From NCBI RefSeq assembly GCF_003675325.1, contig NZ_CP033073.1, forward strand, positions 3,038,001-3,102,000: a DNA stretch of 64,000 bases. The letters are read 5' to 3'. The position numbers were made by a program, and so were the translations under genes. This DNA is from Streptomyces dangxiongensis. Lineage in GTDB: Bacteria; Actinomycetota; Actinomycetes; Streptomycetales; Streptomycetaceae. This document shows positions 1-64,000 of the stretch, piece by piece. The stretch's first letter is position 1; each line of letters opens with the position of its first letter. The notes under the pieces are model-generated. The model searched no databases. It was given only the letters and a program-made list of their open reading frames with translations, and was not told the DNA's origin.

Positions 1-1227
<1,227 letters not shown>

Positions 1228-1260
1228 GGCTGTGGCTTCCTTCCGGGAGGTGCGAAGTGC

Positions 1261-1291
1261 ACGGCCCCCCTGAGCGGATCAGGGGGGCCGT
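1261..1291 (-). terminator. Perfect 13-bp hairpin between cdd and deoA
   Basis: Arms 1261-1273 (ACGGCCCCCCTGA) and 1279-1291 are exact reverse complements around a 5-base loop. It lies directly after the cdd stop and before the deoA ribosome site. There is no T tract. It could be an intrinsic terminator or an attenuator lowering deoA expression relative to the upstream genes. Confidence 0.65.
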
Positions 1292-1298
1292 ACGGGAG

Positions 1299-1706
1299 TT
1301 ACTTGGTGAGATGGTCCGGGCCGAAGGCCTGGGGCAGCATCTCGGCGAGCGGGAGGACGCCCGCGGGGGTGTCCAGCAGCAGGTCCGGGCCGCCGAACTC
1401 GTAGAGCAGCTGGCGGCAGCGGCCGCACGGGACCAGCAGGGCGCCGGTGCCGTCCACGCAGGTGAAGTGCGTGAGCCGGCCACCGCCGGTGCGCTGGAGC
1501 TGGGAGACGAGGCCGCACTCGGCGCACAGGCCGAGGCCGTAGGAGGCGTTCTCGACGTTGCAGCCGGTGACCGTGCGGCCGTCGTCCACCAGGGCCGCCA
1601 CGCCGACCGGGTAGCCGGAGTACGGGGCGTAGGCGTGGGACATGGCCTCCCGCGCCTCGGCGCGCAGCGCCTCCCAGTCGAACCCGTCGGCCGGTGTCGC
1701 CGTCAC
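1299..1706 (-). CDS. cdd: Cytidine deaminase
   Basis: Homotetrameric zinc enzyme converting cytidine or deoxycytidine to uridine or deoxyuridine. At 135 residues it has the usual length for the family. The zinc and catalytic motifs are visible: NVENASYGLGLCAE (Cys ligand and proton-shuttling Glu) and PCGRCRQ (two Cys ligands). The GTG start at 1706 overlaps the stop of the upstream ABC permease in a GTGA junction, so the two are translationally coupled. Position after a nucleoside ABC transporter and before deoA indicates salvage of imported pyrimidine nucleosides. Confidence 0.95.
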   Translation of the reverse strand: MTATPADGFDWEALRAEAREAMSHAYAPYSGYPVGVAALVDDGRTVTGCNVENASYGLGLCAECGLVSQLQRTGGGRLTHFTCVDGTGALLVPCGRCRQLLYEFGGPDLLLDTPAGVLPLAEMLPQAFGPDHLTK

Positions 1707-2989
1707 TTGCCCTGCCCCTTGCGGTAGCGCATGCCGTCCGCCTTCGGCATCCGCAGGCGCTGCGCGGACAGCGACAGCACGAGCAGCGTGACGACGTACG
1801 GGGTGGCGCCGACGAAGTCGCTGGGGACCTCGTCGGTGAGCAGGTACCAGACCAGGACCAGCGCGGCCATGACGGCGCTGATCACGCCCTGCCACAGGGC
1901 CTTCTTGTACAGCTTCCAGCCGGCCAGCAGGGCGAGCAGGACGACCAGCAGCAGGAGCAGGGCGTGGACCGTGACACCACCGTTGCGCAGTTGGAGCGCG
2001 TCGGAGTAGCCGAACAGGCCCGCGCCCATCGCGAGGCCGCCGGGGCGCCAGTTGCCGAAGATCATGGCCGCGAGGCCGATGTAGCCGCGGCCTCCGGTCT
2101 GGCCCTCCAGGTAGGTGTGGGAGGTGACCAGCGCGAGGAACGCGCCGCCGAGGCCGGCCAGACCGCCGGAGACGGCCACGGCCGCGTACTTGTAGCGGTA
2201 GACGTTGACGCCGAGCGACTCCGCGGCGGTCGGGTTCTCGCCGCAGGAGCGCAGCCGCAGCCCGAACGGCGTGCGCCACAGCAGCCACCAGCTACCGACG
2301 AACAGCAGCACGGCCAGGATCGTCACCACGGACAGGTTCGTGATCAGACCGCCGATGATGCCGGCCAGGTCGGAGACCAGGAACCAGTGGTGCTTCTCCA
2401 CCGACGCGAGGGCGTCCGAGAGGCCGGGGAAGGTGACGTCGGGCAGCGAGTCCGCGGGCGGGGACTGCTTGGGGTTGCCGCCCGCCTCCGCGGCCGTGCC
2501 GCCGGCGAAGAACAGCTTGGCGAGGTACTGGGTGGCGCCGAGCGCGAGCAGGTTGACGGCGACACCGGAGACGATGTGGTCGACGCCGAAGGTGACGGTG
2601 GCCACGGCGTGCACCAGACCGCCGAGGACACCGAAGCCGATGCCGCACAGCAGGCCGAGCCAGGGGCTGGACTGCCAGCCGATCCAGCCGGCGCCGAAGG
2701 TGCCGAGGATCATCATGCCCTCGAGGCCGATGTTGACGACACCGGCCCGCTCGGACCACAGGCCGGCGAGACCGGCGAGGCCGATCGGGACGGCGAGGGC
2801 GAGCGCGGCGGCGACCTGTCCGGCGGAGTCGAGCTGGTTCGCGCCGGTGATCACGCGGACCGCGGCGAGGAGCAGCAGCGCACCCGCGACGATCATGAGG
2901 GTCAGTCCCAGGGAGCGGCCGGAGCGCTGGGGGGCGCCCGGTGCCCTGGGCGCCGCGGGCGGCGGCGCGTCGGTCATCGTGGCAGTCAT
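1703..2989 (-). CDS. ABC nucleoside transporter permease 2 (BmpD/YufQ type)
   Basis: Integral membrane permease of 428 residues in the BPD_transp_2 (branched-chain amino acid/ribose type) family. After a Pro/Ala-rich cytoplasmic N terminus there are about ten hydrophobic segments, including SERAGVVNIGLEGMMILGTF, a family signature seen in nucleoside (Bmp/Yuf) permeases. ATG at 2989 shares one base with the stop of the preceding permease (TGATG). It should form a heterodimer with the upstream permease, energised by the ATPase encoded before that, with substrate delivered by the BMP lipoprotein. The neighbouring cdd and deoA point to nucleosides as substrate. Confidence 0.92.
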   Translation of the reverse strand: MTATMTDAPPPAAPRAPGAPQRSGRSLGLTLMIVAGALLLLAAVRVITGANQLDSAGQVAAALALAVPIGLAGLAGLWSERAGVVNIGLEGMMILGTFGAGWIGWQSSPWLGLLCGIGFGVLGGLVHAVATVTFGVDHIVSGVAVNLLALGATQYLAKLFFAGGTAAEAGGNPKQSPPADSLPDVTFPGLSDALASVEKHHWFLVSDLAGIIGGLITNLSVVTILAVLLFVGSWWLLWRTPFGLRLRSCGENPTAAESLGVNVYRYKYAAVAVSGGLAGLGGAFLALVTSHTYLEGQTGGRGYIGLAAMIFGNWRPGGLAMGAGLFGYSDALQLRNGGVTVHALLLLLVVLLALLAGWKLYKKALWQGVISAVMAALVLVWYLLTDEVPSDFVGATPYVVTLLVLSLSAQRLRMPKADGMRYRKGQGK

Positions 2990-4113
2990 CACGCCACCTC
3001 CTGCTTCTTCGTCGCGACGGCCTGGGCGGCGAGTTCGGCGCCCACCTTCTGCTGCTGGCGCTTGAGGCCGTAGCGCCGTACGACCTCGTAGGCGATCACG
3101 ACGCAGAGGACGATGACGCCCTGGATGACGCCGAGGATCTCCTTGTCGTAGCCCTGGAACTCCAGGTGGTTGGTGGTGCGCTCCAGGAAGCCCCAGAGCA
3201 GCGCGCCGAGCGCGATGCCGATCGGGTTGTTGCGGCCGAGCAGCGCGATGGCGATGCCGGTGAAGCCGATCCCGCTGGGGAAGCTGTTGTCGTACTGGTG
3301 GCTCTCGTTCAGCAGCGTCGGCATGCCGATCAGACCGGCCACCGCACCCGAGATGATCATGCTGGTGGCGATCATCTTCTTCACCGAGACACCGCTCGCG
3401 GAGGCGGCGCTCTCGGACTGGCCGACGGTGCGCAGGTCGAAGCCGAACCGGGTGCGGCCGAGCACGAACCAGTACGCGACACCGACGAGCACGGCGACGA
3501 CGATGAAGCCGTCCAGGACACCGGCCGGGCCGGTGTCGATGTTGAAGAAGTGCGCGGACGACGGCAGCGGCTTGGTGGACACGAGGGTGCCCGCCTCGTC
3601 GAGCTGGCCGAGCTTCCCGGGCTGGAGCAGGTAGCCGATGATCGCGGTGGCGATCGAGTTCAGCATGATGGTCGCGATGACCTCGCTGACACCGCGGGTC
3701 ACCTTCAGGACGCCGGCGATGGCCGCCCACAGGGCACCGGTCGCCATGGCGCAGATGATGATCAGCGGGATGGCGAGCCAGCCGGGCACGGTGAGCGCCC
3801 CGCCGAGCACGGCGGCGACGAACGCGGCGAGCCGGTACTGGCCGTCGACACCGATGTTGAACAGGTTCATGCGGAAGCCGATGGCCACCGCGACACCCGC
3901 CAGGTAGTACGTCGTCGCCTTGTTCAGGATGAAGACCTGGCTGTCGCTGGCGAAGCCGTAGGTCATCATGTCGTGGAAGGCGGGACCGGGGTTCTTGCCG
4001 GTCGCGGCGATCACCAGGGCGGTGACGACGAGCGCGGCGACGACCGCCAGCAGCGGCGCCGCGATCCCGAGGAGCAGCCGCTCCTTGTCGATCCGTGAGG
4101 TCAGCTTCTTCAT
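2989..4113 (-). CDS. ABC nucleoside transporter permease 1
   Basis: Membrane permease of 374 residues, same superfamily as the next gene. It shows an N-terminal transmembrane helix, the motif GFRMNLFNIGVDGQ early in the core (family signature FNIGxEGQ) and further helices, ending in a basic Lys/Gln-rich cytoplasmic tail. The ATG at 4113 overlaps the stop of the upstream ATPase (ATGA). Genes for ATPase, permease 1, permease 2 and cdd are therefore all overlapping. The companion solute-binding lipoprotein is encoded at 5836-6890. Substrate assignment to nucleosides is by family and context. Confidence 0.92.
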   Translation of the reverse strand: MKKLTSRIDKERLLLGIAAPLLAVVAALVVTALVIAATGKNPGPAFHDMMTYGFASDSQVFILNKATTYYLAGVAVAIGFRMNLFNIGVDGQYRLAAFVAAVLGGALTVPGWLAIPLIIICAMATGALWAAIAGVLKVTRGVSEVIATIMLNSIATAIIGYLLQPGKLGQLDEAGTLVSTKPLPSSAHFFNIDTGPAGVLDGFIVVAVLVGVAYWFVLGRTRFGFDLRTVGQSESAASASGVSVKKMIATSMIISGAVAGLIGMPTLLNESHQYDNSFPSGIGFTGIAIALLGRNNPIGIALGALLWGFLERTTNHLEFQGYDKEILGVIQGVIVLCVVIAYEVVRRYGLKRQQQKVGAELAAQAVATKKQEVA

Positions 4114-5669
4114 CGCGCGTCGTCCTCTGTGTGCTCCAGGTGCCCGGTGGCCGCACCCGTCATGGCGGAGCCCAGCTCTTCGGGGGTGATCGTGGCGGGG
4201 TCCGCGTCGGCGACCAGACGGCCGCGGTACATCACTCGCAGGGTGTCGGAGAGGCCGATCAGCTCGTCGAGGTCGGCGGAGATGAGCAGCACGGCCAGGC
4301 CCTCGCGGCGGGCCTCGCGGATGTGGTCCCAGATCGCGGCCTGCGCGCCGACGTCCACCCCGCGGGTGGGGTGGGCGGCGATGAGCAGCTTGGGGTGGTG
4401 GCTCATCTCGCGGCCGACGATCAGCTTCTGCTGGTTGCCGCCGGACAGCGAGGCCGCGGTCACGTCGATGCCGGGGGTGCGCACGTCGTAGGCCTCGACG
4501 ATGCGCTGGGTGTCGGCGCGGGCCGCCTTGGGGTCGAGCAGTCCGCCGCGCGAGTTGGGCTTCTCGGTGACGTGGCCGAGTATGCGGTTCTCCCACAGCG
4601 GTGCTTCCAGGAGCAGGCCGTGGCGGTGGCGGTCCTCGGGGATGTAGCCGATGCCGGCCTCGCGGCGGTTGCGGGTGGGCGTCTGCGAGATGTCGGCGCC
4701 GTCGAGGCGGACGACACCGGCGTCCGGCCGGCGCATGCCCATGATCGCCTCGACCAGCTCGGACTGGCCGTTGCCCTCCACGCCGGCGATGCCCAGGACC
4801 TCGCCCTTGTGGATGATGAGGGAGATCTCGTCCAGGATGACCCGCTCGACGCCGTCGAGGTCGGTCTGGGTGAGATGCACGCCGTCCAGCGTCAGCATGG
4901 GCACCTCGGTGACCGTGGACTCCTCGGTCTCCGGCGTGGGCAGTTCGCTGCCGACCATCAGCTCGGCGAGCTGCCTGGGAGTGGTGCCCTTCGGCTCGAC
5001 CGTGCCGACGGTGGTGCCGCGCCGGATGACGGTGATCTCGTCGGCGACGGAGAGCACCTCGCCCAGCTTGTGGGAGATGAAGATGACGGTGAGGCCCTCG
5101 GCCTTCAGTTCGCGCAGGTTGGCGAAGAGGGCGTCGACCTCCTGCGGCACCAGGACGGCGGTGGGCTCGTCCAGGATGAGGGTCCGGGCACCGCGGTAGA
5201 GGACCTTGAGGATCTCCACGCGCTGGCGGTCGGCGACACCGAGTTCCTCGACGAGGGCGTCGGGCCGGACGCCGAGCCCGTAGGCGTCGGAGATCTCGAT
5301 GATCCTGGCCCGCGCCCTGCCTCCGATGCCGTGCAGCTTCTCCGCGCCGAGGACGACGTTCTCCAGCACGGTGAGGTTGTCGGCGAGCATGAAGTGCTGG
5401 TGCACCATGCCGATGCCGCGGGCGATGGCGTCGCCGGGGTTGTTGAGGACGACCTGTTCGCCGCCGACGGTGATGGTGCCCTCGTCCGGCTGCTGCATGC
5501 CGTAGAGGATCTTCATCAGGGTGGACTTGCCGGCGCCGTTCTCACCGCACAGGGCGTGGACGGTGCCCGTGCGGACCGTGATGTCGATGTCGCGGTTGGC
5601 GACGACGCCGGGGAAACGCTTGGTGATGCCGCGCAGTTCGACGGCAGCGGGAGGGCTGGACGCGTTGAT
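4110..5669 (-). CDS. ABC nucleoside transporter ATPase, apparent non-canonical ATC start
   Basis: Tandem-domain ATPase of the ribose/nucleoside type (about 519 residues, two ATP-binding cassettes). Domain 1 has CGENGAGKST (Walker A) and ILDEPTAVL (Walker B); domain 2 has the signature SLSGGNQQK, and its Walker A is degenerate (GVEGNGQSE), normal for this family. In-frame homology reaches back to VELRGITKRFPG, but there is no ATG, GTG or TTG between this and an in-frame stop upstream. The codon next to the ribosome-site-like GAGGAG (5677-5682) is ATC at 5669; a CTG lies at 5711. The protein energises the two downstream permeases. Either the start is ATC or CTG, or a base error hides the real one. 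Confidence 0.88.
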   Translation of the reverse strand: MNASSPPAAVELRGITKRFPGVVANRDIDITVRTGTVHALCGENGAGKSTLMKILYGMQQPDEGTITVGGEQVVLNNPGDAIARGIGMVHQHFMLADNLTVLENVVLGAEKLHGIGGRARARIIEISDAYGLGVRPDALVEELGVADRQRVEILKVLYRGARTLILDEPTAVLVPQEVDALFANLRELKAEGLTVIFISHKLGEVLSVADEITVIRRGTTVGTVEPKGTTPRQLAELMVGSELPTPETEESTVTEVPMLTLDGVHLTQTDLDGVERVILDEISLIIHKGEVLGIAGVEGNGQSELVEAIMGMRRPDAGVVRLDGADISQTPTRNRREAGIGYIPEDRHRHGLLLEAPLWENRILGHVTEKPNSRGGLLDPKAARADTQRIVEAYDVRTPGIDVTAASLSGGNQQKLIVGREMSHHPKLLIAAHPTRGVDVGAQAAIWDHIREARREGLAVLLISADLDELIGLSDTLRVMYRGRLVADADPATITPEELGSAMTGAATGHLEHTEDDAR

Positions 5670-5835
5670 GGCGCACTCTCCTCGGGGAAAGGGGCTGCGG
5701 GGAGGGGGCAGGCGTCGGCGACGCTAGCGCGGCAACTCCGTGCTACACGCGTAGAGTTGACACATTGTTATGGCTCGGCCGGGGGCTCCGGGAGGCGCCC
5801 CCGCGCCGAGCCTGGGTCCGGTGGGACCCGTCAGG

Positions 5836-6890
5836 TCACGGGGTGGTCTTGACCTTGATCGAGCCGTCGACGATCTCTTCTTCTTCGCGGCGTCCAGCTT
5901 GGCCTGGATGTCACCGATGAAGCCACCGCTGGTGGCCAGCTTCACGCCGTCCTTGGCGAGCGAGTAGCTGTTGGTGCCGGTCAGCGGCTTGCCACCGTGG
6001 ACGGACTTGATGAAGTCGTACACGCCGACGTCGACGTTCTTGACCATGGAGGTCAGGATCGCGTTCTTGTACTTGGCCAGACCCGGGATGTTGTACTGGT
6101 CCGAGTCCACGCCGATGGCCCAGGCGCCCTTCTTGCCGCTGACGGCCTCGATCGCGCCGTTGCCGGAGGAGCCGGCCGCCGTGTAGATGACGTCGGCGCC
6201 GTTGTCGAGCATGCCCTGCGCGGCCTCCTTGCCCTTGTCGGGGCTGGCGAAGCCGGAGGTGTCCGAGCCGTGGGACAGGTACTGGGTGTCGACCTTGATC
6301 TTGGCGTTGGTGTCCTTGACGCCCTGGACGTAGCCCGCCTCGAACTTCTTGATCAGCGGGACGTCGACACCGCCGACGAAGCCGACGTGCTTCGACTTGG
6401 TCTTCAGCGCGGCGGCGACACCGGCCAGGTAGGAGCCCTGCTCCTCGGTGAAGTTGATGCTGTCGACGTTCTTGGCGTCCACGACCGAGTCGACGATGCC
6501 GAAGCTGGTCTTCGGGTACTTCGCCGCGACCTTGGCCATGGAGGCGGCGTACGCGTAACCGACACCCACGACGGGGTTGTAACCGGCCTCCGCCAGGTCC
6601 GACAGGCGCTGCTCGCGGTCGGCCTCGGTGTCCGAGGTCTTGGCGGTCAGCTCCTTGATGTCACCGCCGAACTCCTTCTTGGCCTGGTCGGCACCGCGCG
6701 CGGCGGAGTCGTTGAAGGAGCGGTCACCACGGCCGCCGACGTCGAACGCGAGGCCGATCTTGACGCCCTTGCCGTTACCGGAGGAGGACGGGCTGTCGTT
6801 GTCGGAGGAGGTGCTGCCACAGGCAGTGGCAGTCATTGCGAGTGCTGCGGACGCGATACACGCAGCGGAAAGCTTGGCTACCCGGCGCAC
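5836..6890 (-). CDS. BMP-family nucleoside-binding lipoprotein, C-terminal frameshift
   Basis: Extracytoplasmic substrate-binding lipoprotein of the basic membrane protein (Bmp/PnrA/Med) family, delivering purine or pyrimidine nucleosides to the adjacent ABC transporter. The N terminus is a lipoprotein signal peptide with lipobox TATAC|G (Cys near residue 24), followed by a Ser/Asn linker and the periplasmic-type fold with GLAFDVGGRGDRSFND. GTG at 6890 has AAGGAG eight bases upstream. The frame breaks within a Lys run near 5875-5886. Adding one base gives KKKEIVDGSIKVKTTP and a stop at 5836, the expected family end. Read literally, the frame runs to 5724 with an atypical Arg/Pro-rich tail. 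Probably a sequence error. Confidence 0.9.
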
Positions 6891-7136
6891 GGGAAGGCTC
6901 CTTCACCTGACCTGAGCGCCATGTCGGCGCTTGATGTGAGCACCGTGTCGGTACTCGAGCCGGGACGCCCGTTCGGCGTCGGCTTCGCGGCATCGTAACG
7001 CGCGTAGATGTCAGAAAAACACCTCTCGCGAAGCCGTTATCGATTCGAGGCAAACAGTGCCTGAACTCGCGCTCCGGGCCTTGTCGCGCCGCTGTCGCGC
7101 ACCGTGAACGAATGGCTTGTATCCGTGTTGCGCCGG

Positions 7137-7169
7137 GCGGGGAGGCGGCCTTCCGAGGGGGCCGCCCCG
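7137..7169 (-). terminator. Hairpin after the M20 amidohydrolase
   Basis: GGCGGCC (7144-7150) pairs with GGCCGCC (7159-7165), with outer G/C pairs extending it. It lies just beyond the amidohydrolase stop at 7183 on the minus strand. No T tract is visible. Confidence 0.55.
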
Positions 7170-7182
7170 CTTGGTTCCGGGC

Positions 7183-8418
7183 TCAGCCGCGGGCCTCGCC
7201 GATGTCCAGGAAGGCCGCCGCGGTGAACATCTCCACGCCCACCGTGATCGCGTACTCGTCGGCGTCGAAATCGCCCTGGTGCAGGTCACGCACCGTGCGC
7301 TCGCCGGGCCGGCGCACGCCGAGCCGGGCCATCGCGCCGGGCACCCGCTCCAGGTACCAGGAGAAGTCCTCGCCGCCGAGGCTCTGCTCGGTGCTCTCGA
7401 CGGACTTCATGCCGCGCCGGGCGACCATGGCGCGGCGCAGCACCTCGGTGGACTCCCGGTCGTTGACGACGGGCGGCACTCCGCGCACGTAGTTGATCTC
7501 CGACTTGGCCCGGTGCAGCGTGGCGACCTCGTCGATGGCCGCGTGCACGATGTCGGGCGCCAGCCGCCAGGCCTCCAGGTCCAGGCAGCGCACGGTCCCG
7601 GACAGCTCGGCGTGCTGCGGGATCACGTTCGGGGCGTGCCCCGACTCGATCCGGCCCCAGGTGAGGGCGAGACCGGCGCGGGTGTCGACGCGGCGGGCGA
7701 TCAGCGCGGGCACGTCGACGGCGACGCGGGCGGCGGCGGTGACCAGGTCGGTGGTCAGGTGGGGGCGGGCGGTGTGGCCGCCGGACCCGTCGAGCGCGAT
7801 CTCCAGCCGGTCGCAGGCGCTGGTGATCGCGCCGTGCCGCAGGCCGATCCGTCCGGCGTCCACCCGGGGGTCGCAGTGCACGGCGAGGATCCGGCCCACG
7901 CCGTCCAGCGCGCCGTCCTCGATGGCGCTCAGGGCGCCGCCGGGCAGGACCTCCTCGGCGGGCTGGAAGACCAGTCGGACCGGCCGGGGCAGCAGGCCCT
8001 TGGCGTGCAGGTCGGCGAGGACGAGGCCGGCGCCGAGGACGACGGTCGTGTGGACGTCGTGACCGCAGGCGTGCGCCCGGTCGGGCACGGTCGACCGGTA
8101 CGGGCAGTCGGCCTTGGTGTCCGGGATGGGCAGGGCGTCGATGTCGGCGCGCAGCGCGAGCAGCGGCACGGCCGGCTGCTCACCCTCCGCGAGCCCGATG
8201 TCACAGACGAGTCCGGTTCCGGTGGCGAGGACGCGGGGCTTGAGACCGGCTTGCTCCAGCCGCTCCTTGATCGCGGCGGTGGTGCGGAACTCCTGGTTGC
8301 CCAGCTCCGGGTGCATGTGCAAGTCACGTCGGAACGCGACGAGTTCGGCGTGCAGGGACTCGCTCAGCACGCCGGGGAGCACATCGCCCGGGAGGCCGGC
8401 CTCGGACTCTGAGGACAT
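7183..8418 (-). CDS. M20-family metallo-amidohydrolase
   Basis: Cytoplasmic zinc hydrolase of the M20D/aminoacylase-like group that removes acyl or aminoacyl groups from small amides; the substrate cannot be read from sequence. Motifs are RRDLHMHPEL near the N terminus, LRADIDALP, the metal-ligand motif HACGHDVHT, the catalytic VFQPAEE, and late in the protein SLGGEDFSWYLE. Length (411 residues) is usual. ATG at 8418 is preferred; an in-frame GTG at 8430 (four residues longer) cannot be excluded because the GAGGG ribosome site sits between them. It is monocistronic, with a hairpin downstream and a divergent bmp promoter region beyond. Confidence 0.88.
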   Translation of the reverse strand: MSSESEAGLPGDVLPGVLSESLHAELVAFRRDLHMHPELGNQEFRTTAAIKERLEQAGLKPRVLATGTGLVCDIGLAEGEQPAVPLLALRADIDALPIPDTKADCPYRSTVPDRAHACGHDVHTTVVLGAGLVLADLHAKGLLPRPVRLVFQPAEEVLPGGALSAIEDGALDGVGRILAVHCDPRVDAGRIGLRHGAITSACDRLEIALDGSGGHTARPHLTTDLVTAAARVAVDVPALIARRVDTRAGLALTWGRIESGHAPNVIPQHAELSGTVRCLDLEAWRLAPDIVHAAIDEVATLHRAKSEINYVRGVPPVVNDRESTEVLRRAMVARRGMKSVESTEQSLGGEDFSWYLERVPGAMARLGVRRPGERTVRDLHQGDFDADEYAITVGVEMFTAAAFLDIGEARG

Positions 8419-8430
8419 CAATTGCTTCAC

Positions 8431-8756
8431 CCTCTGAAGGGTAGGACGCCCGGCCGGTCAACTACCCCTGGTTCAACAAAAGTTCAGCCCGTTAGGGGAA
8501 TAAAATCTGACCGTCGGACGCATGGCGGCGGACTCTGTTGGGTAAAACCTCTGTTTCCTCCTTCCACGCATACCACGCCTCGCCGGTGTCACGCGCGCCA
8601 TGTCCACGAACCGGACCCCCACGCGCCCCGGCCCCGGCGGGCCACGGCGCCGCTGCCCGGGCGGGCGTCCGGGTCGCCGCCGCGTCCCCGGGCCTCGCCC
8701 GGGCGGTCGCATCTGGCCGGGCGGCCGTGGTGCGCAAGGAGAGGCCGGGACCGGCA
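8431..8756. other. Intergenic region with an AT-rich island
   Basis: No convincing gene on either strand. About 8470-8520 is unusually A/T-rich for this genome (runs such as ATTTTATT and ACTTTTG on the minus strand) and lies upstream of the amidohydrolase, so it probably holds that gene's promoter. I could not place -35 and -10 hexamers with confidence. Confidence 0.4.
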
Positions 8757-8994
8757 TCAGCAGTATTCGGCCCTCCGGCCTTCGGGCACCTTGTAGCAAC
8801 CGGAGACGACGGTCAGGCTGAGCTCGGGCCGCTCCCTGTTCGACAGCTTGGCGATGTGCACGCCGGCCTTCTTCCGCGAACCCCACGGCCCTGCCGAAGT
8901 CCGGGTTCGGGTGCGTGTGCACGGCTCGGCGCTCGATCGCCGCCGTCGGGTCGGTCGTGCCGGACGACGGCGACACCGTGCCGCCCTCGGGCAC
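8757..8994 (-). CDS. Possible small hypothetical protein, frameshifted
   Basis: Unrecognised. Two minus-strand frames look protein-like in succession. The first starts at GTG 8994 (MPEGGTVSPSSG) and reads through AVHTHPNPDFGRAVG. The second, after about 8880, reads KKAGVHIAKLSNRERPELS and continues to a Cys-containing end (GCYKVPEGRRAEYC) with a stop at 8757. Joined by one indel they give about 80 residues; read alone, each frame turns Arg-rich and unlikely beyond that point. It sits at the 3' end of the glycopolymer locus. It could be a real small gene with a sequence error, a remnant, or chance. Confidence 0.3.
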
Positions 8995-9037
8995 CTTTCC
9001 GCCGGCCTCCCGCGCGATCGGGCGCCCGGCTCCGCAG

Positions 9038-10189
9038 TTACGCCGGGCTGACCGCCGTCAGCCGGTGGACGTCCCTGGCCGTGCCCGTGACGCCGGACAG
9101 GAAGCCCTGGGCCCGGGGGGAGGCGGTGTCCGTCAGCCAGCTCGGGTCGATGTCGCAGACCGCCACGCGGACACCGGTGCCGGCCAGGGCCAGCGGGAGG
9201 GTGTGGACGACCGTCGAGGGGAAGCTGAGGACCGTACGGCCGATCGGGCCGCGGCGGGCGATCAGCTCCAGCGGGAGGTCCGGGCGGACGACCTCCAGGC
9301 CGGTCTCGGCGGCCAGCCGGTGCAGTTTCCCGGCGCTCTCGCGGCGGTGGGCGAAATAGCGGGTGGCGCCGTGGGCCTTGGCCAGGTCGCGGACGGCCGT
9401 CAGATAGCGGTCGCCGTCCACGACGCCGGTCTCCACCAGGGAGGTGCCGACCAGGTCCGCTCCCTTGGTGATGCGCGGCGGGCCGAAGCGGGCTCGGGTC
9501 CAGGCGAAGTCGTTGGCGGTGACGGTGACGCCGTCCGGGGTCTCCGTCACCGGCATCGAGGAGAACACCTCGACGCGGCGGTGCGCGCTGGGGGTGAGCC
9601 GGCGGCGCGCCGAGGAGGACACCGGCGCGAAGAGCAGGTCGCGGGCGCCGGGACGACCGCCCTTGCGGTGCCAGCGGACCAGGCGTTCCCCGCGGGCGAG
9701 CTGGGCGACGAACTCCATCGTCGCCGTGCCGTCGTCCACGACCACGAGGTCGCGGGCGCGGGTGATGGTCAGCAGGAGCTGTACGTAGCGGGAGAAGGGG
9801 TCGCCCATCACGATCCGCTCGGCCCGGCGCAGGGAGCCGGCCAGGCCGCCGATGGTGTGGAAGGGCGCGGTCGTCCCGCCCCGCGCCTCCTCCCAGCGCA
9901 CCCGGTACCCCTCGTCCCGGGCCAGGTCGGCCATGCGGCGCAGTTGGCCCCGGGTCATGGGGTCGGTCGGGGACAGGACGACGAGGGTGAGCTGCGCGCC
10001 GGCCGGCGGCGCCGGTTCTCCGGCCGCGGGCCGGCGGGCCCGGGCGGGCGGGGCCGGCCGGGCCTGCCCGGCGGTGCCGTGCAGGCCGTGGGCGTGCGCC
10101 CACTCCAGTACGTTCAGTAGCTGTACCGGGCTCTCCACGAAGGCGAGCGTGTGGGCGGGGTGGCCGGTGCGACCGGCGCGGGGGCTCAT
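9038..10189 (-). CDS. Polysialyltransferase-like glycosyltransferase
   Basis: Putative inverting glycosyltransferase of 383 residues resembling bacterial sialyl/polysialyltransferases. The N terminus reads AFVESPVQLLNVLEW, typical of this group. Later VVVDDGTATMEF, YFAHRRES and SFPSTVVHTLPLAL match the DDG, HxR and FPST-type motifs used for nucleotide-sugar binding. A Pro/Ala-rich insert lies near residues 40-65. No signal peptide or membrane helix, so it probably acts at the cytoplasmic membrane face. It lies 46 bases after neuB on the same strand, so CMP-nonulosonate is the likely donor. Family level is fairly clear; linkage and acceptor are unknown. Confidence 0.72.
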   Translation of the reverse strand: MSPRAGRTGHPAHTLAFVESPVQLLNVLEWAHAHGLHGTAGQARPAPPARARRPAAGEPAPPAGAQLTLVVLSPTDPMTRGQLRRMADLARDEGYRVRWEEARGGTTAPFHTIGGLAGSLRRAERIVMGDPFSRYVQLLLTITRARDLVVVDDGTATMEFVAQLARGERLVRWHRKGGRPGARDLLFAPVSSSARRRLTPSAHRRVEVFSSMPVTETPDGVTVTANDFAWTRARFGPPRITKGADLVGTSLVETGVVDGDRYLTAVRDLAKAHGATRYFAHRRESAGKLHRLAAETGLEVVRPDLPLELIARRGPIGRTVLSFPSTVVHTLPLALAGTGVRVAVCDIDPSWLTDTASPRAQGFLSGVTGTARDVHRLTAVSPA

Positions 10190-10235
10190 CTGGGTACGAC
10201 CGTCCCGTCGTAGGGCAGTAAGGCGGTCACGGTGC

Positions 10236-11174
10236 TCAGACCGAGACCGGCTCGCCCGCCGCCGCGGCGATCTCCGCCTCGGCGACGGCGCCGGCGACGC
10301 GGCGCAGCTTCTTCATGGGGCCCAGCTCGGAGTCGTAGACCTTCTTGACGCCGTCGCCGAGGGAGGCCTCGATGGTGCGGATGTCGCGGACCAGGCGGGT
10401 CAGGCCCTGGGGCTCGACGGAGGCGGCCTGGTCGGAGCCCCACATGGCGCGGTCGAGGGTGATGTGGCGCTCGACGAAGACGGCGCCGAGGGCGACGGCG
10501 GCCAGCGTGGTCTGGAGGCCGGTCTCGTGGCCGGAGTAGCCGATCGGGACGTTCGGGTACTCCTTCTCCAGCGTGTTGATCACGCGGAGGTTCAGCTCCT
10601 CGGCCTTGGCCGGGTAGGTGGAGGTGGCGTGGCAGAGGAGGATGTTGTCCGAGCCAAGGACCTCCACCGCGTGGCGGATCTGCTTCGGGGTGGACATGCC
10701 GGTGGAGAGGATGACGGTGCGGCCGGTCGCGCGCAGGGCGCGCAGCAGCTCGTCGTCGGTCAGGGAGGCGCTGGCCACCTTGTGGGCGGGGACGTCGAAC
10801 TTCTCCAGGAACGCGACGGCCTCGGTGTCCCACGGGGAGGCGAACCAGTCGATCCCCTTCTCCTTGCAGTACTCGTCGATCCGGCGGTACTCGTCCTCGC
10901 CGAACTCCACCCGGTGGCGGTAGTCGATGTAGGTCATCCGGCCCCAGGGGGTGTCGCGCTCGATGTCCCACTGGTCGCGCGGGGTGCAGATCTCCGGGGT
11001 GCGCTTCTGGAACTTCACGGCGTCGCAGCCGGCCTCGGCGGCCACGTCGATCAGCTTGAGGGCGTTCTCCAGCTCACCGTTGTGGTTGATGCCGATCTCA
11101 CCGGTGATGTAGACGGGGCGGCCGGGGCCGGCCTCGCGCGAACCGAAGGTGCGGAGACGGGAGTTGGTGCTCAT
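10236..11174 (-). CDS. neuB: Nonulosonic acid (NeuAc/Kdn-type) synthase
   Basis: TIM-barrel NeuB synthase that condenses phosphoenolpyruvate with a six-carbon mannose-type sugar to a nine-carbon 2-keto acid. Motifs are ITGEIGINHNG at the N terminus, AVKFQKRTPE, FASPWDTEAVAFLE, STGMST, HATSTYPA, GYSGHE and ERHITLDRAMWGSDQAAS, all in order. At 312 residues it lacks the C-terminal SAF antifreeze-like domain of classical NeuB and ends soon after the barrel. ATG at 11174 has an AAGGA site and is 11 bases from the upstream neuA stop. No NeuC epimerase gene is nearby, which favours a Kdn-type product made from mannose-6-phosphate (inference). Confidence 0.93.
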   Translation of the reverse strand: MSTNSRLRTFGSREAGPGRPVYITGEIGINHNGELENALKLIDVAAEAGCDAVKFQKRTPEICTPRDQWDIERDTPWGRMTYIDYRHRVEFGEDEYRRIDEYCKEKGIDWFASPWDTEAVAFLEKFDVPAHKVASASLTDDELLRALRATGRTVILSTGMSTPKQIRHAVEVLGSDNILLCHATSTYPAKAEELNLRVINTLEKEYPNVPIGYSGHETGLQTTLAAVALGAVFVERHITLDRAMWGSDQAASVEPQGLTRLVRDIRTIEASLGDGVKKVYDSELGPMKKLRRVAGAVAEAEIAAAAGEPVSV

Positions 11175-11185
11175 CAGGGATGTCC

Positions 11186-12457
11186 TTACTTGGGGAGGGA
11201 ATCGAGAGAGGGGCCGAGGATCCAACTGGCGATCTCCCGGATCGCGCCGTCACCGCCGGGGACGGTGGTGACCGCGCGTGCGGCGCCGCGTACGACGTCG
11301 TGGGCGCTCGCGACCGCCACGGGCCCGCCGACGAGGGCGAAGCACGGGAGGTCGTTGACGTCGTTGCCGACGTAGAGCACGCGCTCCGGCGCGATGCCCT
11401 GCTCCTCGCACCACTGCTTCAGCGCGAGGTCCTTGCGGTCGATGCCGTGCAGCACGGGGATCCGCAGCTTGCGTGCGCGGGCGGCGACGACCGGGTTCTG
11501 TTCCGTGGACAGGATCAGCAGTCTCAGGCCGCTCCTGCGGAGGGCCGCGACGCCGAGTCCGTCGCCGCGGTGCACGGCGACGAACTCCCGTCCGTCGGAG
11601 TCGATCAGCACCCGGTCGTCGGTCTGGGTGCCGTCGAAGTCGAGTACGACCGCGTCGATGTCGTCGGCGGTCGGCAGCGCGCCGGGCCGGTCCGCGTCGA
11701 AGAGCGGGGCGAGGGCGCGGGCGCGGGCCAGGTCGTGCGGGTCGTCGATCTCCAGCACCCGGGCCGGGTCGGTGCGCACCAGCTCGGTACGGCCGAAGAA
11801 GCGGTGGTGGTGGGTGCGGAAGCCGGCCGCGTCCATCGCGTAGGCGGCGCCGGTCTCCAGCAGGTCCTGGGGGCGGTCCTGACGGCGGGGGCGGAAGGAC
11901 TTGTCGTGGTTGACGCCGTGGCCGCCCGCGCCGCCGGAGGTGTCCGCGGCGTCCGAGGCGTCCGAGGCGTCCGAGGCGTCCGAGGCGTCCCGCCACACGA
12001 AACCGTGGAAGGGCGCCACGGTGACGGCGGTGTCGGCGCCGTCCTCGGCGACGGCGGCGGCCACCCCGTCGATGTCCTCGCGGACCAGGAAGGGGCTGGT
12101 GCACTGCACGAGCAGCACCACGTCGACGGCCGCGCCGTGCAGCGCCTCGTGGGTGTCCATGGCGTGCAGGACGGCGGCCTCCGAGGTGGCCGTGTCGCCG
12201 GCGATGACGGCCGGCCGCAGCACGACCTCGGCGCCTGCCTCGCGGGCGACGGCGGCGATGGCCTGGTCGTCGGTGGACACGACGACGTCGGTCACCAGCC
12301 GGGCCGCCCGGCACTCGCGCACCGCGCGCGCCACCAGCGGGACACCGCCGACGGGGGCGAGGTTCTTCGCGGGCACGCCCTTGGAGCCGCCGCGCGCGGG
12401 GATCACCGCGAGGACCCGGCGGACCGGGGCGCCCGGGCCCGCTTCCGAGTGGGACAT
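11186..12457 (-). CDS. neuA: CMP-nonulosonate cytidylyltransferase fused to a HAD phosphatase
   Basis: Bifunctional 423-residue protein. Residues about 12-240 are a CMP-acylneuraminate synthetase: AVIPARGGSKGVPAKNL (nucleotide-binding signature), VVVSTDDQAIA, LVQCTSPF and ETGAAYAMD. Residues about 260-420 are a KdsC-like HAD phosphatase: VVLDFDGTQTDD (nucleophile Asp), LILSTEQN and YVGNDVNDLP. The phosphatase would remove a 9-phosphate before activation to the CMP-sugar. A Asp-Ala-Ser repeat (11946-11990) sits inside the cytidylyltransferase domain. ATG at 12457 has AAGGAG eight bases upstream. It is followed by neuB on the same strand. Confidence 0.92.
   Translation of the reverse strand: MSHSEAGPGAPVRRVLAVIPARGGSKGVPAKNLAPVGGVPLVARAVRECRAARLVTDVVVSTDDQAIAAVAREAGAEVVLRPAVIAGDTATSEAAVLHAMDTHEALHGAAVDVVLLVQCTSPFLVREDIDGVAAAVAEDGADTAVTVAPFHGFVWRDASDASDASDASDAADTSGGAGGHGVNHDKSFRPRRQDRPQDLLETGAAYAMDAAGFRTHHHRFFGRTELVRTDPARVLEIDDPHDLARARALAPLFDADRPGALPTADDIDAVVLDFDGTQTDDRVLIDSDGREFVAVHRGDGLGVAALRRSGLRLLILSTEQNPVVAARARKLRIPVLHGIDRKDLALKQWCEEQGIAPERVLYVGNDVNDLPCFALVGGPVAVASAHDVVRGAARAVTTVPGGDGAIREIASWILGPSLDSLPK
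11946..11990. repeat. 9-bp tandem repeat inside neuA
   Basis: Five consecutive 9-bp units (plus-strand unit GAGGCGTCC); four are exact and the first has one mismatch. On the coding strand they encode an Asp-Ala-Ser tripeptide repeat in a surface-loop position of the cytidylyltransferase domain. The in-frame unit length would allow copy number to change by slippage without breaking the frame. Confidence 0.9.
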
Positions 12458-12480
12458 GGGGTTCACTCCTTGGGAAGAGG

Positions 12481-13804
12481 TCACAGCCCGCCCATCCGCC
12501 GGATCACCGGGGCGACCCGCTGGACGCCGTGCCGGTAGGCGCCGCGCGCGGCCCGGCGCACGATCTGGCGGACGGGTCCGGGCGCCTTGTCGGCGGCGGG
12601 CGCGCCGGGCAGCGGTGCGCCGTCGGGGCCGAGGTGGTGGCGGGCGAGGATGCCGGGCAGATAGCCGGGCGCGGTCTCGGGGGTGTAGTAGGGGTTCAGG
12701 GGCGGCAGGTGCCCGGACCGCTCCAGCAGCTCGGCGATGCGCGCGCGGGCCGCGTCGAACGCGGTGGCGTACGACCCCGCACCGCCGGAGGTGCCGCCGG
12801 CGGCGACGCCCTGCCGGGCCACCCACTCCTCGTCCGGCACCGGCTGGTGCCCGGCGTCGAGCTGGTTCCAGGAGGCGAGGCACCCGGAGCCGGTGAAGTG
12901 GTGGTTGCCGAGCGCCTCGCGCACCCCGAGGTCGGTGAGGACGGCTGTCGGCACGCGGCGGTGCAAGGCCTCCAGGGCGGCCGTGGAACTGACCGTGACC
13001 AGCAGGTCGGTACGGTCCAGCACGTCACCCATGTGCCCGTACACCAGCTTGAGGTTGGGCGGCAGGTCGATGCCCTGGACCAGCTTCTCGGTACGGCAGT
13101 TCCTCGATGTGGGTTGTGTGTTCGCCGGGTTTGGAGCGCAGCTTCAGCAGCACCTCGCGTCCGGGGTGCTTCCGGGCGTGCTCGATGAGCCGGCCGAGCA
13201 GGTAGGTACGGTCCCGGCGGTTGTCCGGGACGGACGGCTGGGCGGCGAACACGACGGTGTACGGCTCGTGTCCGCCGGTGTGGGGGTCACCGCCGAGGAA
13301 GGGCAGCGCGACCTCCGTGACGGCTGAGGCGTCGGCCCCCACTCCTTCGTACACGGCCCGGAACCGGTCCGCGTCGTGGCGGGAGTTGGCGAGGACGAGG
13401 TCCGCGCCGTGCCGCAGCAGCAGCCCGTCGGTGAGCTTCTCGTAGACGACACCGACGTAGCCGGTGACGACGACGGGACGCCTCCCGGCGCCCCAGGCGT
13501 TCCGCAGTCCGTGCAGCACGGCCTGCACGCCGCCGCCGACCAGGGCGAGGACGAGGACGTCGTACCGCTCGTCGGGGTCCTCGGTCATCGCCCGCAGGAA
13601 CTCGACGGCCGTGACCTCACGGAGGGAGTCCGCCCGGACGCCGATCTCGTCGAGCTGGCGGGCGGTGGGAGTGGCGCGCCCTCGCAGGAGGTAGCCGTCG
13701 AGCCGGACCTCGGCAGCCGGCGGAGTGAGCCGTCGCGCGGTGAGCGCGCCCCACTTCCACCGGGTGTCGGAGTCCGCGAGGACGGCGATCCGGAGGGACT
13801 TCAT
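12481..13804 (-). CDS. Putative glycosyltransferase (DUF6716-like), frameshifted
   Basis: Likely cytoplasmic glycosyltransferase of the cell-surface polymer locus. N-terminal half from ATG 13804: KSLRIAVLADSDTRWKWG, then VTGYVGVVYEKLTDGLLLR, LVLANSRHDADRFR and VVFAAQPSVPDNRRDR. C-terminal half, in another frame: VYGHMGDVLDRTDLLVTVSS, then GVREALGNHHFTGSGC. The two join at about 13089-13093: a one-base removal or two-base addition after HIEELPY gives EKLVQGIDLPPNLKLVYGH. Read literally, neither half is a complete protein. It is divergent from the GT2 gene and precedes neuA. The DUF6716 label is from memory; the role is inferred from context. Confidence 0.75.
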
Positions 13805-14017
13805 TGCACTTGCTGGCACGCCGAAGACGCTAGAAAGCCATTCCGAGATTCCGCCCAACCCGGGCACAACAAACGGTTAACAGCACATCGCCGAATGGGG
13901 AATCGGGCCGTGATCCGGTCGGGAAAAGGCCTGGTTCACAGCTTCGCCATGTGCCGTTCACCGGGTATCAAGCAGACGGTCAAGACGAATGACGGGCCGC
14001 ACCCTAACGTCCCTGAC

Positions 14018-14995
14018 GTGGTCAAGCTCTCCGTCATCGTGCCGTTCTACAACGTGCAGCAATATGCGCCCGACACGCTCAGGAGCCTCCGGGCGAACGC
14101 GCGTGAGGACTTCGAATTCATTCTCGTCGACGACTGTTCCCGCGACGGGACACCAGAGATCCTCGCGCACGCGGAGCGCGAGCTGCCGGGCGCGGTCCTG
14201 GTCCGGCACGAGCGGAACGGGGGTCTGGCGACCGCGCGCAACACCGGTATCGACCGGGCGCGCGGGGAGTACCTGACGTTCCTGGACGGCGACGACTGGC
14301 TCGCCGCCGGCTACCTCCCGCGGCTGGTCACGGCCATCGAGGAACTGGGCTGTGACTTCCTGCGTACCGACCATGTGCAGTGCACCGCCCGGTCGCGCAG
14401 TGTGCACCGGGTGCCGGTGGGCCGCCGGAACACCGTGCTGGACCCGCGGGAATCGATCCTGCCCGCCGACCGCTCCACCTCCGTGGACTACGCCTACGCC
14501 TGGGCGGGCGTCTACCACCGCCGGCTCCTGGACAAGGGGCTGCTGCACTTCACCGACGGGCTGCGCACGGCCGAGGACCGGCCGTGGATCTGGAAGCTGC
14601 ACCGGGAGGCGGAGTCCTTCGCCGCGGTGAGCCTGCTCGGCGTGTTCTACCGGCGCGGGGTCGCCTCGTCGCTCACCCAGATCGGTGACGTCCGGCAGCT
14701 CGACTTCATCCGCGCGTTCGACCAGGTCGTCGCGGAGACCGCGGCCGACCGGGAGGCCGGCGCGCTGCTGCCGAAGGCCGTCCGCACCTACTGCGCGATC
14801 ATCTCCCATCACCTGGGATCCATCGAAAGGTTCGAGCCGGCGGTGGCCAAGCAACTGAAGTCCCTGAGCGCCGCCGCCCTGCGGCGCATGCCGCAGGACG
14901 TGCTCGACGAGGCACTGGACTCCATGGACCTCCAGCGCGCCACCCGGCTGCGCCGGCTGCGCCGCCGTCCCGCCCCCGCGGGAGCCGCCGCGTGA
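14018..14995 (+). CDS. Family 2 glycosyltransferase
   Basis: GT-A glycosyltransferase of about 325 residues. The opening KLSVIVPFYNVQQYAPDTL, then FILVDDCSRDGTPEIL, GLATARNTGIDRARGEYLTF and LDGDDW (the metal-binding acidic motif) are typical of GT2. The C terminus is basic (RRLRRRPAPAG). GTG at 14018 is chosen because homology begins there, but no ribosome site is visible; an in-frame ATG at 13950 would add 23 atypical residues. It is translationally coupled to the next gene (GTGA at 14992). It probably adds a sugar during assembly of the nonulosonate-containing wall polymer. Confidence 0.87.
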   Translation: MVKLSVIVPFYNVQQYAPDTLRSLRANAREDFEFILVDDCSRDGTPEILAHAERELPGAVLVRHERNGGLATARNTGIDRARGEYLTFLDGDDWLAAGYLPRLVTAIEELGCDFLRTDHVQCTARSRSVHRVPVGRRNTVLDPRESILPADRSTSVDYAYAWAGVYHRRLLDKGLLHFTDGLRTAEDRPWIWKLHREAESFAAVSLLGVFYRRGVASSLTQIGDVRQLDFIRAFDQVVAETAADREAGALLPKAVRTYCAIISHHLGSIERFEPAVAKQLKSLSAAALRRMPQDVLDEALDSMDLQRATRLRRLRRRPAPAGAAA

Positions 14996-16326
14996 CCACC
15001 CAGATCTTCCAGGCGTCGACGCTGTACGGCACGGCCACGCTCGCCGCCGCCCTGGACTCCGGCTGCTTCCGCCCGGCCGACCGGCGCATCCTCCTGGTCT
15101 GCAACAACGCGGCCACGCCCGAGACCTCACCCGCCCTGGACGAGATGCCGGGCTTCGAGCGGCTGCGCGACCGGTTCGACGACGTGGTGTCGTACAACGC
15201 GGCGATCTTCCCGTTCCACCCCGGCGGCTGGGCTCCCCGCGGGGACGACCTGCCGCTGTGGGAGCGGTATCTGCGCCACGAGTGGCGGCTCGGCACCGAC
15301 GACGTCGAGCTGGCGGTCGAGTCGATCCAGGTCAGTCCGTCGCTGGCGCTCGCGCAGATCTTCACCGGCGCCCCGGTCACCGTCTACGCCGACGGTCTGA
15401 TGAGCTACGGCCCCACCCGCAACAAGATCGACCCGCTGGTCGGGACCCGCGTGGACCGCGTCCTGCACCTGGACCTGGTGCCGGGTCTGGAGCCGCTGCT
15501 GCTCACCGAGTTCGGCGTGCCCGGCGAGATCGTGCCGTCGCCCGCCTTCACCAAGGTCCTCGCCACGCTGGCCTCCTCCGGCGAGGAGCTGCCGGAGATC
15601 GAGGAGCCCGCGCTGCTGCTCGGCCAGTACCTGTCCGCGCTGGACATCCTCACCGCCGAGGAGGAGGAGGACCTGCATGTGCGGATGCTGAGGGGCGTGG
15701 CCGGGCTCGGGCACACGCGGGTGGTGTTCAAGCCGCACCCGTCCGCTCCGGCGCGCTTCACCCGCTCCCTGGAGACCGAGGCGGAGCGGCTGGAGGTCGA
15801 GCTGACCGTCCTCGACACGCCGGTGCTCGCGGAGGTGCTGTACCAGCGGATGCGGCCCGCGCTGGTCGTCGGCTGCTTCTCCACCGCCCTGCTCACCGCC
15901 TCCGCGCTGTACGGCCTGCCGGTCGCCCGGGTGGGCACCGAACTGCTGCTGGAGCGGCTCACGCCGTACGAGAACAGCAACCGCGTCCCGGTCACCGTCG
16001 TGGACGCGCTGCTGCCCGAGCTGACCGACCGGACGGCCGTCGCCGGGCAGCGCCGGGGCATGGACGTGGAGACGCTGGGCGCGCTGGTGCGTGCGGTGGG
16101 CTTCGCGATGCAGCCGAAGATCCTGCCGGGGCTGCGCGCGGAGACCGAGAGCTGGCTCGGGAGGAACCTGAACGAGCGGATACTGCGCTACTTCAAGCGC
16201 AAACGGCTGACCGCGCTGGCCCTGCCCGGCGGGGTGCCCGCCCAGTTGGCGTTCATCCCGCGCAACGCGACGGTCCGCCGGGTGGCACGCAAGGCGCGCA
16301 GCCTGCGCAGGTCCGTACGGCGGTGA
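14992..16326 (+). CDS. Alpha-2,8-polysialyltransferase-family protein
   Basis: Putative CMP-nonulosonate-dependent polymerising transferase of 444 residues. Motifs are ITIFQASTLYG-like start (TTQIFQASTLYGTATLAAAL), VTVYADGLMSYGPTR, VVFKPHPSAP and VVGCFSTALLTASALYG, which match the HP and SS/ST CMP-binding motifs of the POLYST (PF07388-like) family. The C terminus is strongly basic, as for membrane-associated glycosyltransferases. GTG at 14992 overlaps the GT2 stop. With neuB, neuA and the transferase at 9038 it forms a coherent set for a Kdn- or sialic-like glycopolymer. Biochemistry not known from sequence. Confidence 0.82.
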   Translation: MTTQIFQASTLYGTATLAAALDSGCFRPADRRILLVCNNAATPETSPALDEMPGFERLRDRFDDVVSYNAAIFPFHPGGWAPRGDDLPLWERYLRHEWRLGTDDVELAVESIQVSPSLALAQIFTGAPVTVYADGLMSYGPTRNKIDPLVGTRVDRVLHLDLVPGLEPLLLTEFGVPGEIVPSPAFTKVLATLASSGEELPEIEEPALLLGQYLSALDILTAEEEEDLHVRMLRGVAGLGHTRVVFKPHPSAPARFTRSLETEAERLEVELTVLDTPVLAEVLYQRMRPALVVGCFSTALLTASALYGLPVARVGTELLLERLTPYENSNRVPVTVVDALLPELTDRTAVAGQRRGMDVETLGALVRAVGFAMQPKILPGLRAETESWLGRNLNERILRYFKRKRLTALALPGGVPAQLAFIPRNATVRRVARKARSLRRSVRR

Positions 16327-16481
16327 ATTCCACCCGCCCGGCATTCGGCATTGCCGGGCGGACTGCCGGACGGGTGGCGGAATCAGGAAGTAAAGACGAA
16401 GAACGGGTTAACGGACGGGGGTGGCCGGGCGAACGATGCCCGGTCGGCGGAAATACCGCTCGACGTGCCACGGAAATTCAC

Positions 16482-17720
16482 ATGAAAATCCGAACCGAGC
16501 AACGTTTGTTCGGGAAAATGTCGAGCATCATGCCTTCTTCGCCCACCACGCTCACCGACGCTCCGCCGGTGCCCGGGACGGCCCCCGCCCCGGCCGCCCC
16601 CGGCCGCCGCCAGGACCGCGGCCGCCTGCTCGCCCTGGACGGCCTGCGGCTCGTGGCCGCCCTGATGGTCTGCCTCTACCACTACGCCGGACGCGGCGGC
16701 GCGGTCTCGGCGTCCTGGCACCAGAGCCCGGCCCATGTCTTCCCGACCCTGTCCCAGGCGGCGACCTACGGCTGTCTGGGCGTGCAGTTCTTCTTCGTCA
16801 TCAGCGGCTTCGTCATCTGCATGAGTAGCTGGGGCCGCACCCTCGGCGACTTCTTCCGCTCCCGCGTCGCCCGCCTCTACCCCGCCTACTGGGTCGCCCT
16901 GGTCCTGGTCACCGCGGCGGCCGTCGCCCTGCCCGTCGTCGTCCACCCGGTCCGGACGGACGAGTTCCTCGTCAACCTGACGATGCTGCAGCAGCCGATG
17001 GGCGTCACCCGCGTCCTCGGCGTGTGCTGGACGCTCTGGGTCGAGGTGCGGTTCTACGCGCTGTTCGCCCTGTTCGTCGTCGTACGCGGTGTCACCTACC
17101 GCCGGGTCGTGCTGTTCTGCTGCGTCTGGACGCTCGCGGCGGCCGTCAGCCGCACCTCCGGCAACGCGCTCACGGACCAACTGCTCCTGCCGGAGTACGC
17201 CCCCTTCTTCATCGGCGGCCTGGCCCTCTACCTGATCCACCGCTTCGGCAGCGACCTGCTGCTGTGGGGCATCGTGGCGGTGTCCTGGCTGCTCGGGCAG
17301 AGCACCGCCACGAGCGGCCTGTGGCACGCCGGCGCGCACGGCGACTTCCACCGCGACCCGCACGTCATCCTGGGAATCGTCACCCTCGCGTTCGGGGCGG
17401 TGGCCGCCGTGGCACTGGGCTGGACACGGTGGGCGTCCTGGCCCTGGCTGGTCACGGCGGGCGCGCTGACGTACCCGTTCTACCTGGTGCACGAGCACCT
17501 GGGCTGGTTCGTCATCCGGGTGCTGCACCGAGGGCTCGGCCTGCCGCCGTGGCCGGCGCTCGCCCTGACCGTGCTGGCCATGCTGCTGCTGGCGTGGCTG
17601 ATCCACCGGTGGGTGGAGAAACCTTTCGGTCCGCGTCTGAAGAGGGCGTTGAAGAGGGCCGGCGCACCGGCGTTCCCCCGGGAACTCACCGCCCCGGCGG
17701 ACGGAGAACGCCGCGGCTGA
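16482..17720 (+). CDS. Membrane acyltransferase family 3 (O-acetyltransferase-like)
   Basis: Integral membrane acyltransferase of about 412 residues with around ten hydrophobic helices. The family opening [20 protein letters not shown] (catalytic His in the first helix), [11 protein letters not shown] and [10 protein letters not shown] are present, and the protein ends with a basic tail. These enzymes use cytoplasmic acyl-CoA to acetylate surface polysaccharide or lipid-linked sugar. ATG at 16482 (GGAAA site) is preferred; in-frame ATGs at 16518 and 16530 lie nearer the conserved core. Location at the end of the glycopolymer locus suggests O-acylation of the nonulosonate polymer. Confidence 0.88.
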
Positions 17721-17833
17721 TCCCACGCCCGGCCTTCCGGCCCCGGTGCGACGATCACGCCCCGGCCGGGAAGGGTCACGGGAGACCGCCGGGCGCCGCG
17801 TCCGGCGTCCGGGACCGTCCGGCTCAGGAAGTG

Positions 17834-19414
<1,581 letters not shown>

Positions 19415-19728
19415 GGATGCCTCCGCGGTACGACCACTACCCCTCACCATGCCTCGTGGCCCGGCGCCGGTCACGCGGGGAAGCATCGAGGGGTGGAAAC
19501 GAGGGAGGGGCGGGGCGGAGAGCTGCGGGGCGCGGGCGGGACCGGGGGAACGTGTCCCGCCCGCGCCAGGTGCACGAGCCGTGGGTACGGGGGGAACCCC
19601 GGCTCAGTGCTGCGGCCGATGACCAGTCGGCTCACTCTGTACTGCGTAAGTCGCTCCAGAAACGTCACACCTCGCGCCGAAAAATTTTCGGAGACCGAGA
19701 AAACGCAGGTCAGGTGGGGTTGCGTCGG
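19415..19728. other. Intergenic region between the mutase and the sigma partner
   Basis: No credible gene on either strand. Part of it must be the mutase promoter. It contains an A/T-rich stretch around 19675-19705 (AAAAATTTTCGGAGAC) near the 3' end of the sigma-partner gene. I see no clear hairpin terminator. Confidence 0.4.
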
Positions 19729-20988
19729 TCAGAGCGCGGTGTATGCCGGAGTCGGTGACGGGGCCGCCGGGACGCTGCCCCACCCGCCGGGGTGCTCCGG
19801 CGCGTAGGCGGAGGGGGCGGGGGCGGCGCCGCCGCGGTGCCGGCCGCCCTTGCCGCCGCCCGTACCACCGGAGCCGCCGTCACCCTTCCCGTTGCCCTCG
19901 CCGCCGCCGTCGCCCTTGCCGCCGTCTCTGTCCTTGCCCCCACCCTTGCCCTTGCCGTCCTTGCCCTTGCCGCCCTCGCCCTTGCCCTTGTCCTTGTCCT
20001 TGTCCTTGCCCTTGTCCTTGTCCTTGCCGTTGCCCCCGGCGGTGCCGCCGCCGTCGCCGTCGCGGTTGCCGTTGCCGTGGCCGGTGGGGCCCCCGCCGAC
20101 CGTGCCACCGGAGCCGGAGCCGGAGCCGGAGCCAAGGACGCCCAGCACGACCTTGCAGTACCTGGTCACGCGGGCGGAGCCGCCCGCCAGGTTCACCAGC
20201 ACGCGCTTGCGGCCGGCGTCCAGTTCCCGGCCGTCCCGGAGCACCCGGCAGGCCGCGGCGGCGCCGGCCCATCCGGTGCCGGAAGCCGTGGAGGGCACCC
20301 CGGAGCCGGGAGCGGCGCTCGGGCCGGTGCCGTCGGCCGGGCCGGGCGTCTCGCCGGAGGCGTCGGCGCGGCGGTCTCCCGGGGTGCCGCCGGGCGTGAG
20401 CGTGCCCGGACCGGTACCCGTGCCCGTGCCCGTCGCGTAGTCCGGTGTGGTCTGCGCGGACGCCGACGGGAGCGGCTGGTCGGAGGTCTCGTCGGTGGAG
20501 ACGGACGTGGCGGGGCCGGGCTTCCCGTCGCCGAACGGCGTGGGCAGCACTCCACTGCCCGCGGCCACGGCGACTGAGCCGAGCGTGCCCGCGACCACGG
20601 CCGCGGCGATCGCCAGGCGCGCCGGGCGGGCCCAGCGGGGACGCCTCGACGGGATTCCGGTACGGCCCCGGGCGCCGATGCGGACCAGGCCCGCGTCGGC
20701 GCAGGGCACGGACGCGGGGGCACCGCCGGACGCGGGTGCGGCGGCGGTCCGGCCGGCGTCGGCAGCCTCGCGGGCCTTGCGGAACGCGGCCAGGGCGGCC
20801 TGCTCGCCGGGCAGCCCGTCGGCGTCGGGGGTGGCCTGTGCGGACAGCCCGGACAGCGCGCCGAGCGCCTGGGAGAGACGTTCGGCCTGGTCACGGGCGC
20901 AAGGGTCGACGGCTTCCGGGGACTCACCGCGCAGTAGGCGTTCCGCCGCCGCACGGTTCAGCCACCTGTACTGCTCGTCGGCCATCAC
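19729..20988 (-). CDS. Membrane-anchored partner of ECF sigma factor (module 1)
   Basis: Probable sigma-factor partner of 419 residues. Residues about 1-110 are cytoplasmic (starting ADEQYRWLNRAAAERLL). One transmembrane helix lies near 125-145 (LAIAAAVVAGTLGSVAVAAG). Then come a Ser/Thr/Pro/Gly linker, a small Cys domain (CRVLRDGRELDAG to RYCKVVLG) and a C-terminal tail of about 110 residues of Gly, Lys and Asp. ATG at 20988 (or 20985) overlaps the sigma stop (ATGA), so the two are coupled. No classical anti-sigma zinc motif is obvious, so anti-sigma activity is inferred from gene order and topology. A paralogue lies at 21941-22756. Confidence 0.75.
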   Translation of the reverse strand: MMADEQYRWLNRAAAERLLRGESPEAVDPCARDQAERLSQALGALSGLSAQATPDADGLPGEQAALAAFRKAREAADAGRTAAAPASGGAPASVPCADAGLVRIGARGRTGIPSRRPRWARPARLAIAAAVVAGTLGSVAVAAGSGVLPTPFGDGKPGPATSVSTDETSDQPLPSASAQTTPDYATGTGTGTGPGTLTPGGTPGDRRADASGETPGPADGTGPSAAPGSGVPSTASGTGWAGAAAACRVLRDGRELDAGRKRVLVNLAGGSARVTRYCKVVLGVLGSGSGSGSGGTVGGGPTGHGNGNRDGDGGGTAGGNGKDKDKGKDKDKDKGKGEGGKGKDGKGKGGGKDRDGGKGDGGGEGNGKGDGGSGGTGGGKGGRHRGGAAPAPSAYAPEHPGGWGSVPAAPSPTPAYTAL

Positions 20989-21647
20989 ATGTCCTTCTGC
21001 GTCCGCGTACGCGTATGCGTCACAGTTGCGGACGTCACCGCGCCACGGTGTGGTTCTCGCTGGGGCGGAAGCGCGTCGAGCCCGCCCGCCGATTCCGGAT
21101 CGGCGCCGATCAGCTCCGCGAGCCGCTTCAGACCGCGGTGCGCCGCCGTGCGGACGGCACCCGCGCGCTTGCCGAGCGTCTCGGCGGCGGTCTTGGCGTC
21201 CAGGCCCACGACCACGCGCAGGACGACCGCCTCGGCCTGGTCCTGCGGGAGGCGGGCGATCAGGGAGAGGGCGCTGTCGGTGGTCAGGGCCTCGATGGCC
21301 TCGCCGGCCGTGTCGGACTCGGCGGCCCGGCCGGTCAGCTCAGTCTCGTCGCCGCCGATGGCGGGGCGGCGGCCCCGCATGCGTATGTGGTCCAGCGCGC
21401 GGTTGCGGGCGATCCGGGCGGCCCAGCCGCGGAACCGGTCGGCGTCACCGCTGAACCGGTCCAGGTCGCGGGCGATCTGGAGCCAGGCCTCGGAGGCCAC
21501 GTCCTCTGCGTCCGGATCGCCGACCAGCGTGCGTACGTAACCGAGCAGCCGGGGATGCACCGCGCGGTACACCGCACGGAACGCGGTCTCATCACCGGTC
21601 TGTGCCGCACGCACCGCGGCGGTCAGCTCCGCGTCGTCCCCCAGCAC
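20985..21647 (-). CDS. ECF RNA polymerase sigma factor (module 1)
   Basis: Sigma-70 family group 4 factor, about 220 residues. Region 2 reads LLGYVRTLVGDPDAEDVASE and FRGWAARIARNRALDHIR. Region 4 reads LPQDQAEAVVLRVVVGLDA and GKRAGAVRTAAHRGLKRL, the helix-turn-helix that contacts the -35 element. GTG at 21647 is preferred because AAAGGGAG lies five bases upstream (21652-21659); an ATG at 21689 would add 14 residues. A basic tail rich in Thr/Arg ends the protein. It is coupled to the membrane partner, and its sequence closely parallels the second sigma factor at 22910-23584, implying duplication. Confidence 0.9.
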   Translation of the reverse strand: MLGDDAELTAAVRAAQTGDETAFRAVYRAVHPRLLGYVRTLVGDPDAEDVASEAWLQIARDLDRFSGDADRFRGWAARIARNRALDHIRMRGRRPAIGGDETELTGRAAESDTAGEAIEALTTDSALSLIARLPQDQAEAVVLRVVVGLDAKTAAETLGKRAGAVRTAAHRGLKRLAELIGADPESAGGLDALPPQREPHRGAVTSATVTHTRTRTQKDM

Positions 21648-21940
21648 CGCACTCCCTTTACGCCTGTCTTCGGTCGGCGCGAAAGGCACGTTACGGCGTG
21701 AAACCGTCTCTCGTCCATGTCTGTAGAAGATGCAACTAACTCGTGACCGGGTTCCGGTGTGCGCAGGGTGAGGACTCGGCGGGGGCGGGCTGTGCCCGAG
21801 CTGTGGCGGGGTGTGACAGAAACCGTGTGCACGGCGCTGAAGGGAGTACGGGCCGTGCGCGGCCCGTCCGCGCGACGGCCGGGGCCTCTCCTGTGGGGGG
21901 TGGCGGCCCCGGCCGTTGCCTTCGCGGAGCCGGCCGGTGC

Positions 21941-22756
21941 CTACCGCTTGCCGCCCGCCGAGCCGCCCGACTTCCCCTGGCCGCCGCCGTTCCCGCCCTT
22001 GCTCCGGCTCTGGCCTTGGCCCTTGCCGGTGGCGCCCGTACCCCCCGCCTCGCCGGCCGTCCCTCGCTGCGGGCGTGCCGCCCGGGCGGCGCAGTAGGCC
22101 GCGACCTTCTCCGGGCCGCCCGCCGCCGTGACCAGCCGCTGCCAGGCCGTCGCCGCCAGGGCACCGCCCCGCTTCCCGGCCTGTGCGTAGGCGCGGCAGT
22201 GGGCCAGGGTGTCCCGGGCGGTGCCCGGGTGCCCGGGTGATGGCGTGGCGGGGTCGGTGGACCCGGCGCCCGCCCGCCCGGTCGCCCGCCCGGTCGCCCG
22301 GTCGTCGGCCGGCGCGGCCGTTGCCGCCGGGGTGCGCGGGGCGGCCGGCGACGACCGGACGGGGCGGGGGGTGTCCCGGCCGGCGTCCGTGCCGGACCCG
22401 GCCGAGCCGATCGCCGCGACGGCGATCCCGCCCAGCGTGAGGCTCGCCAGGGCCAGCGAGAGCGTGGTCCGCAGGGAGCGGCGGGTACGGCGCGGCCGTC
22501 CGGGGCGCCAGTCGTCCCGGGCCCGGGTCCGCGCGTCGTGCGCCCCCGCCGCACGGGCGGCCCGGAAGGCGGCGACGGCGCCGTGCTCGGCCTCGGGGTC
22601 GACGCCGTCCGTGCGCAGGGCGGCCCTGAACCGGGTCTCGAACCCGGGGTCCGGCCGCGGCACGTCGGTCGGCTCGGGCACGGAGACGGTGGCGCCGGCG
22701 CGAGGGTGCGCGGACCGGCGGCCGGGCGGCCCCTCACCGCTGTGCCGTTCACCCAT
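21941..22756 (-). CDS. Membrane-anchored partner of ECF sigma factor (module 2)
   Basis: Paralogue of the product at 19729-20988, 271 residues. It has a cytoplasmic N-terminal region (PGFETRFRAALRTDG), a basic stretch RPRRTRRSLR, a single membrane helix (TLSLALASLTLGGIAVAA), a Pro/Thr/Ala linker, then a Cys domain (AHCRAYAQAGKRG to KVAAYCAARAA) and a Gly/Lys/Ser tail. The spacing of CR to YC resembles module 1. ATG at 22756 (MGERHSGEG) has AGGA seven bases upstream. An alternative ATG at 22888 would place the 16-bp direct repeats inside the coding region. The exact role, presumably sigma regulation across the membrane, is inferred. Confidence 0.7.
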   Translation of the reverse strand: MGERHSGEGPPGRRSAHPRAGATVSVPEPTDVPRPDPGFETRFRAALRTDGVDPEAEHGAVAAFRAARAAGAHDARTRARDDWRPGRPRRTRRSLRTTLSLALASLTLGGIAVAAIGSAGSGTDAGRDTPRPVRSSPAAPRTPAATAAPADDRATGRATGRAGAGSTDPATPSPGHPGTARDTLAHCRAYAQAGKRGGALAATAWQRLVTAAGGPEKVAAYCAARAARPQRGTAGEAGGTGATGKGQGQSRSKGGNGGGQGKSGGSAGGKR

Positions 22757-22845
22757 GCCCGTTCCTGTCCCTGTCCCTGTTCCCGTAGCTGTTCCGTTGC
22801 CGTTCCCGCACTCGCCCGGCCCGCCCGGAGACGCGCACACCGGCC

Positions 22846-22882
22846 CACACACGCCGTACGCCTGTTCACACACGCCGTACGC
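22846..22882. repeat. 16-bp direct repeat upstream of module 2 partner gene
   Basis: CACACACGCCGTACGC occurs exactly at 22846-22861 and 22867-22882, 21 bases apart, i.e. about two helical turns. It lies between the sigma stop and the preferred start of the membrane-partner gene. It may be a tandem binding site, or coding if the upstream start at 22888 is used. Confidence 0.7.
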
Positions 22883-22909
22883 GTTCATACGTCCCGCGTG
22901 CCGTGGCGT

Positions 22910-23584
22910 TCATCCCGACTCCCCCGGCGCCGGGGCATCGCCATCCGTCCCACCGCCGCCGGGGCCGTCCGCCGGGCGGGCCGCGTCGAACTGGCGGGCC
23001 AGGCGGCGCAGGCCCCGGTACGCGGCCGTGCGGACCGCGCCGGGACGCTTGCCCAGGACGCGGGCGGCGGCCGGGCCGTCGAGGCCGACGACCACCCGCA
23101 GCAGCACCGCCTCGGCCTGGTCCCGGGGCAGCGCCCGCACCAGCTCCAGCGCGCGTGCGGTGGACAACGACTCCAGGGCCTGGTCGTGGGTGCTGTGCCG
23201 GCCGGGCAGCTCCAGGGCGTCGTCCCCGAGCTGCGCCGCCCGGGGCCGTACCCGCTGCCGGCGTAGCTGGTCCAGGGCCCGGTGCCGGGCGATGGTCGCG
23301 GTCCAGCCCCGGAAACCGGCGCCGTCGCCGCGGAACCGGCCGAGGTCCCGGGCGATCTCCAGCCAGGCGTCGGAGGCGACGTCCTCCGCGTCCTCGCCGA
23401 CCAGACCCCGCAGATAACCCAGCAGGCCGGGCTGCACGATCCGGTAGGCCACCGCGAAGGCGCTCTCGTCGCCGTCCTGGGCCCGCGCGACGGCCGCGCC
23501 CAGCTCCCCGTCCCGCGGCTGCGGGCGGCGGGGTTCCCCTCCCTGGCCCAAGACCGTCCTCGTTCGTGCCGAGTTCCTGGCCAC
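22910..23584 (-). CDS. ECF RNA polymerase sigma factor (module 2)
   Basis: Sigma-70 group 4 factor of up to 224 residues, paralogous to the factor at 20985-21647. Region 2: LLGYLRGLVGEDAEDVASDA and FRGWTATIARHRALDQLR. Region 4: LPRDQAEAVLLRVVVGLDG and GKRPGAVRTAAYRGLRRLA. GTG 23584 is the longest start; a TTG at 23551 aligns better with the start chosen for the paralogue and has AGGA upstream. The C terminus is Gly/Pro-rich and likely unstructured. The gene order sigma, partner, sigma, partner on one strand suggests a tandem duplication followed by divergence. Confidence 0.88.
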   Translation of the reverse strand: MARNSARTRTVLGQGGEPRRPQPRDGELGAAVARAQDGDESAFAVAYRIVQPGLLGYLRGLVGEDAEDVASDAWLEIARDLGRFRGDGAGFRGWTATIARHRALDQLRRQRVRPRAAQLGDDALELPGRHSTHDQALESLSTARALELVRALPRDQAEAVLLRVVVGLDGPAAARVLGKRPGAVRTAAYRGLRRLARQFDAARPADGPGGGGTDGDAPAPGESG

Positions 23585-23702
23585 TGCGTGGCGCCTGCCT
23601 CACGGTCCGGCACGTCCGGCCGTGTCACCGCCCTCCACGATCATCAGCGTCGGCCCGGACGGAAGTGTCACAGCGCGGCGGTGCCCCAGGGGGCGGGGCC
23701 GG

Positions 23703-24152
23703 TCAGCCGCGGGCGGTCGCGTCGCGGCACAGCAGCCGCAGCGAGCCGTTGCCCCCGAAGGAGCGGCGGGCCTCGTCGACGGGGTCCCACAGCCGGCCGT
23801 CGGGGGTGCGCACCCAGTGCTCGCCGCCGCTCGCCCACCACTCGGCGCCGGTCTGGCGGACGATCACCTCGCCGGCGTAGGCACCGAGGCCGCGCAGCAC
23901 GTTCTCGACGGCCGCGTACGGCGGCTCCTCACGGCGTATCTCCTCGATCATCCGGTCGACGCGCCACAGGCTCTGCGCCGAGTAGTCGAGCCGGACGCGG
24001 GCGCCCTCGCGCATCGTGGCCACCGCGTCCGCCGCCCACCGCACGGGCTTCGCCGCGGCCTGCGGCCTGGTCTCCTGTCGCGTCGTCGCGTACGGGTCCG
24101 TCGCCCGCTCTGTCACCTGGCCTGTCACATGGTCTGTCGTATGGGCTGTCAC
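23703..24152 (-). CDS. Hypothetical protein
   Basis: Not recognised. About 149 residues if started at GTG 24152; an in-frame GTG at 24230 would add 26 residues. The N terminus is rich in Thr/His/Val and reflects an imperfect 15-base repeat in the DNA (variants of CTGTCACATGG at about 24110-24155). The rest looks like a folded domain: VRWAADAVATMREGARVRLD, then WRVDRMIEEIRREEPPYAAV, EVIVRQTGAEWWAS and LWDPVDEARRSFGG. No membrane helix or signal peptide. It follows the sigma modules but is separated from them. Confidence 0.65.
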   Translation of the reverse strand: MTAHTTDHVTGQVTERATDPYATTRQETRPQAAAKPVRWAADAVATMREGARVRLDYSAQSLWRVDRMIEEIRREEPPYAAVENVLRGLGAYAGEVIVRQTGAEWWASGGEHWVRTPDGRLWDPVDEARRSFGGNGSLRLLCRDATARG

Positions 24153-24259
24153 ATAGGGAAGAGCGAGCCGGGCGGGATTTCCGTCACCCGGTTCCGCGGT
24201 GTTCCGCCAACCGTCGCAGGACCGCCCCACGTCCGCCGCGGGACGGGCACGAAACCCTC

Positions 24260-24874
24260 TCAGGCCCCCGGTCCGGTGGCGCCGCGCGCCCGGCGGGAGA
24301 CCACCGCGCGCAGCACGCGCCGGCCCTCGACGGACACCTCCAGCGCCCCGCGCAGGCCGTTGACGCCGTGCCCGGCGAGGAGTTCCAGCACCACCGTCTG
24401 GCGGCGCAGCTCGGCGGCGACGAGCGGCGACGGGCCGGCCGTGTCCCCCGAAGCCCCGGCGCTCGGGTGCGTGCTTCCGTCCGGGGACGTGGTGGCGGCC
24501 GTGGCGGGGTCGAGCAGCCGGTGGATGCGCAGCGAGGCGGCCGAGCAGACGTCGGCCCAGGGGCGTACGGCGTCGGCGGTGCGCTCGGCGGGGGCCGCGT
24601 CCAGCATGCGGCGGGCGAGCCGCACGGCCTCGTCACCGGCGGACCCGGCGGACCCGGCGGGCTCATCGGTCCCGTCGGACCCGGCGGACCCCAGCGCCGC
24701 GCGGGCCTTCTCCAGGCCCCCGCCCCAGTCGGAGTCGTCGGCGAGACTCGCCCAGAGCGGGCGCAGCAGTTCGTCGTCGCCGCCGAGCAGCGGCAGACAC
24801 CGATCCATACAAGCCAATCCGCTGGCGGCCAGTCCGCGGGCGTCGGCCTGTGCGATCAGTTGCACCAGGCTCAT
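24260..24874 (-). CDS. Hypothetical protein
   Basis: Not recognised; 204 residues, soluble, no signal peptide. It begins SLVQLIAQADARGLAASGLA, followed by CMDRCLPLLGGDDELLRPLW and DDSDWGGGLEKARAAL. A Gly/Ser/Ala repeat in the middle (GSAGSDGTDEPAGSAGSAG) is followed by helical segments and a basic end. ATG at 24874 has GAGGGAGA at an ideal distance, so the start is well supported. It shares orientation with the next upstream unknown gene and the hexosaminidase, but spacing does not demand an operon. Confidence 0.75.
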   Translation of the reverse strand: MSLVQLIAQADARGLAASGLACMDRCLPLLGGDDELLRPLWASLADDSDWGGGLEKARAALGSAGSDGTDEPAGSAGSAGDEAVRLARRMLDAAPAERTADAVRPWADVCSAASLRIHRLLDPATAATTSPDGSTHPSAGASGDTAGPSPLVAAELRRQTVVLELLAGHGVNGLRGALEVSVEGRRVLRAVVSRRARGATGPGA

Positions 24875-25015
24875 GAATGTCTCCCTCGCCAGGGCGCCGA
24901 CCGGTACGGAGCCCGCACTTCCCCTTACTGCGTGCGACGGCGCGGGAGTGTCACATCCGCAGGTTTTCAGCCAAAGACAGTCGTGCCCGTGCCCGGAGAC
25001 GTCGGACACCGCTCC

Positions 25016-26695
25016 TCAGCCCAGCCGGTCGGCCAGCTTCCTGAAGTCGGGCCAGGACAGCGCCGGAGTGCCCGGGTCCCACAGCTTCTGCACGGTGGCC
25101 CGCAGCGGCATCCGGATGCCCGCGGCGACCTGGCTCTCCGTCTGCGCTCCGGCGATGTCGCACCACACCGCGAACGAGCCGCCGAGGATCTGCGCGTCGT
25201 AGCGGGCCGGTACGGCGGTCGTGCCGCGCAGCACCCGCGGGTTCCACTGCTCGTAGATCCGCTGTCCCGTCGGGTAGACGAAGGTCTGCGGCTGGCCGAG
25301 GACGTAGTAGAGGAACTCGTCGTTGTAGTTGAGGACCTTCCGGCCCGCGCCCAGGTACTCGGCCGGCTGCCGGGCGCCGATCTCCTTGCCGGTCCAGTAG
25401 GCGACCTGGAGGCCCTGCTCGGGCTGGACGGAGGTGCCGCGGAAGAAGCCGTCGTTCCAGGCGCGGACGGTCTTGTCGTGGGCGCGGACGGTGGCGTAGC
25501 GGTCGTTGAGCCAGTCGGTGGCGAGGTCGGCGACCGTGCCGCCGGAGCCGTGGGCCTGCCGGGCGGCGGCGGCCAGTTGCGGATACGAGGCCTGCGGGTC
25601 CTTCACGGTGAGCGCCTGGTACTCGTCACCGCCCAGATGCCACCGGCCGCCGGGGAACAGCACCGCGTACTCGTTCAGCAGGTCGTCGACGATCCGCGCG
25701 GAGGCGTCCTTGGAGATGTCGACGGCGCCCTTGGTGGGCACCCCGCTCGCGTTGCGCAGCGTGAGGTCGGGGTGGGCGGCGATGACGGCCCCGAGGTGTC
25801 CTGGCGAGTCGATCTCCGGCACGACGGTGATGTGCCGGCCGGCCGCCAGGTCCACGATCCGTTTGACCTGCGCCTTGGACAGACGGTCCGGGGAGACGAT
25901 CTCCGGGTGGGTGCTGGACTCGATCCGGAAGGCCTGGTCGTCGGAGAAGTGCAGCCCCAGCTCGTTGAACTTCAGGTCCCCCAGCTCGCGTATCCGGTCC
26001 TCGATCCAGGTCTCGGAGAACGGTTTGCGCGCGATGTCGAGCATGAACCCGCGGTCCGGCTTGGCCGGCTGGTCCCGGACGACGCCCTCCGGTGCCGTAC
26101 CGCCGCCGTGGACCTCCTGCTTCAGGGTGCGGGTGCCGTAGAAGACCCCGGCCTCACCGGGCCCGCTGATGCCGACCCGCCCGCCGCGGACGGTGAGGGT
26201 GTACGACTCCTGGTTCCCGCCCCCGCCGCCGAGCGCGAGCCGGACGTCCCCGGCCCGCACGTCGTCCTCGCCCTTCTGCCCCGCGTACGTCAGCCCCAGT
26301 TCCCCGGCTATGAGCCGGCCCTCGTCGGCCAGCCCGGCGTCGCTCACCACCACCCGCTCCCCGTGCCGCGGCTGCCAGCCGGGCCCGCGCGCCGGGGCGT
26401 GGGAGCGCACCGCGGGTATCGTGCGCGGCGCCTGTGACAGCGGGTAGGACCGGCTGGGCGTCGGACTCGCCGACGGGGTGCCCGCCGCCCCGGGGTCGGC
26501 GCCGGCGGGGTCCGCGCCGGAGACCCGCCCGGCCGAGGACCGTGGCGCGCTCGCGTCCGGTTTCCCGCCGCCGCCGTCGGAGGCCCACACGCCGACGCCC
26601 GTGCCGAGCGCGATCGTCCCGACGAACGCGGCGGCCATCACCGCCCGTTTCGGTATCACCTGCCGCGCCGTTCCCCGGCGGCTGTGCTGGGTCAC
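25016..26695 (-). CDS. Secreted or anchored GH20 beta-N-acetylhexosaminidase
   Basis: Family 20 glycoside hydrolase that removes terminal GlcNAc/GalNAc residues from chitin oligomers or glycoconjugates by substrate-assisted catalysis. Basic N terminus plus one hydrophobic segment (AVMAAAFVGTIALGTGVGVW) acts as a signal peptide or anchor, then a Pro/Ser linker. The GH20b domain leads into the barrel with DRGFMLDIARKPFS, LGLHFSDDQAFRIES, VVPEIDSPGHLGA and the catalytic Asp-Glu pair in WHLGGDEYQAL. About 559 residues. GTG at 26695 is chosen (GGTGG upstream); GTG 26725 is possible. No sequence resembling a DasR operator was evident upstream. Confidence 0.9.
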   Translation of the reverse strand: MTQHSRRGTARQVIPKRAVMAAAFVGTIALGTGVGVWASDGGGGKPDASAPRSSAGRVSGADPAGADPGAAGTPSASPTPSRSYPLSQAPRTIPAVRSHAPARGPGWQPRHGERVVVSDAGLADEGRLIAGELGLTYAGQKGEDDVRAGDVRLALGGGGGNQESYTLTVRGGRVGISGPGEAGVFYGTRTLKQEVHGGGTAPEGVVRDQPAKPDRGFMLDIARKPFSETWIEDRIRELGDLKFNELGLHFSDDQAFRIESSTHPEIVSPDRLSKAQVKRIVDLAAGRHITVVPEIDSPGHLGAVIAAHPDLTLRNASGVPTKGAVDISKDASARIVDDLLNEYAVLFPGGRWHLGGDEYQALTVKDPQASYPQLAAAARQAHGSGGTVADLATDWLNDRYATVRAHDKTVRAWNDGFFRGTSVQPEQGLQVAYWTGKEIGARQPAEYLGAGRKVLNYNDEFLYYVLGQPQTFVYPTGQRIYEQWNPRVLRGTTAVPARYDAQILGGSFAVWCDIAGAQTESQVAAGIRMPLRATVQKLWDPGTPALSWPDFRKLADRLG

Positions 26696-26789
26696 CCTGC
26701 CACCGTACGACTCTCTCCGGCTCACCGGTCATCGAGGTAGTCGGAAACTCTCCCGTTCGAGTGAAATTCACACACCACGGGGACACACC

Positions 26790-27395
26790 GTGACCACTCT
26801 CGATAACCTGACCACATCTTTCACAGCATCCCCTGCCACACCACCTGTGACGCGAGGACCCACGCTGCCCGCCCACCGTCTCCCGTATCTCCCCAAGCCC
26901 CTCGACGCCTTCAACACCGCCGCCGACGACGAGGTCCATGCCCTTCTGCTGCGCTGCCTGCGCAGCCCGCGCTGGTCCCGCCGGATCGCGGACCACCGCC
27001 CGTACCCCGACCTGGACGCGCTGCTGGCAGCGGCGGACGAGGCGGCCTACGACCTGTCGCCGGGCGAGCTGGCCCAGGCGCTGGCGGGCGAGTCCCTTCC
27101 CGAGCTGCCCGAGGGCATCTACTCGGCGGCCCACATGGCACTGAGCGCGGCGCAGGCGGCCTACGAGGCGCGCTTCGGACACGGGTTCGCCATCTATCTG
27201 GGTGACACGCCCCCGGACGAGGTGCTCGACCGCATCCTCGAAGCGATCCGGTCACGATTGGCGAACGATCCGGAGGAGGAGCGGGTCACCGCGGCGGAGG
27301 AGCTGCGACGCCTCGCCCGGGGGCGTCTCGGCCACCTCCTCGGGACCACGGGAAGCTGCGCGACCAGCACAAACACACCCGTATCCGGCAAATGA
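26790..27395 (+). CDS. OHCU decarboxylase-like protein
   Basis: Member of the 2-oxo-4-hydroxy-4-carboxy-5-ureidoimidazoline decarboxylase fold family, which acts after urate oxidase to give S-allantoin. 201 residues. Matches include LLLRCLRSPRWSRRIADHRP (substrate-site Trp/Arg region), FGHGFAIYLGDTPPDEVLDR (cf. FGFPF..GR) and RLANDPEEERVTAAEELRR. The catalytic His of characterised enzymes is not evident at the expected N-terminal site, so it may be a relative with another role. GTG at 26790 is preceded by ACGGGGAC. No uricase or allantoinase gene is adjacent; it sits alone between the hexosaminidase and sdhC. Confidence 0.72.
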   Translation: MTTLDNLTTSFTASPATPPVTRGPTLPAHRLPYLPKPLDAFNTAADDEVHALLLRCLRSPRWSRRIADHRPYPDLDALLAAADEAAYDLSPGELAQALAGESLPELPEGIYSAAHMALSAAQAAYEARFGHGFAIYLGDTPPDEVLDRILEAIRSRLANDPEEERVTAAEELRRLARGRLGHLLGTTGSCATSTNTPVSGK

Positions 27396-27585
27396 CCGCA
27401 TCACCCGCCCCGGTGGGCGCCCCGCTAGCCCAACCGCGTGCCGGTTTGATCACACAGCCAGGCCCCCCGTCAGCCACGGCGCGACGCCTCGCTACGATGC
27501 TGGGGGCCGGTGGACCGTACCCGGCCGGGCCCGACCGACAGTGAAGCCGGCGCGGCCCTAATCCCCGCTCCCGGAGGGTTCTTCC

Positions 27586-27966
27586 GTGCCGGCTGGAACG
27601 CTGTACCGCGGCCGGGAAGGAATGTGGTCCTGGGTGGCTCATCGAGTCACCGGCGTCCTCATTTTCTTCTTCCTGTTCGTTCATGTGCTGGACACCGCTC
27701 TCGTGCGTGTCTCCCCCGAGGACTACGACAAGGTCGTAGCCACGTACAAGACGCCGATCGTCGCGCTGCTGGAGTACGGCCTCGTCGCCGCCATCCTCTT
27801 CCACGCGCTCAACGGCCTGCGTGTCATCGCCGTCGACTTCTGGTCGAAGGGCACGCGCTACCAGAAGCAGATGTTCTGGGCCGTGATGGGCGTCTGGTTC
27901 GTCCTGATGGCCGGGGCACTCCGCCCGGTCCTCGGTCACGCCGCCCGTGTCCTCTTTGGGAGCTGA
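27586..27966 (+). CDS. sdhC: Succinate dehydrogenase cytochrome b556 subunit
   Basis: Membrane anchor subunit of complex II, 126 residues with three transmembrane helices (WVAHRVTGVLIFFFLFVHVL, then VALLEYGLVAAILFHALNGL, then QMFWAVMGVWFVLMAGAL). The His in FHALNGLRV is a candidate haem ligand, and HRVTG is the SdhC family motif. GTG at 27586 follows GAGGGTTCTTCC. It opens the sdhCDAB operon, with sdhD nine bases after its stop. The 190 bases upstream hold the operon promoter, which I could not assign confidently. Confidence 0.95.
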   Translation: MPAGTLYRGREGMWSWVAHRVTGVLIFFFLFVHVLDTALVRVSPEDYDKVVATYKTPIVALLEYGLVAAILFHALNGLRVIAVDFWSKGTRYQKQMFWAVMGVWFVLMAGALRPVLGHAARVLFGS

Positions 27967-27974
27967 CGCCGCCG

Positions 27975-28469
27975 ATGTCGAATAACTCAGTCACGACTGA
28001 AACCGCCGCGTCCGGAGTCGGCCCCGTGGAAGGTGCCCCCGTCTACACCGTCGACAACCCGGCCCCGCTGATCGAGGCGCCGCGCAAGCGGACCAAGAAG
28101 TCCCCGAAGTCGACCCGGGGCAACTTCGAGCTGGCCGCGTGGGTCTTCATGCGCCTGTCCGGCATCGTGCTGGTGGTCCTCGTCCTGGGCCACCTGCTGA
28201 TCCAGCTCGTGCTGGACGGCGGTGTGTCCAAGATCGGCTTCGCCTTCGTGGCCGGCCGCTGGGCGTCCCCGTTCTGGCAGGTCTGGGATCTGCTGATGCT
28301 GTGGCTGGCGATGCTGCACGGCGCCAACGGCCTGCGCACGGTCATCAACGACTACGCCGAGCGGCCGAACAGCCGCCTGTGGCTCAAGGGCCTGCTCTAC
28401 ACCGCCACGGTGTTCACCATCCTGCTGGGCACGCTGGTGATCTTCACCTTCGACCCGAACATCCGCTAG
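27975..28469 (+). CDS. sdhD: Succinate dehydrogenase hydrophobic membrane anchor subunit
   Basis: Second membrane anchor of complex II, 164 residues. The first 60 residues are hydrophilic, ending with a Lys-rich segment ([15 protein letters not shown]), longer than in proteobacteria but common in actinomycetes. Three helices follow: [19 protein letters not shown], then [18 protein letters not shown] (His ligand candidate), then [22 protein letters not shown] at 27975. sdhA starts 19 bases after its stop. Confidence 0.94.
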
Positions 28470-28488
28470 GCACGGGGCTGCGAGAATC

Positions 28489-30243
28489 ATGAAGATCCAC
28501 AAGTACGACACCGTCATCGTCGGCGCCGGCGGCGCGGGCATGCGCGCCGCCATCGAGGCGACGAAGCGCAGCCGCACCGCGGTCCTGACCAAGCTCTACC
28601 CCACCCGCTCCCACACGGGCGCCGCGCAGGGCGGCATGGCCGCCGCGCTGGCCAACGTGGAGGAGGACAACTGGGAGTGGCACACCTTCGACACGGTCAA
28701 GGGCGGTGACTACCTGGTCGACCAGGACGCCGCCGAGATCCTGGCGAAGGAGGCCATCGACGCCGTCCTCGACCTGGAGAAGATGGGCCTGCCGTTCAAC
28801 CGGACCCCGGACGGGACCATCGACCAGCGCCGCTTCGGCGGTCACAGCCGCAACCACGGCGAGGCCCCGGTCCGCCGGTCCTGCTACGCCGCGGACCGCA
28901 CCGGCCACATGATCCTCCAGACGCTGTACCAGAACTGCGTCAAGGAGGGCGTGGAGTTCTTCAACGAGTTCTACGTCCTCGACCAGCTCATGACCGAGGT
29001 CGACGGCGTCAAGCGGTCGGCCGGCGTGGTGGCGTACGAGCTGGCCACCGGCGAGATCCACATCTTCCAGGCCAAGGCCGTCATCTACGCCTCCGGCGGC
29101 ACCGGCAAGTTCTTCAAGGTGACGTCGAACGCCCACACCCTGACCGGTGACGGTCAGGCGGCGGTCTACCGGCGCGGGCTCCCGCTGGAGGACATGGAGT
29201 TCTTCCAGTTCCACCCGACCGGCATCTGGCGCATGGGCATCCTGCTGACGGAGGGCGCCCGTGGTGAGGGCGGCATCCTGCGCAACAAGGACGGCGAGCG
29301 CTTCATGGAGAAGTACGCGCCGGTCATGAAGGACCTCGCCTCCCGTGACGTCGTCTCGCGCTCCATCTACACGGAGATCCGCGAGGGCCGCGGCTGCGGT
29401 CCCGAGGGCGACCACGTCTACCTGGACCTGACCCACCTGCCGCCGGAGCAACTGGACGCCAAGCTCCCGGACATCACCGAGTTCGCGCGGACCTACCTCG
29501 GCATCGAGCCCTACACGGACCCGATCCCGATCCAGCCGACCGCGCACTACGCGATGGGCGGCATCCCGACGAACGTCGAGGGTGAGGTCCTGGCGGACAA
29601 CACCACCGTCGTCCCGGGTCTGTACGCGGCCGGCGAGGTCGCCTGTGTCTCCGTGCACGGCGCCAACCGCCTGGGCACCAACTCGCTGCTGGACATCAAC
29701 GTCTTCGGCCGCCGCGCGGGCATCGCCGCCGCCGAGTACTCCGCGAAGGCCGACTACGTCGAGCTGCCGGAGGCCCCGGAGTCGTTCGTCGTCGAGCAGA
29801 TCGAGCGGCTGCGCAACTCCACCGGCAACGAGCGGGTGGCCACGCTCCGCCGCGAGCTGCAGGAGACCATGGACGCCAACGTCATGGTCTTCCGCACCGA
29901 GCAGACGATCAAGACGGCCGTCGAGAAGATCGCCGAGCTGCGCGAGCGCTACCGCAACGTGGCGATCCAGGACAAGGGCAAGCGGTTCAACACGGACCTC
30001 CTCGAGGCGATCGAGCTGGGCAACCTGCTCGACCTGGCCGAGGTCATGGCGGTGTCGGCCCTGGCCCGCAAGGAGTCCCGCGGTGGTCACTACCGCGAGG
30101 ACTACCCGAACCGCGACGACGTCAACTTCATGCGTCACACCATGGCGTACCGCGAGGTCGGCGCCGACGGCTCGGAAACCGTCCGTCTCGACTACAAGCC
30201 GGTCGTCCAGACCCGCTACCAGCCGATGGAGCGTAAGTACTGA
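28489..30243 (+). CDS. sdhA: Succinate dehydrogenase flavoprotein subunit
   Basis: Catalytic FAD subunit, 584 residues, oxidising succinate to fumarate at the inner membrane face. N-terminal dinucleotide motif [16 protein letters not shown]; covalent-FAD His in [15 protein letters not shown]; active-site region [15 protein letters not shown]; substrate-site segment FQFHPTGIW; and [15 protein letters not shown] and [13 protein letters not shown] near the C-terminal FAD region. Helical C-terminal domain ends with YQPMERKY. Its stop shares one base with the sdhB start (TGATG), so translation is coupled. Confidence 0.97.
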
Positions 30244-31022
30244 TGGCTACCCCTGTTCTGGACAAGGCGGACGCGGCCGGCCAGCCCGAGCCCGGCTTCG
30301 CCGACTCCCCCTACATCACGGTCACCGTCCGCGTCCGCCGGTACAACCCGGAGGTCTCGGCCGAGGCGACCTGGGAAGACTTCCGGCTGGAGATCGACCC
30401 GAAGGAACGTGTCCTCGACGCCCTCCACAAGATCAAGTGGGACGTCGACGGCAGCCTCACGTTCCGCCGCTCGTGCGCGCACGGCATCTGCGGCTCGGAC
30501 GCGATGCGGATCAACGGCAAGAACCGTCTCGCCTGCAAGACGCTGATCAAGGACATCAACCCCGAGAAGCCGATCACGGTCGAGCCCATCAAGGGCCTCA
30601 CGGTCCTGAAGGACCTGGTCGTGGACATGGAGCCGTTCTTCCAGGCGTACCGGGACGTGATGCCGTTCCTGATCACGAACGACACCAACGAGCCGACCCG
30701 GGAGCGACTGCAGTCCGCCGAGGACCGCGAGCGCTTCGACGACACCACCAAGTGCATCCTGTGCGCCGCGTGCACGTCGTCCTGCCCGGTGTTCTGGAAC
30801 GACGGCCAGTACTTCGGTCCGGCCGCGATCGTGAACGCCCACCGCTTCATCTTCGACAGCCGTGACGAGGCGGGCGAGCAGCGCCTGGAGATCCTCAACG
30901 ACCGCGACGGCGTGTGGCGCTGCCGCACGACCTTCAACTGCACGGACGCCTGCCCGCGCGGTATCGAGGTCACGAAGGCGATCCAGGAGGTCAAGCGCGC
31001 GCTGATCACGCGTCGCTACTGA
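30243..31022 (+). CDS. sdhB: Succinate dehydrogenase iron-sulfur subunit
   Basis: Electron-transfer subunit of 259 residues carrying three Fe-S clusters from the flavoprotein to quinone. 2Fe-2S ligands: RRSCAHGICGSDAM with a later Cys in NRLACKTL. The 4Fe-4S and 3Fe-4S ligands: KCILCAACTSSCPV and NCTDACPRGIEV. The order and spacing are canonical. It is the last gene of sdhCDAB and is followed by a strong hairpin terminator at 31047-31083. Confidence 0.97.
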   Translation: MATPVLDKADAAGQPEPGFADSPYITVTVRVRRYNPEVSAEATWEDFRLEIDPKERVLDALHKIKWDVDGSLTFRRSCAHGICGSDAMRINGKNRLACKTLIKDINPEKPITVEPIKGLTVLKDLVVDMEPFFQAYRDVMPFLITNDTNEPTRERLQSAEDRERFDDTTKCILCAACTSSCPVFWNDGQYFGPAAIVNAHRFIFDSRDEAGEQRLEILNDRDGVWRCRTTFNCTDACPRGIEVTKAIQEVKRALITRRY

Positions 31023-31046
31023 TCCGCCGTACGCCTGCGGCTCCTC

Positions 31047-31083
31047 GGGCCCCGTCCCCCGTCACGCACCGGGGACGGGGCCC
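31047..31083 (+). terminator. sdh operon terminator hairpin
   Basis: GGGCCCCGTCCCC (31047-31059) and GGGGACGGGGCCC (31071-31083) are perfect 13-bp complementary arms around an 11-base loop, 25 bases after the sdhB stop. No T tract, as is common in Streptomyces. Confidence 0.85.
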
Positions 31084-31144
31084 TCGCCGTACAACTGTTC
31101 CGCGCCACCGTGGGTCTTCTGTGCGTACGCGATCAAGGAGACAC

Positions 31145-32518
31145 ATGCGCACGCACAGAACGCTGGCCGTCGCCCTCGCGACGGCCACGGCCGCCTCGCT
31201 GACCGGCGGACTGCTCGCCCTCTCGGCGGGCCCGGCCGCCGCGGCCACTCCGGCCAAGTACGCCGACGACTTCGACGGCGACGGGTACCGGGACTACGCG
31301 TCCGGCTGGGGCGGCGAGGTCACCGTCACCTACGGCACGGCGACCGGGCCGGGTCCGAAGACGGTGCGGTTCACCCAGGACAGTCCCGGCATCCCCGGCA
31401 CGGCGGGCGACTCCGGCGGCTACGCCGACACCTTCGGCAACCAACTCGCGAACGCCGACCTCAACCGCGACGGATACGCCGACCTCGCCGTCGCCGACCG
31501 CAGCGAGAAGAGCGGTACGACGGCCGGCGCGGGCGCCGTCACCATCCTGTGGGGTGCCAGGTCCGGACTCGGCACGAAGGCCACGCGCATCCCCGCCCGG
31601 TCCAAGCTGGCGTTCGGCGCGGCCCTCGCCTCCGGTGACTTCAACGGCGACGGCAAGCCGGACCTGGCCGTCACCGACGTCACCGGCACCCTCTACGTCT
31701 ACCGGGGCGGCTTCTCCACGTCCGGTACGACGGGCAGCGTGACCAGCATGGAGGTGAGTCCCAGCGGCGGCGAGGTGCTGGAGCCGGTCGCGATCGTCGC
31801 CGGCAGGGTCACCAAGGACAAGGCCACCGACCTGTACGTGCTGGGCCAGGGCTACAAGAACGGCCGGATGACGCAGGCCGCGTGGTTCGTGCAGGGCGGC
31901 TCCACCATCAAGCGCGGCAAGTACACCACCTACAACGCCTCACAGGTGGACTTCAACGCCACCGGCGTGATCGCCGACTTCGACAAGAACGGCTACGGGG
32001 ACCTGGCCGTCAGCGACACGCCGTACACCAAGGGCGCGGGTTCCGTGGTGGTCCTGCGCGGCGGCGCGAGCGGCCCGGCCACCTCCTACCGCCTGTCCCA
32101 GTCCACCACCGGTGTGGCGACCGCGGCCACCCGCGACGACCGCTTCGGCTTCTCCCTCTCCGCCGGTGACACCAACCGCGACGGCTACCCGGACCTCGCC
32201 GTGGGCGTGCCCGAGGAGGAGTCCGGCTCGGTCGCCAACGCCGGCGGCGTGCACGTCCTGCGCGGTGGCGGCAAGGGCCTGACCGGCACCGGCTCCCAGT
32301 GGTTCACCCGCGCCACGGCGGGTGTGCCGGGCAGCGCCACGCAGGACGAGATGTTCGGCCTCTTCGTCCGCCTGCGCGACCTCGACCGGGACGGCGACGC
32401 CGACCTGCTGATGTCGAGCGACCTGTACCGCAAGAGCGTGCTCCTGCGCGCGTCCGCCACCGGCATCACGACCGGTGGCGCCTCGGAGACCGACCTGGAC
32501 CCGAACTTCCCGCAGTGA
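31145..32518 (+). CDS. Secreted FG-GAP/VCBS repeat protein
   Basis: Exported beta-propeller-like protein of 457 residues. A Sec signal peptide (MRTHRTLAVALATATAASLT with a Ala-rich cleavage region near AAAATPA) precedes about seven FG-GAP repeats. Each repeat has a calcium-binding DxDxDGxxD-type loop, e.g. DDFDGDGYRDYA, ADLNRDGYADLAV, GDFNGDGKPDLAV, ADFDKNGYGDLAV, GDTNRDGYPDLAV and RDLDRDGDADLLM. Such domains bind ligands or other proteins outside the cell; no catalytic domain is seen. ATG at 31145 follows a consensus AAGGAG. Monocistronic, bounded by two strong hairpins. Confidence 0.92.
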   Translation: MRTHRTLAVALATATAASLTGGLLALSAGPAAAATPAKYADDFDGDGYRDYASGWGGEVTVTYGTATGPGPKTVRFTQDSPGIPGTAGDSGGYADTFGNQLANADLNRDGYADLAVADRSEKSGTTAGAGAVTILWGARSGLGTKATRIPARSKLAFGAALASGDFNGDGKPDLAVTDVTGTLYVYRGGFSTSGTTGSVTSMEVSPSGGEVLEPVAIVAGRVTKDKATDLYVLGQGYKNGRMTQAAWFVQGGSTIKRGKYTTYNASQVDFNATGVIADFDKNGYGDLAVSDTPYTKGAGSVVVLRGGASGPATSYRLSQSTTGVATAATRDDRFGFSLSAGDTNRDGYPDLAVGVPEEESGSVANAGGVHVLRGGGKGLTGTGSQWFTRATAGVPGSATQDEMFGLFVRLRDLDRDGDADLLMSSDLYRKSVLLRASATGITTGGASETDLDPNFPQ

Positions 32519-32538
32519 CGGCTGCCCCGTCCCCCGGA

Positions 32539-32570
32539 GAGCCCCACCGCGGTCCGCTGCGGTGGGGCTC
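32539..32570 (+). terminator. Terminator hairpin after FG-GAP gene
   Basis: GAGCCCCACCGC (32539-32550) and GCGGTGGGGCTC (32559-32570) pair perfectly over 12 bp with an 8-base loop, 21 bases after the stop. Confidence 0.85.
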
Positions 32571-32606
32571 CTCGCATCCGGGGAGAAGGACTCCTAATGT
32601 GACGAC

Positions 32607-33053
32607 ATGTCAGACGAAGGGTCGTACGAACTGCTCGGTTTCGACAACGTGCTGCTCCCCGTCGGTGACCTCGGCGAGGCGGTCGCCTTCTACGAGCGGG
32701 CCGGGTTCACCGTGGGGTTCCGGTTCGACGAGGGCGGGATCGCCCTGCTGAAGGTCGGGGCCGAGACACCGGGCATCCTGCTCCAGGCCGAGGAGCAGCT
32801 AGGGCACCGGTCACCGCCGTGGCCGTCGGCGCGGATCTGGCTGGAGGTGCCGGACGCGCGGGCCGCGGCACGGGAGCTGGCCGCCGCGGGCATCGCGCCG
32901 CTGGACGAGGTCGCGCAGGCGGCCACCGGCTGGACCGTGGAGATCGCCGACCCCTGGGGCAACGTCCTGGGCTTCACGGACTACACCAAGCGCCCCGAGC
33001 TGGGCCGCCGGGGCCAGGGCCTTTCGTTCGGATCACCCGCGAGCCCGGCATGA
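32607..33053 (+). CDS. VOC (glyoxalase/dioxygenase superfamily) protein
   Basis: Single-subunit VOC-fold protein of 148 residues, likely dimeric. Features are LGFDNVLLPVGDLGEAVAFY (first beta-alpha unit), GFRFDEGGIALLKVG, then ARAAARELAAAGIAPLDEV and EIADPWGNVLGFTDY (the late Glu/Gly loop that often holds a metal ligand). The classical His near the start is absent (DNVLL), so metal-dependent glyoxalase activity is doubtful; it may bind rather than convert a small molecule. It precedes a TetR regulator, and an inverted repeat spans its stop codon. Confidence 0.85.
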   Translation: MSDEGSYELLGFDNVLLPVGDLGEAVAFYERAGFTVGFRFDEGGIALLKVGAETPGILLQAEEQLGHRSPPWPSARIWLEVPDARAAARELAAAGIAPLDEVAQAATGWTVEIADPWGNVLGFTDYTKRPELGRRGQGLSFGSPASPA

Positions 33054-33062
33054 TCCGAACGA
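33024..33062. promoter_or_regulatory. 12-bp perfect inverted repeat before the TetR gene
   Basis: TCGTTCGGATCA (33024-33035) and TGATCCGAACGA (33051-33062) are exact reverse complements separated by 15 bases. The right arm begins at the stop codon of the VOC gene and ends 52 bases before the TetR start. The arms are only about half G/C, unlike typical terminators here. Candidate operator for the TetR regulator, or a terminator for the VOC gene. Confidence 0.55.
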
Positions 33063-33114
33063 CAGACCCCGGCCGCCGCCATGGGCCGCCCACGCCACTC
33101 GTTAGGCTCCTGTC

Positions 33115-33852
33115 GTGCCCGAGAAGAACGACGGCCCCGGTGCGGCCGGCCCCCAGAGCAGCAAGTCCGAGCAGACCCGTGCGCTGATCCTGGAGACCGC
33201 GATGCGGTTGTTCCAGGAGCGCGGGTACGACAAGACGACCATGAGGGCCATCGCCACGGAGGCCGGGGTGTCCGTCGGCAACGCCTACTACTACTTCGAG
33301 GGCAAGGAACACCTGATCCAGGGGTTCTACGACCGGATCGCCGCCGAGCACCAGGCGGCGGTGCGCCAGGTGCTGGACCGGGAGACCGATCTGGAGGCGC
33401 GGCTCGCGGGCGTACTCACCGTGTGGCTGGACATCGCCCGGCCGTACCACGAGTTCGCGGTCCAGTTCTTCAAGAACGCCGCCGATCCCGACAGCCCGCT
33501 CAGCCCCTTCTCCCCGGAGAGCGAGCACGCGCGCGAGGCGGCGATCAGCGTGCACCGGCAGGTGCTGGCCGGTTCCCGGTCCAAGGTGGCGCCCGAACTG
33601 CGGGACGTCCTCCCGGAGCTGATGTGGCTCGCCCAGATGGGCCTGGTCCTGTACTGGATCTTCGACCGCACGGAGGGCCGCGAGCGCAGCTACCGCCTGG
33701 CGTGCCGCGGCGCCCGGCTGACCGCACGCGGCGTGTCCCTGGCCCGCTTCCGCGTCCTGCGCCCCCTCGTCCTGGAGATCCACGAGCTGTTCACGGACTT
33801 CCTGCCGGGCATGACGAAGGTGCTCCCGGCCCCGGACCGCGACCGGGACTGA
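33115..33852 (+). CDS. TetR-family transcriptional regulator
   Basis: DNA-binding repressor of 245 residues. The N-terminal HTH domain (about 18-65) reads TRALILETAMRLFQERGYDK, TTMRAIATEAGVSVGNAYYY and FEGKEHLIQGFYDR, the TetR signature. The C-terminal ligand domain has helices such as VLTVWLDIARPYHEFAVQFF and LPELMWLAQMGLVLYWIFD. GTG at 33115. It may act on the inverted repeat just upstream and thus on itself and possibly the VOC gene. Inducer unknown. It ends one base before the convergent solute-binding gene. Confidence 0.92.
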   Translation: MPEKNDGPGAAGPQSSKSEQTRALILETAMRLFQERGYDKTTMRAIATEAGVSVGNAYYYFEGKEHLIQGFYDRIAAEHQAAVRQVLDRETDLEARLAGVLTVWLDIARPYHEFAVQFFKNAADPDSPLSPFSPESEHAREAAISVHRQVLAGSRSKVAPELRDVLPELMWLAQMGLVLYWIFDRTEGRERSYRLACRGARLTARGVSLARFRVLRPLVLEIHELFTDFLPGMTKVLPAPDRDRD

Positions 33853-35412
33853 TCAGATCCATCCCAGCCGCCACAGCCGGAACACGCCCGTGCCGTCCGT
33901 CAGGTACTGGCCGCCGCCGACGTCCTCCGTGCTGACCACGTACTCCTTGCGCTGCCACAGCGGGATCAGCGGGACGTCCTCGGCCACGTCGGTCTGGATG
34001 TCGCGGAAGTCGTTGGCGGCGCGGCTGCGGTCGGCGAACTGCTGGCTGTCCAGGACGAGGTGGTCGACGGCCTTGTTGCTGTAGCCGGTACTCATCGTGG
34101 AACCGGTGCCGACGAGCGCCGCGCCGAAGGTGTCCGGGTCGGGGTAGTCGGCGACCCAGCCGACCGCCCAGGCGTCGATCGTCCCGGCGGCCCAGCGCTT
34201 CTGGAAGTCGGTCCACTCGTAGCCCTTGAGGTCCACCTCGAACAGGCCGCTCGCGTCGAGCTGCTTCTTCAGCTCCGTGGCCTCTTCCGCGCTCGCGCCC
34301 CGGCCGACGCCGTAGCCGAAGGTGAAGCGCACCGGCAGGCTCACCCCGGCCTCGGTGAGCAGTTCCCGCGCCTTCTCGGTGCTCTGCTCCGGGTACCGGT
34401 CGAAGAACGACGTGGTGTGGCCGGTGATACCGGTCGGGATCAGCGAGTACAGCGGGTCGACGGTGTCCTCGTACACGATCGCCGCCAGCTCCTCGCGGTT
34501 GACCAGCCAGGCCATCGCGCGGCGCACCCGTACGTCGTGCAACGGGGAGGAGGCGCGGGTGTTGAGGTACAGGTTGCGGGTCTCGGCGCTGTCGGACTCG
34601 GTGACCCGCTGTCCGGGGTCGCTCGGGTTGAGCGCGGAGAGCATCTTCGGGGGCAGGGTCCGCGTGGCGACGTCGACCTGGCGGCCCTTCCAGGCGCGGT
34701 CGAGCTTGTCGGAGTCGGCGTAGTAGCGCAGCTCGATCGGGCGGCCGGTGCCGCTGAGATAGCCCTCGTAGTGCGTGTTCGGCGCGAGGTCGGCCTTGTG
34801 GTTCCTGGTGTAGGCGATCAGCCGGTACGGCCCCGTGCCGTCGACGGCGGCGTCGCTGCGCAGGCGGCCGGCCGGGTACCTGTCCTTGTCCACGATGGAT
34901 CCGGCGCCGGTGGCCACCTTCAGCGGGAAGGTGGCGTCAAAGGACGACAGATGGAAGGTCACGGTGTGCGCGCTGTCGGCGGTCACCGAGGCGAGCGTGG
35001 CGAACAGGGACGCCGGGCCGACAGCGGCGTTGATCTTCCTGACCCGGTCGAAGGAGTACTTCACGTCCCCGGCCGTCATCTCGCGTCCGCTCGGGAAGGT
35101 GATCCCGGAGCGCAGCGTGCACCGGTACGTCCGCAGCCCGCTGCCCGTGAAGGCGCAGCTCTTGGCGGCGTCCGGGACCGGTTCGGTGCCGCCCGGCTCG
35201 AACGTCAGCAGGGACTGGAAGACGTTGCTGAACAGCGCCCAGGACCCGGCGTCGTAGGCGCCGGCCGGGTCGAGCGCGGTGACGGCGTCGGTGGTGCCGA
35301 CGGTGATGGTCCTGTTCTTGTACTGCTGCGACGGCAGGAGCTGCCAGCCGCCGATCCCCACGACGGCGAGCCCGAGCAGCGTCACGAGAATGCGCATGCG
35401 AACAGATCGCAT
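33853..35412 (-). CDS. ABC transporter family 5 solute-binding protein (peptide/nickel type)
   Basis: Extracytoplasmic binding protein of 519 residues, SBP_bac_5 family. One N-terminal hydrophobic helix (ILVTLLGLAVVGIGGWQLL) lacks a lipobox Cys, so it is anchored by the helix or secreted. Family motifs include FQSLLTFEPG, FPSGREMTAGDVKYSFDRV, DGTGPYRLIAYTR, NTRASSPLHDVRVRRAMAWL and GWVADYPDPDTFGAALVG. ATG at 35412 has GGGAGGG upstream. No permease or ATPase is adjacent, so it is an orphan receptor or works with a remote transporter. It ends flush with the convergent TetR gene. Confidence 0.9.
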   Translation of the reverse strand: MRSVRMRILVTLLGLAVVGIGGWQLLPSQQYKNRTITVGTTDAVTALDPAGAYDAGSWALFSNVFQSLLTFEPGGTEPVPDAAKSCAFTGSGLRTYRCTLRSGITFPSGREMTAGDVKYSFDRVRKINAAVGPASLFATLASVTADSAHTVTFHLSSFDATFPLKVATGAGSIVDKDRYPAGRLRSDAAVDGTGPYRLIAYTRNHKADLAPNTHYEGYLSGTGRPIELRYYADSDKLDRAWKGRQVDVATRTLPPKMLSALNPSDPGQRVTESDSAETRNLYLNTRASSPLHDVRVRRAMAWLVNREELAAIVYEDTVDPLYSLIPTGITGHTTSFFDRYPEQSTEKARELLTEAGVSLPVRFTFGYGVGRGASAEEATELKKQLDASGLFEVDLKGYEWTDFQKRWAAGTIDAWAVGWVADYPDPDTFGAALVGTGSTMSTGYSNKAVDHLVLDSQQFADRSRAANDFRDIQTDVAEDVPLIPLWQRKEYVVSTEDVGGGQYLTDGTGVFRLWRLGWI

Positions 35413-35572
35413 GGTGGTGCCCTCCCCAGGCCCGACAGGGCCCTACCCCTGGCCCAGCACGAAGCGGCCACTTCCCCTCAAGTGGCGCGGCTCACCTAAT
35501 CACACGGGTTTGGGCTGGGGAAGGGCTTTCTGACCAGATGGGAAAGAACTTACCGAGCGCGGCGGCTTCCCG

Positions 35573-35812
35573 TTATGACGTCCGGCGCAGTGCGCGCAGA
35601 CCGCGCAACCCGATGCCTCCGACGACCGTCCCCAATACGAAGGAGACGACCGCCAGCAGCAGGTGCACCCAGAAGTACGCGGTCGGGTGACCGTCGTCGA
35701 AGGCGAGCCCGCTGCTGTCCTTGACGAGGTTCTTGACGAAAGTGACCCAGATGACCCAGCTCCACACCCCGAAGGCGAGCAGGAACCAGGAGACCGGGCG
35801 GCTGAGCTTCAT
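35573..35812 (-). CDS. Small SCO4848-type membrane protein
   Basis: 79-residue protein with two transmembrane helices (WFLLAFGVWSWVIWVTFV and AYFWVHLLLAVVSFVLGTVV) and a basic tail RGLRALRRTS. It matches a small actinomycete membrane protein family known by its S. coelicolor member (label from memory). Function unknown. It is divergent from the D-Ala-D-Ala carboxypeptidase-like gene, with 91 bases between starts, a pairing that suggests shared regulation. ATG at 35812. Confidence 0.8.
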   Translation of the reverse strand: MKLSRPVSWFLLAFGVWSWVIWVTFVKNLVKDSSGLAFDDGHPTAYFWVHLLLAVVSFVLGTVVGGIGLRGLRALRRTS

Positions 35813-35903
35813 GTCCCCAGTATCGCCGTCCCGTGCCCGGTTCCGTGTCGGGGGTGGGGCGCGGAGCGGGACTTCGCGTTTCCGTACGGGTACGTTCTCG
35901 ACC

Positions 35904-37139
35904 GTGCCCGCACCGAAGAGGACCGGCCGGCGACCCCTGCTGGTGACCTCCGCCACCCTGCTGTCCCTGTCCGTCACCGCGCCGGCCGCCCTCGCCGCGC
36001 CGGTTCCCCGACCGAGCCCGACGGCCACCCCGCCGGCCCGGATGTCCACCCTGGGCGGCGTCCGGCTGGGGCAGCCCGGCACCCAGGTCAACCTCGCCCC
36101 GGGCGTGCCCGTGCTGCCCAAGGACCTCACCGCCCGGTCCTGGATCGTCTCGGACGCCGAGTCGGGTGAGGTGCTGGCCGCGCACAACGCCCACTGGCGG
36201 CTGCCCCCGGCGAGCACACTGAAGATGCTGTTCGCCGACACCGTGCTGCCCCGCTTCCCCAAGGGGACCCGTCACACGGTCGTCACGTCGGACCTCGCGG
36301 GCATGGGCGTCGGCTCCAGTGTGGTCGGGATGCGGGAAGGGCACAGCTACACCGTCCACGACCTGTGGCTCGGGGTGTTCCTGCGCTCGGGCAACGACGC
36401 GGTGCGCACCCTGTCCGCGATGAGCGGCGGCGTCGCGCAGACCGTGCGGGACATGCAGGAGCACGCCGGGGAACTCCAGGCCCTGGACACCCACGTGGTC
36501 TCCCCCGACGGCTACGACGCGCCGGGGCAGGTGTCCTCGGCGTACGACCTGACGCTGTTCGCCCGGTCCGGGCTCCAGAAGAAGGACTTCCGCGAGTACT
36601 GCTCGACCGTGCGGGCGACGTTCGGGTCCGCCACGATCCAGAACACCAACCGGCTGCTGAGCGGAGACACCGACGTCCCCGTCTACCCGGGGATCGCCGG
36701 TGTGAAGAACGGCAACACCACGCACGCGGGTGCCACGCTCACCGCGGTCGCCGAGCGGGGCGGCAAGGTGCTGCTGGTCACGGTGATGAATCCGGAGAAG
36801 CACGAGCACAACGAGGTCTACAAGGAGGGCGCGAAGCTCCTCGACTGGGGTTTCCGGGCAGCCGGCAAGGTCAACGCGGTGGGCGAGCTGGTGCCGCCGA
36901 AGAGCGCCGTGCCGGCCTCCGGGCAGCCGGATGCCGGCGCGTCCCCCGCGCAGGCCGCCGGGACCGGCGGATCCGGTTCGCGGCCGGTGGCGAGCGCCCC
37001 CACCGGTTCGGGTGCCGGCGGCGCGGGGGTCGCCCTGGCCGTCGCGGGCGGTCTGCTGGTGCTGCTCTGCGGCGGGGTGTTCCTGGTCAACCGCCGGTGG
37101 CCGCTGCCCGATCTGATGCGGCGCCGGGCACGTCACTGA
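35904..37139 (+). CDS. D-alanyl-D-alanine carboxypeptidase-like protein (S11 family)
   Basis: Membrane-anchored peptidoglycan carboxypeptidase (PBP5-like), about 411 residues. Signal peptide (LLVTSATLLSLSVTAPAALA), then the serine-peptidase core with PPASTLKML (SxxK nucleophile), RSGNDAV (SxN) and VKNGNTTHAG (K[TN]G motif with Asn in place of Thr). A Pro/Gly/Ser stalk and one C-terminal helix (VALAVAGGLLVLLCGGVFLV) with a basic tail anchor it outward. GTG at 35904. The 3' end overlaps the convergent BrkB-like gene by 53 bases. It probably trims terminal D-Ala from pentapeptides. Confidence 0.9.
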   Translation: MPAPKRTGRRPLLVTSATLLSLSVTAPAALAAPVPRPSPTATPPARMSTLGGVRLGQPGTQVNLAPGVPVLPKDLTARSWIVSDAESGEVLAAHNAHWRLPPASTLKMLFADTVLPRFPKGTRHTVVTSDLAGMGVGSSVVGMREGHSYTVHDLWLGVFLRSGNDAVRTLSAMSGGVAQTVRDMQEHAGELQALDTHVVSPDGYDAPGQVSSAYDLTLFARSGLQKKDFREYCSTVRATFGSATIQNTNRLLSGDTDVPVYPGIAGVKNGNTTHAGATLTAVAERGGKVLLVTVMNPEKHEHNEVYKEGAKLLDWGFRAAGKVNAVGELVPPKSAVPASGQPDAGASPAQAAGTGGSGSRPVASAPTGSGAGGAGVALAVAGGLLVLLCGGVFLVNRRWPLPDLMRRRARH

Positions 37140-37995
37140 GTCCGGCGTCCTTGCTCGGCGTCGCCGTCCAGGAGGCGCAGAACAGCACGAGCTTGGCCGT
37201 GAAGTTGATCCACAGCAGCAGGGCCACGGGGACGCCGAAGGCGCCGTACATGCTCTTCGCGGCGACCCCCTGGACGTAGCCGCTGAGCAGCAGCTTCAGC
37301 AGTTCGAAGCCGACCGCTCCGAGCAGGGCGGACACCAGCAGGCGACGGCGCGGCGGTTCGACCCCGGGCAGCAGGGTCAGGACGTAGAGCAGGACCAGGA
37401 AGTCGGCGAGGACGGCGACGACGAACGCGACGACCTGGAGCAGCACGCTGCCCCAGCCGTGTTCGGCCAGGCCGATCTGCCGGGACAGCCGGCCGACGGC
37501 GGCCGAGGCGAGGATGGAGATGGCGAGGGTGACCAGCAGGGCGCCGCCGAAGCCGAACAGGATGCCGGCGTCCTTGGCCTTGGTGACGAGGGGGTTCTCC
37601 TCGCGGTCGGGCAGCTCCCACACCGCGCGCAGGCAGTCGCGGACCTGGCCGACCCAGCCGACGCCAGTGAACAGCAGCACCGCGCCCGCGATGACGCCGA
37701 CGGTGCCGGCGTTCTCCACCAGGGAGGTCAGGTCCAGTTGCTCGGAGAGGCCCGGGAACTGCTCGGCGATCTTGTGTTCGACGGTCTTCTGGCTGGCGGG
37801 GCTGAGCGTGGCGGCGGTGACCGCGGCGGCCACGGTCAGCAGCGGGAACAGGGCCACGAAGCTGACGAACGTCATGGCGGCGGCCAGCCGGGTCCACTTC
37901 ACCCGGTCCAGCCGTTCGTACGACCGCCACGCGTGCGTGGCCATCAGCCGGGTGACCACCGGCCCGATGCCGGGGAGCTTCTTCAGCCAGTCCAT
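37087..37995 (-). CDS. YihY/BrkB-family membrane protein
   Basis: Inner membrane protein of 302 residues with about six helices. Family features are RLAAAMTFVSFVALFPLLTV, then VGVIAGAVLLFTGVGWVGQV and GVPVALLLWINFTAKLVLF. Once called ribonuclease BN, the family has no proven enzyme activity and no agreed function. ATG 37995 is preferred; GTG 38031 would add twelve residues. Its last 53 bases are antisense to the end of the carboxypeptidase gene. Confidence 0.9.
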   Translation of the reverse strand: MDWLKKLPGIGPVVTRLMATHAWRSYERLDRVKWTRLAAAMTFVSFVALFPLLTVAAAVTAATLSPASQKTVEHKIAEQFPGLSEQLDLTSLVENAGTVGVIAGAVLLFTGVGWVGQVRDCLRAVWELPDREENPLVTKAKDAGILFGFGGALLVTLAISILASAAVGRLSRQIGLAEHGWGSVLLQVVAFVVAVLADFLVLLYVLTLLPGVEPPRRRLLVSALLGAVGFELLKLLLSGYVQGVAAKSMYGAFGVPVALLLWINFTAKLVLFCASWTATPSKDAGLSDVPGAASDRAAATGG

Positions 37996-38080
37996 GATCC
38001 GACCATGCCCGCTCCGCGGGAGCGTGAACACCGCGTTTCTTCGCCAGAACGGTCATATACGGGCGATACGGTCAGTTGTC

Positions 38081-38836
38081 ATGAAGGATGCCACCGCACT
38101 GCCGCGTTCCCTGCTCGTCCTCGGCGGCACGTCCGAGATCGGGCTGGCCACCGCGCGCCGGCTGATCGCCCGCCGCACCCGCACGGTGTGGCTGGCGGGC
38201 CGCCCCTCCGCCGCCCTGGAGAACGCCGCCGCGAGCCTGCGCGCGCTCGGCGCCGACGTGCACACCCTCGGCTTCGACGCGCTCGACCCCGCATCCCACG
38301 AGACCGTCCTCGGCAAGGTGTTCGCCGAGGGTGCCGTCGACATGGTGCTGCTCGCGTTCGGCGTCCTCGGCGACCAGGCCCACGACGAACGCGACCCGGT
38401 GCGTGCGGTGCGGGTCGCCCGGACCAACTACACCGGGGCCGTCTCGGTGGGGCTGGTCACCGGCCGCGCCCTCCAGGCGCAGGGGCACGGTTCCCTCGTC
38501 GTCCTGTCCTCCGTCGCCGCCGAACGCGCCCGCCGCACCGACTTCATCTACGGCTCCAGCAAGGCCGGCCTCGACACCTTCGCCCAGGGCCTGGGCGACG
38601 CCCTGTACGGCACCGGCGCGCACGTCATGGTCGTACGCCCCGGGTTCGTCCGGACCCGCGGAACGGCCGGCCGGCACCGGCCCCCGCTCGCCACCACACC
38701 GGAGGCGGTCGCCACCGCCGTCGAACTCGGCCTGCGCCGCCGCTCGGAGACGGTGTGGGTGCCGGGGGCGCTCCGCCCGGTGATGTGGGCGCTGCGGCAC
38801 GCGCCGCGCGCGGTGTACCGCCGGCTGGACGTCTGA
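38081..38836 (+). CDS. DprE2-like short-chain reductase
   Basis: NAD(P)-dependent reductase of 251 residues, closest in my recollection to decaprenylphosphoryl-2-keto-erythro-pentose reductase (DprE2), which finishes conversion of decaprenylphosphoryl-ribose to -arabinose. Evidence: LLVLGGTSEIGLATARRLIA (Rossmann motif), FDALDPASHETV, VLLAFGVLGDQ, NYTGAVSVGLV, VVLSSVAAERARR, YGSSKAGLD (YxxxK catalytic) and VVRPGFVRTR. The DprE1 oxidase partner is not adjacent. Streptomyces does not make arabinogalactan, so the substrate may differ. ATG at 38081, divergent from the BrkB-like gene. Confidence 0.83.
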   Translation: MKDATALPRSLLVLGGTSEIGLATARRLIARRTRTVWLAGRPSAALENAAASLRALGADVHTLGFDALDPASHETVLGKVFAEGAVDMVLLAFGVLGDQAHDERDPVRAVRVARTNYTGAVSVGLVTGRALQAQGHGSLVVLSSVAAERARRTDFIYGSSKAGLDTFAQGLGDALYGTGAHVMVVRPGFVRTRGTAGRHRPPLATTPEAVATAVELGLRRRSETVWVPGALRPVMWALRHAPRAVYRRLDV

Positions 38837-38862
38837 CGGGAGCGGCCCCCCGTCGCGTACGG

Positions 38863-39447
38863 CTAGCGGCCCGCCGGCGTGCCGCGTCCGACGTCCGCGT
38901 GGCCGGCCTGGGGCGGTACCACCGCTCCGCCGAAGGGGTACTCGCGCAGCTTGCGCCACACCCCGTCGGCGCCCTGTTCGTAGAGCGCGAAGCCGGTGCA
39001 CGGCCACTCGGCGTCGAAGCCCGCCAGTTCCTCGAAGGCGCGGTCCATCGCCGCGTCGTCGATGCCGTGGGCCACGGTGACGTGCGGGTGGTAGGGGAAC
39101 TGCAGCTCGCGCGCCACCGGGCCGGAGGCGTCGCGGATCCGCTGCTGCAGCCGGGCGCAGGCCTCGGCGCCCCGGACGACCCGGACGTAGACCACCGGTG
39201 ACAGGGGCCGGAAGGTGCCCGTACCGGACAGCCGCATCGGGAACGGCCGGCCGGCCGTGGCGACCTCGGAGAGGTGCGCGTCGACGGCCGGCAGGGCGGC
39301 CTCGTCCACCTCGGTCGGCGGCAGCAGCGTGACGTGCGTGGGGATGCCGTGAGCCGCGGCGTCGCCGAAGCCCGCGCGCCGCTCCTGGAGCAGGCTGCCG
39401 TGAGGCTCCGGGACCGCGATCGACACGCCGATCGTTACGGTCCCCAC
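38863..39447 (-). CDS. 2'-5' RNA ligase (LigT/2H phosphoesterase) family protein
   Basis: 2H-fold protein of 194 residues. The two HxT/HxV catalytic motifs are HVTLLPP (about residue 39) and HPHVTVAHG (about 122), facing each other in the fold. Members hydrolyse 2',3'-cyclic phosphodiesters or ADP-ribose 1'',2''-cyclic phosphate; the bacterial substrate is generally unknown. GTG at 39447 has a perfect AAGGAG eight bases upstream, which settles the start over the longer frame. It is located upstream of nothing obviously related; trpS follows on the same strand after 39598. Confidence 0.88.
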   Translation of the reverse strand: MGTVTIGVSIAVPEPHGSLLQERRAGFGDAAAHGIPTHVTLLPPTEVDEAALPAVDAHLSEVATAGRPFPMRLSGTGTFRPLSPVVYVRVVRGAEACARLQQRIRDASGPVARELQFPYHPHVTVAHGIDDAAMDRAFEELAGFDAEWPCTGFALYEQGADGVWRKLREYPFGGAVVPPQAGHADVGRGTPAGR

Positions 39448-39597
39448 GTCGTCTCCTTCGTCGCGTCTGTCGTCTTCTCGGCCGTCCCGTCCCGGCCGTC
39501 GGCTATCGACTGTACGGCCACGGAAGTCCTGTCGGCAGGCGCACCGCAAGTGATGTGCAGCGCTCCGCCCGCCCGGACCCGTGTGCGGTCGTACGCC

Positions 39598-42294
<2,697 letters not shown>

Positions 42295-42365
42295 CTACCC
42301 GGCGCGCCGGGCGGGGACGGGCGCGCGTCCACCATGCGAGCGACGAGGCGATGGCGCGGTGGCCG

Positions 42366-42827
42366 TCAGCGGAGCGGGAGGTCGGGTCCGTGGTCGCCGG
42401 CGGCGCGGGGGCCGTGGATGCGCCGGTCGGCCTCGGCGATGGCGACGTCGTTGATCGCGGCCTCACGACGCCGCATCAGACCGTGCTCGTCGAACTCCCA
42501 CAGCTCGTTGCCGTAGCTGCGCCACCACTGACCGTCGGCGTCGTGCCACTCGTACTGGAAGCGGACGGCGATCCGGTCCCCGTGGAAGCTCCACAGGTTC
42601 TTGCGCAGCGCGTAGTCCAGTTCCCGGGCCCACTTCTCGGTCAGGAAGGCGACGATCTCCGCGTGGCCGGTGAGGAACAGGTCCCGGTTGCGCCAGACCG
42701 AGTCGGGTGTGTAGGCCAGCGCGACCCGCTGCGGGTCGCGGGTGTTCCAGGCGTCCTCGGCCGCCTGCACCTTCCGGAGGGCGGTCTCCAGGGTGAACGG
42801 GGGGCAGGGCGGGCGGGTCTCGGACAC
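42366..42827 (-). CDS. NTF2-fold DUF1348 family protein
   Basis: Small cytoplasmic protein of 153 residues with the DUF1348/SnoaL-like fold. Family sequence is extensive: [51 protein letters not shown], then [20 protein letters not shown] and [16 protein letters not shown]. The conserved AINDV precedes the C terminus. No biochemical role is established for the family. ATG at 42827. The neighbouring GspS-like gene upstream is 80 bases away on the same strand. Confidence 0.9.
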
Positions 42828-42906
42828 GGCGGCCTCCTCGGGGCGGCGGCGAACGGGAGGGGGACGAGCGTTCCCCTCGGCGCACGACCACGGTACGGCT
42901 CGGCGG

Positions 42907-44091
42907 TCAGAGGATCACGTGGGGCAGGAAACGGGCGTACTCGTCGGTGATCAGGCCGGAGGACTCGCGCAGACCGAGGCCGGCCGGTTCGTCCCGGACG
43001 ACCCAGGCGCCGAGGACGACGTGGTTGCCGTCGAAGGCGGGGAGGGGGGCGAACTGCTGGTAGCAGCAGGGCTCGTCGCGGAGCACCGCGGGCGCGCCGG
43101 GCTTGTGCACGGTGACGCCCTCGCCCTCGCGGCCGAGGAGGGGTTTGGCGACGTAGCCGGCGGACGCGGCCAGCTCGCGGGGGCCGTCCAGGTGGGCGGG
43201 CAGGAGATTGGGGTGCCCGGGGTACAGCTCCCAGAGGATCGCCAGCAGGGCCTTGTTGCTCAGCAGCATCTTCCAGGCGGGTTCGATCCACAGGGTGCTG
43301 CCGGTCCCGCCGCCGTTGTCGAGGGTGTCCAGGACGTGCCGGCCGAAGGCGTCGGTGGTGAGCCACTCCCAGGGGTAGAGCTTGAAGAGGGCGCGGATGA
43401 AGCCGAGCCGGTTGTCGACGAAACGGCCGGAGAGGCTGTCCCAGCCGATCTCCTCCATGGCGAGCCAGTCGGTGGTGAGACCGGCCTGTTCGGCGGTCTC
43501 CTTCAGATAGGCGACCGTCATCAGGTCCTCGCCGAGTTCGTCGGCGGCGGAGTGCGCGAAGTGCAGGGGGCTGCCGGGCGGCAGGAGCGCGGCCTGCGCG
43601 CGCCAGGCGTCGACCAGCCGTTCGTGCAGGGAGTTCCACTGGTCGGCGCCGGGGAAGCGGTCCTCCATCCAGAACCACTGCGACGAGGCGGCCTCCACCA
43701 GGGAGGTCGGGGTGTCGGCGTTGTACTCCAGCAGCACGGCCGGGCCGGTGCCGTCGTAGCGCAGGTCGAAACGGCCGTAGAGGGAGGGGAGTTCGTCACG
43801 GCGGTGCCAGGACTCGGCGACGGCCGCGGCCACCCGCGGGTCGGTGATGCCGAGGTCGGCGAACCGGTCCTCGGCCACGATGTGCCCGGCCGCCGCCAGG
43901 CACATGCGGTGCAGTTCGCCGACGGTCTCCTCCAGCGCCTCCACCTCGTCCAGGGTGAAGACGTAGTAGGCGCTCTCGTCCCAGTAGGGGCGCAGGGAGC
44001 CGTCGGGGTGGCGGGTGAGCGGGTAGATCAGCCCCTGGGCCTCGACGGTCCGCTGCCAGCCGGGGCGGGGGTTGATGGTGCGGCGTTCCAT
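42907..44091 (-). CDS. Glutathionylspermidine synthase-like (YgiC-type) ATP-grasp protein
   Basis: 394-residue ATP-grasp protein matching only the synthetase half of GspSA; the N-terminal amidase is missing, as in YgiC/YjfC. Motifs: [40 protein letters not shown], then [20 protein letters not shown] and [16 protein letters not shown] (ATP-binding loop), with [19 protein letters not shown] near the end. It may ligate a carboxylate to an amine; substrate unknown, since actinomycetes use mycothiol rather than glutathione. ATG at 44091 lies 11 bases from the upstream lipoprotein stop, paralleling the E. coli ygiB-ygiC pair. Confidence 0.88.
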
Positions 44092-44102
44092 GCGTGTCCC
44101 CG

Positions 44103-44507
44103 TCAGCCGCCGGAGCTGCCCTTGCCGCCGCCGAAGCCGCCGCGGTGCACTCCGGAGCCGTGGTGGTCGTCGTCCGACGAACCACCGCCGCCCTTGCCGG
44201 GCTTGGTGAAGGAGCCGCCGTCGACCCAGCCGTGCTTCTCGTCGCCCTCGTAGTACCAGGCGGCGTCGGCCGTCTTCCGCAGGGACTTCCCGGCGGTCCT
44301 CTTCTTCGCGCCCGTCCTCGGCGACGTGCCGCCGGTCCTGCAGTTCTTGTCGGAGACGACCTTGTAGCCCTTGGTGAGGCTGTAGCTGTCGCGGTCGACG
44401 CAGCGCTTGTCCGGCTCGGACCCGCAGGCCGTGAGGGCGGCGGCCAGCAGGCCCATGCCGCCGAGGACGACCGTGCCGGAGCGCAGTTGCCGGCGTGTGT
44501 CCGCCAT
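44103..44507 (-). CDS. Small Cys-containing lipoprotein (YgiB-like)
   Basis: 134-residue lipoprotein: signal peptide LRSGTVVLGGMGLLAAALTA with lipobox LTAC|G. The mature part has two Cys in CVDRDSYSLTKGYKVVSDKNC, reminiscent of YgiB/DUF1190, then an aromatic patch AAWYYEGDEKHGWVDGGSF and a Gly/Ser/His-rich tail ending KGSSGG. ATG at 44507. Its stop lies 11 bases before the GspS-like gene, so they are probably one operon and act on the same surface or cofactor pathway. The YgiB relation is by pattern and context, not alignment. Confidence 0.8.
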   Translation of the reverse strand: MADTRRQLRSGTVVLGGMGLLAAALTACGSEPDKRCVDRDSYSLTKGYKVVSDKNCRTGGTSPRTGAKKRTAGKSLRKTADAAWYYEGDEKHGWVDGGSFTKPGKGGGGSSDDDHHGSGVHRGGFGGGKGSSGG

Positions 44508-44614
44508 GGTGGTGTCTCCCCCGTGTGCCGTGATGTCCGGCCGACAGCCTAGGCACCGGCGTGAGCGGCCGTACAGGCACCCCCTCGGTCCGCGGGCTCG
44601 CCTAGAGTCACTCC

Positions 44615-45454
44615 GTGCTTCTCGGAATGGTGTGCGCCCTCGGCGCGGCGGTCTGCTTCGGTACGGCGACGGTGTTGCAGGCGGTGGCCGCGCGGGCGGC
44701 GGTCGCCGACGGGGGCGGCGGGGACGCGGCGCTGCTGCTGCGGGCGCTGCGGCAGTGGCGGTACCTGGCCGGCCTCGCGCTGGACGGGCTCGGGTTCCTG
44801 CTCCAGATCGTGGCGCTGCGGTCACTGCCCATCTACGCGGTGGGCGCGGCGCTGGCGGCGAGCCTCGCGGTGACGGCGGTGGTGGCGGCGCGGCTGCTGC
44901 GGGTCCGGCTGAGCGGGGTGGAGTGGGCCGCCGTGGGCGTGGTGTGCGCGGGCCTCGCCCTGCTGGGACTGGCCTCGGGCGCGGAGGGCGAGCGGGAGGG
45001 ACCGGACTGGCTGCGGTACGCGATGGTGGTCACGGCGGTGTGTGTGCTGCTGCTCGGCGCGGCCGGCGGCCGCCTCACGGGCCGGGCCCGCGCCCTGCTC
45101 CTGGGGCTCGGCGCCGGGTTCGGGTTCGGGGTGGTGGAGGTGGCGGTACGGCTGATCGACTCGCTGCGCCCGGCCGACCTGCTCACCAACCCGGCGACGT
45201 ACGCCCTGCTGCTCGGCGGCGGCGCCGCGTTCCTGCTCCTCACCTCGGCCCTCCAGCGGGGCTCGGTGACGACCGCCACCGCCGGCATAGTCATCGGCGA
45301 GACGCTCGGCCCCGCCGCGGTGGGCGTGGTCTGGCTCGGCGACCGGACGCGGGAGGGCCTGGGCTGGTTGGCGGCCCTGGGCTTCGCGGTGGCGGTGGCG
45401 GGAGCCCTCCTGCTGGCCCGCTTCGGCGAGGCACCGACGGCGCAGGAGGTCTGA
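44615..45454 (+). CDS. EamA/DMT-family membrane transporter
   Basis: Integral membrane protein of 279 residues with about ten helices in two repeats, the drug/metabolite transporter layout. It opens MVCALGAAVCFGTATVLQAV, followed by YLAGLALDGLGFLLQIVALR and a second half with GAAFLLLTSALQRGSVTTAT and IVIGETLGPAAVGVVWLGDR. Substrate unknown. GTG at 44615 gives a start directly at the first helix. It is divergent from the YgiB-like lipoprotein gene and ends 22 bases before the convergent MocR regulator. Confidence 0.85.
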   Translation: MLLGMVCALGAAVCFGTATVLQAVAARAAVADGGGGDAALLLRALRQWRYLAGLALDGLGFLLQIVALRSLPIYAVGAALAASLAVTAVVAARLLRVRLSGVEWAAVGVVCAGLALLGLASGAEGEREGPDWLRYAMVVTAVCVLLLGAAGGRLTGRARALLLGLGAGFGFGVVEVAVRLIDSLRPADLLTNPATYALLLGGGAAFLLLTSALQRGSVTTATAGIVIGETLGPAAVGVVWLGDRTREGLGWLAALGFAVAVAGALLLARFGEAPTAQEV

Positions 45455-45476
45455 GGGTGCGGGGTCGGCGCGGGGC

Positions 45477-46877
45477 CTACGGCAGTACCCGGCACAGGGC
45501 TTGCAGGGTGGAGGTCCAGGTGCTGTCCGGTGGGGTGCCGTAGCCGACGACCAGGGCGTCCAGGGGGGTGGTGCGGGCCTGGGGGTGGCGGTGGAAGGCG
45601 AGGCCGTGCAGGGCCAGGCCCTGCCAGACGGCGGCCTGGACCACCGACTGTTCCGTGCCAGGGGGCAGGCGCAGCACCGCGTGCAGGCCGGCCGCGATGC
45701 CCGTCACCCGCACGTCGGGCGCGTGGTCGGCGACGGCCTCGGCGAGGGCGTCGCGGCGGCGCCGGTAGCGCAGGCGGGCGGAGCGGACGTGGCGGTCGTA
45801 CGCGCCGGAGGTGATGAACTCGGCGAGGGTGAGCTGGTCCAGCGCGCCCACCGTGTCGATGCGGCCCTTCGCCGCGGTCACCCCCTGGACCAGGGACGGC
45901 GGCAGCACCATCCAGCCCAGGCGCAGTCCGGGTGCGAGGGACTTGCTGGCGGTGCCGAGGTGCACGACCCGGTCGGGGTCGAGGCCCTGGAGGGCGCCGA
46001 CCGGCTGGCGGTCGTAGCGGAACTCGCCGTCGTAGTCGTCCTCCAGGACCAGTCCGCCGGTGCGGCGTGCCCAGTCGACGACGGCGGCCCGGCGGTCGGG
46101 GTGCAAGGGGGTGCCCATGGGGAACTGGTGCGCGGGGGTGAGCAGTACCGCGCCCGCGTCGCCCGGTGCCCGCGGGTCCGTGCCGAGTTCGTCGTAGGGC
46201 AGCGCGGGCGTGGTGAGGCCGGCGTCCCGCAGCAGCCGCCAGTACGCGTCCACGCCGTACGACTCGACCGCCACGGTCCGTACGCCGCGCTCCCGCAGCA
46301 CCTTGCCGAGGATGACCAGGGCGTGCGAGAAGCCCGCGGTGATCACGACGGTCTCCGGGGTTGCGCGGACGCCCCGGGCGCGGGCGAGGTAGCCGGCGAG
46401 GGCGGTGCGCAGTTCGGGCCGGCCGTGCGGGTCGCCGTAGCCGAGGGCGTGGAAAGGGGCGGTGGCCAGGGCGCGGCGGGCGGCCCGGAGCCATTCGGTG
46501 CGCGGGAAGGCGGCGAGGTCGGGGGTGCCGGGGGTGAGGTCGTGGGCCGGCGCCGCGGGGGTACGGCGGGGTGCCGGGCGGGCGGCGGGAGTCACCGGGG
46601 TGCTGTGGGGCACGCCGGTGGCCACCCGGGTGCCGGAGCCCTGCCGGGCGGTGAGCCAGCCCTCGGCGACCAGGTCGGCGTAGGTCTCGGCGACGGTGTT
46701 GCGGGCGATGCCGAGGTCGGCGGCGAGGGTGCGGGAGGACGGCAGGCGGGTGCCGGGGGTGAGGCGGCCGGTGCGGACGGCGTCGCGCAGGGCGTCGGTC
46801 AGGCCGCGGCGCAGCCCGCCGGCGCGGGTGGGTTCGAGGTGCAGGTCGACGCCCAGAGTGGCCCAGGATCTTGCCAT
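45477..46877 (-). CDS. MocR/PdxR-type GntR regulator with aminotransferase domain
   Basis: Chimeric regulator of 466 residues. Residues about 20-90 are a GntR winged helix: LRDAVRTGRLTPGTRLPSSR, TLAADLGIARNTVAETYADL and LVAEGWLTARQGSGTRVA. Residues about 110-460 are a fold-type I aminotransferase with GDPHGRPELRTALAGYLARA, LEDDYDGEFRYDRQP and the PLP-lysine segment HLGTASKSLAPGLRLGW. Such proteins sense PLP or an amino compound. ATG at 46877. It is divergent from the AhpD-like gene with only 46 bases between starts, which strongly suggests it controls that gene. Confidence 0.93.
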   Translation of the reverse strand: MARSWATLGVDLHLEPTRAGGLRRGLTDALRDAVRTGRLTPGTRLPSSRTLAADLGIARNTVAETYADLVAEGWLTARQGSGTRVATGVPHSTPVTPAARPAPRRTPAAPAHDLTPGTPDLAAFPRTEWLRAARRALATAPFHALGYGDPHGRPELRTALAGYLARARGVRATPETVVITAGFSHALVILGKVLRERGVRTVAVESYGVDAYWRLLRDAGLTTPALPYDELGTDPRAPGDAGAVLLTPAHQFPMGTPLHPDRRAAVVDWARRTGGLVLEDDYDGEFRYDRQPVGALQGLDPDRVVHLGTASKSLAPGLRLGWMVLPPSLVQGVTAAKGRIDTVGALDQLTLAEFITSGAYDRHVRSARLRYRRRRDALAEAVADHAPDVRVTGIAAGLHAVLRLPPGTEQSVVQAAVWQGLALHGLAFHRHPQARTTPLDALVVGYGTPPDSTWTSTLQALCRVLP

Positions 46878-46923
46878 GGAAATGGACCATACTCCTGGGC
46901 TGCCTGGCTTCTAGGGTCGAGGC

Positions 46924-47424
46924 ATGAGCACTACTGAGGCAACCGGCGCCTACGCCGCAGAGGAGGCCCCGCGGCTGCGCTGGGCCGAGCACGCACCCGA
47001 GGTCTACAAGGCGATGATCCGACTGGAGACCGCCGCCCGGAAGGGCCTGGACCCGACGCTGTACGAGCTGGTGAAGATCCGCGCCTCGCAGATCAACCAC
47101 TGCGCGTTCTGCCTCGACATGCACACCAAGGACGCGCTTGCGGCCGGGGAGAGCGTCGAGCGGATCGTGCAGCTCAGCGCGTGGCAGGAGTCGCGGCACT
47201 TCTACACGGAGAAGGAGCTGGCCGCGATCGAGCTGACCGAGGCGGTCACCGTGCTGACGGAAGGCTTCGTGCCCGACGAGGTGTACGACCGGGCCGCGAG
47301 CCACTTCGAGGAGGCCGAGCTGTCCCAGTTGATCGCCGCGATCACGGTGATCAACGCCTGGAACCGGTTCGGTGTGACCACCCGGATGACCCCGGGCCAC
47401 TACCGGCCGGGGCAGCACACGTGA
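46924..47424 (+). CDS. AhpD/carboxymuconolactone decarboxylase-family protein
   Basis: Alkylhydroperoxidase-like protein of 166 residues. The redox CxxC and adjacent His are present in SQINHCAFCLDMHTKDAL, the typical AhpD-like active site. Preceding helices LDPTLYELVKIRA and following SAWQESRHFYTEKELAAIEL fit the all-helical CMD fold. It probably reduces peroxides or disulfides, or acts in aromatic breakdown. ATG at 46924, divergent from the MocR-type regulator. The next gene begins within or just after its stop (GTGA at 47421 possible), suggesting a two-gene unit. Confidence 0.92.
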   Translation: MSTTEATGAYAAEEAPRLRWAEHAPEVYKAMIRLETAARKGLDPTLYELVKIRASQINHCAFCLDMHTKDALAAGESVERIVQLSAWQESRHFYTEKELAAIELTEAVTVLTEGFVPDEVYDRAASHFEEAELSQLIAAITVINAWNRFGVTTRMTPGHYRPGQHT

Positions 47425-47487
47425 GCCGTACACAGCTACTGGAACCGGCGGATGGTCAGCCGCCGCGTCGCACCGGGGGGTCATCAG

Positions 47488-48220
47488 CCGTGAGCAAGGT
47501 GGAGCAGTTCCGCGCCCTGCACGTCCGGCGGGGGCCGGACGAGCCGCTGGTGCTGCCCGGCCCCTGGGACGCGGCCAGCGCCCGGGTGTTCGTGGCGGCC
47601 GGGTTCCCGGCACTGGCCACGCCGAGCGCCGGGGTGGCGGCCTCCCTCGGCTACGAGGACGGGGCCACCCCGGCCGACGAGATGTTCGCGGCTGTCGCCC
47701 GGATCACGCGGGCGGTGGACGTGCCGGTGTCGGCGGACGTCGAGGGCGGGTACGGGCTCGCGCCGAAGGAGCTGGTGGAGCGGCTGCTGGAGGCGGGGGC
47801 GGTGGGGTGCAACCTTGAGGACTCGGACGACGAGGGTGTCCTCAAGGACCGGCACGCGCACGCCGAGTACCTCGCCGAGGTCCGTGCGGCCGCCGCGGAC
47901 CGGCTCTTCGTCAACGCCCGCGTCGACGTCTTCGTCCACGGCGACGGCGACCCCGAACGGGCCATCGAGCGGGCCGCGTCCTACGTGGCGGCGGGCGCGG
48001 ACTGCGTCTACCCGATCCTGGCCCCGCCCGCCGTGCTGCCGCTGCTGCGCTCCGGCATCCAGGGCCCGCTGAACGCCCTGGCCCGGCTGGACGGGGACGA
48101 CGGCCCCTCGCCCGCGCCGCGCTCGGCGAACTCGGGGCCACCCGGATCACGTTCGGTCCGGGACTCCAGCGACGGGCGTCCGCGGCGCTGGCCGGGATCG
48201 CCCACGGTCTGCGCGGGTGA
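47488..48220 (+). CDS. Isocitrate lyase/PEP-phosphomutase family protein, C-terminal frameshift
   Basis: TIM-barrel carbon-carbon lyase family member of about 244 residues. Motifs: LPGPWDAASARVFVAAGFPA, TPSAGVAASLGYEDG, VPVSADVEGGYG (metal-binding), GCNLEDSDD, VNARVDVF and ADCVYPILAP. The active-site KKCGH motif of true isocitrate lyase is absent, so it is a PEP-mutase/oxaloacetate-hydrolase-like relative with unknown substrate. The frame is lost near 48107-48125. One indel restores LGELGATRITFGPGLQRR and a stop at 48220; read literally the frame continues into the next gene antisense. GTG 47488 is preferred; GTG 47421 overlaps the AhpD stop. Confidence 0.85.
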
Positions 48221-48226
48221 GGGCCG

Positions 48227-49180
48227 TCATGACAGCCACCGCTTCCACACGGCGGGGTGGCTGTCCACCCACTTCCGCGCCGCCTCGGCCGGGTCGAGCT
48301 TCTGCTCGGCGATCATCAGCGAGACCTCGTTCTGGTCCTCGGTGGTCCACCGGAACTTCTTCAGGAAGGCCGCGGCCCGGCCCCCGTGCCGCACGAAGCC
48401 GGCGTTGAGGTACTTCTGGAGCGGGGTGTGCGGGTAGGCGCAGGCGACCTTCGCCGCGTCCGCGTCGCAGCCCTCCTTGTACGGCGGCAGCCTCACCTCC
48501 GTCATGGGGACCTTCTTGAACAGCCACTGGGGCGCGTACCAGTAGGTCAGGAACGGCTTCTTGTCCTTGGCGAACTGCTTGATCTGCGTGATCTGCGCCG
48601 CCTCGGACCCAGCGAAGACGACCCGGTAGTCCAGTTGGAGGTTCTTCACCAGCGCCCTGTCGTTGGTGACATAGGACGGGGAGCCGTCCATCAACTGGCC
48701 CTTGCCGCCGCTCTCCGCGGTGCGGAAGAGGGAGGCGTACTTGTTCAGGTTCCGCCAGTCGGTGATGTCCGGGTGCTGCTTCACCAGGTACGTCGGCACG
48801 TACCAGCCGATGTGACCGGTCACCCCGAGGCCGCCGCCGGGGGCGATCGTCCTCTTGTCGTGGACGTACCGGTTCTCCTGGTCGGGGTGGCCCCAGTCCT
48901 CCAGCAGGGCGTCGACCCGGCCCTGGCTGAGCGCGTCCCACGCGGGCACCTCGTCGACCTGGACGGTGTCGACGCGGTAGCCCAGCTTGTGTTCGAGGAG
49001 GTACTGGGCGACGGCCACGTCGGCCTGCGCGCCCACCCAGGACTGCACGGACAGGGTGACCGTCTTCGATCCCTGGGCGTTCGCGAACGGGCTGGCCTGC
49101 TTCGTCATGTCGGCGGCGCCGCAGCCGGTCGCGGTCAGCAGCGTCAGCGCGCCCGCCAGGGCGGTCGTACGTCGTCGCAT
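48227..49180 (-). CDS. Glycine betaine/choline ABC substrate-binding lipoprotein
   Basis: OpuAC-type binding lipoprotein of 317 residues. Lipoprotein signal RRTTALAGALTLLTATGC with lipobox TATGC|G. The mature protein shows VTLSVQSWVGAQADVAVAQY, ALSQGRVDALLEDWGHPDQE, GVTGHIGWYVPTYL, FLTYWYAPQWLFKKV and RWTTEDQNEVSLMIAE; the multiple Trp/Tyr provide the aromatic box for quaternary ammonium. ATG at 49180 has AGGGAG upstream and lies two bases from the permease stop. Last gene of the betaine operon. Confidence 0.93.
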   Translation of the reverse strand: MRRRTTALAGALTLLTATGCGAADMTKQASPFANAQGSKTVTLSVQSWVGAQADVAVAQYLLEHKLGYRVDTVQVDEVPAWDALSQGRVDALLEDWGHPDQENRYVHDKRTIAPGGGLGVTGHIGWYVPTYLVKQHPDITDWRNLNKYASLFRTAESGGKGQLMDGSPSYVTNDRALVKNLQLDYRVVFAGSEAAQITQIKQFAKDKKPFLTYWYAPQWLFKKVPMTEVRLPPYKEGCDADAAKVACAYPHTPLQKYLNAGFVRHGGRAAAFLKKFRWTTEDQNEVSLMIAEQKLDPAEAARKWVDSHPAVWKRWLS

Positions 49181-49181
49181 G

Positions 49182-51128
49182 TCAGGCTCCCTTCCTCGCG
49201 TGCCGCTCGGTCGGCTGGGTGACACGGTCCAGCATCAGGCCCAGGCAGACGATCGCCGCTCCGGCGACCAGGCCGGTCGCCAGGTCGCCCTGGGCGAGGC
49301 CGAAGGCGACGTCGTAGCCGAGGGCGCCACCGCCGACCAGGCCGCCGATGATGACCACGGCCAGCACCAGGACGACACCCTGGTTGACGGCGAGCAGCAG
49401 GGAGCGCCGGGCCAGTGGGAGCTGGACCTGCCACAACTGCTGGCGGCCGGTCGCGCCGAGCGAGCGCGCGGACTCCAGCGCGGCCTCGTCGACCTGGCGC
49501 AGGCCCTGCGCGGTGATCCGGACGACGGCCGGGAGGGCGTAGACGACGGCCGCGGCGACCGCGGGGGCGCGGCCGACGCCGAACAGGGCGACGACCGGGA
49601 TGAGGTACACGAACTGCGGCATCGTCTGGCACACGTCCAGCACGGGCCGCAGGACCCGCTCGACGCGGTCGCTGCGGGCCGCGGCGATACCGGTGGCGAA
49701 GCCGAGGACGAGGGTCACGGCGACCGCGGCGAGCACCTGCGAGAGGGTGTCCAGGGACGGCTCCCACACACCGAGCACACCGATCGCGGCCATGGCGAGG
49801 ACGGCGGTCAGCGCGGTACGCCAGGTGCCGATCAGCCAGGCGAGGGCGGCGACGACGAGCAGCACCGACCACCAGGGCAGCCACTGGAGTCCGTCGCGTA
49901 CGGGGTCCAGGACCCAGGTGGTGAAGTGGCCCGCCCAGTCGGCCGTACCGCCGATGACGGGGACGCCGGAGTACAGGTGGGAGGTCATCCAGTCGACAGC
50001 GCGGTTGACCGGTCCGGCGATGGCCAGCGTCCAGCCGGAGGGCCAGTCGAGCGCGCCGAGGAGGCGGGCGGCGAAGGCGGCGGCGACGGTGACGGCCAGG
50101 GCGTACGGCCGGCCGATCGTGCGGGGGCGGCCGGTGGCCGGGGTGCCGGCGCCGGCGGCGCCGGTGACGCGGTCCAGGACCACCGCCAGCAGCACGATCG
50201 GGATGCCGGCCGCGAGGGCCGCGCCGACGTCGACCGAGGCGAGGGCCTGGTAGACGCGGTCGCCGAGGCCGCCGGCGCCGATGACCGCCGCGATGACGGC
50301 CATGGACAGCGCCATCATGATCGTCTGGTTGAGGCCGAGGAGGAGTTCCTTGCGGGCCAGTGGGACACGGGCGGTCAGCAGCCGCTGCCGCGCGGTGGAG
50401 CCGAGCGACTCCACGGCCTCCAGGACTTCGGGGTCGGCGCCGCGCAGACCGAGCGAGGTGAGGCGGGCCATCGGCGGGGCGGCGTAGACGACGGTGGCGA
50501 GGACGGCCGCGGGGACGCCGATGCCGAAGACCAGGACGACGGGGAGGAGGTAGGCGAACGCGGGGAGCACCTGCATGGTGTCCAGGACCGGGCGCAGGGC
50601 GCGGTCGAGCCGGTCGGAGAGGCCCGCGCCGAGACCGAGGACGGTGCCCACGGCGACGGAGGCGAGGACGGCGACCACCATCAGGGCGAGGGTCTGCATC
50701 GTCGGCACCCACATGCCGAGCGCTCCGCAGGCCAGGACGGCGGCCGCGGTGCCGGCGGCGAGACGGGCGCCGCCCAGGCGCCAGGCGGTGAGCGCGCCGA
50801 ACGCGGTGACGCCGGCCCAGCCCGCGGCGAGGAGGGTGAGGTAGACGGCGCGGACGGCCCAGATGACGGCGTTGCTGATGTAGCCGAAGAAGTAGAGGAA
50901 CAGGGGGTGGCTGTCCCGGTTGTCCATGACCCAGTCGCCGGCCGTGGCGAGGGGCTTGGTGAGGCTGACCGTCAGTTCGTGGGGCCAGGCGGCGCCGGGC
51001 CAGTGGGTGGCCGCCCAGGGCGCGAGGACGGCGGCGAGGACGGCGAGCAGGAGGAGCTTGCCCGCGGCTCTGCTCCGGAGGACGCGGGGGGTGCCCGTGC
51101 GGGAGGTGGGGACGGTGAGGGTTGCCAT
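49182..51128 (-). CDS. Fused double permease of the betaine ABC transporter
   Basis: 648-residue membrane protein containing two ProW-type permease domains in tandem. Domain 1 signature EAVESLGSTARQRLLTARVP (EAA loop); domain 2 ESARSLGATGRQQLWQVQLP. Each has its own membrane core, e.g. VLPAFAYLLPVVLVFGIGVP and TMPQFVYLIPVVALFGVGRA. Transporters of this type normally use two copies of a 280-350 residue permease; the fusion supplies both in one chain, allowing asymmetry between halves. ATG at 51128 shares a base with the ATPase stop (TGATG). Confidence 0.93.
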   Translation of the reverse strand: MATLTVPTSRTGTPRVLRSRAAGKLLLLAVLAAVLAPWAATHWPGAAWPHELTVSLTKPLATAGDWVMDNRDSHPLFLYFFGYISNAVIWAVRAVYLTLLAAGWAGVTAFGALTAWRLGGARLAAGTAAAVLACGALGMWVPTMQTLALMVVAVLASVAVGTVLGLGAGLSDRLDRALRPVLDTMQVLPAFAYLLPVVLVFGIGVPAAVLATVVYAAPPMARLTSLGLRGADPEVLEAVESLGSTARQRLLTARVPLARKELLLGLNQTIMMALSMAVIAAVIGAGGLGDRVYQALASVDVGAALAAGIPIVLLAVVLDRVTGAAGAGTPATGRPRTIGRPYALAVTVAAAFAARLLGALDWPSGWTLAIAGPVNRAVDWMTSHLYSGVPVIGGTADWAGHFTTWVLDPVRDGLQWLPWWSVLLVVAALAWLIGTWRTALTAVLAMAAIGVLGVWEPSLDTLSQVLAAVAVTLVLGFATGIAAARSDRVERVLRPVLDVCQTMPQFVYLIPVVALFGVGRAPAVAAAVVYALPAVVRITAQGLRQVDEAALESARSLGATGRQQLWQVQLPLARRSLLLAVNQGVVLVLAVVIIGGLVGGGALGYDVAFGLAQGDLATGLVAGAAIVCLGLMLDRVTQPTERHARKGA

Positions 51129-52490
51129 CACACGGCCTCCGGGCTGGTACGGGCCCCGGGTGAGGGCGCGGCCTCCGGACCGGTGCGGGCGCCGCGCTGG
51201 AGCGTCTGCCGGTGCCTGCCGGGTGCCGTCCTGCCGGGCACGGACGCCGGCCCGGCGGCAAGGGGGCCCGGGGCCGCGTCGGCGGTACCCGGCGCGCTGA
51301 CGCCGGTGCCGGTTCCCGTGGTGCCGCCGAAGCCGGGGGCGCCGGTGGCGGCCGGGGTGCCGGGGGTGCCGCTGCCGGCCGGGGTGCCGGGCATGTCGGT
51401 CGGCGGGGTGCCGGGCGTGTCGGCTGTCGTCGGGATGCCGGCGACGACACCGAGGAGCTGCTCGTGGTCGACCACGCCCATGCACGCGCCCGCGTTCATG
51501 ACCCGGGCCGGGCTGCCCGCCCTGGCCACCGCCTCGATCGCCTCCGCCACCGTGGCCTCCGGGCGGAGCGCGGGACCGCTGCCGGCCTCCTCCGCGGACG
51601 CGGGCCGCATCGCCGTACGCACCGTCATCACCTGCTCGCGCGGGACCTCCCGGACGAACTCGCGGACGTAGTCGTCGGCGGGTGAGCCCACGATCTCCTC
51701 GGGTGTGCCGAGCTGGACCACCCGGCCGTCACGCATGAGGGCGATGCGGTCGCCGAGTTTCAGCGCCTCGCTCAGGTCGTGGGTGATGAAGACCATCGTG
51801 CGGCCCTCCTCGCGGTGCAGGCGGGTCACCTCGTCCTGCATGTCGCGGCGGATGAGCGGGTCGAGGGCGCTGAACGGCTCGTCGAAGAGCAGGACCTCGG
51901 GGTCCACCGCCAAGGCCCGGGCCAGGCCCACGCGCTGGCGCTGGCCGCCGGAGAGCTGGCCGGGGCGGCGCTTCTCCATGCCTTCGAGGCCGACCTTGGC
52001 GACGAACCCGGCGGCGCGCTCCCGGCGTTCGGATCTGCTGACGCCCTGGATCTCCAGGCCGTAGGCGACGTTGTCGAGGACCGTGCGGTGCGGGAGCAGG
52101 CCGAAGTGCTGGAAGACCATCGCGGCGCGGTGGCGGCGCAGTTCGCGCAGCCGGGTCCGGTCCATCGCGCGGACGTCCTCGCCGTCGATGGCGATGCTGC
52201 CGGCGGTGGGTTCGATCAGCCGGGTCAGGCAGCGGACCAACGTGGACTTGCCGGAGCCGGACAGGCCCATCACCACGAAGACCTCGCCCTTGCGGACGTC
52301 GAAGGAGACGTCGCGGACGGCGGCCGTGCAGCCGGTGCGGGCGCGCAGGTCGGCCGGGCTGAGCTGCCTGAGTTCGGGGTCGGCCGGGACGCGGCCGGAC
52401 TTGGGTCCGAACACCTTCCACAGGCCGGAGACCGAGAAGACAAGGAGCGTCGGTGGTGGGGGGCTTGCGGGTGGGCACGGTGGGGGTCAT
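51128..52490 (-). CDS. Glycine betaine ABC transporter ATPase (ProV/OpuAA-like), N-terminal frameshift
   Basis: ATP-binding subunit of the betaine importer. Walker [11 protein letters not shown]-loop [13 protein letters not shown], signature LSGGQRQR, Walker [13 protein letters not shown] and [18 protein letters not shown]-like segment ([20 protein letters not shown]) is followed by a Pro/Gly/Thr low-complexity tail of about 80 residues. ATG at 52490 overlaps the betA stop (ATGA), but its frame is broken at about 52442 by one extra T; removing it gives [18 protein letters not shown]. Read literally, a GTG at 52414 starts the longest intact frame. The overlap and homology argue for the upstream start and a sequence error. 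Confidence 0.9.
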
Positions 52491-54019
52491 CGGGGATCGC
52501 CTCCGATCAGGTCGACGGCCTTCTCCCCGACCATGAGCACCCCGATCATCGGGTTCACGGCGGTCATGGTGGGGAAGACGGACGCGTCGGCGATGCGAAT
52601 GCCGGACAGACCGCGGATCCTCAGCTCCGGGTCGACCACGGCGAGTTCGTCGTCGGCGGCGCCCATCTTGCAGGTGCCGGCCGGGTGGTAGACGGTGTGC
52701 GCGACCTTGCGGGCGTACTCGCTCAGCTCCGCGTCGCCGAGGATCTCCGGGCCCGGGCAGACCTCGCGCTTGAGCCAGCCGGCCAGCGGCTCGGTCCTCG
52801 CGATCTCGCGTGCGATGCGGATGCCGTCGACGAGGGTCCGGGCGTCGTAGTCGTCCTCGTCGGTGAAGTACCGGAAGTCCAGGGCGGGCTTCACGGACGG
52901 GTCGGCGCTGGTGAGGTAGAGCCGGCCGCGGCTCTTCGGCTTGGGGATGTTCGGGGTCATCGAGACGCCGTACGCCGGGCGTTCGTAGCCGAGGCGCTCG
53001 GGGTTGTCGGTGAACGGGATCTGGTAGAAGTGGAACATCAGGTCGGGGCCCGCGTGCTGGGGGTCGCGGCGCACGAAAAGGCCCGCGTCGGAGTCCATCG
53101 CGGAGTTCTCCGGGATCGGGCCGTGGGTCTCCCAGACGATCACCGACTCGGGGTGGTCGAGCAGGTTCTCGCCGACACCGGGCAGGTCGTGCGCGACGGG
53201 GATGCCGAGCGCCTGAAGGTCCTCGGCGGGGCCGATGCCCGAGTGCAGCAGCAGCCGCGGGGTGTCGACGGCGCCCGCGCACAGGACGACCTCCTCGCGG
53301 GCCCGGACCAGCAGTTCCTCGCCGTCCTTGGTGCGCACGTGGACGCCCTCGGCGCGGGTGCCGTCCAGTTCCAGCCGGTACGCCCAGGTCTCCAGGAAGA
53401 AATGGAGGTTCGGGCGCTCGTCCAGCACCGGGTGCAGGTAGGCCACGGAGGCGGAGGAGCGCTTGTTGTCCTCGGGGTGGTAGGCGAGGTCGAAGAAACC
53501 GGCGCCCTCGGTGAACGGCGCGCGGTTGAAGCCCTCGACCCCGGGTACCCCGAGTGCCGACCGGGCGGCGTCGACGAAGTCGCGGGCGATGGCGTTCCGG
53601 TCCTTCTCGTCGACGGTGACGATGTTGTTCTTGAGGCGGGTGAAGTAGGCCTCCATGGGGACGGCGCCCCAGCCCTTGGCGCCGGCCGCCTCCCACTCGT
53701 CCCAGTCGGAGGGCAGGGGCTTGAACGAGATGAGGGTGTTGTGCGAGGAGCAGCCGCCCAGGACGCGGGCGCGGCTGTGCCGGATGTGGGAGTTGCCGCG
53801 GGGCTGCTCCACCGTCGGGTAGTCGTAGTCGAGTTCGCCGCCGAGCAGGCCCATCCAGCGGCGCAGCGTGAGGACGTCGTCGCGGCCGACGTCGCTCGGG
53901 CCGCCCTCGATGACGGCGACGGTGACGTCCGGGTTCTCGGTGAGGCGGGAGGCGATGACGGAGCCCGCGGTGCCGCCGCCGATGACGACGTAGTCGTAGA
54001 GGTGGGGGGTGTGGGACAT
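52487..54019 (-). CDS. betA: GMC-family choline dehydrogenase-like oxidoreductase
   Basis: FAD-dependent oxidoreductase of 510 residues that probably oxidises choline to betaine aldehyde. FAD-binding opening YDYVVIGGGTAGSVIASRLT, GMC signature 1 HSRARVLGGCSSHNTLISFK, signature 2 GAVDTPRLLLHSGIGP, and the C-terminal catalytic His region VYHPAGTCKMG with a later AVNPMIGVLMVGEKA. ATG at 54019. It lies between betB and the betaine ABC transporter genes, which gives the choline assignment; other GMC alcohol substrates are formally possible. Confidence 0.9.
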   Translation of the reverse strand: MSHTPHLYDYVVIGGGTAGSVIASRLTENPDVTVAVIEGGPSDVGRDDVLTLRRWMGLLGGELDYDYPTVEQPRGNSHIRHSRARVLGGCSSHNTLISFKPLPSDWDEWEAAGAKGWGAVPMEAYFTRLKNNIVTVDEKDRNAIARDFVDAARSALGVPGVEGFNRAPFTEGAGFFDLAYHPEDNKRSSASVAYLHPVLDERPNLHFFLETWAYRLELDGTRAEGVHVRTKDGEELLVRAREEVVLCAGAVDTPRLLLHSGIGPAEDLQALGIPVAHDLPGVGENLLDHPESVIVWETHGPIPENSAMDSDAGLFVRRDPQHAGPDLMFHFYQIPFTDNPERLGYERPAYGVSMTPNIPKPKSRGRLYLTSADPSVKPALDFRYFTDEDDYDARTLVDGIRIAREIARTEPLAGWLKREVCPGPEILGDAELSEYARKVAHTVYHPAGTCKMGAADDELAVVDPELRIRGLSGIRIADASVFPTMTAVNPMIGVLMVGEKAVDLIGGDPR

Positions 54020-54061
54020 GGGGGTGCTGCTCCGGAGGTGTGGAAGGAGTCGGGCGGGGGC

Positions 54062-55582
54062 TCAGCCGGCGAACCAGCGGACCGGCTTCGGCGCCAGGTT
54101 CTGGTAGACGTGCTTGGTCTCGCGGTACTCGGCGAGCCCGGCGGGGCCGAGTTCGCGGCCGGTGCCGCTCCTGCCGAAGCCGCCCCACTCCGCCTGCGGC
54201 AGGTAGGGGTGGAAGTCGTTGATCCAGACGGTGCCGTGGCGCAGGCGGGCGGCGACGCGCCGGGCGCGGCCGGGGTCGATGGTCCAGACGGCGCCGGCGA
54301 GGCCGTACTCGGTGTCGTTGGCGAGGAACACGGCCTCCTCCTCCGTCCGGAAGGTCTCGACGGTGAGGACCGGGCCGAAGACCTCCTCGCGGACGACCTT
54401 CATCTCGCGGTGGCAGGCGTCGAGGACGGTCGGCTCGTAGAAGTAACCGGTCTCCGGGCGGGCCGGCGACGGTGCGGGCCGCTTCCCTCCGCAGCGCAGC
54501 ACCGCACCCTCCGCGAGCGCGGAGGCGACGTACGACTCGGTCTTGGCGCGCTGCTGCTCGGAGACGAGCGGGCCGCACTCGACGCCGTCCTCGGTGCCGC
54601 GGCCCAGGCGGATTTTCGTGGCGCGGCGGGCGAGTTCGGCTACGAAGCGCTCGCGGACCGACTCCTCGACGATGAGGCGGGCGCCGGCCGAGCAGACCTG
54701 GCCACTGTGGATGAAGGCCGCGTTGAGGGCCTGGTCGACGGCGGTGTCGAAGCCCTCCTCGGTGGCGCAGGCGTCCGCGAAGACGACGTTGGGGTTCTTG
54801 CCGCCGAGTTCCAGGGCGACCTTCTTGACGGTGGGCGCCGCGGCCTGGGCGACCTTGGTGCCGCTGGCCAGGCCGCCGGTGAAGGAGACGAGGTCGACGC
54901 CGGGGTGTTCGGCGAGCCGGGCGCCGACGGTGTGGCCGGGGCCGGTGACGAGGTTGGCGACGCCCTCCGGCAGTCCGGCCTCGGCCAGCAGTCCGACCAG
55001 CGCGACGGTGGTCATCGGGGTGATCTCGCTGGGCTTGATCACGAAGGTGTTGCCGGCGGCGAGCGCCGGGGCGATCTTCCAGCTCGCCTGGAGGAGCGGG
55101 TAGTTCCACGGGGTGATCAGCGCGCAGACGCCGACCGGCTCGTGGACGACCACGCTGTGGATGCCGGGCGAGCCCGCGTCGACGACCCGGCCGGGTGCCT
55201 CGGCGGCGACCAGGTCGGCGAAGTAGCGGAAGGCGTCGGCGACGCAGTCGATGTCGACGCGGCCCTCCTCGACGGTCTTGCCCGCGTCCCGGCTCTCCAG
55301 CAGGCCGAGTTCCTCGCGGTCGCGGACGAGGAGGTCGGCGACGCGGCGCAGCAGGGCGGCGCGGTCGGCGACCGGGGTGCGCGGCCAGGGGCCGTGGTCG
55401 AAGGCCTGCCGGGCGGCGGCGACCGCACGTTCGGCGTCCTTCTCGTCGCCCTCCGCGACCACGGCGAAGGGCCGGGCGTCCGCGGGGTCGAGGATCTCGC
55501 GGGTCGCGCCGGAGATCGCTTCCAGCCACTCGCCGCCCGCGTGGATGGTCGCCTGAGGGTGTCGTTCCGTTCTGTCCGCCAT
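54062..55582 (-). CDS. betB: Betaine aldehyde dehydrogenase
   Basis: NAD(P)-dependent aldehyde dehydrogenase of 506 residues converting betaine aldehyde to glycine betaine. Motifs: VCALITPWNYPLLQASWKIA, FVIKPSEITP, SFTGGLASGTKVAQ, VALELGGKNPNVVFADA (general-base Glu) and NAAFIHSGQVCSAGARL (catalytic Cys). ATG at 55582. It is the first gene of the operon betB-betA-ATPase-permease-binding protein. Specificity for betaine aldehyde is from context. Confidence 0.92.
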   Translation of the reverse strand: MADRTERHPQATIHAGGEWLEAISGATREILDPADARPFAVVAEGDEKDAERAVAAARQAFDHGPWPRTPVADRAALLRRVADLLVRDREELGLLESRDAGKTVEEGRVDIDCVADAFRYFADLVAAEAPGRVVDAGSPGIHSVVVHEPVGVCALITPWNYPLLQASWKIAPALAAGNTFVIKPSEITPMTTVALVGLLAEAGLPEGVANLVTGPGHTVGARLAEHPGVDLVSFTGGLASGTKVAQAAAPTVKKVALELGGKNPNVVFADACATEEGFDTAVDQALNAAFIHSGQVCSAGARLIVEESVRERFVAELARRATKIRLGRGTEDGVECGPLVSEQQRAKTESYVASALAEGAVLRCGGKRPAPSPARPETGYFYEPTVLDACHREMKVVREEVFGPVLTVETFRTEEEAVFLANDTEYGLAGAVWTIDPGRARRVAARLRHGTVWINDFHPYLPQAEWGGFGRSGTGRELGPAGLAEYRETKHVYQNLAPKPVRWFAG

Positions 55583-56055
55583 GATGGGTATCGCCTTCCG
55601 TTCCTGTTCGGTACCCCTCTGTCACACGTAGGTCACGCTCGGGGACCGCGGTCGCCTGCCCAAACGCCTGCCACGCATGCACAATCCATGGCCGAAAGTG
55701 CGCCGCGTCACGGAAAAGCCGGCTGAAAAAGGCACAAAGGCGGGTCTGGAAGGGGCTGCGAAAGGCGTCGGACGGGGTCTGCCCGTCCGCCGGGCTCCGG
55801 AGTCGGCGTCGTGCCGCGGGTGCCAGGCGCAGCCGATCGGGACGGCCGGCAGCGGGAGCGGGATCTCCAAGGTGACCAGGCCGAGCGTTCGCAGGCCGGT
55901 GGCCGGGGAGGCGGTGGCCTGAACATGACGTCGCCGACGAAGACGCCGACCGGCACGGTCCTGAACCGGATGGCGGAGGCGGCGCGGCCGGCCTCGACGA
56001 CCCCGTCGAGCGATGGCTCCCGGCGCCACCCGGGACGCGTCGGTGTTCGCCAAAA
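55583..56055. other. Region upstream of betB without a convincing gene
   Basis: All minus-strand frames here are Arg/Pro-rich and none has a clear ribosome site or recognisable domain. A short stretch reads well in one frame (about 55820-55920, TASPATGLRTLGLVTLEIPL), so a degraded gene cannot be excluded. Bases 55690-55745 are relatively A-rich (e.g. GGAAAAG, CTGAAAAAGGCAC) and may hold the bet operon promoter. Confidence 0.4.
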
Positions 56056-56058
56056 CGA

Positions 56059-56095
56059 CGAGGTCCCCTCCCGCTCACCGCGGAAGGGGACCTCG
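56059..56095 (-). terminator. Intrinsic terminator directly after the tRNA
   Basis: AGGGGACCTCG (56085-56095) and CGAGGTCCCCT (56059-56069) are perfect 11-bp arms, with inner GCGG/CCGC pairs and a short loop. On the minus strand the hairpin is followed by TCGTTTTGG, a short T run. It starts five bases after the tRNA CCA end, so the tRNA is transcribed as its own unit. Confidence 0.9.
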
Positions 56096-56099
56096 TGTG

Positions 56100-56172
56100 T
56101 GGAGCGCCGGGCAGGCCTTGCACCTGCATCTCCCCGCAGGAAGCGGGGCGCCTTTCCTTGGACCACCAACGC
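56100..56172 (-). tRNA. Unusual tRNA-Gly (anticodon UCC)
   Basis: 73 bases including encoded CCA fold as a complete cloverleaf. The acceptor stem GCGTTGG/CCGGCGC has two G-U pairs. The D arm is GTC/GGC with loop CAAGGAAA. The anticodon stem CCCCG/CGGGG encloses loop CTTCCTG (anticodon TCC). The variable loop is AGAT, and the T stem GCAGG/CCTGC encloses loop TGCAAGG. Glycine identity features are all there: G1-C72, C2-G71, U73, C35 and C36. Oddities: G at position 55 instead of the near-universal U, U37 instead of a purine, G38, and only a 3-bp D stem. It lies 78 bases after mdh with a candidate promoter between. Confidence 0.85.
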
Positions 56173-56212
56173 ATCACCTGGTGCCGGATTCCCGGCGGTC
56201 GGTGCGTGATCA

Positions 56213-56218
56213 ACTATA
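56213..56218 (-). promoter_or_regulatory. Candidate -10 element for the tRNA
   Basis: TATAGT on the minus strand, 41 bases upstream of the tRNA 5' end, in an otherwise G/C-rich gap after mdh. It would start transcription near 56206. No good -35 hexamer is evident at 16-18 bases. Confidence 0.45.
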
Positions 56219-56249
56219 GCCCACGGCCGCCGGGTCGCACCATGTCGGA

Positions 56250-57329
<1,080 letters not shown>

Positions 57330-57396
57330 CTATCGCGCATCCGGCATGCGAGACGTACGGGACCGTGTGGCTCAGCCCACAGGGTTCACGGGCGTG

Positions 57397-57438
57397 CCCG
57401 TCACCGTGCCCGTCGCCGGGGACGGGCACGGTGACGGG
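57397..57438. terminator. Perfect 18-bp hairpin upstream of mdh
   Basis: CCCGTCACCGTGCCCGTC (57397-57414) and its exact complement (57421-57438) flank a 6-base loop. It sits between the HTH-DUF2690 stop and the mdh start, close behind another terminator. No T tract on the minus-strand exit side. It may be a second terminator insulating mdh, or structure in the mdh leader. Confidence 0.7.
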
Positions 57439-57453
57439 GCCGGCGGGCGCGTG

Positions 57454-57498
57454 AAAAAGGCGGCCGTCCGTTCGGGAGGGGGAACGAGGACGGCCGCC
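57454..57498 (-). terminator. Intrinsic terminator of the HTH-DUF2690 gene
   Basis: Minus-strand arms GGCGGCCGTCC (57498-57488) and GGACGGCCGCC (57469-57459) pair perfectly over 11 bp and are followed immediately by TTTTT (57458-57454). Textbook Rho-independent terminator, 78 bases after the stop at 57576. Confidence 0.9.
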
Positions 57499-57575
57499 GA
57501 TGGGGGTACCGGTGTGCCGGACTCCCGTGGGGGTAGGGCACCCCTGCCCCGGTCACGGCCGCCGCATGCGCACCT

Positions 57576-59303
57576 TCACGGAATCTCCTCCTCCGCCTTG
57601 GTGCGCGGCTGGTCGGTGCAGCCCGTCCGCCCCGAGGCGAGCGTGGCGCAGGCCCGGGAGCGCGCCGGGTCCCGCACGGCGGCCATCGGGGTGTACGCGA
57701 TGGTGTCCCCGGCCGCGGTGATGTCACCCGTCTGCCGGACCCCGCCCACGGTGAGCCGCACGGTGTCGCCGGGCGCGCCGCCGGTGATCCGGCCCCAGAC
57801 CGTGCCGCACGTCCTGCTGTAGCGGACCTCCAGGACGGTGGTGCCGAGGATGACGGACTTGGCGGTCGTCACCAGGTCGCCGCTGCACCCCATGGCCTCG
57901 GCGTCCTTGCCGGTGCAGGCGGAGCCGGCGCACTTCACGCCCGGCGGCAGACTCGGCCGGGTACGGCCCGACGGGGCCGGTGACGCGGCCCCGCCCTTGC
58001 CCCGGCCACCGCCGCCGTCCCCGTGGGTGAACAGGAAGACACCGGCGATGATTACGAGCACGCCGGCCATCCCCGCGAAGAACATCAGCACTTGCTGCCG
58101 TCGCGGGGGCACGGGGTTCGCGGCGCTCACCGGGGCGGCCGGGGCGGCCGGGGCGGAGCAGCCCGTCGCCGAGGGCCCGGTCACCGGCCACCCGCCGCGG
58201 GGGGTCGGGGTCCCGGTGCGGCCGGGGGCGCCGGGCGTTCCGGTGGGGATGCCCGGGGTGGAGGCCGGCGTGGCCGGGGTGCCGGTGCGCGTGGCCCGGG
58301 GCGGGGCGGCGACGCGTGCGGTTCCGGCGACGATGCCGGGGGTGCCCGCGGGGGTGCCCGGGCTGTCGTCGGGCGGGACCCGGGTCGGGGCAGCGTTCGG
58401 TGTGCCCGGGGCTTCGTCGGTCGTGGCCGGGGCCGGGACGGCGGTGCCCAAGGTCAGGGCTGCGGTGCCCGACGGGCCGGTGGGGCCGGCCGGGCGGGCC
58501 GGGGAGCCGGTCCCCGGGCGGACGGTCGCCTTCGAGGGACCCCGGTAACCGGCCAGCCCCCAGGAGTTCCCGCCGGGCACCGGAGCACCGTCGGCCGCCC
58601 CGCCGGAGCCACCACCGGCCGCCGGACGGGAGTCGCCTGCAGCCGCCGCGCCGGAGCCGCCACGGGTCCGCGTCCCGGCGTTGCCGCCCGCCTCCGCCGG
58701 GGAACCGCCGCGAGCCCCGGCAGCGAGGCCGCCGCCGAAGCTCGTACCGGAGCCACCACGGCCCCCCGTCGCGGCACCTCCGCCGGCACCCGCCACGGAA
58801 CCGCCGCGAACTCCCGCGCTGCCAGGACCGCCGCCCGCGCTCGTACCGGAGCCACCACGGCCGCCCGTCGCGGCGCCACCACGGCCCCCCGCCCCGCCGT
58901 CGGCGACACCCTTCGCGGTGCCGCCGTCGGTCGCCGGCCCCGGGCCCGGGTCGGTCGTCGTGGTGCGGTCTTGGAGGGGGGCGCGGGTCCGGGCGGCGCG
59001 GATCGCCTCCATCGTGCTGTCGTGTCCCGACTCCGCCCGGCTCCAGGCGCGTTCCGCCAGCTCCCACAGGGTGGTCAGGTGGACGGTGTGGGTGCCGGTG
59101 ACCTCGGCCAGCGCGACGACCGCGCCCTTGGGTGCGAGGAGCCGGCCGCCCAGGTACCGCTCCCAGGACGTCCTGCTGTACCCCGTGCTGTCGGCCAGCT
59201 CCGCGACGCTCAGGCCGCTGTGGTCCACGAGCCGCCGCATCCGCTCGGTGAACTCCCTGAGCTGCGGATCCATTTCGTCCGGCAGGGTTTTCCAGCGAGG
59301 CAT
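57576..59303 (-). CDS. HTH-DUF2690 membrane protein with expanded low-complexity region
   Basis: 575 residues. N terminus: Xre-type helix-turn-helix (about 15-65: FTERMRRLVDHSGLSVAELA, TGYSRTSWERYLGGRLLAP). Residues about 100-420 are low complexity, first Gly/Arg/Ser repeats (variants of GGRGGSGTSAGG), then Pro/Thr/Gly (TPGIPTGTPGAPG). One membrane helix (VLMFFAGMAGVLVIIAGVFL) and an extracellular DUF2690 domain with paired Cys (CAGSACTGKDAEAMGC, then YSRTCGTVWGRI) follow. The layout suggests a membrane-anchored DNA-binding sensor. The start at 59303 fits the HTH. Middle length is about twice what I recall for the family. Confidence 0.85.
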   Translation of the reverse strand: MPRWKTLPDEMDPQLREFTERMRRLVDHSGLSVAELADSTGYSRTSWERYLGGRLLAPKGAVVALAEVTGTHTVHLTTLWELAERAWSRAESGHDSTMEAIRAARTRAPLQDRTTTTDPGPGPATDGGTAKGVADGGAGGRGGAATGGRGGSGTSAGGGPGSAGVRGGSVAGAGGGAATGGRGGSGTSFGGGLAAGARGGSPAEAGGNAGTRTRGGSGAAAAGDSRPAAGGGSGGAADGAPVPGGNSWGLAGYRGPSKATVRPGTGSPARPAGPTGPSGTAALTLGTAVPAPATTDEAPGTPNAAPTRVPPDDSPGTPAGTPGIVAGTARVAAPPRATRTGTPATPASTPGIPTGTPGAPGRTGTPTPRGGWPVTGPSATGCSAPAAPAAPVSAANPVPPRRQQVLMFFAGMAGVLVIIAGVFLFTHGDGGGGRGKGGAASPAPSGRTRPSLPPGVKCAGSACTGKDAEAMGCSGDLVTTAKSVILGTTVLEVRYSRTCGTVWGRITGGAPGDTVRLTVGGVRQTGDITAAGDTIAYTPMAAVRDPARSRACATLASGRTGCTDQPRTKAEEEIP

Positions 59304-59444
59304 CGCTTCCCCCTCTTCCCCTCTTCCCCCGTGTTCCGTGCGCGTGTCCCAAGGATCCCAGTTCCCGGGCCGTGGCGGCGGCAGGGGACACGGCGGTGGC
59401 CCGGGCCCCCGGGGGGACGCGGGCCACCTGCCGTGCTGCCGGCG

Positions 59445-59918
59445 CTACTTGGTGACCGTGAAGTGCAGGGTGTCCTTCAGGAACGGGATCTCCAGCCACG
59501 GTCTGGGCTGGGCCATCATCGCCAGCAGCACGATCGCCAGGCCGAGGACGCCGTAGGTGGCGATGTCCGTGAAGCGGGAGCGGACGGCGAGCATGCCGAC
59601 GCTGGGCAGTATCCAGCGTATGAACGCACCGGCCAGCAGCGCGGCGCCGATCAGCAGGGTGCCGACGCGGAACAGGTCCAGCGCGGTCAGCAGCAGGCCG
59701 AGCGCGGCTGCCGACAGCACCACGAGCAGGGGCCACTGGCGTGCGGGCGCCGGGGCGTCGGGGGGCGCGGCCCGGCCGCCGCCCTCCGGCCGTGCGGTGT
59801 CCCGCGTGAACAGCGGGAATCGGCGGGTGACGCGGCGCGGACGCCCCTCGGAGTCGGGGGCGCTGATCGCGTCGCGCACGGTCGGTTCCGCGGGCTCGCG
59901 GGTGTCCTCAGCCGGCAC
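59445..59918 (-). CDS. DUF3017 membrane protein
   Basis: 157-residue protein: hydrophilic Arg/Pro-rich N terminus (residues 1-60), then three hydrophobic helices ([19 protein letters not shown], then [18 protein letters not shown], then [15 protein letters not shown]) and a short C-terminal tail [11 protein letters not shown]. It matches the actinobacterial DUF3017 family, normally next to folD as here. GTG at 59918 (GGAG five bases upstream) overlaps the folD stop by 11 bases, so translation is coupled. Function unknown. Confidence 0.9.
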
Positions 59919-60762
59919 TGCGCTCCGCCGCCTCGACCACGTTGACCAGCAGGAGCGCCCGGGTCATCGGGCCGACACCGCCGGGGTTGGGGGAGATCCA
60001 GGCGGCCACTCGGGCCACGTCCGGGTGGACGTCACCGACGATCTTGCCGTCGGCGTTGCGGGAGACGCCGACGTCCAGGACGGCCGCGCCCGGCTTGACG
60101 TCCTCGGCGCGGATCAGGTGCGGGGAACCGGCCGCGGCGATGACGATGTCGGCCCGCTTGAGGTGGGCGGAGAGGTCACGGGTGCCGGTGTGGCACTGGG
60201 TGACGGTGGCGTTCTCGCTGCGCCGGGTGAGCAGCAGCGGCATCGGGCGGCCGATGGTGACACCGCGGCCGACGACCACGACCTCGGCGCCCTTGATCTC
60301 CACGCCGTGGGCCCGCAGCAGGGTGAGGATGCCGTTGGGGGTGCAGGGCAGCGGGGCCGGCTCGTTCAGGACGAGGCGGCCGAGGTTGGTCGGGTGCAGG
60401 CCGTCGGCGTCCTTGGCCGGGTCCATCAGTTCCAGGACGCGGTTCTCGTCGATGCCCCTGGGCAGCGGGAGCTGGACGATGTAGCCGGTGCAGGCCGGGT
60501 CCTCGTTCAGTTCGCGGACGACCGCCTCGATCTCCTCCTGGGTGGCGGTGGCCGGCAGCTCGCGCTGGATGGAGGCGATGCCCACCTGGGCACAGTCGCG
60601 GTGCTTGCCGGCGACGTACTTCTGGCTGCCGGGGTCGTCCCCGACCAGGATCGTGCCGAGGCCGGGCGTGACGCCCTTCTCCTTCAGCGCCGCCACGCGG
60701 GCGGTCAGATCGGACTTGATCGCGGCTGCGGTGGCCTTGCCATCGAGAATCTGGGCGGTCAT
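59908..60762 (-). CDS. folD: Methylene-THF dehydrogenase/methenyl-THF cyclohydrolase
   Basis: Bifunctional folate enzyme of 284 residues linking 5,10-methylene-THF with 10-formyl-THF. Motifs: [18 protein letters not shown] (catalytic Lys, family Y-x-x-x-K), [28 protein letters not shown], then [17 protein letters not shown] (NADP loop) and [20 protein letters not shown] with [19 protein letters not shown] at 60762. It acts in the same one-carbon pool as glyA elsewhere in the window. Confidence 0.96.
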
Positions 60763-61002
60763 GGGTCCCATCCTCGCGGATGACCCGGCCCCGGTACCAA
60801 TCCGGTGGGTGTTTCCCTGATCAGCGATGTTGCACTTGCACAACGCCCGGGGCTTCCGGCTGGACAAGTAAGAGCCTGTTAAAAGACGATGAGCACACAG
60901 TGCCGCGGGCAGTACCGGGGGGACGGACCGCATCTGTAGAACTTTCCTCCGCGCCGTGCCACGCGTCGTCCCCGCACTTGAGCAAACGGAGGAAAGACCG
61001 CC

Positions 61003-61608
61003 ATGAGCTTTGGCGACCCGAACAACCCCTACGGCGCGCCCCAGGGCCAGCAGCCCGGATACCCGCCCCCGCCCCCGCAGGGCCAGCCCGGCTACGGCTA
61101 CCCGGCCGCCCCCCAGGGACAGCCCGGTTACGGCTACCCGGCCGCGCCGCCGCTCCAGCAGCACGGCTACGGCCTCCCGATGGAGATGCCCGGCCTGATG
61201 AAGACCGCCCGGGTGCTGCTGTTCATCCTGGCCGGTTTCCAGATCCTGGTCGGTTTCATCATCGGAGCGACGGTCGGTGCCGTCCAGGACGTGTCCAACG
61301 GTGTCGGCTCCGGTGACAGCACCGACGGCCTGGCCGGTCTGGGCTATCTCTTCGCGGCGCTGCTGCTGGGCCTGGGCGCGCTGTCGATCTTCCTGGGCGT
61401 GAAGTTCAAGAACGGCGGCAGCGGCATCCGCATCACCACGATCGTCTACGCGGGTCTGATGATCCTCGGCGGCATCACCAACATGGTCAACGGCGCGAAC
61501 GGCTCCGCGACCTTCGGCGGGCTGATCTCGCTGGCCATGGCCGGCATCATCCTGGCGTCGATGGTCACCGGCGCCGCCTCGGCGTGGTTCAACCGTCCGC
61601 GGTACTGA
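61003..61608 (+). CDS. Membrane protein with Pro/Gly/Tyr-rich N terminus
   Basis: 201 residues. The first 60 are a disordered cytoplasmic segment with tandem repeats related to [12 protein letters not shown], often seen in actinomycete membrane proteins. Then come four hydrophobic helices: [60 protein letters not shown] and [20 protein letters not shown]. Family not recognised beyond this architecture; function unknown. ATG at 61003 with GGAGGAAAG upstream fixes the start. Divergent from folD, convergent with the two-component genes. Confidence 0.85.
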
Positions 61609-61639
61609 GCCGCCGGGGCCCGATGTCCCGGGGCCGTGT

Positions 61640-61657
61640 CCCGTCCGGCCGGACGGG
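61640..61657. terminator. Palindromic hairpin between convergent genes
   Basis: CCCGTCC-GGCC-GGACGGG is a self-complementary stem with a 4-base turn, flanked by further pairing GGCCG/CGGCC. It lies between the end of the Pro/Gly/Tyr-rich membrane protein (61608) and of the response regulator (61690), so it could serve both directions. Confidence 0.65.
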
Positions 61658-61689
61658 GCGCGGCCCGCTGCGTCTCCCGGGCCGCCGGC

Positions 61690-62334
61690 TCACTGGTCCA
61701 GGTAGGTCAGGACGGCCAGCACCCGGCGGTTGTCGCCGTCCGTCGGGAGCAGGCCCAGCTTGGTGAAGATGTTGCTGATGTGCTTGGCCACCGCCTTCTC
61801 GGTGACGAACAGGGCCGCCGCGATGCCCGCGTTGGAGCGGCCCTGGGCGAGGAGTTCGAGCACCTCGCGCTCCCGTCCGGTCAGACTGCCGACGGACTCG
61901 TCGCGCTCCTTGCGGACCAGTAGCTGGGAGATGACCTCGGGGTCCATGGCCGTGCCGCCCGCGGCCACCCGCTGGATGGAGTCCAGGAACTGGGCGCCGT
62001 TGGTGACGCGGTCCTTGAGCATGTAGCCGACGCCCCGGCCGCCGCTGGTGAGCAGCTCGCGGGCGTAGAGGGGTTCGACGTACTGGGAGAGCAGGAGCAC
62101 CGCGAGGTCCGGGTTCTCCTTGCGCGCGGCCAGGACGGCGCGCAGGCCCTCGTCGGTGAAGTTCGGCGGGAGCCGGACGTCGACGACGGCGACGTCCGGC
62201 TGTTCCCTGCCCAGTGCCTCGAGCAGGTCGGTGCCGTTGTCCACGGCGGCGACCACGTCGTGGCCGTAGGCCCCGAGCAGGCGGATCAGCCCGTCTCTCA
62301 GGAGGAAGTGGTCTTCGGCGAGGACAATACGCAC
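61690..62334 (-). CDS. NarL/FixJ-type response regulator
   Basis: Two-component regulator of 214 residues. Receiver domain: RIVLAEDHFLLRDGLIRLLG (acidic pair), VAVVDVRLPPNF (phospho-accepting Asp) and GYMLKDRVTN (Lys). C-terminal LuxR HTH: LTGREREVLELLAQGRSNAG, IAAALFVTEKAVAKHISNIF. GTG at 62334 starts inside the end of the kinase gene (37-base overlap), so the pair is coupled. It takes phosphate from the adjacent kinase; targets unknown. Confidence 0.94.
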   Translation of the reverse strand: MRIVLAEDHFLLRDGLIRLLGAYGHDVVAAVDNGTDLLEALGREQPDVAVVDVRLPPNFTDEGLRAVLAARKENPDLAVLLLSQYVEPLYARELLTSGGRGVGYMLKDRVTNGAQFLDSIQRVAAGGTAMDPEVISQLLVRKERDESVGSLTGREREVLELLAQGRSNAGIAAALFVTEKAVAKHISNIFTKLGLLPTDGDNRRVLAVLTYLDQ

Positions 62335-63620
62335 GGGATCTCCATCGTCACCATCGTCGGCCCGTTGACCGGACTGCTCAGGGCCAGCACGCCGTCGAAG
62401 GTGGCGAGCCGCCGCTCGATGCCCCGCAGGCCGGTGCCGCGGGAGGCGTCGGCGCCGCCGTGACCGTCGTCGGTGACGGTGATGTGGAGCATGCCGCGAT
62501 CGTAACGAAGATCGATCCAGGCCCGGTCGGCCCGCGCGTGCTTCGCGACATTGGTGAGGATCTCGGAGATGGCGAAGTAGGCGGCGGACTCGACCGGCAT
62601 CTCGGGGCGGCCGGGCAGATCGACCTGGACCTCGGTCCGTACGGGGCAGACCATGGCCAAGGCCCTTACGGCGTCGGTGAGTCCGCGGTCGGCGAGGACC
62701 GGCGGGTGGATGCCGCGGACCAGGTTGCGCAGTTCCTCCAGGGCCGCGGAGGAGGACTGGCGGGCCTCGATGAGCAGGGCGCGGACGGCCTCGGGGTTGG
62801 TCTCCAGCAGGTGCTCGGCCGCATCCAAGGTCATGCCCATGGCAACCAGACGGGCCTGGGCGCCGTCGTGCAGGTCCCGTTCGATCCTGCGGATCTCGGC
62901 CATCTGCGTATCCACCGCGTCGGAGCGGGTGGCGGCCAGGTGCTGGATCCTGCTGGCCATCAGCTCGCTCTCGCTCGGCGCGAGCATCGCCCTGGTGTAC
63001 AGGGCGTGCCGGCGCACCGCGCGCGGGGCCGCCCACAGGGCCAGCGGAAGCTGGAGCAGCCCGAGGACACCGGCGAGGACCGCCGTGGCCTGGCCCTCGA
63101 TCGGGATGAACTGGTACCACAGGCCGTCCCACTCGGTGGACAGCGGAACCCCGAAGAAGGCGAGGAAGACGCCCCACAGGCCGCTGAGGATCAGCGCGAG
63201 CGGGAAGAACGCCAGGAAGCCGCCGGCGAGCGGGTCGGTGAGCACCCAGACGTACTCGCGCCGGGTCTGCGGGTCGCTCATGATCCAGCGGTAGCGGGCG
63301 ACGGCACCGGAGGCACCCGCGGGCGCGGGCGGCAGCGGGCCGGGCGGCCCCGGGATCTCCACCCCCGCCCAGCGCCGCGCCAGTTCACGCTGGTGCGCGG
63401 CCAGGGAACGCACCCCCTCCATCGCCCGCGGCACCATGCCGAGGCCCGGACCGACCAGGCTGATCGCCCCGGACACGGCGAGGGAACGGCCGAAAGCCGC
63501 CGTCGACATCCAGCACAGCGCCATCGCCCGCCGCAGTCCCGTCATGCCGGCGGGCACCGAGAACCCTTGAATCGCCTCTGGCTGGCGGACCCCGCCGAGC
63601 TGCATCGTGCGGTCGTCCAT
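62298..63620 (-). CDS. Two-component sensor histidine kinase (NarL-system type)
   Basis: 440-residue membrane kinase. The N-terminal half holds a sensor-like module with hydrophobic segments (e.g. WMSTAAFGRSLAVSGAISLV, LAGGFLAFFPLALILSGLWG, ATAVLAGVLGLLQLPLALWA). HisKA_3 dimerisation domain: IRRIERDLHDGAQARLVAMG, with phospho-His in DLHDGAQ. HATPase_c follows: FAISEILTNVAKHARADRAW (N box), TVTDDGHGGADASRGTGLRG (D and G boxes). ATG at 63620. The signal sensed is unknown. It overlaps the regulator gene by 37 bases. Confidence 0.93.
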   Translation of the reverse strand: MDDRTMQLGGVRQPEAIQGFSVPAGMTGLRRAMALCWMSTAAFGRSLAVSGAISLVGPGLGMVPRAMEGVRSLAAHQRELARRWAGVEIPGPPGPLPPAPAGASGAVARYRWIMSDPQTRREYVWVLTDPLAGGFLAFFPLALILSGLWGVFLAFFGVPLSTEWDGLWYQFIPIEGQATAVLAGVLGLLQLPLALWAAPRAVRRHALYTRAMLAPSESELMASRIQHLAATRSDAVDTQMAEIRRIERDLHDGAQARLVAMGMTLDAAEHLLETNPEAVRALLIEARQSSSAALEELRNLVRGIHPPVLADRGLTDAVRALAMVCPVRTEVQVDLPGRPEMPVESAAYFAISEILTNVAKHARADRAWIDLRYDRGMLHITVTDDGHGGADASRGTGLRGIERRLATFDGVLALSSPVNGPTMVTMEIPCVLSSPKTTSS

Positions 63621-63819
63621 GCGACCCGCTCCTTCCTCGCCCTGCTCCGCCGTACGCGGCGCCGGTGTCGTACGTTCGTCGTGGGCCGAAGCGCCCGCCC
63701 CCTCATTGTGGTGGCGGAGGGGTGGCGAAATCGGTGGTGAAAACCCCCCTCTTGACGCTCCGTCCGAACTTTCGCGACGCGAACCCCGGTTCAGTGCGGT
63801 CTTTTCGACGCCGCGTCCG

Positions 63820-64000
63820 TCAGGGGCCGACGAACAACGACAGGGTGTCGGCCACGCAGGCGGCCCGGGGCTGCCCCTCGACCTCCACCGTCATCCGGAC
63901 GGCGGCCAGATGGCCGACGGGCGTCTCCCGCACCCCGGTGAGCTTCGCGCCGCCGCGCACCCGGGAGCCGACCGGCACCGGGTGCGGGAAACGCACCTTG
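63820..64000 (-). CDS. MaoC-like hydratase, C-terminal end only
   Basis: The window holds only about the last 59 codons, running to a stop at 63820. The translated segment KVRFPHPVPVGSRVRGGAKL, then HLAAVRMTVEVEGQPRAACV and a short end ADTLSLFVGP is the hallmark end of hot-dog fold MaoC/R-specific enoyl-CoA hydratase proteins (cf. NKVRFPxPVPVGSRVR and KPACVAE). The start lies outside the window. It is separated from the kinase gene by about 200 bases that hold the kinase promoter. Confidence 0.8.
   Translation of the reverse strand, partial: KVRFPHPVPVGSRVRGGAKLTGVRETPVGHLAAVRMTVEVEGQPRAACVADTLSLFVGP

Follow-up and report, generated by a model that had tools for sequence, protein, structure and literature searches.

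Glycine tRNAs that do not take part in protein synthesis are known already from the staphylococci. In the non-proteinogenic tRNA-Gly of S. aureus, A49-U65 and A51-U63 replace G49-U65 and G51-C63, an exchange that marks these weak EF-Tu binders, and G18G19 is also missing, according to the sections of the source on which we draw (PMC4052509). The same sections describe as somewhat unclear, in most instances, how an aminoacyl-tRNA is kept out of translation for the benefit of cell-wall synthesis (PMC4052509). Bacterial glycine identity, in turn, is ascribed in the part of the literature cited here to U73, G1-C72, C2-G71, G3-C70, C35 and C36, and the identity elements of the Thermus GlyRS include C50-G64 and G10 (PMC9976931).

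Here we have analyzed a stretch of 64,000 nucleotides from Streptomyces dangxiongensis (the window), which contains a tRNA-Gly(UCC) gene of unusual structure. The shape of this tRNA suggests a molecule that is loaded with glycine and used outside the ribosome, and that may supply glycine to some non-protein pathway. The reading that we favor, and that we consider reasonably probable from sequence data, is that of a stand-alone and dispersed glycine tRNA of the Streptomycetaceae that would be glycylated, evade EF-Tu, take no part in decoding and provide its glycine for a non-ribosomal transfer.

A tRNA-Gly gene flanked by promoter-like and terminator-like elements

The locus and its neighbors comprise the following features:

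56250..57239, minus strand: upstream ORF, which we take from its sequence to be the malate dehydrogenase (mdh) gene, 77 bases from the tRNA
56213..56218, minus strand: -10-like TATAGT, then a TGATC common to many copies (sequence of copies)
56175..56204, minus strand: leader hairpin, between the -10-like box and the tRNA (fold)
56100..56172, minus strand: non-canonical tRNA-Gly(UCC) gene with encoded CCA (ARAGORN; Rfam RF00005)
56103-56172, minus strand: tRNA body, with the CCA at 56100-56102
56139..56141, minus strand: anticodon UCC in the loop CUUCCUG; C32-G38 pairing possible, the loop then having 5 nt (sequence, fold)
56116..56122, minus strand: T loop UGCAAGG, with G55 at 56121 replacing U55 (sequence)
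56058..56096, minus strand: terminator-like hairpin of 39 bases, then TTTT at 56055-56052 (sequence, fold)
54062..55582, minus strand: downstream ORF, presumably aldehyde dehydrogenase-like (betB-type) judging from its sequence

The original prediction of a complete cloverleaf with the glycine identity elements was borne out by ARAGORN, by Rfam and by the sequence itself. ARAGORN called a tRNA-Gly(tcc) at 56100-56172 on the minus strand, RF00005 scored 35.8 bits over 56103-56172 (the gathering score in Rfam is 29 bits), and G1-C72, C2-G71, G3-C70, U73, C35 and C36 are present in the window copy. Following the minus strand, the mdh stop at 56250 is succeeded by TATAGT (56218-56213), the leader hairpin (56204-56175), the tRNA, the second hairpin and the TTTT tract, and the fold of the whole transcript has a z of -3.4, beating 200 out of 200 shuffles. 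We infer from the sequence that the unit is transcribed. The short hairpin followed by a T run, which had been presented as a terminator, is found at 56058-56096 plus TTTT, and 99% of 97 non-redundant copies fold at this place with z < -2 (65% for canonical tRNAs). A generic scan, which requires five T in eight bases, scored no terminator at 56058-56096; besides, reading the sequence revealed no good -35 at the window unit, and a generic consensus scan found no complete sigma-70 site upstream of the tRNA.

A second copy, 97% identical and 128 kb away, is present in the window's genome (the two copies score 35.8 and 37.3 bits with the Rfam tRNA model), together with normal Gly-GCC, Gly-CCC and Gly-UCC tRNAs. 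The arrangement of mdh and tRNA seen in the window occurs in two of the 40 relatives examined (G016 and G020). Comparison with empty sites at mdh showed no clean junction, the DNA beyond mdh being too divergent among relatives. Two other elements of the window deserve mention: a near-perfect long inverted repeat (GCCCGTCACCGTGCCCGTC ...) upstream of mdh, at 57396-57439, visible solely through an Rfam match below threshold, and an ARAGORN call of tRNA-Ala(cgc) on the plus strand at 36945-37028, which is absent from the genome-wide Rfam tRNA search and is probably a false positive.

Departures from the normal tRNAs of the host

The four peculiarities originally pointed out (G55, U37, G38 and a D stem of 3 bp) are all present in the window sequence. 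The D stem consists of G10-C25, U11-G24 and C12-G23, with C13 and A22 unpaired; the anticodon loop is CUUCCUG, with U37 and G38; and the T loop reads TGCAAGG, so residue 55 is a G. As a comparison set we used 46 distinct ARAGORN tRNA sequences from stretches of the window's genome, a set that represents part of its tRNA genes and in which some entries show a single tRNA twice, once including its CCA and once lacking it. The T loop contains TTC in each of the 46. Residue 37 is A in 36 of them and G in the other 10, hence a pyrimidine in none, and C32-G38 occurs in a single one. The canonical loop, with a purine at 37 and without a Watson-Crick pair between 32 and 38, is thus not what the window copy has (U37 plus C32-G38). 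Regarding the T stem, the normal glycine tRNAs of the host (Gly-UCC, Gly-CCC and Gly-GCC) have G51-C63 and G49.U65.

A disturbed contact between the D and T loops had also been proposed, and this holds in part. The G18-U55 contact is gone, but G18G19 and C56 are kept, and therefore this contact alone is lost and the rest of the D/T-loop interaction stays. With G18G19, C56 and U54-A58 retained, the elbow may be largely normal, which counts against the reading that we favor.

Occurrence in chromosomes and plasmids

Using BLAST at E <= 0.001, we found a match to the tRNA in 63 of 121 Streptomyces genomes. Other genomes yielded a small number of short, incomplete hits. With R1, a covariance model derived from 32 copies, and a count threshold of 60 bits, we obtained 105 matches in 62 of the 121 genomes, the window's own included; the 105 contain one E-type relative (L281 in genome G073). 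More than one match was present in 23 genomes, with a maximum of six; in genome G091, which has six, two pairs occupy mirrored positions near the ends of the chromosome. Those R1 matches of 46-55 bits that were read turned out to be type D (see below), another odd tRNA-Gly or a partial copy. Carriers have larger genomes than non-carriers (9.15 versus 7.96 Mb, p = 2e-7). That the gene is absent from about half of the genomes, and that carriers are simply larger, is a further point against the favored reading.

On plasmids, the tRNA was found at 137 places in 71 records, 69 from Streptomyces and 2 from Streptantibioticus. The S. clavuligerus plasmid records, among those listed, have 4 places each, with one having 8. 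No phage record gave a match, and a phage origin was rejected on this basis. An exact-pattern scan of named genomes returned at least 120 stretches, and 80 out of 80 among the matches listed were from Streptomyces. Of 246 genomes sampled across the class, 22 belong to the genus, and 15 of these scored at least 79 bits; none of the other 224 did, the best among the matches listed being 54.3 bits (R1 matches outside the family include 54.3 and 51.2 bits). Finally, in a sample of 150 genomes of the family, the tRNA is carried by two genomes of genus g7 (98.1 and 100.9 bits) and by one of genus g6 (77.5 bits); two more hits in g7, scoring 61.5 and 63.7 bits, represent other types.

Part of this tRNA family escapes the standard tools. 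ARAGORN made no tRNA-Gly call at the copies of, for instance, L219, L222, L226 and L236, and Rfam, with E up to 0.1, reported no copy in five further loci (L222, L229, L241, L073 and L158). The silence of the Rfam model at these five loci also weighs against the favored reading.

Frozen acceptor and T arms, variable anticodon arm

We compared 187 loci; incomplete copies, and those identical to another in both leader and tRNA, had been dropped beforehand from this set, as from those of 189, 173 and 162 loci. For 112 of the 187, the stretches were found by a pattern that fixes almost the entire D arm, a portion of the 5' anticodon stem and all of the anticodon loop, and therefore conservation of the D arm and the anticodon loop is there by construction; the acceptor, the T stem and the T loop lie outside the search pattern. 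The other 75 were obtained by BLAST, with the tRNA of the window as the query, a route that yields too low a count of distant relatives.

G1-C72, C2-G71, G3-C70, U73, C74, U54 and G55 are invariant in the 187 loci, and the G55 of the original prediction is therefore conserved in every relative compared. The CA after C74 is not invariant. U37 is not universal either, since other lineages have C37 (loop CUUCCCG). The T loop starts with UGCAA in 186 loci and with UGCGA in one, with TGC at 54-56 in all 187. In the T stem, 51-63 is A-U in 186 loci and A-G in one, 49-65 is G-C in 185, G-U in one and A-C in another, and 50-64 is C-G in 178 and U-G in the other nine. GG at 18-19 is found in 74 of the 75 pattern-free loci (185 of 187 overall). 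In L059, one of the copies of the collection, a deletion affects the D arm, which fits poorly with the reading we favor.

The anticodon arm takes several forms. Type A has the loop CUUCCUG, with C32-G38 able to pair, and type A' the loop CUUCCCG; type B (L222-L224) has an anticodon stem of 5 or 6 bp with an AGCC or UGCC tetraloop, and type C (L225-L232) a 6-nt loop, CUCCAA. Among the 75 pattern-free loci, C32-G38 was seen in 64, the 6-nt loop in 8 and the tetraloop-like arm (AGCC/UGCC) in 3. The CC of the anticodon loop is kept in every non-redundant copy, in accordance with the C35 and C36 of glycine identity (PMC9976931). Judged by these sequences, the anticodon arm has left the geometry of decoding. 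With fixed acceptor and T arms next to a variable anticodon arm, what GlyRS and an aminoacyl-transferase would contact is constant and what the ribosome needs is not. A use outside translation, as initially suggested, has signs in its favor, namely A51-U63 and the anticodon arms of relatives that lack the standard 7-nt loop.

One could argue that the window copy is simply one more elongator tRNA, reading GGA codons. It formally has U33, UCC and a 7-nt loop, and ARAGORN calls it tRNA-Gly(tcc); occasional decoding is therefore possible, which also speaks against the non-decoding tRNA that we favor. On the other hand, relatives that share its body show an anticodon loop of 6 nt or an arm resembling a tetraloop, pyrimidine 37 and C32-G38 are found in 0 and 1 of the 46 host sequences, respectively, and residue 55 is a G. 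Moreover, a normal Gly-UCC gene is present, and the strong EF-Tu pair G51-C63 is absent, being A-U in 186 of 187 loci. We give the elongator reading very little credit, and for the family as a whole it is unlikely.

Conservation of the tRNA and its flanks

Orthologous copies were compared in 250 pairs from 21 locus groups; these pairs are not independent, and those with neighbors at least 97% alike were left out. Identity was 98.8% in the tRNA, 86.9% in the neighboring DNA, 79.8% in the leader, 78.0% in the terminator hairpin and 67.8% in the stretch upstream of the promoter. The tRNA was more conserved than the neighboring DNA in 250 of 250 pairs and more than the leader in 243. By this measure, the 71-nt tRNA body is under very strong purifying selection. 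A tRNA drifting like its flanks, as expected of decay or a pseudogene, is rejected by the same values (98.8% versus 67.8-86.9%).

Compensatory changes in the stems gave 18 cells changed on both sides, compared with a mean of 3.3 in shuffles (0 of 500 as high), although relatedness among sequences can by itself push such counts above those of shuffles, even where there is no structure. Further pair types amounted to 15, not above the 14.4 of the shuffles, and this is another result that does not help the favored reading. In the 97 non-redundant copies the leader folds with a mean z of -1.95, the values being -0.03 for the control stretch and -1.29 for the canonical tRNAs of the host; since these also have structured leaders, the leader hairpin is weaker as a special feature than hoped.

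These data bear on the simplest explanation, a decayed tRNA, an attachment-site remnant or a sequencing error, which would account for the low tRNA score (35.8 bits), the non-canonical T loop and the few short partial matches in other genomes. Yet orthologues are 98.8% identical against 86.9% for the DNA next to them, G55 is present in 187 of 187 loci, the stems show compensatory changes, and the leader and terminator hairpins are kept. For the family, conservation refutes decay or error, to which we assign a negligible probability.

Spread of short units

In its typical form, a copy is compact and comprises a -10 that resembles a promoter element, the leader hairpin, the tRNA body of 71 nt and a hairpin like that of a terminator. 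Copies within a genome are 96.7% identical (32 pairs) versus 88.3% between genomes (2179 pairs), the latter figure being lowered by unequal-length pairs, which were set to 75%. In G091, four loci share the unit from about 55 bases before the tRNA to 170-180 after it, and the surrounding DNA is unrelated. A discrete repeated unit of about 310 bp was found in L233, L234 and L235 of this genome and in L162, its right end being formed by an additional long inverted repeat (in the majority of copies CGGCCCGCCGTTTT ... AAACGGCGGGCCG). In L154, two units that resemble each other lie in tandem. These sequences suggest the copying of short cassettes. The commonest arrangement is between convergent genes (61 of 152 copies), as tolerated insertions would show. 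A bolder interpretation, which we put forward tentatively and hold to be possible rather than probable, is that promoter-tRNA-terminator cassettes of an undescribed kind are spreading over the chromosomes and plasmids of the Streptomycetaceae, by copying themselves or by being copied, and that their glycylated, non-decoding RNA would feed or decoy a non-ribosomal process alongside a core tRNA, type D.

A second odd glycine tRNA, type D

Type D is represented in the window's genome by one gene:

G000:C2:4147152-4147224 (L212:253-325), minus strand: type D tRNA-Gly (Rfam, 53.5 bits)

ARAGORN did not call it in this genome. Type D has a GCGGGTG-like acceptor, a D loop without GG and an irregular T stem. 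The T loop was UGCAA in 17 of the 18 copies read and UGCGA in the remaining one, with G55 and the closing pair G53-C61, and the copies read lie just upstream of a tRNA-Gly(GCC). With one type D copy as the query, BLAST gave a full-length match, 84-100% identical, in each of the 121 Streptomyces genomes, a count of BLAST matches of which a small part was read individually. A second model, R2, built for type D, scored at least 94 bits in the 22 genomes of the genus in the class sample. In the other 224 genomes, R2 gave at most 73.4 bits among the matches listed, and these matches outside the genus are presumably normal glycine tRNAs. We also detected the type D sequence in four loci of genus g7.

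Type D resembles the window type in its UGCAA T loop, G55, G53-C61 and glycine acceptor elements. It differs in being matched in 121 of 121 genomes, in lying beside tRNA-Gly(GCC) where read, in lacking the D-loop GG and in its irregular T stem; furthermore, its acceptor stem resembles that of a normal glycine tRNA. Should Streptomyces reserve one glycine tRNA for the cell wall, type D is the stronger candidate. C32-G38 was also seen in other unusual tRNA-Gly (UCC or CCC), those of L281, L282, L283, L322 and L323, with C33 in L282 and L283 and G55 in L281 and L322.

FemX and other possible partners

The original prediction connected the tRNA with the glycine bridge of the peptidoglycan, as a dedicated donor for FemX that would deliver glycine to lipid- or UDP-linked precursors. 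Several observations agree with such a role. A51-U63 is the weak-EF-Tu signature seen in staphylococci, and both FemX and VanK draw on aminoacyl-tRNAs in S. coelicolor, as stated in the excerpt cited (PMC4052509). The glycine identity set is kept, and carriers have slightly more FemAB genes than non-carriers (3.60 versus 3.00, p = 0.027) before correction for genome size. However, FemAB proteins are encoded in 121 of 121 genomes and the tRNA in 62 of 121, and once genome size is accounted for the association with FemAB number disappears (residual means 0.03 versus -0.03, p = 0.74). These statistics correct for genome size, not for phylogeny, and the counts cover one Pfam family, so a special FemAB subfamily might yet be linked to the tRNA. 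Besides, type D, matched in 121 of 121 genomes, could do the job, and G18G19 is kept in the window type. These comparisons give the link to FemX no specific support: for the window's tRNA type this role is possible but unsupported, and we consider it improbable.

Regarding other partners, a link to PEARL or lantibiotic dehydratases was rejected, PF04738 being found in 40 of 62 carriers and 43 of 59 non-carriers (Fisher p = 0.34). There is no constant neighbor gene: in families obtained by coarse clustering of ORFs from a custom script, the two largest are present at 17 and 12 of 162 loci and another at 4, and we take the first to be tsaD-like and the last to be mdh from their sequences. Four annotated plasmid loci that we inspected share no product. 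With the commonest family at just 17 of 162 loci, the reading we favor has no partner gene to point to.

The lack of a constant neighbor family also speaks against a decoy or sensor, that is, an RNA that would titrate a toxin, acetyltransferase or nuclease acting on Gly-tRNA, or report glycine charging. The accessory, dispersed and multicopy nature of the gene is in line with this possibility, as are the frozen acceptor and T arm next to a variable anticodon arm, and an arms race would agree with the way in which copy number varies on chromosomes and plasmids. In addition, the toxin TacT acetylates Gly-tRNA-Gly through U73 and G71, according to the part of the source cited (PMC9976931). We regard a decoy or sensor as an outside chance.

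A model for glycine delivery outside the ribosome

According to the reading that we favor, the RNA would be transcribed and would then go through RNase P and 3' processing, after which CCA would be added and the dimeric GlyRS would carry out glycylation. The dimeric-type GlyRS (TIGR00389) gave two matched stretches in each of the 121 genomes, as from one gene; there is no sign of a second GlyRS, and the matches per genome fit a single gene. The residue U73 is an antideterminant for D-aminoacyl-tRNA deacylase, as given in the excerpt cited, and would help to spare the tRNA from this enzyme (PMC9976931). EF-Tu would capture the charged tRNA weakly and no decoding would follow. With this predicted weak binding and no decoding, the glycine would stay free for a non-ribosomal glycyl transfer and be delivered to a non-ribosomal acceptor. 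Since we are dealing with an accessory gene present in multiple copies, glycylation of an accessory kind (tailoring of a metabolite, of the envelope or of a protein) is likelier than the universal peptidoglycan bridge.

As a separate observation on glycine tRNA genes, DasR of S. coelicolor binds at a tRNA-Gly gene upstream of SCO3679 and also upstream of glyS, in the section of the source cited, and these sites make a tie between glycine tRNA supply and amino-sugar metabolism possible (PMC4398421).

The tRNA family points to a new glycine-using step in Streptomyces. In these antibiotic producers, nature offers variants of a glycine tRNA that has seemingly dropped decoding and kept what charging needs; with an anticodon arm that varies and acceptor and T arms that are frozen, its separation from translation is directly testable in Streptomyces.

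Comparison with known systems

In the portions of the open-licence literature consulted, we found no description of a dispersed, multicopy and plasmid-borne tRNA-Gly family with a dismantled anticodon arm. Streptomyces does have consumers of Gly-tRNA outside translation, such as DhpK and BD-12 Orf11, FemX-like proteins of antibiotic clusters for which the excerpt cited names no dedicated tRNA (PMC12945691). The window type, for its part, has no constant neighbor family. The 'tRNA-Other' of Bacillus cereus is likewise a predicted pseudo-tRNA outside translation and next to accessory DNA; it is not presented as a glycine tRNA family in the text available to us, and the comparison is by description.

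A further close system is the non-proteinogenic tRNA-Gly of staphylococci, whose isoacceptors donate glycine to the cell wall through FemXAB, and the likeness that had been proposed is partial. Following the published sections on which we rely, both have the glycine identity elements, A51-U63 (186 of 187 loci in our set) and extra copies beside normal glycine tRNAs. The Streptomyces type keeps G18G19 and has G49-C65 instead of A49-U65, the latter being also a point against the reading that we favor, and since neither A49-U65 nor the loss of G18G19 was found, we place it outside the staphylococcal family. Unlike the staphylococcal tRNAs, it occurs as dispersed single-gene units on the chromosome and on plasmids in about half of the sampled genomes, and its anticodon arm is remodelled.
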